Shown here piece by piece: positions 1 through 33,227 of a DNA stretch of 33,227 nt. Location of the stretch: NCBI GenBank assembly GCA_945867505.1, contig CAMBIM010000010.1, forward strand, positions 1-33,227. The letters are read 5' to 3'. The translations under genes and the position numbers were made by a program. The stretch comes from Chitinophaga pinensis (GTDB taxonomy: Bacteria; Bacteroidota; Bacteroidia; Chitinophagales; LD1). The notes under the pieces were generated by a model. That model worked only from the letters and a program-made list of their open reading frames with translations, did no database searches and had not been told where the DNA came from. Position 1 is the first letter of the stretch. The number at the start of each line of letters is the position of its first letter.

Positions 1-803
1 AAAAGGTGATTGTTGTAAGGGAAAATAGTTTCAATATTTCTGCCTACCGAAGTAGTGCCTAATGATGAAAGCCCACCGCTGATACTAAACATGCGCAATG
101 ATGATTGATCAACTACATACAACATATTGTTAGCAATAGTGAACCGAGCCATGGAGCCGCCAATGCCTGGTGCACTGTTGCTTTTATTGAAAGTAGCTAC
201 ACCACCTGTAGTAGTTGAGTTAAACACATCGCCTTCCATCCAGGGTCCGCGACCCCAATAGCCGCCACCTGCATTGCAATCGCCACTCAACTTTTCGGTA
301 ACCATTTCTTCTTTCCAGTTGGTCACTACTCCCTTTGTTGGGTCGGCATAGTAGCCGCTGGTGTAAATGCGATCGGGTAAAGCATTCTGTTCGCGCTTGG
401 TTACGGTTACGTTCAGCGGGTTCGAAATATCAAGAGCCATTAAATCAATATAGCTATCGGCATAAAGCGTGTTGCCAACCGCAGCAATATCTAAATTGCC
501 CGGTATGTTGATGAACGAAATATTTTGTGGTGAAGAAGGATTGGAGTTATCAATAATGTGTATGCCTTTGTCCACCTCAGTTACAAAAATGTAATTGCCC
601 TTCATGTAAATTTTGCCGGGTTTCTTTAAAGCTAATGCCGGTTCAGATTTTACAGAAGCGCGTAATTCTTCATAGCTCATGTAAACCGGAGTGTACTTTT
701 TATAAGTAACGGTTTGCTCGCACTTATCCTTTTTGCAACTGGAAAAAAGAAAAAAGCTTAGAATAATAACGGCTGAAAATGATTTGAGGTTGATACGGTT
801 CAT
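1..803 (-). CDS. LVIVD-repeat-like surface lipoprotein, 3' end outside window
   Basis: Open on the minus strand from an ATG at 803 to the left edge, about 267 residues, with no stop in the window. The N-terminus is a lipoprotein signal peptide: a hydrophobic stretch ending in LFSSC, with Cys about residue 20, followed by KKDKCEQ. The body has beta-propeller-like repeats such as NYIFVTEVDKGIHIIDNSNP and LYADSYIDLMALDISNP, the pattern of LVIVD-repeat proteins of Bacteroidota. The family has no known enzymatic role. The protein is inferred to be envelope-anchored, possibly on the cell surface. It diverges from the barrel gene at 891 across an 87-bp region that holds a 12-bp inverted repeat. The product name is a family-level call, because the C-terminal half is missing. 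Confidence 0.75.
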   Translation of the reverse strand, partial: MNRINLKSFSAVIILSFFLFSSCKKDKCEQTVTYKKYTPVYMSYEELRASVKSEPALALKKPGKIYMKGNYIFVTEVDKGIHIIDNSNPSSPQNISFINIPGNLDIAAVGNTLYADSYIDLMALDISNPLNVTVTKREQNALPDRIYTSGYYADPTKGVVTNWKEEMVTEKLSGDCNAGGGYWGRGPWMEGDVFNSTTTGGVATFNKSNSAPGIGGSMARFTIANNMLYVVDQSSLRMFSISGGLSSLGTTSVGRNIETIFPYNNHL

Positions 804-823
804 GGTATTGGTTTTTAGAATAG

Positions 824-873
824 AGGCAACGGTTTTCAGGTTTAAAACGTTTACTTTTCACAAACCGTTGCCT
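824..873. promoter_or_regulatory. 12-bp inverted repeat in divergent promoter region
   Basis: AGGCAACGGTTT (824-835) is repeated in perfect inversion as AAACCGTTGCCT (862-873), with a 26-nt spacer. It fills most of the 87-bp gap between two divergent envelope genes. It could be a paired operator for both genes or a transcript hairpin. No regulator in the window is an obvious partner. Confidence 0.45.
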
Positions 874-890
874 TGACCTTAAAAATTTCT

Positions 891-1712
891 ATGAAAAATA
901 TTGCGGCACTACTGCTCTTGCTCGTTTCTTCGTTCGCCTTTGCGCAATCTAATATAGAAGATGTGGTTTACCTCAAAAGCGGAAGTATAATTCGCGGAAA
1001 GATTACAACACCCCCTAACCTCCTAAAGGAGGAACAAGGCAGTTCTTCAAAAATTAATGTAGAGTTATTGGGTGGAAGTGTTTTTGTTTTTGATGAAAGC
1101 GAAATTGATTCAATTAAAAAAGAAAGCACACTTAAGAATCAGTTAAAGGAAATAAAGAAAAACTATTTCAGGCGCGACCGTGGTTTCCGCAACCAAACCG
1201 AGTTTGGAATTATTTATGGGGCTAATTTAAAGCGAGACGATAGTGACCCTAACTATTACTACAACAATAATCCTGAAGATGATTTTGGCATTTCGTTGCA
1301 CAGTATAAACGGTTACCAAGTATGGCCGTGTTTGTATGTAGCAGCAGGTGTGGGTATTGATAGAATGATTTCTTACCGGCAAACCTTCTCGCCTTTTTAT
1401 CTGCGGGTATCGAGCGAGTTTTTGAAAAGAAGAGTTACACCTTATGCGTTTTTCGATGTAGGCTATGCAGTAATGTGGAAACAGAAAACCCCAGATTATC
1501 TCACATACCAAAACAAAGGTGGCTTGTATGTTTCGTGCGGAGGCGGAGTAAGAATTTATACCCGTAGTCGCGCTTCAGTAATTTTATCGGCATCTTACAA
1601 GAGCACCCAAAGCGAAACAAAATGGTGGTACACCGTAGGTGGGGACGGAACTATATATAACATCAAACGATCCTATCAACGGCTTTCAATAAATGTTGGA
1701 GTTACGTTTTAA
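891..1712 (+). CDS. Outer-membrane beta-barrel protein with GSIIRG N-terminal module
   Basis: 273 residues from the ATG at 891. An in-frame TTG at 873 is less likely because it would put charged residues ahead of the signal peptide. Residues 1-19 are a signal peptide ending AFA|Q. Residues about 22-75 (VVYLKSGSIIRGKI ... GGSVFVFDESEIDSI) match the small module found before barrels in many Bacteroidota proteins. The remainder alternates aromatic and polar residues, with strand-like glycine-rich segments and a terminal SINVGVTF strand typical of outer-membrane barrels. Residues about 40-50 (TPPNLLKEEQG) are encoded by a GC-rich palindromic element and look inserted into the N-terminal module. 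Function is unknown. The stop lies 4 nt from the stop of the converging gene at 1717. Confidence 0.75.
   Translation: MKNIAALLLLLVSSFAFAQSNIEDVVYLKSGSIIRGKITTPPNLLKEEQGSSSKINVELLGGSVFVFDESEIDSIKKESTLKNQLKEIKKNYFRRDRGFRNQTEFGIIYGANLKRDDSDPNYYYNNNPEDDFGISLHSINGYQVWPCLYVAAGVGIDRMISYRQTFSPFYLRVSSEFLKRRVTPYAFFDVGYAVMWKQKTPDYLTYQNKGGLYVSCGGGVRIYTRSRASVILSASYKSTQSETKWWYTVGGDGTIYNIKRSYQRLSINVGVTF
1011..1032. repeat. GC-rich palindromic mini-element inside CDS
   Basis: A C-run, then TAACC, then the hairpin CCTCCT-AA-AGGAGG (1019-1032). The layout is the same as the element in the MFS leader at 29527-29544 (C-run, AACC, palindrome with a 2-nt loop). It is read in frame as PPNLLKEE within the barrel gene. 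Confidence 0.45.
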
Positions 1713-1716
1713 AATT

Positions 1717-2401
1717 TTACTCTCCCAACATTATTACTTCGCCCTTTATTTTTCTCTCCACCGGTTTTTGCTTTGGCGGTTTGTTTTCCTGTTTGGGTTT
1801 GGTGCAAACCATTTTTCCCATAATCATTGGCGGGGGTGGCGGAGGAAGAACAACTTGCCCAACCATTACGGGCTCAACAGCTACGTCTCCGGTTATTATT
1901 TCGGGGGCTACTTCTACTGCTTCTTCAATTGGCACAACCATTCCTCCCATAATCATTGGATTAATTTCTGTTGAATCTATGGGAGTAAGAGCAACTGTAT
2001 CGGCAGTAGAAACAGAATCGGTTCGAATCACGTGCGAAATAGTATCTAATGTATCTACTGGTATAACATTAAACATCATCGGTTCACCGGTATCGCTTTT
2101 GCATACAAAAAAAAGAGGAGAAGAAGATGAAAAGAGATGCTGCAAAAATTTTAGGAAAGCTTCTTTGCGCGGCTACCGATTGCAGATTTACTTTTACCTC
2201 GTATGGCGAAAGCTGCGACACGCGAAATCGCCCGCAGGTTTTTTCTTCTTTTTTGTTTTCGAAATAGCGGAGCACTTCTTCATCACTCATACTCGAAAAG
2301 TCAACTACTACTTTAGCGCATACTTTGCAAAATGCTCCTTGCTGTTGCGGAGTCATTTCGTTCCAGTTTTCGTTGCAGGGTTTTGGGATGGAAATTTTCA
2401 T
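1717..2401 (-). pseudogene. MG-repeat/double-CxxC protein, frameshifted at an 8-nt homopolymer
   Basis: Two overlapping minus-strand frames look like one gene. The first, from ATG 2401, encodes KISIPKPCNENWNEMTPQQQ, GAFCKVCAK, DFSSMSDEEVLRYF and KTCGRF. That is the N-terminal cysteine-rich module of a Bacteroidota family, running into a hydrophobic segment and stopping at 2084. The second continues from the hydrophobic segment as FFVCKSDTGEPMM and carries the family's MG repeats (MIMGGMVVP, VMVGQVVLP, MIMGKMVC, VIMLGE) to 1717. The frames meet at an A8/T8 run (2107-2114). Seven bases there would restore one frame of about 227 residues with a single membrane segment. The cause may be a true mutation, phase variation, transcriptional slippage or a sequencing error. 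The role of the family is unknown. Confidence 0.7.
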
Positions 2402-2457
2402 ACAAAATTGTTTCAATTAAGATGCGGGGAAGAAAAAATTCCATAAAACCTGTTTGA

Positions 2458-3351
2458 CTATTGGCTCGGTATTATACTAATCTCTTCCGCTAACCTTCCA
2501 TCGCGGAACATGCGGAGGTAATGTTTCTTGTCGTTCATTTCATCGCTGCCTATTTGGTAGTTATAAGTGTATTCGCCTTCGCGTTGGGTTTCGTTGTTTA
2601 CGTAAACTTTTTTCATGTGGTTGTCTTCATCAAACAGGGCAATCATAATTTTTGAAGTTCTTGAAAAACTATAACTCAAACTGCCGGAGTAAACGGTGCG
2701 GGTGGTAAAAGTGCGAACCGGCTCAACGTATGAATTTGTGGCTTCCGGTGTTTCATAAATTTTCTTCAAATCAATTCCTTTTGCTTTGGCTACAAACCTG
2801 CGGAGCGTGTACATCATGATGGTATCAGTGCTGTAAATAGAATTCAGTTCGTAGTTATTGGTAAAACACCAAACCGCGTTCTGCGCAGCATCGCCCTGAT
2901 ATTTTTTCCGGTTTAGCAGTTCGGTAACACCAAGTAAGTTACCGGTAGCACGGTGACGCAAAACAAATTTTGCATCGGGCGATGGCCCGCCATCGTGAGC
3001 CTCGCTGCACATGGCATAAATGCGGTAGTTCTTTTTCTGTTTAGGCGAAAGTTTTACGATAAGCGTTTGTGTTACAATCATGGTTTGCAGGGTAGAATCA
3101 TCGGGTACCAGTTTGTAGCCGTATTCGAGTTGAATGTTTAAGTTTTCATTGACGGCACTGCTAACTTCCATTGCTATACAAGGCCCATAGTGCGAGGAGT
3201 ATTCGCCCTTAAACGATGTATCGCTTCGTGCGCCACTCATATTTACACGCACCAGTTTTTTATCAATAGCTTCTGAAAGTTTGAAAACAGTTTCGGCTTC
3301 GGCATTTAATAAAATGGTATTTACCAATAGTAAAGTGAAGATGGTTTTCAT
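2458..3351 (-). CDS. Secreted protein of unknown function
   Basis: 297 residues from ATG 3351. The signal peptide is MKTIFTLLLVNTILLNAEA, with likely cleavage before ETVF. I do not recognise the central region. The last 90 or so residues (SYSFSRTSKIMIALFDEDN ... YLRMFRDGRLAEEISIIP) alternate short strands in a way that resembles a C-terminal Ig-like or FlgD-like beta-sandwich. I see no canonical type IX sorting motif. Residues about 115-150 contain AMCSEAHDGGPSPDAKFVLR. The gene lies 56 nt upstream of the frameshifted gene on the same strand and is divergent from udk. Inferred periplasmic or extracellular. Confidence 0.7.
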   Translation of the reverse strand: MKTIFTLLLVNTILLNAEAETVFKLSEAIDKKLVRVNMSGARSDTSFKGEYSSHYGPCIAMEVSSAVNENLNIQLEYGYKLVPDDSTLQTMIVTQTLIVKLSPKQKKNYRIYAMCSEAHDGGPSPDAKFVLRHRATGNLLGVTELLNRKKYQGDAAQNAVWCFTNNYELNSIYSTDTIMMYTLRRFVAKAKGIDLKKIYETPEATNSYVEPVRTFTTRTVYSGSLSYSFSRTSKIMIALFDEDNHMKKVYVNNETQREGEYTYNYQIGSDEMNDKKHYLRMFRDGRLAEEISIIPSQ

Positions 3352-3414
3352 AGGAATCGCTTTAGTTTATAATACAGCTTGACCAAATAATAACGCTTGC
3401 TTAGGGTCATTTAT

Positions 3415-3421
3415 TATCTTG
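3415..3421 (+). promoter_or_regulatory. Predicted -7 element for udk (TATCTTG)
   Basis: TATCTTG ends 15 nt before the ATG at 3437. A TTG (3397-3399) lies 15 nt upstream as a possible -33 element. Its last three bases form an in-frame TTG that start prediction can mistake for the start codon. Confidence 0.45.
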
Positions 3422-3436
3422 CCGAAAAATTTTCTG

Positions 3437-4057
3437 ATGCTTATTATAGGTATTACAGGCGGCTCTGGTTCGGGTAAAACCACAGTAGTGAAGAAGGTAA
3501 TGAGTTCTTTTTCGCGCGAGGAGGTAACCATTATTTCGCAGGATAGTTACTATAAAGACAACAGCCATATTTCATTAGAAGAAAGAGCGGACATTAATTT
3601 CGACCATCCGGAAAGTATTGAGTTTGACTTGTTGGTAGAGCACATGAAATTGCTGCACGCAGGCAAGGCAATTGAAGAGCCGGTTTACGATTACATTACT
3701 TCTACCCGCCAAAAGCAAACCATTCGTGTAGAGCCCAACCATGTAATTATTGTAGAAGGCATTTTGCTGTTTTCTGATAAGCGCGTGCGCGACCTGTGCG
3801 ACATGAAGTTGTTTGTAGATGCCGAACCGGACGACCGCCTTATCCGCATTATTGAGCGCGACATGCGCGAGCGCGGAAGAACGGCACATCAGGTAATTGA
3901 ACGATATGCGCTGGTAAAGGAAATGCACGTGCAGTTTATTGAACCCACCAAACGTTTTGCCGACATTATTATTCCGCAAGGTGGCGAAAACCAAGTAGCC
4001 ATTGATGTGGTAGTGGCTACCATCCAACAAAAATTATTACAGGAAGCTAGTCGATAG
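3437..4057 (+). CDS. udk: Uridine kinase
   Basis: 206 residues, the normal length for this enzyme. It phosphorylates uridine and cytidine to UMP and CMP in cytosolic pyrimidine salvage. The P-loop GGSGSGKT is at residues 8-15. SQDSYYKD (about 37) and the DHPESIEFDLL segment are conserved in the family, as are EGILLF and the lid region RIIERDMRERGR. The ATG at 3437 was chosen over the upstream TTG at 3419 because that TTG is the tail of the predicted -7 element and the ATG gives the usual N-terminus MLIIGITGGSGSG. Single gene, followed 56 nt later by the M48 protease gene with its own predicted promoter. Confidence 0.95.
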   Translation: MLIIGITGGSGSGKTTVVKKVMSSFSREEVTIISQDSYYKDNSHISLEERADINFDHPESIEFDLLVEHMKLLHAGKAIEEPVYDYITSTRQKQTIRVEPNHVIIVEGILLFSDKRVRDLCDMKLFVDAEPDDRLIRIIERDMRERGRTAHQVIERYALVKEMHVQFIEPTKRFADIIIPQGGENQVAIDVVVATIQQKLLQEASR

Positions 4058-4083
4058 TTTTTCACAAAGCACAACTTGGACTC

Positions 4084-4090
4084 TAATTTG
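4084..4090 (+). promoter_or_regulatory. Predicted -7 element for the M48 lipoprotein gene (TAATTTG)
   Basis: TAATTTG lies 23 nt upstream of the ATG at 4114 in the 56-nt gap after udk. No convincing -33 element is visible. Confidence 0.35.
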
Positions 4091-4113
4091 CTGCTATTAC
4101 AAAAACACGAACC

Positions 4114-4920
4114 ATGAACAGAAAATTATTTCTATCCCTATTTATCTCACTTACGGTAATCCTTTCTTTCAGCGCTTGCAAAAAAGGCGGGCTCAACATT
4201 TTTACCATTGAGGACGACAAAACCTTTGGCGCGCAAATGGAAACCGAAATTGCCAATAACCCAGCGCAGTATCCTTTGTTAAGCAAAACAACTTATGCTT
4301 CCTCTTATGCGTATCTCGAAAATTTAAAGCAACAGATTTTAGCCGGAGGACAGTTGGAGCACGCCAACGATTTTGTTTGGAAACTCTACATTATTCAAGA
4401 CGATAACACGCAGAATGCCTTCTGCACTCCGGGCGGTTACATTTATATTTACACGGGCTTAATTAAATATTTAGATAATGCTTCCTCGCTTGCCGGTGTT
4501 ATTGGGCACGAAATGGCACATGCCGATAAACGCCACAGCACTGAGAAAATGACCAAACAATATGGTTTATCGCTTCTGGTGAGTATTGTTGCCGGAACAA
4601 CCAGTGCCAGGCAAATTGCCGAAATAGCCGCTAACTTATCTACTCTTGCATTTAGCCGCGAAGACGAAAAACAGGCCGATGAGTTTTCGGTAGTTTACCT
4701 TTGTCCTACTACTTACCGGGCTGATGGTGCAGCCGATTTTTTTGAAAAGATAGTAGCTGCCGGTGGCTCGCAGGTTCCTGCATTTTTAAGCACGCACCCT
4801 AACCCCGATAACCGTGTAACAAACATTCATACCAAGAAAAATGAATTGGGCTGTCTTGGTAACCCATCTGTTTCTACAGAAAACAATGGCTACGATGCGT
4901 TCAAGGCGAGCTTGCCTTAA
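4114..4920 (+). CDS. M48 family zinc metalloprotease lipoprotein
   Basis: 268 residues. The lipoprotein signal peptide ends LSFSAC (Cys about residue 22) followed by KKGG. The zinc motif HEMAH is at residues 132-136 (GVIGHEMAHADKRHS), and the third ligand is probably Glu185 in SREDEKQADEF, the M48C/BepA-like arrangement. THPNPDNRV near residues 227-234 is the conserved C-terminal M48 motif. There are no TPR repeats after the catalytic domain, so it is a minimal form. By family it is inferred to degrade misfolded envelope proteins in the periplasm. A short hairpin-like sequence (AAGGCG...TGCCTT, about 4903-4918) overlaps the stop and may help end transcription. Confidence 0.9.
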   Translation: MNRKLFLSLFISLTVILSFSACKKGGLNIFTIEDDKTFGAQMETEIANNPAQYPLLSKTTYASSYAYLENLKQQILAGGQLEHANDFVWKLYIIQDDNTQNAFCTPGGYIYIYTGLIKYLDNASSLAGVIGHEMAHADKRHSTEKMTKQYGLSLLVSIVAGTTSARQIAEIAANLSTLAFSREDEKQADEFSVVYLCPTTYRADGAADFFEKIVAAGGSQVPAFLSTHPNPDNRVTNIHTKKNELGCLGNPSVSTENNGYDAFKASLP

Positions 4921-4973
4921 GCAATTTTCTATTTCTCTGTCTTTCCTCTCCGTGCCTCTGTACGAGACCTACC

Positions 4974-6122
4974 TTAAATCACAAAATCTAAATCGTTGTA
5001 ATGGTTAATTACCTTATCGTAGTAAGTTTCGTAAAGCGGAAGAATATTTGCAATGTCGAAAGTCTTGGCGTGAGTTAAAGCGTTTTTCTTGAACTCCTTT
5101 AAGCGCGTTTCATCTTGCAGAATGTAAATGGCATTCTTCGCCATGTCTTCAAAGTCGCCCACGTTGCTCATAAAGCCGGTTTTACCCTGAATATTTATTT
5201 CGGATAGTCCACCGGCATTAGATGATATAACCGGAACTTCTACAGCCATGGCCTCCAAAGCTGCCAGACCAAAACTTTCAGTTTCGGAAGGAAGAATAAA
5301 CAAGTCGGAAACTGCGAGCAGTTCTTCCACCGCATCTTGCTTACCAAGGAAACGAACATCCTCGCAAATGCCCAGGTTGCGGCAAAGAATTTCTGTTCCC
5401 ATCCGCTCCGGTCCATCGCCAACTAAAAAAAGTTTAGAAGGAATTTTTTTACGCACCTCGCCAAACATCTTCACCACGTCTTCCACTCGTTTTACTTTAC
5501 GGAAGTTAGAAACGTGTGTCAGAATTTTTTCACCATTAGGCGCAATGGCTTTTTTAAAATGGTCTTTATCGGTTTTTTTGAAACGCGAGAAATCAATAAA
5601 GTTGGGTATCACTTCAATCTCGCGCGTAATGTTGAAGTTCTGATACGTATCATCTTTCAAACTTTTAGAAACCGAAGTAATGCCATCGCTATGGTTAATA
5701 GAATATTCCACCACCGGTTTATAGCCGGGGTCTTTACCAACCAGCGTAATATCGGTGCCGTGCAATGTGGTAACGAAAGGAAAATTGTAACCCTTCTCCT
5801 TCAAAATACTCCGCGCAATTAAGGCAGAAGAAGCATGAGGAATGGCATAATGCACATGCAGAATATCCAGCTTTTCAAACTGCGCTACATCTACAATTTT
5901 GCTGGCCAAAGCACTTTCGTAAGGCTGATACTGAAACAATGGATAATCCAATGCTGAAACTTCGTGGTAAAAAATATTCTCGTGAAAAGAATCAAGCCGT
6001 ACCGGCTCCTGGTAAGTAATAAAATGAACCTTGTGTCCTTTATTCGCCAAAGCCTTTCCTAATTCTGTAGCTACTACACCGCTACCGCCATACGTTGGGT
6101 AACAAACAATTCCAATATTCAT
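4974..6122 (-). CDS. bshA: N-acetyl-alpha-D-glucosaminyl L-malate synthase
   Basis: 382 residues, family 4 glycosyltransferase. It transfers GlcNAc from UDP-GlcNAc to L-malate, the first step of bacillithiol synthesis in the cytosol. Seen: N-terminal MNIGIVCYPTYGGSGVVATE with the BshA-typical GGSG loop at 12-15; TTLHGTDITLVG at about 118-128; SNFRKVKR at about 205-212; and the GT4 EX7E motif in SETESFGLAALEAMA (Glu282 and Glu290). No bshB or bshC is recognisable here. The PIG-L protein at 11908 has a signal peptide, so it is unlikely to be BshB. The gene converges with the M48 gene and has a predicted -7 element 26 nt before the ATG. Confidence 0.9.
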   Translation of the reverse strand: MNIGIVCYPTYGGSGVVATELGKALANKGHKVHFITYQEPVRLDSFHENIFYHEVSALDYPLFQYQPYESALASKIVDVAQFEKLDILHVHYAIPHASSALIARSILKEKGYNFPFVTTLHGTDITLVGKDPGYKPVVEYSINHSDGITSVSKSLKDDTYQNFNITREIEVIPNFIDFSRFKKTDKDHFKKAIAPNGEKILTHVSNFRKVKRVEDVVKMFGEVRKKIPSKLFLVGDGPERMGTEILCRNLGICEDVRFLGKQDAVEELLAVSDLFILPSETESFGLAALEAMAVEVPVISSNAGGLSEINIQGKTGFMSNVGDFEDMAKNAIYILQDETRLKEFKKNALTHAKTFDIANILPLYETYYDKVINHYNDLDFVI

Positions 6123-6148
6123 TCAATAGCGTTTTATGTAAGACGATG

Positions 6149-6156
6149 CGAATGTA
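6149..6156 (-). promoter_or_regulatory. Predicted -7 element for bshA (TACATTCG)
   Basis: On the minus strand TACATTCG is followed by CATC and lies 26 nt before the bshA ATG at 6122. It fits the TAnnTTyG pattern shared by many genes in this window. Confidence 0.45.
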
Positions 6157-6178
6157 AACAGATTGTAAGAAGAGAAGT

Positions 6179-9091
6179 TTACTTCCTCAACGCCTTATAA
6201 ATCACTTCCTGCAAATCGGTGCGGATATTCATTTTCACCAACTGGTTGTTTTCGGCATTGGGGTAAACCCGGTTGCTTAAGAAAATGTAAGTGAGTTTAT
6301 TTTCAGGGTCGCTCCAAACACAGGTGCCCGTAAAACCGGTATGGCCAAAAACCGAAAGTGGAACGCCATCGTAACAAGGCGATGCTTTGCTCACATCCGG
6401 TTCAGGTTTATCAAAGCCATAACCTCTGCGCGAAATTTTTGATTGGCGGGTGGTGAACGTGCGGATGGTGGTTGAATCCAATAGTCTTTTGCCGTTGTAA
6501 GTTCCGTTGTTCAGCAACATTTGAAAAAGCGCAGCCAGGTCAAATGCATTGCTGAAAACACCGGCATGTCCCGCTACCCCGCCATACATGGCGGCACCGG
6601 GGTCGTGCACATAACCTCGTACCACTTGTTTGCGGAAAGCAGAATCGTTTTCGGTGGGCAAAATTCTTTCGCGCGCAAACCTATCGGTAGGTTTAAATCC
6701 GATTCGTGTTAACCCCATTGGGCGATAGAAATTCTCGTTTACAAAAGCATCTAACTTTTTGCCCGAAACCTTTTCTACAATCTTTTGAAGAATGTAAAAA
6801 TCATTATCGCTGTAAACATATTTAGGATGCTCCTCTACCAGTGAATGACTGATAATGCTCCACATACTATCGGGATAATCGTTGCGGATAAAAAGCGAAT
6901 CGGCTACACGAACAGCGAATGTTGAATCAGCACTTTTACGATAGTGTTTTTCAAAGTTGCTATCGATAGTATTCTTGTAAAACATAAAGAATGCCTTTAA
7001 CCCAGCCTGATGCGTTAGCACATCTTTCAGTTTTAAATTCTTGATGGTGGCATCTTTAGGTAAGTGCAGATAATCACCAACAGTTTTATCGAGGTTGATT
7101 TTTTTCTGCTCATACAATTTCATGACCGCAATAGTGGTAGCGGCAACTTTAGTAATAGAAGCAAGGTCATATAATGCAGAAGGTGTAACGGCTTCGCGGG
7201 TTTCGTAAATGTTTGTGCCGTAACTTTTGTTCCAGATTACTTTGCCGTTTTTAGCTACCAGCAAGTGGCAACCAGGAAAAGCCTTGCCATCAATTCCGCG
7301 CTGAATAATGTCGTCCATTTGCTTTAAGGCAGAAGTTTGCAAGCCAACCTCTTCGGGCATAGAAAGTTTTAAACGATAAACAGAATCGGAACTAAAACCG
7401 GTACCGGCGTTAAAAGTTGACGAAGCAGTAACTGGTAGCTTTCCCGAAATTTTTTCGGCACCAAACAAAGCATTTGCTGCTGCAAGATTGGTGGCATCGT
7501 TGTCTTCATAAGCTTCTAAAATCCAGGGAATGTATTCGAAGTATTTAAGCGCGTACGGATTGCCGAAAACAGATAACACTACTTTTGTTCTACCGGTAAG
7601 TGCCTCAACAAACTTTCTGGTTTCTTCAGTTACGTTATAATTTTTTGCAGCCGCGCGAACCATTGCGTGCAGGTCCACAATTACTAAATCGTATTTTGAA
7701 AGGGTATCGAAAATGGCGTTGAACTCCTTTTCATTATGCTCCGAACTTTGGTTGAAAAAATCAATCTCCGCAAAATTGTTGATGTGTTTTTGGAATGGTG
7801 AAACATCGGAATTACCAATAGAAACGGAAGCTACTTTCTTGTAATTCCAATCTTTAAACGGTAATAAATTATCCTGATTAGCCGCCAGCGTTATTGCCTG
7901 CTCGTACAATTTTTGACGAATCATTTTTCCATTCGTATTGTTCAAATCATCGCGCAGATTTTCGAGCGCCACATATTGCGGTTTATTTAAACCCAGTTTG
8001 TATTTGTAAGCCAGCACCTTCTTTACGCGCAATTCCAACTCATAAAGTGAAATGCAACCGCTATCAACCGATGCTTTTATTTTTTCAACGCCTTTCGAAG
8101 CATCTTCACTAAAAACCAAAATATCGCAACCGGCTAAAAACGCCAGCGAATCTACCGTGCCGGGTTTGTAATATTTGGCAACACCTTTCATGTTTAGCGC
8201 ATCGGAAAATACTAAGCCATCAAATCCCAGCGTATCTTGCAAATAATTGGTAGCAATGCGGTAAGAGATGGATGCTGGTGTGCCGGTTGAATCTAAAGCA
8301 GGAACATTTAAGTGCGCCACCATAGCACTGCCCACGCCATTCTTAAATAGAATTTTGAACGGATAAAACTCCAGCGAATCGAAAGCGGCTGCACTCTTCG
8401 TAATCAATGGTAAATCGAAATGCGAATCGGTATTTACGTCACCATGTCCCGGAAAATGTTTAGCGCAAGCCAACACACCTTCATCCTGCATACCATCGGC
8501 ATATTCCATTCCTTTTAACGCTACTTTGAATTTGTCCTCGCCAAAACTGCGGTCGTTTATCACCGGATTGTTCGGATTGTTGTTTACATCTACATCGGGC
8601 GCAAAGTTGATGTTGATGCCAATGCGTTTGCATTCGCGACCAATCTCGCGACCCATTTCGTAAATTAATTTGTTGTCGCTTACCGCGCCAAGCGCAATTT
8701 GGTGAGGAAACGAGATGGTGGAATCTAACCGCATACCCAAACCCCATTCGCCATCAATAGCAACAAAGCTCTGCACTTTCGAGGAATCCTGAATCCGGTT
8801 TGTCCATTCGGCTTGTGGTTCTGGCAAACCTTTAAAGAAAATAACCCCACCGGCTTTGCCTTGTTTCAGCCAACTATAAACCGAATCCATGTTATAATTT
8901 TTGCCATCGGTATAAGCGGCAAGCATAAAAAACTGGCCAATCTGTTCTTCAACTGTAAGTTTGCTGTAAACCGAATCAACCCACTTTACACACGCTTTAT
9001 CGTTTTTCCAATTGCGGAAATCAGGATTTTGAGCAACAGACAACAGACAACAGACAACGGACAATATAAGAAGCCAAGTATGCTTGGTCAT
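6179..9091 (-). CDS. Secreted GH3 beta-N-acetylglucosaminidase-like / serine beta-lactamase-like fusion
   Basis: 970 residues from ATG 9091. The signal peptide MTKHTWLLILSVVCCLLSVA|Q supports this start over the ATG at 9148, which would add 19 residues including codons over a predicted -7 element. Residues about 20-370 are a GH3 (NagZ-like) domain with KHFPGHGD at about 211-218 and the nucleophile context FSDALNM (Asp297). A GH3 C-terminal-like domain spans about 390-560. Residues about 585-965 are a class C beta-lactamase/PBP4*-like domain with SITK (Ser645), YSD at about 760-762 in place of YxN, and GHTG at about 916-919. The fusion is a known Bacteroidota architecture and is inferred to act on peptidoglycan or other amino-sugar glycans in the periplasm. 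Which reaction the second domain performs is open. The signal-peptide codons are a heptanucleotide tandem repeat. Confidence 0.9.
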   Translation of the reverse strand: MTKHTWLLILSVVCCLLSVAQNPDFRNWKNDKACVKWVDSVYSKLTVEEQIGQFFMLAAYTDGKNYNMDSVYSWLKQGKAGGVIFFKGLPEPQAEWTNRIQDSSKVQSFVAIDGEWGLGMRLDSTISFPHQIALGAVSDNKLIYEMGREIGRECKRIGININFAPDVDVNNNPNNPVINDRSFGEDKFKVALKGMEYADGMQDEGVLACAKHFPGHGDVNTDSHFDLPLITKSAAAFDSLEFYPFKILFKNGVGSAMVAHLNVPALDSTGTPASISYRIATNYLQDTLGFDGLVFSDALNMKGVAKYYKPGTVDSLAFLAGCDILVFSEDASKGVEKIKASVDSGCISLYELELRVKKVLAYKYKLGLNKPQYVALENLRDDLNNTNGKMIRQKLYEQAITLAANQDNLLPFKDWNYKKVASVSIGNSDVSPFQKHINNFAEIDFFNQSSEHNEKEFNAIFDTLSKYDLVIVDLHAMVRAAAKNYNVTEETRKFVEALTGRTKVVLSVFGNPYALKYFEYIPWILEAYEDNDATNLAAANALFGAEKISGKLPVTASSTFNAGTGFSSDSVYRLKLSMPEEVGLQTSALKQMDDIIQRGIDGKAFPGCHLLVAKNGKVIWNKSYGTNIYETREAVTPSALYDLASITKVAATTIAVMKLYEQKKINLDKTVGDYLHLPKDATIKNLKLKDVLTHQAGLKAFFMFYKNTIDSNFEKHYRKSADSTFAVRVADSLFIRNDYPDSMWSIISHSLVEEHPKYVYSDNDFYILQKIVEKVSGKKLDAFVNENFYRPMGLTRIGFKPTDRFARERILPTENDSAFRKQVVRGYVHDPGAAMYGGVAGHAGVFSNAFDLAALFQMLLNNGTYNGKRLLDSTTIRTFTTRQSKISRRGYGFDKPEPDVSKASPCYDGVPLSVFGHTGFTGTCVWSDPENKLTYIFLSNRVYPNAENNQLVKMNIRTDLQEVIYKALRK
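9034..9061. repeat. Heptanucleotide tandem repeat (CAACAGA)4 in signal-peptide codons
   Basis: Three exact CAACAGA units and one with a single change (CAACGGA). Read on the minus strand as TCTGTTG units, they encode the SVVCCLLSVA part of the GH3 fusion's signal peptide. Seven is not a multiple of three, so losing or gaining one unit would shift the frame. Confidence 0.8.
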
Positions 9092-9093
9092 AA

Positions 9094-9121
9094 TTCGTAT
9101 TTCTAATTTCGTATTTCTAAT
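9094..9121. repeat. 14-bp direct tandem repeat in the GH3 gene leader
   Basis: TTCGTATTTCTAAT occurs twice without a gap. Each copy is two 7-nt units of the form TTCnnAT, the same period as the repeat in the signal peptide 33 bp away. It lies just upstream of the ATG at 9091, in the inferred 5' leader. Confidence 0.8.
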
Positions 9122-9132
9122 TACCACTGTTG

Positions 9133-9140
9133 CGAATAGA
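9133..9140 (-). promoter_or_regulatory. Possible -7 element for the GH3 fusion gene (TCTATTCG)
   Basis: One mismatch from TAnnTTyG and followed by CAAC. It would give a leader of roughly 35-40 nt made mostly of the 14-bp tandem repeat. It overlaps codons that would exist only if translation began at 9148, which favours the later start. Confidence 0.3.
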
Positions 9141-9229
9141 CAAAACATTTATCGTGCCCTGCTTAATTCTATTAACGACTTTTCTACTGTTTTATGTTGA
9201 TTGAATTTTTGCATTGCACACGGACAGCA

Positions 9230-9269
9230 CAGAATACACAGAAACGAATTGCATTTTCTGTGTATTCTG
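9230..9269. repeat. Perfect 15-bp inverted repeat between GH3 and mutL
   Basis: CAGAATACACAGAAA (9230-9244) and its exact reverse complement (9255-9269) flank a 10-nt loop. It sits in the middle of the 258-bp divergent gap (9092-9349), which otherwise holds only the predicted promoters and the 14-bp tandem repeat. It is not placed as a terminator for either gene, because both start away from it. It could be an operator, an RNA hairpin or an interspersed palindrome. Confidence 0.7.
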
Positions 9270-9334
9270 CGAAGTCTTTGAGAAAGGAAAAGAATAACTT
9301 ATTGGTTTTCTATCTATGAAGAAGTGCATTTAAT

Positions 9335-9342
9335 TAAGTTTG
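9335..9342 (+). promoter_or_regulatory. Predicted -7 element for mutL (TAAGTTTG), near-leaderless
   Basis: Exact TAnnTTTG ending only 7 nt before the mutL ATG, with CGCGCTC between. Transcription would begin at or within a few nt of the start codon. No clear -33 element is seen. Confidence 0.5.
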
Positions 9343-9349
9343 CGCGCTC

Positions 9350-11194
9350 ATGGACATTATTCGTCTTTTACCCGATAATATTGCTAATCAAATAGCTGCC
9401 GGTGAGGTAATACAACGCCCCGCTTCGGCTGTAAAAGAGTTGCTGGAAAACTCTATTGACTCTGGCGCTACGCACATTAAGCTGATTGTAAAACAAGCGG
9501 GGAAAAGTTTAGTGCAGGTAATAGATAACGGTTGCGGCATGAGCGAAACCGATGCGCGGATGTGTTTTGAGAAACACGCTACTTCAAAAATTCGCGCGGC
9601 AGAAGATTTGTTCAATATTCGGACGATGGGTTTTCGTGGAGAGGCGCTGGCATCTATTGCCGCAATCGCGCAAGTACAAATGAAAACCCGCCAAACCGGT
9701 GAGCAATTGGGAACTTGTATTGAAATAGAGGGAATGAAAGTATTGAAGCAAGAGCCTTGCCAGACCGAAGAGGGAACTTCGATTGCCATGAAGAATCTTT
9801 TCTTCAACGTTCCTGCCCGCAGAAATTTTTTGAAAAGCGATACCGTTGAACTAAAAAATATTATTGAAGAATTTCAGCGCATCGCGTTGGCGCATCCTAA
9901 AATCGGGTTTCAGCTTTTTAATAATGATTACGAGATGTATCATTTGAAATCGGGCAATTTAAAGCAGCGCATTGTTGCCATGTTTGGTGATAATTATGCA
10001 GAGAAGATTGTACCGGTAGAAGAAAAAAGCTATGCGTTGCATGTTTACGGTTTTACCGGTAAACCGGAGTTTAGCAAGAAGACGCGAGGCGAACAGTTTA
10101 TTTATGTAAACAACCGGTACATTAAATCGCCTTATCTGAACCATGCAGTTAGCATGGCCTTTGAACAAATGTTGCCGCAGGGTAGTTATCCGTTCTATGT
10201 TTTGTTCTTAGATATTGACCCTTCAAAAATTGACATCAACGTTCATCCTGCTAAATATGAAATCAAGTTTGAGGACGAAAAACTGGTTTACACCTTCGTG
10301 AATCTTGGAGTGAAGCATGCGCTTGGTGCGTATAGCGTTTCGCCAACTTTAGATTTTAATCAAGAGCACCATCTGAACAATAACGACACATTTACGCAAC
10401 AGCCGCGAACTTGGTTGGAGATTACGCAACAGGCCACATCAACACGCGATGCGAAGAAGTATGCCCCGCCCTCAAATTTCCAATCGCTTAATAAGCGAGA
10501 AGAAAATAATTTGAAGAATTGGGAACATGCGTTTGATACCGTGAGCAGCCGTAAGCAGCAGCAGTTGACAGACGGAAATCAGAAATCGGAAACAAGAAGG
10601 ATAGAGGAGCATGAAAGCTACAAAGAAGCAGTTCCTCCGCATCAAATTCAGAACCGGCATATCGTTTCGCAAATCAAGAGTGGTTTTATTTTGATTGACC
10701 AGCAAGCCGCACATGAACGGATCATGTTTGAGCGGTATTTAAAGCTGTTAGATAGAAACCGGAACGAAAGTCAGCGACAGTTATTCCCGCAAAACTTAGA
10801 CTTGAATGCAATGGACACACAAATCCTATTGCAGATACTGCCCGAAATAAACAATCTTGGTTTCGATATTCAAGAGTTTGGCAAAAACAGTTTTGTCATC
10901 CACGGTTTTCCGGCAGATATTCTTCAAGGCGATGAGAAGAAAATGATTGAAGAGCTGATTGAGCAATTTAAAATGAACTCACAGGTCACTAAACTTTCTA
11001 AACGCGAAATGCTGGCGAAATCATTAGCGCATAGTTCAAGCATTAAAGCAGGGAAGAAACTTTCGGTAGAAGAAATGAAAACCTTGATTGATGAATTGTT
11101 CGCTTGCGAAAATGCCTTCACCTCGCCCAATGGGCGATTTACTTTTATTACCATCAACAACGATGAATTAGAAAAACGTTTCGAGAACAAATAA
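9350..11194 (+). CDS. mutL: DNA mismatch repair protein MutL
   Basis: 614 residues. It couples MutS mismatch recognition to downstream strand processing. The N-terminal GHKL ATPase motifs are all visible: NQIAAGEVIQRPASAVKELL with ENSIDSGA (about 12-41), DNGCGM (about 61-66) and TMGFRGEALASI (about 92-103). The linker (about 340-435) is low in complexity and includes a 7-nt-period repeat. The C-terminal dimerisation domain has DQQAAHERIMFE at 450-461, close to the endonuclease motif DQHA(x)2E(x)4E but with Gln for His. The later motifs are degenerate: AHSSSIK lacks the usual Cys, and SPNGRF replaces CPHGRP. Strand-nicking ability is therefore uncertain. Confidence 0.95.
   Translation: MDIIRLLPDNIANQIAAGEVIQRPASAVKELLENSIDSGATHIKLIVKQAGKSLVQVIDNGCGMSETDARMCFEKHATSKIRAAEDLFNIRTMGFRGEALASIAAIAQVQMKTRQTGEQLGTCIEIEGMKVLKQEPCQTEEGTSIAMKNLFFNVPARRNFLKSDTVELKNIIEEFQRIALAHPKIGFQLFNNDYEMYHLKSGNLKQRIVAMFGDNYAEKIVPVEEKSYALHVYGFTGKPEFSKKTRGEQFIYVNNRYIKSPYLNHAVSMAFEQMLPQGSYPFYVLFLDIDPSKIDINVHPAKYEIKFEDEKLVYTFVNLGVKHALGAYSVSPTLDFNQEHHLNNNDTFTQQPRTWLEITQQATSTRDAKKYAPPSNFQSLNKREENNLKNWEHAFDTVSSRKQQQLTDGNQKSETRRIEEHESYKEAVPPHQIQNRHIVSQIKSGFILIDQQAAHERIMFERYLKLLDRNRNESQRQLFPQNLDLNAMDTQILLQILPEINNLGFDIQEFGKNSFVIHGFPADILQGDEKKMIEELIEQFKMNSQVTKLSKREMLAKSLAHSSSIKAGKKLSVEEMKTLIDELFACENAFTSPNGRFTFITINNDELEKRFENK
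10574..10594. repeat. Imperfect 7-nt-period repeat in the mutL linker
   Basis: GGAAATC AGAAATC GGAAACA: three heptads encoding part of the disordered linker (DGNQKSETRR). The unit matches the AGAAATC heptads at 33191-33225. Confidence 0.55.
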
Positions 11195-11225
11195 ACTCAC
11201 TGCCCAATCGTTTAATGTCTTCAAT

Positions 11226-11233
11226 TACATTTG
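11226..11233 (+). promoter_or_regulatory. Predicted -7 element for rhomboid gene (TACATTTG), near-leaderless
   Basis: Exact TAnnTTTG ending 6 nt before the ATG at 11240. Its last three bases (11231-11233) form an in-frame TTG that would otherwise be a tempting start, so the element decides the start. Confidence 0.5.
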
Positions 11234-11239
11234 CCGCAC

Positions 11240-11911
11240 ATGTTCAATAACATCAATACACGAAGCGTAACGTTCAATCTCATTGCTGTTAATGTGGTGG
11301 TGTTTATCGCCACTTCTATTTTTGGAGAGAAAATGTATGAATTGTTTTCACTCTTCTATCCAGCAAGTCCCTATTTTAAACCCATGCAACTTGTCACGCA
11401 CATGTTTATGCACGGAAACCTTGGACATATATTCTCCAACATGTTTGCGCTCTTTATGTTCGGAACAGTTTTAGAACAGGTATGGGGCCCAAAACGATTT
11501 TTGTCTTTTTATTTTATAACCGGTTTAGGCGCAATGGTGCTACACACAGCCGTGCAGGCATGGATTATCCATAATTACACCGGCTATTTTGCGCCATCTA
11601 TTCAACTGTTGAACGAATTTCCGGATGCAGCTTCTATGTATGTAACGCCAACCGTAGGTGCATCCGGTGCTATCTTCGGAATTCTGATTGCCTTTGGCAT
11701 GTTGTTTCCTAACACGGAATTGTATTTAATGTTTATACCCGTACCGGTTAAGGCAAAGTATTTTGTTTCGCTTTATGTGGTTTACGAATTGTATCGCGGA
11801 ATAAGTATGAGCGCAGGCGATAACGTTGCACACTTCGCACACTTAGGTGGCGCATTATTTGGTTTTCTATTGGTGAAGTTTTGGAACAGAAACCGCAACT
11901 CACTCTATTAG
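11240..11911 (+). CDS. Rhomboid family intramembrane serine protease
   Basis: 223 residues with about six membrane helices. The catalytic dyad is visible: Ser142 in VGASGAIFG and His201 in AHFAHLGGALFG. The conserved HMFMHGNLGHIFSNMFAL segment (about 54-71), with its loop and second helix, matches the GlpG-type fold. It cleaves transmembrane proteins within the bilayer; the substrate is unknown. The ATG at 11240 is preferred to the TTG at 11231, which belongs to the predicted -7 element. The gene ends tail to tail with the deacetylase gene, with a 4-nt overlap of the two stops. A second rhomboid lies at 27128. Confidence 0.93.
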   Translation: MFNNINTRSVTFNLIAVNVVVFIATSIFGEKMYELFSLFYPASPYFKPMQLVTHMFMHGNLGHIFSNMFALFMFGTVLEQVWGPKRFLSFYFITGLGAMVLHTAVQAWIIHNYTGYFAPSIQLLNEFPDAASMYVTPTVGASGAIFGILIAFGMLFPNTELYLMFIPVPVKAKYFVSLYVVYELYRGISMSAGDNVAHFAHLGGALFGFLLVKFWNRNRNSLY

Positions 11912-12795
11912 TATTCCTTACTTTTATACGGAATTTTCTTTAGTGATTCGAAAAACGTTTTGCATTTTTCTTTTGCATCGGGTGGATTCAGGGCAAACAG
12001 CCAGTAGATTTCGTAGTCGCCCATGTTCATGGCCAGCTGCATAGTACCTTGCGATTTATGCTCTGCAATTTCCCAGTTCACTACTATTTTGTAGCTCAAC
12101 TTATTCTTGTAACCAAAGCCAACCGTTTTGTCGAACGAATACACGGCACTCTTTCCTTCCACTTTTGTTTCGGTATAATCTTTCAATTGCTGAAATTGAA
12201 AAGTGTCTTTTAGGTTTGAAACAGAAACACCTAACACAATTGGTCGTTGAGTTTGTGGAAGCGATTGAACGGTTCGCAAAGCAAGAAGAGATGCTGCTTT
12301 ATGATGTGCATGAGTTTCGAGAACCGGTAATAAACAAAACACAAAATCGTATTTAGTGGTGGTCATAATTTCTTTCAAGCGGGTAGTTACCCAACTTACA
12401 TTCCATGTTGTATCAAGTGGCTCGTGTTCATCTAAGCCGTAATGCGCGTCTTTCTGATCAAGGAAGAAAATGTTGTTAGTGCCTATAATTTTTCCCGCAT
12501 TAATTAATTCCTGTTTGCGTATGCGTGGCAAATTTTCTCTGCCAACTTTTTCATCAGTCAATTCTAAATTGTAATACGATTCTGCCAGTGTAGAATACTT
12601 GTATCCGCCTTCGCCATTGGTGATAACGCATTGGTCAACCGTGCCGCTCATTTCGTGTGTTACTTTATAAATAACCGCAGCCATTCCGGTTTCGTCATCG
12701 GGGTGAGCGGTTACCACCAAAATTTTAGGACTGGTTTTTTGTGCTTCTGATTGAATGGCTAAAGCAAGTAGCGAGAAGAGAAAAAGATTTTTCAT
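11908..12795 (-). CDS. Secreted PIG-L family (LmbE-like) deacetylase
   Basis: 295 residues. The signal peptide is MKNLFLFSLLALAIQSEA|Q. The hallmark zinc motif AHPDDE is at 30-35 and a second metal motif (HAHHKAA) is near residue 163, as in LmbE/PIG-L enzymes that remove N-acetyl groups from amino sugars. The signal peptide argues for a periplasmic or extracellular substrate and against the cytosolic bacillithiol deacetylase BshB. NGEGGYKYSTLAE and LDQKDAHYGLDEHE are typical of the Bacteroidota secreted subgroup. The ATG is only 31 bp from the GTG of the divergent permease gene. Confidence 0.88.
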   Translation of the reverse strand: MKNLFLFSLLALAIQSEAQKTSPKILVVTAHPDDETGMAAVIYKVTHEMSGTVDQCVITNGEGGYKYSTLAESYYNLELTDEKVGRENLPRIRKQELINAGKIIGTNNIFFLDQKDAHYGLDEHEPLDTTWNVSWVTTRLKEIMTTTKYDFVFCLLPVLETHAHHKAASLLALRTVQSLPQTQRPIVLGVSVSNLKDTFQFQQLKDYTETKVEGKSAVYSFDKTVGFGYKNKLSYKIVVNWEIAEHKSQGTMQLAMNMGDYEIYWLFALNPPDAKEKCKTFFESLKKIPYKSKEY

Positions 12796-12799
12796 ATCG

Positions 12800-12807
12800 T
12801 AAACTTA
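12800..12807 (-). promoter_or_regulatory. Possible -7 element for the PIG-L gene (TAAGTTTA), near-leaderless
   Basis: One mismatch from TAnnTTTG, ending 4 nt before the ATG at 12795, in a 31-bp divergent gap. Confidence 0.35.
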
Positions 12808-12826
12808 GCAATCATAAATTCACTTT

Positions 12827-14140
12827 GTGAACAAGCTCATTCGCGGATTAAGTTTAAGGCAAGCTGTTGCCATCAACACCATTGATATGGTGGGAATCGG
12901 TCCGTTCATCACCATTCCATTTATTATAGGAGCAATGAACGGTCCACAATGCATTTTGGCTTGGGTGCTAGGCGCGGTGCTTTCATTTGCCGATGGCTCT
13001 GTGTGGGCAGAACTTGGTGCTATATGGCCCGAAGCCGGAGGTAGTTATTCGTTTCTTCAAAATCTTTACGGGAAGAAAAAATGGGGACGATTGCTTTCGT
13101 TCCTTTACATCTGGCAAACAATTATTCAGGCTCCGCTTGTGGTAGCATCCGGTGCTATCGGGTTTTCGCAGTATCTCACTTTTTTAATTCCGCTTACTAC
13201 AATTGAACAGAAACTTGTTTCCGGTGCTTTGGTTGTTCTAATTACGTTTCTTCTCTATCGCAAAATCACTGACATCGGAAAAATTTCTGTGTTTATGGGA
13301 ATGATTGTTGGTGGCACAATTCTTTGGTTAATTCTTAGCGCAGTTCCGAATTTTAATTCTGCTTTAGCATTTACATATTCTAAAGATGCGTTTGACCTTA
13401 CACCGGTTTTCTTTTTGGGGTTAGGACAAGCGAGTATTAAAACTGTTTATTCTTTTCTCGGCTATTATAATGTATGCCATTTAGGAGGAGAAATTAAAGA
13501 ACCTGAGCGCAATATTCCACGAAGCATATTTATTTCTATTGCCATTATTGCAACGCTGTATTTGTTGATGCAGATTTCTGTTCTCGGGATAATTCCCTGG
13601 CAGGAAGCAAAGGATTCTCCATTTATTGTTAGTTTATATTTCGAGAAAATTTATGGACACACCATTGCGCTTGTCGCAACCGGTTTGGTTTTGTTCATTG
13701 CCATTACTTCCTTGTTTGCTGTGTTGCTCGGTTATTCGCGTGTGCCTTATGCCGCAGCGGTAGATGGAAATTTCTTTTCCGCGTTCGGAAAACTTCATCC
13801 AACAAAACACTTTCCTCATGTTTCGTTGTTGGTACTTGCGGGTGTTGCGTTTGTTTTCAGTTTGCTTTTTAAAATGAAGGAAGTAATTACTGCCATTATT
13901 GTCATGCGGATTATCGTTCAATTTCTCGGTCAAAGCATCGGGGTTTTACTTTATCATAGAAAATTTAAGGAAGAAAATTTCCCTTTCCGCATGTGGCTTT
14001 ATCCTTTGCCCGCTCTTGTTGGAATTGCAGTGTGGCTTTTCATCTTCTTTTCAGCCGATTGGTTTTACATAGCTGGCGCAATTAGCGTAATTGCTTTAGG
14101 CTGCTTTGTTTATTGGCTGAAAGAAAAGCGGACTGCTTAG
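12827..14140 (+). CDS. APC superfamily amino-acid permease
   Basis: 437 residues with about 12 membrane helices. The start region LRQAVAINTIDMVGIGPFIT is the first-helix signature of APC transporters. PEAGGSYSFLQNLYG and FLGYYNVCHLGGEIKEPERN (about 212-231) are also conserved. The start is GTG at 12827; a stop codon at 12815 leaves no upstream alternative, and no in-frame ATG occurs before the conserved helix. The substrate is unknown, though amino acids are expected from the family. It faces the PIG-L gene across 31 bp and is followed 81 bp later by the thr operon, on the same strand but with a separate predicted promoter. Confidence 0.88.
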   Translation: MNKLIRGLSLRQAVAINTIDMVGIGPFITIPFIIGAMNGPQCILAWVLGAVLSFADGSVWAELGAIWPEAGGSYSFLQNLYGKKKWGRLLSFLYIWQTIIQAPLVVASGAIGFSQYLTFLIPLTTIEQKLVSGALVVLITFLLYRKITDIGKISVFMGMIVGGTILWLILSAVPNFNSALAFTYSKDAFDLTPVFFLGLGQASIKTVYSFLGYYNVCHLGGEIKEPERNIPRSIFISIAIIATLYLLMQISVLGIIPWQEAKDSPFIVSLYFEKIYGHTIALVATGLVLFIAITSLFAVLLGYSRVPYAAAVDGNFFSAFGKLHPTKHFPHVSLLVLAGVAFVFSLLFKMKEVITAIIVMRIIVQFLGQSIGVLLYHRKFKEENFPFRMWLYPLPALVGIAVWLFIFFSADWFYIAGAISVIALGCFVYWLKEKRTA

Positions 14141-14197
14141 TGTGCATTCTGCTTTATGCTGTTTAAAAACCCTCTCGCATTTCATTGTAAAGCACAG

Positions 14198-14205
14198 GAT
14201 ATTCG
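14198..14205 (+). promoter_or_regulatory. Possible -7 element for the thr operon (GATATTCG)
   Basis: One mismatch from TAnnTTyG, followed by CCC and 16 nt before the thrA ATG. A TTG at about 14185 may be the -33 element. I looked for a Thr/Ile-rich attenuator peptide in 14141-14221 and found none. Confidence 0.3.
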
Positions 14206-14221
14206 CCCAAAAGAAATGTAG

Positions 14222-16660
14222 ATGCAGGTTTTAAAATTCGGAGGCACCTCGGTTGCCAACGCAGAAAATATTTTGAAGACGATTGCTATAGTACAGAAAG
14301 CAGTTGCAAAAGGCAAGACTATGGTTGTGGTATCTGCACTTGGCGGAACTACTGATATGATGATTGATGTAGGAAAGTTAGCAGCAAGCGGAAATGAGTC
14401 CTACAAAGAAAAGTTAAGTGCTATTGAGCAACGCCATCTGCAAACGGTAAAGGGTTTAATACCAGTGGCGAATCAAAGTGCCATTTTGAGCGAAATAAAA
14501 AAGCAGTGCAACGAACTGGAGGCTATATGTGAAGGAGTTTTTTTACTACGCGAATTATCTATCCGCACACTTGACCGTATTGTAAGTTTTGGGGAACTAA
14601 TGTCGTCCATCATTATTTCACACAAACTAAAATCACTTGATGTAAAACACGAATGGAAAGATTCGCGCGAGTTGATAGAAACAAATTCTAACTACACGTT
14701 TGCCGCAGTAAACTTTGATGCGACTAATAAAAAAGTTGCAGCTTTTGTAAAAGAAAAACCTTCTGCGTTTTATCTGTTTCCCGGATTTATTGCAAGTGAT
14801 GCCACAGGTGTTACCACCACGCTTGGTCGTGGAGGTTCAGATTATACCGCAGCAATTTTTGCTGCCGCAGTTAAAGCAAGTGTTTTAGAAATATGGACGG
14901 ATGTAAGCGGCATGATGACAGCCGACCCGCGCTTGGTGCAGAACGTAAAAGTGATTCCGCGCATTTCGTATCAAGAGGCTATGGAGCTTTCTCACTTTGG
15001 TGCTAAGGTTATTTATCCGCCAACTATTCAACCGGTGATGAGTTTAGGAGTGCCACTTTGGATTAAGAACACATTTGCGCCCGATGATGAAGGAACGCTG
15101 ATTGAAAACAAAACTGATGCTAACCAAAATGTGGTAACAGGTATTTCAAGTATCGGCAAGGTTTCTATGTTGTTGCTGGAGGGAAGCGGGATGATTGGTA
15201 TTCCGGGTTTTTCGAAACGTTTGTTCGAGGCTCTATCGAAAGAAAAAATAAATGTGATTCTGATTACGCAAAGTTCTTCGGAACATTCGATATGTGTAGC
15301 TATTGATGAAGCCAACGCTGCCAAAGCAAAGTCGGCAGTGGATGCAGAATTTGATTATGAAATAGGAACAAAAAAATTAGAACCGTTAAGCGTAGAAAAT
15401 TCATTAGCTATTGTGGCGCTGGTTGGCGATAACATGAAAAACCATCCGGGTATTAGCGGGAGAATGTTCAGCGCGCTGGGAAAGAATGGCGTGAACATTC
15501 GTGCCATTGCGCAGGGGTCTTCGGAAAAAAATATCTCTGCGGTTATTACAGCACCGGATGTAAAAAAAGCCATCAACGTATTGCACGAAGAGTTTTTTGA
15601 AACCACTTACAAGCAAGTGAATCTTTTTATTTCGGGAGCGGGGAATGTTGGCAAACGCTTAATTGAACAACTAAAGCTGCAACTGGAATATCTGCAAACG
15701 CATTTGCGCTTAAACATTCGTGTGGTGGCTATTGCCAACAGTAAACAAGTTGCACTTAATGAAGAAGGGCTTGATTTGAATAGTTGGGAAGTTGAATTGA
15801 AGAAAGCTGCGCCAATGAAGTTGAATGAGTTGATAAAATTTATTCAGGAGAAGAATTTGCGCAACTCTGTTTTTGTAGATGTAACAGCTAATGAAGAAGT
15901 TTCAAAAACTTATGCTTCACTGTTGCAGAAAAGTATATCAGTAGTGGCTTGCAATAAAATCGCAGCGTCTTCTTTTTACAACAATTACGAGCAATTAAAA
16001 GATACGGCACGCGAATTCAACACATCGTTCTTGTTTGAAACGAATGTGGGTGCAGGGCTGCCGGTTATAGGAACGCTGAATGATTTAATGCGCAGTGGCG
16101 ATGAAGTGCAGAAAATGCAAGCGGTGCTTAGTGGCACATTGAATTTTGTTTTCAATAATTATGATGGCACAAAAACATTTGCCAGTGTAGTTAAGCAAGC
16201 GCAAGACGAAGGCTACACCGAACCGGATCCAAGGTTAGATTTAGGAGGCACCGATGTAATGCGCAAAATTTTGATTCTGGCCCGCGAAGCCGGAAATAAA
16301 ATGGAGATGAGTCATATTGCTAACGATATTTTCTTGCCCGAAGAATGTATGCAAGGTGATGTGCCGGCCTTCTACAAAGCATTAGAAAAGCATGAGTCGC
16401 ATTTCAAAAAATTGTTTGACGAAGCCAATGCAAAGAACTGCAAACTAAAATTTGTTGCCCAGCTGGAAAATGGAAAAGCATCAGTTGGTTTACAGCATAT
16501 CGGTAAAGAGCACGACTTATATCATTTATATGGAAAAGATAATGTGGTGTTGTTTTACACGCGCAGATATTCGCAGCAACCTTTAGTAATCAAAGGCGCA
16601 GGAGCTGGTGCGGATGTAACAGCATCGGGTGTGTTTGCTGATATTTTAAGAGCCGTTTAA
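14222..16660 (+). CDS. thrA: Bifunctional aspartokinase / homoserine dehydrogenase
   Basis: 812 residues, the normal length for the fused enzyme. It catalyses the first and third steps of threonine synthesis in the cytosol: aspartate to aspartyl phosphate, and aspartate semialdehyde to homoserine. The aspartokinase domain is at 1-300 (KFGGTS at 5-10; FPGFIASD and TTTLGRGGSDYTA at about 186-210). Tandem ACT domains lie at about 313-460 and are inferred to bind threonine for feedback control. The homoserine dehydrogenase domain runs from about 467 with the NAD(P) motif SGAGNVG (471-477) and, later, ETNVGAGLPVIGTL and GTLNFVFNNYD. It is the first gene of thrA-thrB-thrC, with 2 nt before thrB. 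Confidence 0.96.
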   Translation: MQVLKFGGTSVANAENILKTIAIVQKAVAKGKTMVVVSALGGTTDMMIDVGKLAASGNESYKEKLSAIEQRHLQTVKGLIPVANQSAILSEIKKQCNELEAICEGVFLLRELSIRTLDRIVSFGELMSSIIISHKLKSLDVKHEWKDSRELIETNSNYTFAAVNFDATNKKVAAFVKEKPSAFYLFPGFIASDATGVTTTLGRGGSDYTAAIFAAAVKASVLEIWTDVSGMMTADPRLVQNVKVIPRISYQEAMELSHFGAKVIYPPTIQPVMSLGVPLWIKNTFAPDDEGTLIENKTDANQNVVTGISSIGKVSMLLLEGSGMIGIPGFSKRLFEALSKEKINVILITQSSSEHSICVAIDEANAAKAKSAVDAEFDYEIGTKKLEPLSVENSLAIVALVGDNMKNHPGISGRMFSALGKNGVNIRAIAQGSSEKNISAVITAPDVKKAINVLHEEFFETTYKQVNLFISGAGNVGKRLIEQLKLQLEYLQTHLRLNIRVVAIANSKQVALNEEGLDLNSWEVELKKAAPMKLNELIKFIQEKNLRNSVFVDVTANEEVSKTYASLLQKSISVVACNKIAASSFYNNYEQLKDTAREFNTSFLFETNVGAGLPVIGTLNDLMRSGDEVQKMQAVLSGTLNFVFNNYDGTKTFASVVKQAQDEGYTEPDPRLDLGGTDVMRKILILAREAGNKMEMSHIANDIFLPEECMQGDVPAFYKALEKHESHFKKLFDEANAKNCKLKFVAQLENGKASVGLQHIGKEHDLYHLYGKDNVVLFYTRRYSQQPLVIKGAGAGADVTASGVFADILRAV

Positions 16661-16662
16661 CT

Positions 16663-17586
16663 ATGAAACAAGTAACTGTTTTATCGCCCGCTACTGTCGC
16701 CAATATTGTTTGTGGCTTTGATGTATTGGGTCTTGCCCTATACGCGCCAAGTGATAAACTGGTGATGCGGTTGCTCAATAAACGAGAAATACGCATCGTT
16801 AATAAAGACAGTTTTAATCTTCCTATCGAACCTGAAAAAAATGTTTTTGGTGGCGCATTGTTTGCCATGATGAAGGAAATAAAAGAAGAAATTGGCTTTG
16901 AAATTGAAAGCACAAAAATGATTATGCCCGGTAGCGGCATAGGTTCAAGTGCAGCAAGCGCAGCTGGTGTGGTGGTAGCGGCAAATCATTTGCTTGGCAA
17001 CCGGTTTGCAAAACAAGAGTTGGTGCAGTTTGCCACTTATGGCGAGCACGTAGCATCCGGTTCGCGACATGCCGATAATATTGCCCCCTGTATTTACGGA
17101 GGCGTTACGCTCATTCGCAGTAACGACCCGCTCGATATTATTCCGTTGAACTTTCCGCCTTTGTATGTAACGGTTATTCATCCGCAAATAGAAGTAAAGA
17201 CCAGCGATGCACGACAGATTTTGAAGAAACAGATTTTGCTGAAAGATGCTATTACCCAATGGGCGAACGTAGCGGGACTGGTTACTGGTTTTATAAAGGA
17301 AGATTACGATTTAATCGGTCGCTCATTAGTTGATGTTTTAATTGAACCGGTGCGCAGTATGCTCATTCCTGGTTTTGATGAAATAAAAAAAGCGTGTATA
17401 GAATCCGGTGCATTGGGCGGAGGCATATCCGGTTCTGGGCCATCGGTTTTTATGTTGAGTAAAGATGAGGCAACAGCTAAAGCAGTTGAACAAGCCATGC
17501 GCACCGTGTATGAAAAAATAGGAGTTGATTTTCATATTCATTTAACTACCGTAAATCCTCGCGGTGTTGAAGTTGTAAATTCTTAA
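16663..17586 (+). CDS. thrB: Homoserine kinase
   Basis: 307 residues, GHMP kinase family. It phosphorylates homoserine to O-phosphohomoserine using ATP. The ATP-binding motif PGSGIGSSAAS is at 89-99. The N-terminal SPATVANIVCGFDVLGLAL and the C-terminal GISGSGPSVFML are also family signatures. It begins 2 nt after thrA and ends 6 nt before thrC, so the three genes are almost certainly one transcript with coupled translation. Confidence 0.96.
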   Translation: MKQVTVLSPATVANIVCGFDVLGLALYAPSDKLVMRLLNKREIRIVNKDSFNLPIEPEKNVFGGALFAMMKEIKEEIGFEIESTKMIMPGSGIGSSAASAAGVVVAANHLLGNRFAKQELVQFATYGEHVASGSRHADNIAPCIYGGVTLIRSNDPLDIIPLNFPPLYVTVIHPQIEVKTSDARQILKKQILLKDAITQWANVAGLVTGFIKEDYDLIGRSLVDVLIEPVRSMLIPGFDEIKKACIESGALGGGISGSGPSVFMLSKDEATAKAVEQAMRTVYEKIGVDFHIHLTTVNPRGVEVVNS

Positions 17587-17592
17587 ACAGCG

Positions 17593-18897
17593 ATGCTTTA
17601 CCACAGCACCAACAATAATTCAGAGAAAGTAAATTTTAGAGAAGCTACCATTCGCGGGCAAGCACCGGATAAGGGGTTGTATTTTCCGGATACGATTCCC
17701 GCTTTATCAAATCAGTTTCTTTCATCATTTAAACAAAAATCGAAATCGCAAATTGCATTTGAAGTTATTCGGCCTTATGTGGGAGATACAATTACCGAGT
17801 TGGATTTATTTCAAATCTGCGAACACACGGTCAACTTTGATTTTCCTCTCGTAAAAGTTTCGGATAATTTTTCCTCGCTCGAATTATTTCACGGACCAAC
17901 GCTCGCTTTTAAAGATGTTGGCGCAAGATTCATGAGTCGCTGTCTGGGCCACTTTTCAAAATCTAATAGCCGTAAGATAACGGTGCTTGTAGCTACTTCA
18001 GGCGATACCGGCAGTGCGGTGGCTAATGGTTTTTTAGGAGTAGAAGGCGTGGATGTAATTATTCTTTATCCCGCTGGTAAGGTGAGCAAAATTCAGGAGT
18101 TGCAATTAACCACACTTGGGCAAAACATTACAGCGCTTGAAGTGCAGGGAACGTTTGATGACTGTCAACAGATGGTGAAGCAGGCGTTTATGGATGCCGA
18201 ACTAAACGCAAAGCATTTTCTTACTTCTGCTAATAGTATAAACATAGCGCGCTGGTTGCCGCAACAATTCTATTATTTCTATGCTTTGCAACAGTGGCAA
18301 AACGAAGAACCACCGATTGTGTGTGTGCCCAGCGGAAATTTTGGAAATATCTGTGCGGGATTAATTGCTGCGGTTTCTGGTTTGCCGGTGAAGCATTTTG
18401 TGGCTGCTTGCAACAGTAACGATGTGTTCACCAAGTATCTTTCATCCGGTCAGTTGAATTCGCAACAAGCTGTGGCTACTATTTCGAATGCAATGGATGT
18501 AGGCAACCCGAGCAACCTGGTACGTCTGCTCGAAATGTTTGGCAACGATTATCAGCGCATCAAAAACTTTATCAGCAGTTATTCTATCAGCGATGAAGAA
18601 ACGTCAGCCACTATTTCGCGCGTTTATAAAGACTATAACTATACGCTCGACCCGCACGGTGCGGTGGCTTATGCATCGTTAGAAAAATATTTGGCTTCAA
18701 CCCCGAAAGGGTTTCAAACCCTTTCGGGGTTATTTTTAGAAACTGCTCACCCAGTTAAGTTTAGCGATGTGGTTGAAAGAGCCACCGGTGTGCCAATCGA
18801 GTTTCCCGAATCCATGAAACATCTTCTGCATTTGCAAAAGAAGAGCGTGTTGATAGAAGCGAAGTATGAAGCGTTGAAGAGCTTTCTTAATGCTTAA
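17593..18897 (+). CDS. thrC: Threonine synthase
   Basis: 434 residues, PLP-dependent fold type II. It converts O-phosphohomoserine to threonine, the last step of the operon's pathway. The PLP lysine is Lys107 in HGPTLAFKDVGARF, and the phosphate-binding ATSGDTGSA follows at about 136-144. Residues 369-379 (about STPKGFQTLSG) are encoded by a perfect 33-bp palindrome just before the conserved FLETAHPVKFSDVV, and appear to be an in-frame insertion. The reading frame is intact. The stop overlaps that of the convergent permease gene by 4 nt, leaving no room for a separate terminator. Confidence 0.95.
   Translation: MLYHSTNNNSEKVNFREATIRGQAPDKGLYFPDTIPALSNQFLSSFKQKSKSQIAFEVIRPYVGDTITELDLFQICEHTVNFDFPLVKVSDNFSSLELFHGPTLAFKDVGARFMSRCLGHFSKSNSRKITVLVATSGDTGSAVANGFLGVEGVDVIILYPAGKVSKIQELQLTTLGQNITALEVQGTFDDCQQMVKQAFMDAELNAKHFLTSANSINIARWLPQQFYYFYALQQWQNEEPPIVCVPSGNFGNICAGLIAAVSGLPVKHFVAACNSNDVFTKYLSSGQLNSQQAVATISNAMDVGNPSNLVRLLEMFGNDYQRIKNFISSYSISDEETSATISRVYKDYNYTLDPHGAVAYASLEKYLASTPKGFQTLSGLFLETAHPVKFSDVVERATGVPIEFPESMKHLLHLQKKSVLIEAKYEALKSFLNA
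18699..18731. repeat. Perfect 33-bp palindrome in frame within thrC
   Basis: AACCCCGAAAGGGTTT (18699-18714), one central base (18715), then the exact reverse complement (18716-18731). It is 11 codons long, does not disturb the frame, and adds residues 369-379 of threonine synthase. It is probably an interspersed palindromic element. Confidence 0.85.
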
Positions 18898-19913
18898 TGT
18901 TCCTTCCCGAAATATTCGTTGCGATAAATTTTGAGCAACAGAATAAAATAAGAGATAAGCAGCGGTCCAAAAATAATTCCTACAAAACCAAATAGCGGTA
19001 AGCCAATTATAACACCAAAGAAGGTAATGAGCGGATGTGTATCGCCAAGCTTTTTCTGCACCACAAACCTGAACACATTATCTACGTTAGTAATAATTAC
19101 ACTGCCATAAATAAGCAGTGCAGCACCCTGCCAATGGTTGCCCGCTGCGTACAAAAATATTGCCAGAGGCACCCACACAATTGTTGTGCCTATCACCGGC
19201 ACTACGCTCATAACACCGGTAAGCACGGCCCAAAACAAAGGTTCATCTACACCGAAGACGAGGTAGCCGATATAGGCAGTAATAGCTTGCAGGATAGCCA
19301 GGACCAGTATGCCTATAGAGTTAGAAATGGTTTGAAGTTTTAACTCGCTTAATAACAGCGCGTTGTTTTCGTTCTTAAAAGGCAGACTTTTTCTAATGTA
19401 CGCTACAAATGTCTTCGCGTTAGCCAACATAAAGTACAGCATAAAATATAGCACAAAAATATCGGCTACCACACTTAAGGTTGCTGATAAAAAACCCGGC
19501 ACCACATCGGCAGCCAACGAAGTAAGTTTCCCTACAGTATCTTGCGAAAGCAAATCTATACCCATGTAATCTTTTGCCTTATTACTCCACTCTTGACCAA
19601 TGCGCAGTATATCTTCATAGTGGGTAATGAGGTAACTTACCTTACCGGATAACATGACTGACACAAGAAAAACCGGCATCACTAAAACTAAAAAGGAAGC
19701 AAACATCAACATTACTACTGCCAGCGTTTTATTCCACTTGCGTTTTGCTTTTTGAGTGAGGTAGAAAAACGGTTGACGCAGTAAGACATAAAAAACTACC
19801 GCACCTAAGAAGGCACTTAAAAATCCTTTTAATAACCAAAATAAAAAGCCGCCTAGTACGAAAAGCGTTAGCAGAAAAAGCGATTGTTTGAGTTTATCGT
19901 TATTCAAATGCAT
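18894..19913 (-). CDS. AI-2E (PerM/YdiK) family transporter
   Basis: 339 residues with about eight membrane helices in the pattern of this family: two N-terminal hairpins, a soluble middle region (about 100-145) and a C-terminal helical bundle. The late segment VMSVVPVIGTTIVWVPLAIF (about 235-254) matches the conserved PIGT region, and FVQKKLGDTHPLITFFGVI also fits. The family exports diverse solutes; the autoinducer-2 role applies to few members, so the substrate is unknown. The ATG at 19913 sits 4 nt after a predicted -7 element and 36 bp from the divergent esterase gene. Confidence 0.9.
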   Translation of the reverse strand: MHLNNDKLKQSLFLLTLFVLGGFLFWLLKGFLSAFLGAVVFYVLLRQPFFYLTQKAKRKWNKTLAVVMLMFASFLVLVMPVFLVSVMLSGKVSYLITHYEDILRIGQEWSNKAKDYMGIDLLSQDTVGKLTSLAADVVPGFLSATLSVVADIFVLYFMLYFMLANAKTFVAYIRKSLPFKNENNALLLSELKLQTISNSIGILVLAILQAITAYIGYLVFGVDEPLFWAVLTGVMSVVPVIGTTIVWVPLAIFLYAAGNHWQGAALLIYGSVIITNVDNVFRFVVQKKLGDTHPLITFFGVIIGLPLFGFVGIIFGPLLISYFILLLKIYRNEYFGKEH

Positions 19914-19917
19914 CTTG

Positions 19918-19924
19918 CAATTTA
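19918..19924 (-). promoter_or_regulatory. Predicted -7 element for the AI-2E gene (TAAATTG), near-leaderless
   Basis: TAAATTG followed by CAAG and the ATG. The same TAAATTGCAA sequence lies before recX at 29594. Confidence 0.4.
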
Positions 19925-19949
19925 TTAATTTTCATTTTAAGTAAATGAT

Positions 19950-20744
19950 ATGAAACCACTGGCAGGCTTGCTGTTTTTGTTTGTAATTGTTTTTCTGAAC
20001 GCTTGTAAAACAGATGCCTCGCTTACCGTTGTAAAACGCGATTGCACTACCAGCAATCCTGTTCATGATACATTGGTTTTGCTAGTAATGGGTCAGTCGA
20101 ATGCCGCTAATGCTGGCGAAAGTAAGTATGAAGCGCATTGCAAAAACACGTTTAATTATTTTGAAGAAACACTTTATCCGCTTACCGACCCGCTGAAGGG
20201 TGCCAACGGAGAATCAGGTAGTGTTTGGAGCAGGTTAGGAGATAAAATAGTAGAGCATAATTTTGCCCGCACAGTAATTATTGTTCCCTGCGCACTTGGC
20301 GGAACAAAGATTGAACAATGGATACCTGGAGGAGATTTAAACCACCTGATTTCCGAAACCGTGAAGCATTTAAATAACTCGGGGTTAAAAGTAACACATG
20401 TGTTGTGGCATCAAGGCGAGAGTAATCATGTACTGCTTTCGGGTGGTGTATCGGCAGAACAGAATGCTGCAAGCTACACGGCCAATTTTCATTTGCTGGT
20501 GAACTATTTGCGAAACTTTGGAATAGAAGCACCGGTCTATCCAGCTATGGCAACGCGCTGCGGTGGTGCTCCCGATTTTGTTTTACAGGAAGCTCAAAGA
20601 AACTTGGCGAGCGATTCTTTTCAGATTTTTAACGGACCTAATACAGATTCGCTGGATAACGCTTACCGGTATGATAACTGCCATTTTAGTAAAACAGGGT
20701 TGAACGTTCACGCGCAGCTTTGGCTCGAAGCGATAATGAGATAG
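19950..20744 (+). CDS. SGNH-fold (sialate O-acetylesterase-like, SASA) lipoprotein
   Basis: 264 residues. The lipoprotein signal peptide ends VFLNAC (Cys19) with KTDAS after it. The catalytic block I GQSN is at 48-51 (Ser50). LGGTKIEQWIPGG (about 116-128) and WHQGESN (153-159) are SASA-domain motifs. The C-terminal DNCHFSKTGLNVHA supplies Asp242 and His245 of the triad. It is inferred to hydrolyse acetyl esters on sugars at the envelope; the true substrate is not evident. Divergent from the AI-2E gene and 50 bp upstream of the SRPBCC gene on the same strand. Confidence 0.85.
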   Translation: MKPLAGLLFLFVIVFLNACKTDASLTVVKRDCTTSNPVHDTLVLLVMGQSNAANAGESKYEAHCKNTFNYFEETLYPLTDPLKGANGESGSVWSRLGDKIVEHNFARTVIIVPCALGGTKIEQWIPGGDLNHLISETVKHLNNSGLKVTHVLWHQGESNHVLLSGGVSAEQNAASYTANFHLLVNYLRNFGIEAPVYPAMATRCGGAPDFVLQEAQRNLASDSFQIFNGPNTDSLDNAYRYDNCHFSKTGLNVHAQLWLEAIMR

Positions 20745-20794
20745 TTTGTAGCACCCGAACTTTTTCTCCTGCCAATTGTCTACTACTGAAAATT

Positions 20795-21262
20795 ATGAGC
20801 CAACTATATTCTTATCAAACCATTCAAAAAATTCCTGCACCGGTTAGTGAGGTTTGGAGTTTTATGTCATCGCCAGCTAACCTTAAAGTAATTACACCGC
20901 CAAGCATGGGCTTTGAAGTAACTACCGATACACCAAGCGATGTGATGTATGCCGGTTTAATTATTGCTTATAAAGTAAGCCCGTTGTTGGGTATTAAAAT
21001 GAATTGGGTAACGGAGATTACGCATGTAAAAGAGGGCGAGTATTTTGTAGACGAACAACGCTTTGGTCCGTATGATTTGTGGCACCACAAACATTTTATA
21101 AGACAAATTGATCGCGGAGTAGAGATGGTAGACATTGTTCACTACAAGATTCCCTTTGGTATTTTAGGCGATGTAGCCAACGCTTTAATAGTTAAGCACA
21201 AGCTGAAAGAGATTTTCGACTACCGGTTTAAGAAGGTGGAAGAAATTTTTGGGAAGTATTAA
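20795..21262 (+). CDS. SRPBCC (START-like) ligand-binding protein
   Basis: 155 residues from ATG 20795. A longer frame from 20720 would overlap the esterase gene and add a non-conserved tail. The N-terminal YQTIQKIPAPVSEVWSFMSS, followed by NLKVITPPSMGFEV, and the later VDEQRFGPYDLWHHKHFI and IPFGILGDVANALIV are typical of the cyclase/dehydrase-like SRPBCC proteins common in Bacteroidota. Members bind hydrophobic ligands in a helix-grip pocket; no catalytic role can be read from the sequence. It ends tail to tail with kbl across 14 nt, with a shared hairpin there. Confidence 0.85.
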   Translation: MSQLYSYQTIQKIPAPVSEVWSFMSSPANLKVITPPSMGFEVTTDTPSDVMYAGLIIAYKVSPLLGIKMNWVTEITHVKEGEYFVDEQRFGPYDLWHHKHFIRQIDRGVEMVDIVHYKIPFGILGDVANALIVKHKLKEIFDYRFKKVEEIFGKY

Positions 21263-21283
21263 AGTGCCCTTCGGAATCACTTT
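21261..21283. terminator. Candidate shared terminator hairpin between SRPBCC gene and kbl
   Basis: AAAGTG (21261-21266) pairs with CACTTT (21278-21283) around a CTTCGG-containing loop. A/T at both stem bases would give U-rich ends in either direction. It overlaps both stop codons. Confidence 0.4.
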
Positions 21284-22464
21284 ATCACCCCCAGCTGCCT
21301 ACCCACCGTAGTAAACGCAGCAATACATTTATCCAAATGCTCCTGCTCGTGCGCGGCACTAACCTGCACGCGTATGCGTGCCTTGCCTTTGGCTACTACG
21401 GGGAAGAAGAAACCGATAACATAAATGCCTTCGTCTAAAAGTTTAGTGGCAAAGTTTTGCGCCAGCACCGCATCGTATAACATAACGGGTGTAATAGGAT
21501 GCACCCCCGGTTTAATATCAAACCCCGCAGCGGTCATTTGCTCGCGGAAATATTTGGTGTTGGCTTCCAGCTTATCGCGCAGCGCAGTGGTTTCACTCAA
21601 CATATCTAATACGGCAATACTCGCCCCAACAATAGCTGGCATCAAAGTATTACTAAACAAATACGGACGAGAGCGCTGACGAAGCAGTTCGATAATTTCT
21701 TTTTTGCCTGAAGTAAAACCACCGCTTGCTCCGCCTAACGCTTTGCCAAGCGTTCCGGTGATAATATCGATTTTGCCATGCACCCCGCAATACTCCGGTG
21801 TGCCGCGTCCGGTCTTACCGATGAAGCCCGAAGCATGACATTCATCTACCATTATCATGGCATTGTATTTATCGGCAAGGGCAACAATTTTATCAAGCTG
21901 TGCAATGGTTCCATCCATACTAAACACACCATCAGTAACAATTATGCGCGAACGATTTTTTTGTGTGGCGATGAGCTGCGCCTCTAAATCGTCCATATCG
22001 TTATTCTTATACCTGAACCGTTCTGCCTTGCATAAACGAACACCATCTATAATAGAAGCATGGTTCAGTTCATCGCTGATAATCGCATCTTCTTCATTAA
22101 ACAAAGGCTCAAACACACCACCGTTGGCATCAAATGCTGCCGCATAAAGTATGGTATCTTCTGTTCCCAGAAAATCAGAAATCTTTTGCTCCAGCTCTTT
22201 ATGAATATCCTGCGTGCCGCAAATAAACCGCACACTGCTCATGCCATAGCCGTGTGTGTCAATCGCTTTCTTTGCAGCTTCAATAACTTTTGGGTGCGAA
22301 GAAAGACCGAGATAGTTGTTTGCGCAGAAGTTAATAACTTCTTTACCCGCAGTGGTGTTAATGTCGGCACCCTGCGGAGTAGTAATTACCCGCTCCGTTT
22401 TATAAAGCCCTGCGGCTTTAATTTCTTCTAAATCTTTTTGTAAACGTTGCTGTATGGAATACAT
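21277..22464 (-). CDS. kbl: Glycine C-acetyltransferase (2-amino-3-ketobutyrate CoA ligase)
   Basis: 395 residues, PLP-dependent alpha-oxoamine synthase family. It splits 2-amino-3-ketobutyrate with CoA to glycine and acetyl-CoA, the second step of threonine catabolism. The PLP lysine is Lys241 in [33 protein letters not shown] (about 207-225) and [12 protein letters not shown] (about 47-58) are diagnostic for Kbl within the family. No threonine dehydrogenase gene is in the window. The location 2.4 kb from thrABC is notable, but the gene is on the opposite strand and not in that operon. Confidence 0.94.
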
Positions 22465-22487
22465 AATTGGTGTGGTTTCTTACCGTT

Positions 22488-22495
22488 CAAAAATA
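22488..22495 (-). promoter_or_regulatory. Predicted -7 element for kbl (TATTTTTG)
   Basis: Exact TAnnTTTG on the minus strand, 23 nt before the ATG at 22464. Confidence 0.45.
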
Positions 22496-22544
22496 GATTT
22501 TTCAGTTGCATGACGCGCATCATTCACAAAATGCGGCAATGAAT

Positions 22545-22552
22545 TATCTTCG
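22545..22552 (+). promoter_or_regulatory. Predicted -7 element for trhO (TATCTTCG), decides the start
   Basis: TATCTTCG ends 7 nt before ATG 22560. It lies inside the codons a longer call from ATG 22506 would use, so translation should begin at 22560. Confidence 0.5.
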
Positions 22553-22559
22553 CGTCCGA

Positions 22560-23483
22560 ATGAAACCATATCAGACTTTACTTTATTACAAATACACCAG
22601 CATACCTAATGCTGAAGAATTTGCACAACAGCATTTAGAATTCTGCGAACGCTTGGGCATCGTAGGCAGAATAATTGTGGCTGAAGAAGGATTAAACGGA
22701 ACTATAAGCGGCACGGTGGTGCAATGCAAAAAATATATGGACACGGTAAAGTCCAATCCGATGTTTGAAGGCATTGAGTTTAAGATTGATGAAATGGATG
22801 CGCCTACTTTCGAAAGATTGTATGTGCGCGTTAAACCCGAAATAGTGCACAGCAGCTTGCGCGGCATAAAAGCAGTTGACCCGAACGAAACCACCGGCAT
22901 ACATTTAAAGCCGCACGAAGTAGATGAAATGATTGAGCAGGACGATGTGGTGTTTGTAGATGTGCGCAGCAACTACGAAAGCGGAGTAGGTCATTTTAAA
23001 AATGCTTTGAAACTTGACATTGACAACTTCCGCGATTTCCCCGAACAACTGAAACAGCTCGAACATTTAAAAGATAAGAAAGTGGTAACCTACTGCACCG
23101 GTGGCATTAAATGCGAAAAGGCAAGCGGCTATCTGTTGCAAAACGGTTTCAAAAACGTTTACCAGGTTGATGGCGGTGTAGTAAAGTATGCCAAAGAAAC
23201 CGGAGGCAAAAACTTTGAAGGCAAGCTGTATGTGTTTGATAACAGAGTTGTGGTAGATGTCAACTCGATTGCGCCATCTATCGTATCCACCTGCAAAATA
23301 TGCGGAACCAAATCGGCACACATGGTTAACTGCGCCAACGCTGAATGCAACGAACACTTTGTTCTCTGCGAAGATTGCGGCTGGAAAATGGAAGGCTGTT
23401 GCAGCGAAGCTTGTATGACTGCTCCGGATAAAAGAGTGTATGACGGCACGGGATACTATCAACGCGAATCTACGACCGTTTAA
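22560..23483 (+). CDS. trhO: tRNA uridine(34) hydroxylase, rhodanese domain
   Basis: 307 residues from ATG 22560, giving MKPYQTLLYYKYTSIPNAEE. An ATG at 22506 adds 18 residues with no family resemblance and spans the predicted promoter. The enzyme makes 5-hydroxyuridine at wobble position 34 of some tRNAs, using prephenate-independent oxygen chemistry. The N-terminal acylphosphatase-like domain (about 1-95) contains EEGLNGTISG. The rhodanese domain (about 115-215) has DVRSNYESGVGHFKNAL and the active-site loop YCTGGIKCEKA with Cys179. The C-terminal tail has paired cysteines (CKICG, CANAECNEHF, CEDCG, GCCSEAC), probably a zinc site, as in many relatives. Convergent with the glutaminyl cyclase gene, with no intervening base. 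Confidence 0.92.
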   Translation: MKPYQTLLYYKYTSIPNAEEFAQQHLEFCERLGIVGRIIVAEEGLNGTISGTVVQCKKYMDTVKSNPMFEGIEFKIDEMDAPTFERLYVRVKPEIVHSSLRGIKAVDPNETTGIHLKPHEVDEMIEQDDVVFVDVRSNYESGVGHFKNALKLDIDNFRDFPEQLKQLEHLKDKKVVTYCTGGIKCEKASGYLLQNGFKNVYQVDGGVVKYAKETGGKNFEGKLYVFDNRVVVDVNSIAPSIVSTCKICGTKSAHMVNCANAECNEHFVLCEDCGWKMEGCCSEACMTAPDKRVYDGTGYYQRESTTV

Positions 23484-24512
23484 TTATTGAGCGAGTTTCT
23501 CAGCCTCATACTGATAAATAGTATAAAGCAAAGTTCTGCCCACAGCGTTCAAAGTAGTTTTATCAATCACACTCATGTCATCGGCATGGGTATGCCAGTA
23601 ACTTCCAAAAGTTCCGGATGGCGAAGCCAGGTCAATATGAATAATATCTACAGTAGGAATTTTTGCAACGGTGTTGATGTAAACATGGTCATCAGTTATT
23701 GGCGCCACAGTTTGGTTGATGAAAATATTGGAGTAGCCAAGGGTGCTGGCATTTGCCCAAACTTTATCCTGCACCCAGGCAGCATTAAAAGAAGAATTTC
23801 CTTCGCGCGAAAATGTAGCTCCTTTAGCCGCGGCCATGTCTAACAAAATGCCAAAATCTGCTCTGTAGCCAGCTACATGTGGGTTCGCACTCCAGTGTTG
23901 CGAGCCCAAACACCACGAGCCCTCGCTATCATACTCCCCATCTTTAACAATGTCATCTAATGATGAAGAGTAACCTCTGTCTTCCGCATCGTTAAAGAAA
24001 ATATCTACACCAATATTTTTTAAAGGCGAAGCTTGGATAGCGCGAGCAATTTCTATCAATGTTCCTACACCACTTGCACCATCGCAAGCAGAAAGAATGG
24101 GTTTGCCTTGGTTCTTAGTGTCTTGGTCTGCCCACGGGCGGCTATCCCAATGCGAGGTCAACAAAATTCTATTCGTTGCTTTCGGGTTTATGGAACCGAT
24201 GATGTTGGTGCATTTCAAATTCACGCCATCAAAACCGCGCGCATCAAACTTCTGAATGTAAACAGTATCGGTAAACTTTTTTATTTCCTCTATCAAATAT
24301 TTAGCACAGGCTTCATGTCCTTTAGAATTCATTTCACGCGTGCCAAAATCAATTTGCGCCTGTATATAGTTATAAGCAGAATCGCTGCTGAACGATGGAA
24401 CGTTCACTACAATTTGTTTTACCGGCTCAACAACCGTTTGTGTTGGTTGATTGCATTTATCACAGGAGGTCAGGAAGAGTAAAGCCGAAAAATAAACAAG
24501 TATTTTTTTCAT
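23484..24512 (-). CDS. M28-family glutaminyl-peptide cyclotransferase lipoprotein
   Basis: 342 residues. The lipoprotein signal peptide ends LFLTSC (Cys17). The body matches Bacteroidota type II glutaminyl cyclases: LLTSHWDSRPWADQD (about 117-131), ACDGASGVG (zinc-ligand Asp144), FFNDAEDRG (catalytic Glu177 and ligand Asp178), WCLGSQHWSANPHVAGY, ITDDHVYIN (Asp275) and YWHTHADD (His307). It converts N-terminal Gln or Glu to pyroglutamate. Several exported proteins encoded here have signal peptides ending A|Q and would be natural substrates. It lies 6 nt downstream of cysS on the same strand, so the two are probably cotranscribed. An ordinary M28 aminopeptidase is the alternative but fits less well. 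Confidence 0.85.
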   Translation of the reverse strand: MKKILVYFSALLFLTSCDKCNQPTQTVVEPVKQIVVNVPSFSSDSAYNYIQAQIDFGTREMNSKGHEACAKYLIEEIKKFTDTVYIQKFDARGFDGVNLKCTNIIGSINPKATNRILLTSHWDSRPWADQDTKNQGKPILSACDGASGVGTLIEIARAIQASPLKNIGVDIFFNDAEDRGYSSSLDDIVKDGEYDSEGSWCLGSQHWSANPHVAGYRADFGILLDMAAAKGATFSREGNSSFNAAWVQDKVWANASTLGYSNIFINQTVAPITDDHVYINTVAKIPTVDIIHIDLASPSGTFGSYWHTHADDMSVIDKTTLNAVGRTLLYTIYQYEAEKLAQ

Positions 24513-24518
24513 GTTGTT

Positions 24519-25982
24519 TTAATTGGAGGTCCAGGTTATACCATCTTTTCCATCCTTTACCTGTATACCTACTTTCAAAAGTTCATCGCGTATTTTGTCG
24601 CTGGCAGCAAAATCCTTTTTAGTGCGAACATCTTTGCGTAGTTCCAAAATCAAATTCATTAAGCCTTCTACTTTATCGGAACCTGCACCGGTTTCCTCTT
24701 TCAAACCCAGAACATCAAATACAATATCGCTAAACAGTTTTTGCAGTTGCTCTTTATCGGCAGCAGTGATAGTATCGCTGCCATCGTTTATGGAATTAAT
24801 AATTCTTGCTCCTTCAAATAAACTGGCAATGGCCACCGGTGTATTAAAATCATCATTCAACGCATTGTAAATATCTGTTTTCAGCGTTTCGATTTTTACG
24901 GATGATTTTTCGCTGGTCTTTAAACCGGCAATCAGTTTCATAGCATTCATCAATCGCTGATAGCCTTTTTCCGATGCTTGTAAGGCAGTATTCGAAAAAT
25001 CAAGTGTGCTACGGTAGTGTGCCTGCAACATAAAAAAGCGAACCACCATTGGCGAATAGCCGGTTTCTAACAGCGGATGATTACCGGTAAAAAGCTGTTC
25101 AGGTAAAAACGAGTTATCTAAACTCTTACTCATTTTTTGTCCGTTAACGGTAAGCATGTTGGTGTGTATCCAGGTTTTTGCAGGTGATTTTTTGCAACAT
25201 GCTACGTTCTGTGCAATCTCGTTAGTGTGGTGGGTTGGCGCTAAATCCATTCCGCCACCATGTATGTCAAACTGCTCGCCCAAATATTTCGAACTCATAG
25301 CAGAACACTCAATATGCCAACCGGGGAAACCTTCGCCCCACGGGCTTGGCCAGCGCATAATGTGTTCTGGCTTTGCTTTTTTCCAAAGTGCAAAATCCAG
25401 ACGGCCACGTTTTTCATTTTGCCCTTCTAAGTTTTCGCGCGTGCCTTCCAGCAATTCATCTAACTTTCTTCCGCTCAATTCGGTGTAAGGATAGGTGGCC
25501 GCAAATTTTTCTACATCAAACCAAATAGTTCCGTCTACTTCATACGCCCAACCGTTATCAATAATTTTTTTGGTCATTTCAATTTGCTCGATGATATGTC
25601 CGCTGGCTGTGGGCTCAATACTTGGCGGTAGTAAATTGAAATCGTCTAAAACTTTATGAAAATCTACAGCATACAACTGCACAATTTCCATCGGCTCTAA
25701 TTTTTCGAGGCGGGCGCGTTTTGCAATTTTATCTTCTCCTTCATCCCCATCGCTTTCTAAGTGACCCACATCTGTAATGTTCCGCACGTAGCGCACTTTA
25801 TAATCCAGATGTTTTAAGTAACGGAAAACCACATCGAACGAAAGGAAAGTTCTGCAATTACCAAGATGCGCGTGGCTATATAAAGTAGGACCGCACACAT
25901 ACATGCCCACATGAGGCGCGTTAAGCGGTTTGAAAATTTCTTTTTCGCGCGTAAGCGTGTTGTAAATTTTTAATTCAGACAT
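24519..25982 (-). CDS. cysS: Cysteinyl-tRNA synthetase
   Basis: 487 residues, class I aminoacyl-tRNA synthetase, monomeric and cytosolic. It charges tRNA-Cys. The N-terminal YVCGPTLYSHAHLGNCRTF carries the zinc ligand Cys30 and the HIGH motif as HLGN (39-42). GWHIECSAMS supplies Cys226, and PTHHTNEIAQ the His and Glu zinc ligands (about 251-255). KMSKS is at 283-287. The C-terminal DALR-like and anticodon-binding regions are complete. The ATG follows a predicted -7 element by only 5 nt. The glutaminyl cyclase gene follows 6 nt after the stop. Confidence 0.97.
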   Translation of the reverse strand: MSELKIYNTLTREKEIFKPLNAPHVGMYVCGPTLYSHAHLGNCRTFLSFDVVFRYLKHLDYKVRYVRNITDVGHLESDGDEGEDKIAKRARLEKLEPMEIVQLYAVDFHKVLDDFNLLPPSIEPTASGHIIEQIEMTKKIIDNGWAYEVDGTIWFDVEKFAATYPYTELSGRKLDELLEGTRENLEGQNEKRGRLDFALWKKAKPEHIMRWPSPWGEGFPGWHIECSAMSSKYLGEQFDIHGGGMDLAPTHHTNEIAQNVACCKKSPAKTWIHTNMLTVNGQKMSKSLDNSFLPEQLFTGNHPLLETGYSPMVVRFFMLQAHYRSTLDFSNTALQASEKGYQRLMNAMKLIAGLKTSEKSSVKIETLKTDIYNALNDDFNTPVAIASLFEGARIINSINDGSDTITAADKEQLQKLFSDIVFDVLGLKEETGAGSDKVEGLMNLILELRKDVRTKKDFAASDKIRDELLKVGIQVKDGKDGITWTSN

Positions 25983-25987
25983 GCGCG

Positions 25988-25994
25988 CAATATA
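25988..25994 (-). promoter_or_regulatory. Predicted -7 element for cysS (TATATTG), near-leaderless
   Basis: TATATTG followed by CGCGC and the ATG at 25982, a layout very close to mutL (TAAGTTTG, CGCGCTC, ATG). It lies in the 28-nt gap after the EEP gene. Confidence 0.45.
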
Positions 25995-26010
25995 ATGTGT
26001 TGAAGGTTTT

Positions 26011-27126
26011 TCAGAGAGAAAATGTAACCACCACCGGATAATGGTCGCTTAATTCTTTACGAATGGTTTTATAAGAATTAATCTTTATGCCAGAATCGAA
26101 TAAGGTGTAATCAATCCTGAAAATGGAAAACTTGTTGGCGAATGTGGCTCCAAAGCCTTTGCTTTTTTCTATAAACGCATCCTGCAAATTTCCTTTGGTG
26201 GTAGTGTAAGTGTAAGAAACCGGCACATCGTTAAAGTCGCCACAAAGGATTTTCTGACCCGAAAATTCAGTCATACTTTCAGCCACTATGTTTGCTTGTT
26301 GCGAACGTTTGTTGTAAGCGCGCTTCATTTTGAGCATAATATTTTTTACCGGTGCCCAGCGCGTGGTTTGGTTTTGTTCTAAAGAATCGAGTGTGGCGTA
26401 ATCATCATAACCCAGATGGATAGATTGAAAATGCACATTGTATACTCTTGTCCTATTACCGCTAAAATCAATATCGGTGTAAATACAATCGTTGGCAAAC
26501 GAATTTTTGAAATCAATTTTACCAGAATCAACAATCGGAAATTTGGAGAATGTAGCCACGCCCCATTGCTGATGCAGTTCACCTTTTTTCCAAAGTGTTT
26601 TTTGCAATTTGCTTTTCGGCAATTTTTTTAAATCAACCGATGGAAAAAAATATACGTAAGGATATCCTAATGAATCGCGCAGGTATTCGAGATTATGAAA
26701 GAGTTGATTATTGGTATAAAATTCCTGCAAGCAAAGCACATCAGCTTTTTCGTTTTTGATGAGTGCTATCATCTGCTCGCGCGTTTCGGTATTCTTGTTC
26801 CAATTGTATAAATCGAAATTCTTCACATTCCAACTCAACACTTTTATCCCAGTCTCTTTGCTCTCTTCATTAAAATTCATAGCGAATGTGGCGTGAATAA
26901 ATTTCCAGGTCAGCACAATGGATACCAGCGAAATCAAACCAAATTTATCGCGCTTATAAATCCATATAAGTAGGAAGATAAAGTTTACGATTAGCACAAC
27001 AGGGAAAGCAAACCCAATAAAAGTAAGCTGCCAGTATTTTGTAGGCTCTATGTAAGTTGCCATGCACGAAGCAAGCAACACCAGAAGGGCAAATACATTT
27101 AGAAATTTGAAAAAGCCTCGAAGCAT
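26011..27126 (-). CDS. Membrane-anchored endonuclease/exonuclease/phosphatase (EEP) family protein
   Basis: 371 residues. Three hydrophobic segments at the N-terminus (about 8-24, 33-56 and 62-80) are followed by an EEP domain. The domain shows SWNVKNFDLY (about 97-106, Asn ligand), LCLQEFY (catalytic Glu about 137), CGDFNDVPVSYTY (Asp-Asn pair) and the C-terminal SDHYPVVVTF with the catalytic His. The domain probably faces the periplasm, and the substrate may be a nucleic acid, phospholipid or inositol phosphate; the sequence does not decide. It starts 1 nt after the stop of the second rhomboid gene, so the two form an operon. Confidence 0.88.
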   Translation of the reverse strand: MLRGFFKFLNVFALLVLLASCMATYIEPTKYWQLTFIGFAFPVVLIVNFIFLLIWIYKRDKFGLISLVSIVLTWKFIHATFAMNFNEESKETGIKVLSWNVKNFDLYNWNKNTETREQMIALIKNEKADVLCLQEFYTNNQLFHNLEYLRDSLGYPYVYFFPSVDLKKLPKSKLQKTLWKKGELHQQWGVATFSKFPIVDSGKIDFKNSFANDCIYTDIDFSGNRTRVYNVHFQSIHLGYDDYATLDSLEQNQTTRWAPVKNIMLKMKRAYNKRSQQANIVAESMTEFSGQKILCGDFNDVPVSYTYTTTKGNLQDAFIEKSKGFGATFANKFSIFRIDYTLFDSGIKINSYKTIRKELSDHYPVVVTFSL

Positions 27127-27127
27127 T

Positions 27128-28018
27128 TTACTTTTTAGAGTAGTTGAACAAAAAATCTTTTTCCTCTTTTGTTAAACTATCGTAACCGGAGCGCGCAATT
27201 TTATCCAATATTTCATCTACGCCCTGTTGTTCGGTTTTGGTGCGCGAAGTTGTTTCACTCTTTCGCATTTCGCTCTTGTAAGTAACTTTTATGTTCGATT
27301 TGGGTTTGAACAAATTAGCAACAACGTCAAAAACTTTATTGAATGGCGAAGCAAAATCGAAACCACCTTGCAAAACTTTAATATAAATATATCCGCTCAA
27401 TGCTCCGCCAACATGCGCAATATAACCACCGGCATTGCCGTAAGGAATATTGATAACACCAAGTAGCAACGAAACAGCGGCTACGTATTTAATCTTAATG
27501 CTGCCTAAAAACATCAACCGTATTTCGTAATCTGGGTTAAGCGTTGCTGCTGCAAATACAATGGCAAAAATACTTGCTGATGCACCAAGCATCATCGAAA
27601 CATCAACTTGCGGTTTAAAAACTAGGAGTAAATTATAGGCAAGAAGATAAGTAACTGCACCGGCTATTCCGCCAAGAATGTATAGCGGAAGAATTTTTTT
27701 ATCTCCCAAGTACAGTACAAAAATTTCTCCAAACCAATATAGCCAAAGCATATTGAATACTGCATGAAAAAATGCGGTATGCAAAAACATATAAGTAAAA
27801 GCTGACCAAGGTTGATATAGCAAAACACCAAGCGAAGCAGGCATTTCTAATTTGCTTAGGAGCAAATTGTAAAATGAATTGGTTTGAAAAACAAAACTGA
27901 TGAGGTATAGAATACCGAAAAAGAGAAACACTCCTGCATTCACAAAAATTAATTTCATAACCATGTTGCCATAGCGGAATTGATGTTTAATATCGTTGGT
28001 AATAGAACCGGTGAGCAT
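27128..28018 (-). CDS. Rhomboid family serine protease with DUF6576-like C-terminal tail
   Basis: 296 residues. The N-terminal soluble segment (about 1-20) precedes six or so membrane helices. Catalytic Ser147 sits in MLGASASIFAIVF and His202 in GGYIAHVGGALSGY. HTAFFHAVFNMLWLYWFG (about 80-97) matches the conserved helix. Beyond the membrane domain, a charged linker leads to a short helical tail (DEILDKIARSGYDSLTKEEK at about 269-288, then DFLFNYSKK), recognisable as the DUF6576 module of Bacteroidota rhomboids. The substrate is unknown. Operon with the EEP gene downstream (1-nt gap), with a predicted -7 element 26 nt before the ATG. Confidence 0.9.
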   Translation of the reverse strand: MLTGSITNDIKHQFRYGNMVMKLIFVNAGVFLFFGILYLISFVFQTNSFYNLLLSKLEMPASLGVLLYQPWSAFTYMFLHTAFFHAVFNMLWLYWFGEIFVLYLGDKKILPLYILGGIAGAVTYLLAYNLLLVFKPQVDVSMMLGASASIFAIVFAAATLNPDYEIRLMFLGSIKIKYVAAVSLLLGVINIPYGNAGGYIAHVGGALSGYIYIKVLQGGFDFASPFNKVFDVVANLFKPKSNIKVTYKSEMRKSETTSRTKTEQQGVDEILDKIARSGYDSLTKEEKDFLFNYSKK

Positions 28019-28044
28019 TTTGTAATTCTAACTCTCTTTTAGCG

Positions 28045-28052
28045 CAAAGATA
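28045..28052 (-). promoter_or_regulatory. Predicted -7 element for the rhomboid-EEP operon (TATCTTTG)
   Basis: Exact TAnnTTTG followed by CGC. A TTG 15 nt upstream on the minus strand is a plausible -33 element, the same spacing as at udk. Confidence 0.5.
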
Positions 28053-28126
28053 AACTTGCACTTTAAACAATTTTTGAAACCTTTTGGTTGCAGCCACCGT
28101 AAGCACCTATAACCAAACTGCTACAC

Positions 28127-28183
28127 ATGATGGAACTTAACGAGAAACTGCCTCATTGGCCAATTGACGATTCTACAGAATAA
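28127..28183 (+). CDS. Possible 18-residue small ORF
   Basis: MMELNEKLPHWPIDDSTE with a stop, in the 230-bp gap between the rhomboid and MFS genes, 22 nt ahead of a strong hairpin. There is no -7 element at the usual distance and I recognise no family. It may be a gene remnant or a chance frame. The rest of the gap holds only the rhomboid promoter and the hairpin. Confidence 0.2.
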   Translation: MMELNEKLPHWPIDDSTE

Positions 28184-28205
28184 CTAAAGCTGAAGAGCTG
28201 ATAAC

Positions 28206-28245
28206 AACAAATCTTCTAAGAGCCATAACTCTTAGAGGATTTGTT
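28206..28245 (-). terminator. Intrinsic terminator hairpin downstream of the MFS gene
   Basis: A 17-bp stem with one non-Watson-Crick pair (28206-28222 with 28229-28245) and a 6-nt loop, beginning 3 nt after the MFS stop at 28249. A/T-rich stem bases provide the U-rich end. It could also act on plus-strand transcripts crossing the gap, where TTTTATA follows. Confidence 0.65.
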
Positions 28246-28248
28246 ATT

Positions 28249-29523
28249 TTATACTATCATCGGTTCTTTTACTAACGCCTTGTAATTGATAAAAAGAATA
28301 GCCGCACCCCCAAAACAGATAACCGCCAAACTCATTACAGCATACAAGACATTGGTGCTTTGATGAAAAAATGGAAGCGTAAACGCGCCTATTAAGCACA
28401 TGCGAAAAAAAACATTGACAACAAAAAAAATACTGCTTGCTCTGCCAATAATGTGGTTAGGGATATGGTGAAACAAATACGTAACGCGCTGAATTCTTAT
28501 AGCAGAATTACAAGCACCAATAATAAAGTTGGCGACAAAAAATAAACCCAGTAAGTAGCTAAACGACATAACCAAATACATAGCACCGGATACAACTGAA
28601 AGCAGAATAATACCAAGCACCACATTCTTCTCAGCAAAGATTTTGGTGGTTAAAAAACCAGCCAAAACCGCGCCCAACGAAAACGCCATATCACCAAAGG
28701 CGTAAACATCTCCACCCTTGTGCAAAACTGAATCTACATACATAGGTTGTATGTAAGTGCCAAAAACAAGGATGGTTAAAAACACTGATAAGGAAGCGTT
28801 GCCGAAATGAAATATCAACGGATGGTTTTTCAAAAAGCTGAACCCCACTTTCATGCGCTCGCGCAAATGGCTAGTATCAATTTTCTGTTCCACTACAGGG
28901 AGCGATTTTATTCGGTAAATAATGACGAACGCGATGAGATAAGTAATAGCATCTATGGCAAAAATTTCATGAATCTTCCAGGCGCGGAACGCAAACGGCA
29001 GCGAAATATCGAACCCGAAAAAATTGATGTGATGATTTATTCCACTTAAAAGCATGGCTGCTATTGCACCGGCAATAGTGAAAGTAATTTGCCCCTGAAT
29101 TTCGAGCAGGGAAGTAACACGACCGTAATCTTCCTTTACAGTTATTTCTTGAGCAAAAGCATATAAATTGGGAAAGTGAATGTTGTAGATAAACGCAGTA
29201 GTAGTAAAAATAATCGCCACCAAATACCAAGGCAATCCATCGCTTTTAAATCCGATTAGTGTTACTGCGGTAAGCATAAACAATCCGGCAAGGTTCATAA
29301 CCAAGAAAATTTTCTTGCGGCTGTAACGGTCAATTAAAGTGCCTGCATACACGCCCCAGAAAAGTGAAATGGCAGTAATAAAGAGATACGCTTTGCCGAA
29401 CAATTCTTCGCGATGAATAACACCCGTAAAATACCACGGTATGGCAAGCATAGAAATGCCCTGCGCCACTCCGCTTATAGAGTTGGCAAGCAACAGAAGA
29501 AATATGGCGCGCGAGTTTTTCAT
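28249..29523 (-). CDS. Major facilitator superfamily transporter
   Basis: 424 residues from ATG 29523 (a TTG at 29532 is less likely). There are twelve hydrophobic segments in the MFS pattern. The loop after helix 2 reads GTLIDRYSRKKIFLVMNLAG, the MFS motif A region (DRxxRR/K). SFLKNHPLIFHFGN is a central loop typical of the EntS/macrolide-efflux-like MFS group, which exports drugs or siderophores; the substrate here is unknown. The leader between the predicted -7 element and the ATG contains a GC-rich palindrome ending 3 nt from the start codon, which could form a hairpin over the ribosome-binding site. Divergent from recX. Confidence 0.87.
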   Translation of the reverse strand: MKNSRAIFLLLLANSISGVAQGISMLAIPWYFTGVIHREELFGKAYLFITAISLFWGVYAGTLIDRYSRKKIFLVMNLAGLFMLTAVTLIGFKSDGLPWYLVAIIFTTTAFIYNIHFPNLYAFAQEITVKEDYGRVTSLLEIQGQITFTIAGAIAAMLLSGINHHINFFGFDISLPFAFRAWKIHEIFAIDAITYLIAFVIIYRIKSLPVVEQKIDTSHLRERMKVGFSFLKNHPLIFHFGNASLSVFLTILVFGTYIQPMYVDSVLHKGGDVYAFGDMAFSLGAVLAGFLTTKIFAEKNVVLGIILLSVVSGAMYLVMSFSYLLGLFFVANFIIGACNSAIRIQRVTYLFHHIPNHIIGRASSIFFVVNVFFRMCLIGAFTLPFFHQSTNVLYAVMSLAVICFGGAAILFINYKALVKEPMIV

Positions 29524-29526
29524 TAA

Positions 29527-29544
29527 CCCCAACCCCTAGAGGGG
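29527..29544. repeat. GC-rich palindromic mini-element in the MFS 5' leader
   Basis: A C-run, then AA, then CCCCT-AG-AGGGG (29533-29544). Same layout as the element inside the barrel gene at 1011-1032. On the minus-strand transcript it lies between the predicted promoter and the start codon. Confidence 0.5.
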
Positions 29545-29561
29545 CTTTAAAGAATTTTGAG

Positions 29562-29569
29562 CGAATATA
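29562..29569 (-). promoter_or_regulatory. Predicted -7 element for the MFS gene (TATATTCG)
   Basis: TATATTCG followed by CTC, 38 nt before the ATG. The palindromic element accounts for much of that distance. Confidence 0.45.
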
Positions 29570-29593
29570 TTTATGCCAGTGAGTAACGAAAGC

Positions 29594-29600
29594 TAAATTG
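29594..29600 (+). promoter_or_regulatory. Predicted -7 element for recX (TAAATTG), near-leaderless
   Basis: TAAATTG followed by CAACTAC and the ATG at 29608. Nearly identical to the sequence before the AI-2E gene. Confidence 0.4.
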
Positions 29601-29607
29601 CAACTAC

Positions 29608-30054
29608 ATGGATAAAACTATTTACGATAAACTCTCCAACTTTTGCGCTTATCAGGAACGGTGTGCCAGTGATGTAAAAGAGAAAATGCGCAAATTGAAA
29701 ATTGAGAAAGATGATTACGATGTTTACATAGCAAAACTGAAAGACGATAATTATTTGAATGACGAACGCTTTGTAAAGTATTATGTGAGTGCCCACGCAA
29801 AAAAGAAATGGGGTAAAACAAAAATGAAAGCTGCTTTGGGTGCAAAGCGCATAGATTCATCACTTATCAAACAATATTTAGATGATATGGATGAAGGCGA
29901 TTACGATGACCAGATAAAAATCATTGCCGAAAAAAAATGGAACACCATTAAAGCAAAAACACCACGCGATAAAAAAACCAAGATGCTGCGCTTCCTGTTA
30001 AGTAAAGGCTACGAAATGGGTAAAGCGATAAATGCGATTAAAGATTTTAAGTAG
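29608..30054 (+). CDS. recX: Regulatory protein RecX
   Basis: 148 residues, normal RecX length, wholly helical in outlook with three-helix repeat units. It binds RecA filaments and limits their activity. Seen: FCAYQERCASDVKEKMRKL (about 12-30), then LKDDNYLNDERFVKYYVSAH with KWGKTKM, the RecX core, and KMLRFLLSKGYEMGKAINAI at the C-terminus. No recA nearby. Its last 8 nt overlap the end of the convergent DUF167 gene. Confidence 0.9.
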   Translation: MDKTIYDKLSNFCAYQERCASDVKEKMRKLKIEKDDYDVYIAKLKDDNYLNDERFVKYYVSAHAKKKWGKTKMKAALGAKRIDSSLIKQYLDDMDEGDYDDQIKIIAEKKWNTIKAKTPRDKKTKMLRFLLSKGYEMGKAINAIKDFK

Positions 30055-30301
30055 TCAGCTTGGTATCAACATAACTCTTCTCCGCATCTATCTCCAATGT
30101 TTTAAAAGCATTGGATTCGCCTTTCAACAATACAATTTTCGATTTGGGCAGGCTTAAAACCACGCTCAAATATTCCACCAGATACTTATTGGCTTTGCCT
30201 TCTACGGGTTGCGCTTTAATTTTCACTTTAATAGTGCCGTCTGCTTCGCGTAATATTTCATCGGTTTTAGAAGCAGGCTTTACTTTAATTTTCAGTTTCA
30301 C
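30047..30301 (-). CDS. DUF167 (YggU) family protein
   Basis: 84 residues from GTG 30301, giving MKLKIKVKPASKTDEI. An alternative GTG at 30322 would add seven residues. The motif region KIKAQPVEGKANKYLVEYLS and the following SKIVLLKGESNAFKTLEI are the DUF167 signature. It is a small alpha/beta protein of unknown function, found in most phyla. Both candidate starts lie in a 69-bp divergent region shared with the Nfu gene, which also holds an inverted repeat. No ATG is available. Confidence 0.85.
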   Translation of the reverse strand: MKLKIKVKPASKTDEILREADGTIKVKIKAQPVEGKANKYLVEYLSVVLSLPKSKIVLLKGESNAFKTLEIDAEKSYVDTKLTT

Positions 30302-30305
30302 GCAA

Positions 30306-30326
30306 ACTTGTGTTAAGCGCACAAGT
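30306..30326. promoter_or_regulatory. 7-bp inverted repeat between DUF167 and Nfu genes
   Basis: ACTTGTG (30306-30312) and CACAAGT (30320-30326) with a 7-nt spacer, 19 nt upstream of the predicted Nfu -7 element. The 14-nt centre-to-centre spacing would suit a dimeric repressor. It also overlaps the CAAGTTTG that resembles a -7 element for the minus-strand gene. Confidence 0.35.
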
Positions 30327-30344
30327 TACCGCAATTGATTTGAT

Positions 30345-30352
30345 TACATTTG
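30345..30352 (+). promoter_or_regulatory. Predicted -7 element for the Nfu gene (TACATTTG)
   Basis: Exact TAnnTTTG followed by CGCCC, 18 nt before the ATG at 30371. Confidence 0.5.
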
Positions 30353-30370
30353 CGCCCTTAATCAGCAAAC

Positions 30371-30958
30371 ATGAACGCAACAGACATTATTGAAATTTAT
30401 ACCGAAATGACTCCCAACCCCGAGAGTTTGAAGTTTGTAACCAGTCGCCACATTCTTCCCAACTTCCAGCTCGATTTTAAAACTAAAGAACTCGCAGCCG
30501 GTTCGCAGTTGGCAAAAGCACTTTTCGAAATTTCTTTTGTAGGTGGGGTTTTTATAGCCAACAATTTTGTAACTGTAACTAAGAAAGCAGAATTTGAATG
30601 GTTCGAAATTACACCCGAAATAAAAGATGCCATTATCAACTTTCTGCAAAGCGGGAAAAAACCGGTAGATGATTCGTTACTGCCTAAAGATATTTTGCAG
30701 GAACAAAAATCCGAAGCTGCTAACGAAGACCCTGAAACGAAAATTAAAGACCTGCTCGATAAATATGTAAAGCCTGCTGTGCAAATGGATGGCGGGCATA
30801 TCGAATTCAAATCATTCGAAAACGGCACGGTTACCCTTTCGCTGCAAGGTTCTTGCAGCAGTTGTCCTTCATCTACCCTCACGCTTAAATCAGGTATCGA
30901 AGGTTTGCTTAAACGCATGGTGCCCGAAGTAGAAGAAGTAGTTGCCGAAGCCGAATAA
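30371..30958 (+). CDS. Nfu-type iron-sulfur cluster carrier (NifU-like)
   Basis: 195 residues. The Nfu N-terminal domain is at about 5-95 (YTEMTPNPESLKFV, typical of Nfu proteins). The NifU C-terminal domain is at about 123-192 with VQMDGGHIEF and the cluster-binding Cys162 and Cys165 in GSCSSCPSS. The two are joined by a charged linker (about 97-122). It holds a bridging [4Fe-4S] cluster as a dimer and passes it to apo-enzymes. No suf genes are in the window. A strong terminator follows, separating it from hflX. Confidence 0.93.
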   Translation: MNATDIIEIYTEMTPNPESLKFVTSRHILPNFQLDFKTKELAAGSQLAKALFEISFVGGVFIANNFVTVTKKAEFEWFEITPEIKDAIINFLQSGKKPVDDSLLPKDILQEQKSEAANEDPETKIKDLLDKYVKPAVQMDGGHIEFKSFENGTVTLSLQGSCSSCPSSTLTLKSGIEGLLKRMVPEVEEVVAEAE

Positions 30959-30976
30959 TTTTAATTAGACAATACA

Positions 30977-31011
30977 AAAATCCTCTTCTGAATTTTACAG
31001 AAGAGGATTTT
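30977..31011 (+). terminator. Intrinsic terminator after the Nfu gene
   Basis: Perfect 14-bp stem (30977-30990 with 30998-31011) and a 7-nt loop, starting 18 nt after the stop. The right arm ends in a T-run that directly abuts the predicted hflX -7 element. Confidence 0.75.
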
Positions 31012-31012
31012 C

Positions 31013-31019
31013 TATTTTG
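31013..31019 (+). promoter_or_regulatory. Predicted -7 element for hflX (TATTTTG)
   Basis: TATTTTG followed by CGCAC, 16 nt before the ATG at 31036. It begins 1 nt after the terminator hairpin, so the hairpin arm occupies the -10 to -45 region. Confidence 0.4.
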
Positions 31020-31035
31020 CGCACCAATAACAGAT

Positions 31036-32271
31036 ATGAAGGAGAAAGTAAAATTTGGAACCGATAACACCATTGTGCACACCGAAACGGCTGTGCTGGT
31101 AGCTGTTGTTCCTAAAGAACAAAGCGATGAGCAGACTACAGAATATTTAGATGAACTCGAATTTCTGGCCGAAACCGATGGCGTAAAAACGCTTAAACGT
31201 TTTACCCAACGTTTGGCGCACCCCGATAACAAAAGCTATGTAGGCAAAGGAAAGTTAGAAGAAATAAAAGCGTATGTAGAAGAAAAAGGCATTGACTTGA
31301 TTCTTATTGATGACGAAATTTCGCCTTCGCAGCAACGCAACATCGAAGAAGTTTTAAAGAAGCGGGTGCTGGATAGAAGCATGTTGATTCTCGATATCTT
31401 CGCGCAACGCGCCCGAACCGTGCAGGCAAAAACGCAAGTAGAATTGGCGCAACTGCAATACATGTTGCCGCGCTTGAAAGGCATGTGGACCCACTTAGAG
31501 CGTCAGCGCGGAGGAACCGGAACGCGTGGTGGTGCCGGTGAAAAAGAAATTGAAACCGATAGACGGATTGCCGAGCGCAAAATAACTGCGCTTAAAGAAG
31601 ACCTTAAAAAAATCGACAAGCAAAACATAACGCGCAGAAAAAGTCGCGCGGATATGACGCGCGTGGCCTTATTGGGCTACACCAACGTAGGCAAATCAAC
31701 CCTCATGAATTTGCTGGCAAAGGAAAACGTGTTTGCCGAAAACAAACTCTTTGCCACGCTGGATACCACAGTTCGCAAAGTAACTTTTAATGCTGTGCCG
31801 TTTTTGTTGAGCGATACAGTGGGCTTCATCCGCAAACTGCCGCATCACTTGGTAGAAAGTTTTAAATCAACTTTAGATGAAGCTATAGAAGCCGATATTC
31901 TTTTGCATGTGGTCGATATTTCGCATCCCGCTTTTCAGGACCAAATGAATGTGGTTAGCGAAATTTTGAAAGAACTGAAATGCGACACCAAACCGGTGAT
32001 AGTTATCTTCAACAAAATGGATTTGTATGAACAAAACCAGTTTGACGAATATCTGCCCGATGATGTAAAAAAGAACATGCTTACCGAACTAAAAGATAGT
32101 TGGATGGCCAAAACCCACGACAACTGCATTTTTGTTTCTGCCGTTCAAAACAGAAACACAGCCGAGCTACGCGAGTTGCTTTTTCAAAAAGTGAAAAAGC
32201 TTTACCTAGAGCGTTACCCTTACAAAGCCGGCTACTGGCAGGATTATACCGAACAGCTTACCGAAGAGTAG
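31036..32271 (+). CDS. hflX: Ribosome-associated GTPase HflX
   Basis: 411 residues. It binds stalled ribosomes, mainly the 50S side, and splits them under stress. The N-terminal HflX domain is at about 10-130, with RLAHPDNKSYVGKGKLEEI as its signature. The glycine-rich stretch QRGGTGTRGGAGEKEIETD is at about 157-175. In the G domain, the P-loop GYTNVGKS is at 214-221, DTVG at 260-263 and NKMD at 326-329. The short C-terminal domain is present. Monocistronic: a terminator precedes it and a predicted promoter follows. Confidence 0.95.
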   Translation: MKEKVKFGTDNTIVHTETAVLVAVVPKEQSDEQTTEYLDELEFLAETDGVKTLKRFTQRLAHPDNKSYVGKGKLEEIKAYVEEKGIDLILIDDEISPSQQRNIEEVLKKRVLDRSMLILDIFAQRARTVQAKTQVELAQLQYMLPRLKGMWTHLERQRGGTGTRGGAGEKEIETDRRIAERKITALKEDLKKIDKQNITRRKSRADMTRVALLGYTNVGKSTLMNLLAKENVFAENKLFATLDTTVRKVTFNAVPFLLSDTVGFIRKLPHHLVESFKSTLDEAIEADILLHVVDISHPAFQDQMNVVSEILKELKCDTKPVIVIFNKMDLYEQNQFDEYLPDDVKKNMLTELKDSWMAKTHDNCIFVSAVQNRNTAELRELLFQKVKKLYLERYPYKAGYWQDYTEQLTEE

Positions 32272-32278
32272 GATGTAT

Positions 32279-32301
32279 GGTTGCTAAAAAATTCTAATCA
32301 A
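32279..32301 (+). promoter_or_regulatory. Upstream box shared with 33109-33131, copy 1
   Basis: A 23-nt segment beginning GGTTGCTAAAAAA and ending TAATCAA, with 21 of 23 positions identical to copy 2. It begins exactly 47 nt before the -7 element at 32326, the same distance as in copy 2. The A-tract suggests an UP-like element or a regulator site. Confidence 0.4.
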
Positions 32302-32325
32302 ATTGCCCACAGGCGCAGCTAATAA

Positions 32326-32333
32326 TATATTCG
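32326..32333 (+). promoter_or_regulatory. Predicted -7 element for the TPR gene (TATATTCG), near-leaderless
   Basis: TATATTCG followed by CCCTCCC and the ATG at 32341. Confidence 0.45.
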
Positions 32334-32340
32334 CCCTCCC

Positions 32341-33087
32341 ATGAAGAGCATATTTTTATTTCTGTTTTCTGCTTTCTGTTTCCTGTCGTCTGTTGCGCAG
32401 CTTAATTCGCTGTCAACAGCACCAGATAAAAAAGAAACCCGCAACGGCAACAAGCAATTTGATAAAGGCGTTTACACCGATGCCGAAGCAAGCTACAAAA
32501 AAGCCCTCGACAAAAAGAACAACATGCCCGAAGCCACTTTCAATTTGGGCGATGCAGTGTATCAGCAAAAGCGTTACGATGAAGCTGCAAAACAATTTCA
32601 GCTTTCTGCGCAAACCAATACCGACAAAACCGTAAAGGCGAAAGCCTACCATAACCTCGGCAATACTTTTTTAGAACAACAGAAATGGGAAGATGCCGCG
32701 AAGGCATACAAAGAAGCGTTGAAGAATAATCCGAAAGATGCGGACACCAAGTATAACCTGGCGTATGCCAACGCTATGTTGATTCAGCAAAAAAATCAGG
32801 ATAAGCAGAATAAAGACAACAAGGATAAAAAGGACGATAAAAAAGATAAGAAAGACGACAAGAAGGATCAGAATAAAGACGATAAAAACAAAGACCAGGA
32901 TAAGGACCAGCAATCGAAAAACCAGGACAAGAAAGACCAACAGCAAAAGGGACAGCAACCAAAGCTTTCAAAAGAAGAAGCCGAAAAAATGTTGCAGGCA
33001 TTGCAAGGCGAAGAACAAAAGACCAATCAGAAAATGCAGCAGAAGCAAATGAAAGTGGTGAACGTAAAAATTGAAAAGGATTGGTGA
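32341..33087 (+). CDS. BatC-like TPR protein, exported
   Basis: 248 residues. The signal peptide (residues 1-19) ends LSSVA|Q. TPR units lie at about 35-70, 73-107 and 108-142 (KALDKKNNMPEATFNLGDAV, then KAYHNLGNTFLEQQKWEDAA and YKEALKNNPKDADTKYNLAY). A Lys/Asp/Gln-rich low-complexity segment spans about 155-208. The C-terminal LSKEEAEKMLQALQGEEQKT region resembles the end of BatC proteins of the Bacteroidota aerotolerance operon. The von Willebrand BatA/BatB genes that usually precede it are absent, and hflX lies upstream instead, so the operon is not intact here. Its function in tolerance is unproven. The signal-peptide codons have a 7-nt period. Confidence 0.8.
   Translation: MKSIFLFLFSAFCFLSSVAQLNSLSTAPDKKETRNGNKQFDKGVYTDAEASYKKALDKKNNMPEATFNLGDAVYQQKRYDEAAKQFQLSAQTNTDKTVKAKAYHNLGNTFLEQQKWEDAAKAYKEALKNNPKDADTKYNLAYANAMLIQQKNQDKQNKDNKDKKDDKKDKKDDKKDQNKDDKNKDQDKDQQSKNQDKKDQQQKGQQPKLSKEEAEKMLQALQGEEQKTNQKMQQKQMKVVNVKIEKDW
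32358..32392. repeat. 7-nt-period repeat in the TPR gene signal peptide
   Basis: Five consecutive heptads each ending CTG (ATTTCTG, TTTTCTG, CTTTCTG, TTTCCTG, TCGTCTG), encoding the hydrophobic core of the signal peptide. The end (GTCTGTTGC) matches the end of the GH3 signal-peptide repeat. Confidence 0.65.
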
Positions 33088-33108
33088 AAATTTGAGAATA
33101 AAAACCGA

Positions 33109-33131
33109 GGTTGCTAAAAAAATTTAATCAA
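33109..33131 (+). promoter_or_regulatory. Upstream box shared with 32279-32301, copy 2
   Basis: Second copy of the GGTTGCTAAAAAA...TAATCAA box, beginning 47 nt before the -7 element at 33156. It starts 22 nt after the TPR gene's stop. Confidence 0.4.
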
Positions 33132-33155
33132 CGAACACAATACCCACATAGCGCG

Positions 33156-33162
33156 TAACTTG
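33156..33162 (+). promoter_or_regulatory. Predicted -7 element for the last gene (TAACTTG)
   Basis: TAACTTG followed by CGG, 19 nt before the ATG at 33182. Confidence 0.35.
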
Positions 33163-33181
33163 CGGTAGCATCTATAATAAA

Positions 33182-33227
33182 ATGGAAAAGAGAAATCAAG
33201 ATTCAGAAATCAGAAATCAGAAGTGGC
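33182..33227 (+). CDS. Start of a further gene, possibly a four-helix-bundle (S23/IVS) protein, cut by the window edge
   Basis: ATG with fifteen codons (MEKRNQDSEIRNQKW) before the window ends. A predicted -7 element and the shared upstream box precede it. Such N-termini, rich in RNQ and SEIRNQK, are common in Bacteroidota four-helix-bundle proteins related to 23S rRNA intervening-sequence proteins, but this is a guess from a short fragment. The codons consist of AGAAATC-type heptads. Confidence 0.4.
   Translation, partial: MEKRNQDSEIRNQKW
33191..33225. repeat. 7-nt-period repeat at the start of the last gene
   Basis: AGAAATC, AAGATTC, AGAAATC, AGAAATC, AGAAGTG in register. Same unit as in the mutL linker. 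Confidence 0.65.

Follow-up and report, generated by a model that had tools for sequence, protein, structure and literature searches.

A 33-bp palindrome in frame in thrC and its dispersed counterparts in a genus of Bacteroidota

The threonine synthase gene thrC of the Bacteroidota genome studied here (G000) carries a perfect palindrome of 33 bp, and the question that this locus raises is how such a sequence came to lie in frame in an intact host gene. The window, by which we mean the whole stretch of DNA analysed (33,227 nt), contains the thr operon and its neighbours (Table 1). The sequence-only reading of this stretch proposed an interspersed palindromic element that tolerates protein-coding sites. 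The palindrome is quite probably a copy of a non-autonomous REP/RPE-like interspersed palindromic repeat, here called family A, which would be a tolerated passenger where it lies in protein loops.

The element reads AACCCCGAAAGGGTTT-C-AAACCCTTTCGGGGTT, an exact inverted repeat at 18699-18731 with 16-bp arms, a one-base centre and 0 mismatches, just as first described. The frame is undamaged, as was also claimed, since thrC is a single ORF that scores 284.7 bits against the NCBIfam thrC model (TIGR00260; cut-off 167.1). The length of 11 codons is correct, but the register is not that of whole codons: the first of the 33 nt is base 3 of codon 369 and the last is base 2 of codon 380. The resulting peptide is (S)TPKGFQTLSG(L), where the bracketed residues are only partly encoded by the element. 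A chance palindrome is ruled out by dinucleotide shuffles of the window, which gave 0 such palindromes even with 3 mismatches permitted. The strong mRNA hairpin that was predicted is borne out by folding (-40.5 kcal/mol for the 111-nt segment, z = -4.5). The element has no Rfam match at the gathering threshold, and the sole sub-threshold match is a FuFi-1 fragment (E 0.86).

Table 1. Positions of the palindrome, its parts and the surrounding genes in the window.
Feature	Position	Strand	Remark
Bifunctional aspartokinase / homoserine dehydrogenase, gene 1 of thr operon	14222..16660	+	
Homoserine kinase (GHMP kinase family), gene 2 of thr operon	16663..17586	+	Named from family and position
thrC, threonine synthase, 434 aa, intact host gene	17593..18897	+	TIGR00260; best PDB match 1vb3
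Family A palindrome, 33 bp, 16-bp arms, central C	18699..18731	.	Encodes T370-G379 of ThrC
Left arm AACCCCGAAAGGGTTT	18699..18714	+	
Right arm AAACCCTTTCGGGGTT	18716..18731	+	Terminal GGGGTT overlaps site of ancestral G-L loop codons
T-rich tract ATTTTTAG 3' of hairpin	18732..18739	+	Terminator-like pattern, yet coding DNA
AI-2E family transporter gene, convergent to thrC	18894..19913	-	

The site of the element is a loop between two conserved blocks of ThrC, and 1vb3 is 6 residues shorter there. This position is taken from the sequence alignment to 1vb3; a single-sequence AlphaFold model of ThrC has a mean pLDDT of 39.8 and is unusable for loop placement. Among the 11 congeners in which ThrC covers the site, the element is absent from all 11, which agrees with the expectation that close relatives would lack the segment. 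The loop between the compared anchors is 78 nt long in 9 of the 11 and 90 nt in G000. The suggestion of an insertion in a normally short loop therefore stands as far as the longer loop is concerned, but not as a clean 11-residue insertion, since the net gain is 4 residues (12 nt). Such a gain indicates that the palindrome replaced part of the old loop, and from the aligned loops about 7 codons appear to have been lost or overwritten, rather than 33 nt cleanly inserted. The thrC loops of the congeners hold no relic of family A, nor of families B and C described below, and on this sampling the acquisition therefore seems recent and limited to the G000 lineage.

The other two of the 11, G005 and G017, and the incomplete gene of G010 differ at this loop. 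G005 has an in-frame copy of a different dispersed repeat, TTCGGCTACGCTCACCATGACA / TTCGGCTNCGCTCACCATGACA (L056/L125; G005:C50:17848-17869), and TTCGGCTNCGCTCACCATGACA occurs again about 40 bp 3' of its thrC (G005:C50:18086-18107). Copies of TTCGGCTNCGCTCACCATGACA at no more than 1 mismatch number 24 in G010 and 13 in G005. The incomplete thrC of G010 is interrupted by a contig end that falls inside a copy of the G005-type repeat at the loop position, and in G017 the loop is as long as in G000 and contains an imperfect inverted repeat of 10 bp. Because of these three genomes, the thrC loop looks insertion-tolerant.

A search of G000 (2.94 Mb, 74% complete) with mismatches allowed shows that the 33-mer does recur, with 8 copies at no more than 3 mismatches, one of them in frame in argS; this supports the proposal of an interspersed element that tolerates coding sites. 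The reversed control pattern has 0 copies in G000. Family A is present in 4 of the 149 genomes searched (G000 included), all from one genus, with 6 copies in G008, 7 in G016 and 8 in G017. The other 145 genomes have 0 copies (14 of the 17 other congeners and all 131 other relatives). Beyond the genus, the only exact copies detected are in two Bacteroidota MAGs, one from Flavobacteriia and one from Polaribacter, and viral contigs gave no exact copy. An assembly artefact is ruled out, as the same element occurs in independently assembled MAGs.

Most family A copies are intergenic, often directly 3' of a stop codon. One orthologous intergenic copy differs between G000 and G017 by a compensated change from C-G to T-A. 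Seven orthologous pairs include no clean empty site and no target duplication; the orthologous sites hold unrelated sequence. A diverged copy in G000, L008 (G000:C20:21165-21197), may lie at a rearrangement breakpoint, because its two flanks match separate G017 contigs, C1 and C10. In G008, two copies (L071:1492-1542 and L034:1496-1538) form the middle of larger perfect palindromes, the outer 9 and 5 bp of which are unique sequence. They may have entered existing palindromes at the tip or have been lengthened by templated correction. The flank symmetry of family A copies is weak overall (permutation P = 0.045 for runs and 0.66 for the first five positions).

In-frame copies occur in three housekeeping genes, each time in a variable loop: thrC (STPKGFQTLSGL) in G000 only, argS (ETPKGFETLSGL) in G000 and G008 and, diverged, in G016, and mnmE (TTPKGLETPSGL) in G008. 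The mnmE insertion is judged from match lengths, PDB 3gee and Pfam: relative to 3gee and to Pfam TrmE_N, the G008 protein has about 15 extra residues exactly at the element, and nearly all congeners have a shorter coding match. All three genes carry the element in one codon phase, with the centre base as codon base 1 and the peptide T-P-[KT]-G-[FL]-x-T-x-S-G-L (TPKGFxTLSGL). As up to three phases are stop-free, the chance of this agreement is about 1 in 9 for three insertions, or 1 in 27 if a family B copy in argS (see below) is counted as a fourth. It is suggestive only.

Of all the sites, the argS loop tells most about the element. G000 has a perfect family A palindrome in it and G008 a family A copy with one mismatch, while the G016 sequence, AACCACAAAAGGGTTT-G-AAACCCTTTTGTGGTT, is a family A copy in which two pairs are altered on both sides and the symmetry remains perfect. 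G017 has AGACTTGGCAGGTTTT-A-AAAACCTGCCAAGTCT at the same codons, a perfect palindrome of the second 33-bp family, B, which shares the 16-1-16 architecture of family A. The argS genes of four further congeners contain a decayed B copy that has lost its symmetry: G009 agrees with the B consensus at 23 of 28 positions and in the same register (about 1,670 other windows of its gene reach 15 at most), and G015, G014 and G003 have 18-19 matches in that register against 14-16 elsewhere in the gene. In a tree of ArgS and ThrC with the loops removed, G000, G016 and G017 join G009, G015, G003 and G014, with G008 outside; the support of 94 belongs to this group and not to the order within the trio. The distribution and the tree together suggest that a palindrome is probably a long-term resident of argS that decayed in some lineages and changed family at least once at the same codons. 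The change of family may have occurred by conversion, re-insertion or short-tract exchange between species.

Could the thrC hairpin instead be a regulatory RNA, that is, a terminator, or a hairpin close to the operon's end that stabilises the mRNA? The ends of thrC and the convergent transporter gene overlap by 4 bp and leave no intergenic spacer in which such a signal could lie. The hairpin is also the strongest terminator-like match in the region, with 15 pairs followed by ATTTTTAG, and has the low folding z-score given above. The scan lists it because of the T-rich thrC codons directly 3' of it, but similar T-rich codons are present in relatives that lack the hairpin, and termination at this point would remove the last 166 nt of thrC (about 55 codons). 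The same sequence also occurs in argS, mnmE and unrelated spacers, and a run of at least 6 T in 10 nt follows only 12 of the 58 family A copy ends. An intrinsic terminator family is ruled out for most copies. A regulatory function in thrC is thus unlikely, and given the cost of termination, the hairpin-less relatives and the scarcity of T-runs at other copies, we regard the thrC element as a passenger. Elsewhere in the window, a perfect 14-bp inverted repeat with a 7-nt loop (AAAATCCTCTTCTG / CAGAAGAGGATTTT, 30977-31011) is probably a terminator; it lies between a NifU-like ORF (30371-30958) and an HflX-like GTPase ORF (31036-32271), both named by inspection.

Slightly less likely still is that the palindrome grew in place, with AAAGGGTT already in the ancestral loop and an inverted duplicate added by snap-back copying. 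The thrC loop of several relatives contains AAAAGGGTT or comparable K-G-L codons, the net gain is 12 nt and not 33, and the compensated arms in argS and elsewhere point to symmetry that is maintained or renewed. However, the identical 16-mer arm is perfect at several unrelated sites in G000 and in three sister genomes, and independent formation of the same arm at such sites in four genomes is not credible; the AAAGGGTT microhomology may still have guided integration without any growth in place. Very improbable is a third reading, in which ThrC and ArgS each keep a conserved protein loop at the site and the DNA palindromy is a coincidence. In its favour, species that lack a perfect palindrome still have the GFxNLxxL residues of ArgS, and the argS loop is near constant in length across the genus. 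Against it, the residual argS codons fit the family B palindrome at the DNA level and in register, the spacer copies have no protein to conserve, and for thrC the absence of the residues from all relatives refutes this explanation.

A dispersed repeat is therefore the preferred reading, and the genus has more than one. Families B (AGACCTnnCAGGTTTTnAAAACCTGnnAGGTCT) and C (GTGCCACGGTTTnAAACCGTGGCAC) share a TTTnAAA core with family A. Family B has several arm variants, one of which is dominant and fully symmetric in each species: CTTCCAGG in G000, CTGCCAGG in G017, CTTATAGG in G006 and CTCGCAGG in both G016 and G008. Copies are alike within genomes and different between them, which fits lineage-specific spread. 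In G006, five family-B-like palindromes AGACCTTATAGGTTTTTAAAACCTATAAGGTCT lie exactly 294 bp apart (G006:C15:175051-176259), apparently as a tandem array in which each unit holds one palindrome.

Y1 (RAYT-type, PF01797) transposase genes are found through the genus. PF01797 has matches in G000 (2.4e-25), G008 and G016, whereas G017 has only a weak, divergent Y1 gene despite its 8 family A copies. In G006 a RAYT gene has CCATAGCCCACGGTTTAAACCGTGGGCTATGG copies on both sides (L091:1355-2156), and in G013 one is likewise flanked on both sides by palindromes of the same family (L107:1331-1362). These have a ACGGTTTAAACCGT core, and family C shares the core CCACGGTTT; G010 has the variants CGATTTAAATCG and CGGATTAATCCG of the RAYT-flanking family, each symmetric. 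This is the classical RAYT/REP arrangement (REPtron), which makes a Y1 enzyme a plausible leading candidate for the mobiliser. For family A itself this arrangement is not seen: no family A palindrome lies within the examined flanks of the Y1 genes of G000, G016, G008 and G017.

The family would spread as a hairpin-forming single strand through an HUH/Y1 (RAYT-type) transposase or, alternatively, by template switching at the hairpin during replication. Microhomology or template switching is considered because orthologous spacers contain unrelated sequence, and no clean gain accompanied by a target duplication is seen. Selection would purge most coding insertions, and the survivors would be in stop-free phases and in surface loops that tolerate them. 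In thrC, the element would have replaced the old loop codons on the lineage of the G000 species, possibly with the ancestral AAAGGGTT codons as microhomology for integration, and it would now encode an 11-residue segment of the loop and have no function in itself. The symmetry of the arms may be due to hairpin-templated correction, to recent spread, or to both.

The comparison with Rickettsia palindromic elements that was drawn at the outset holds for behaviour and fails for membership. As in Rickettsia, the repeats are interspersed, with several families per genome, and occur both in spacers and in frame in intact housekeeping genes (here thrC, argS and mnmE). RPE-1 type elements are about 100-150 bp long, whereas family A has 33 bp and resides in Bacteroidota. 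The RPE repeats of R. conorii have CGTC at one end (PMC3733652), an end tag that family A does not have. Family A thus appears distinct from the Rickettsia palindromes, being set apart by the description of RPEs in both length and tag.

GTAG/CGTC REPs resemble family A in that they are 20-40 bp long, form hairpins and are mainly extragenic. Intragenic REPs have been catalogued, some of them in tRNA synthetase genes, and different REPs lie near the same recB site in two Xanthomonas species (PMC3733652). The recB sites parallel the argS and thrC sites described here. In contrast to these REPs, family A has near-perfect symmetry, a one-base centre and no fixed tag: 52 of the 58 family A copy ends have no GTAG/CGTC within 10 nt, and none has it at a fixed place (6/58 ends with the tag nearby, against 8/232 control windows). 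Wolbachia palindromic elements and other MITE-like repeats are short and non-autonomous and can also end up inside genes. Family A differs from them in that neither a target duplication nor a unique core bounded by terminal inverted repeats was seen at its copies. A literature search for the exact arm sequences, with subscription journals mostly outside its scope, returned no paper. In-frame palindromes (in Rickettsia) and intragenic REPs are already known; what is new is the family itself (tagless, 16-1-16, in Bacteroidota), the recurring sites and the family exchange in argS.

Gene-invading in-frame palindromes have so far been described mainly in Rickettsia and in a small number of REP-rich genomes. 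The family described here is 33 bp long and occurs in free-living freshwater Bacteroidota, where orthologous sites are absent, perfect, swapped or decayed, so that the movement of such elements and the symmetry of their arms become questions that can be asked. The ThrC, ArgS and MnmE copies also form a series of naturally occurring loop insertions. A tentative extension, which we consider possible though not probable, is that fixed sites in essential genes switch from one palindrome family to another at the same place and in the same codon phase, with the arms kept symmetric by compensated changes. The shared GGTTTnAAACC core, or the hairpin itself, would guide the ectopic conversion behind such switches. 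If true, ectopic conversion of coding palindromes would be a form of concerted evolution in which DNA structure drives the change of protein loops.
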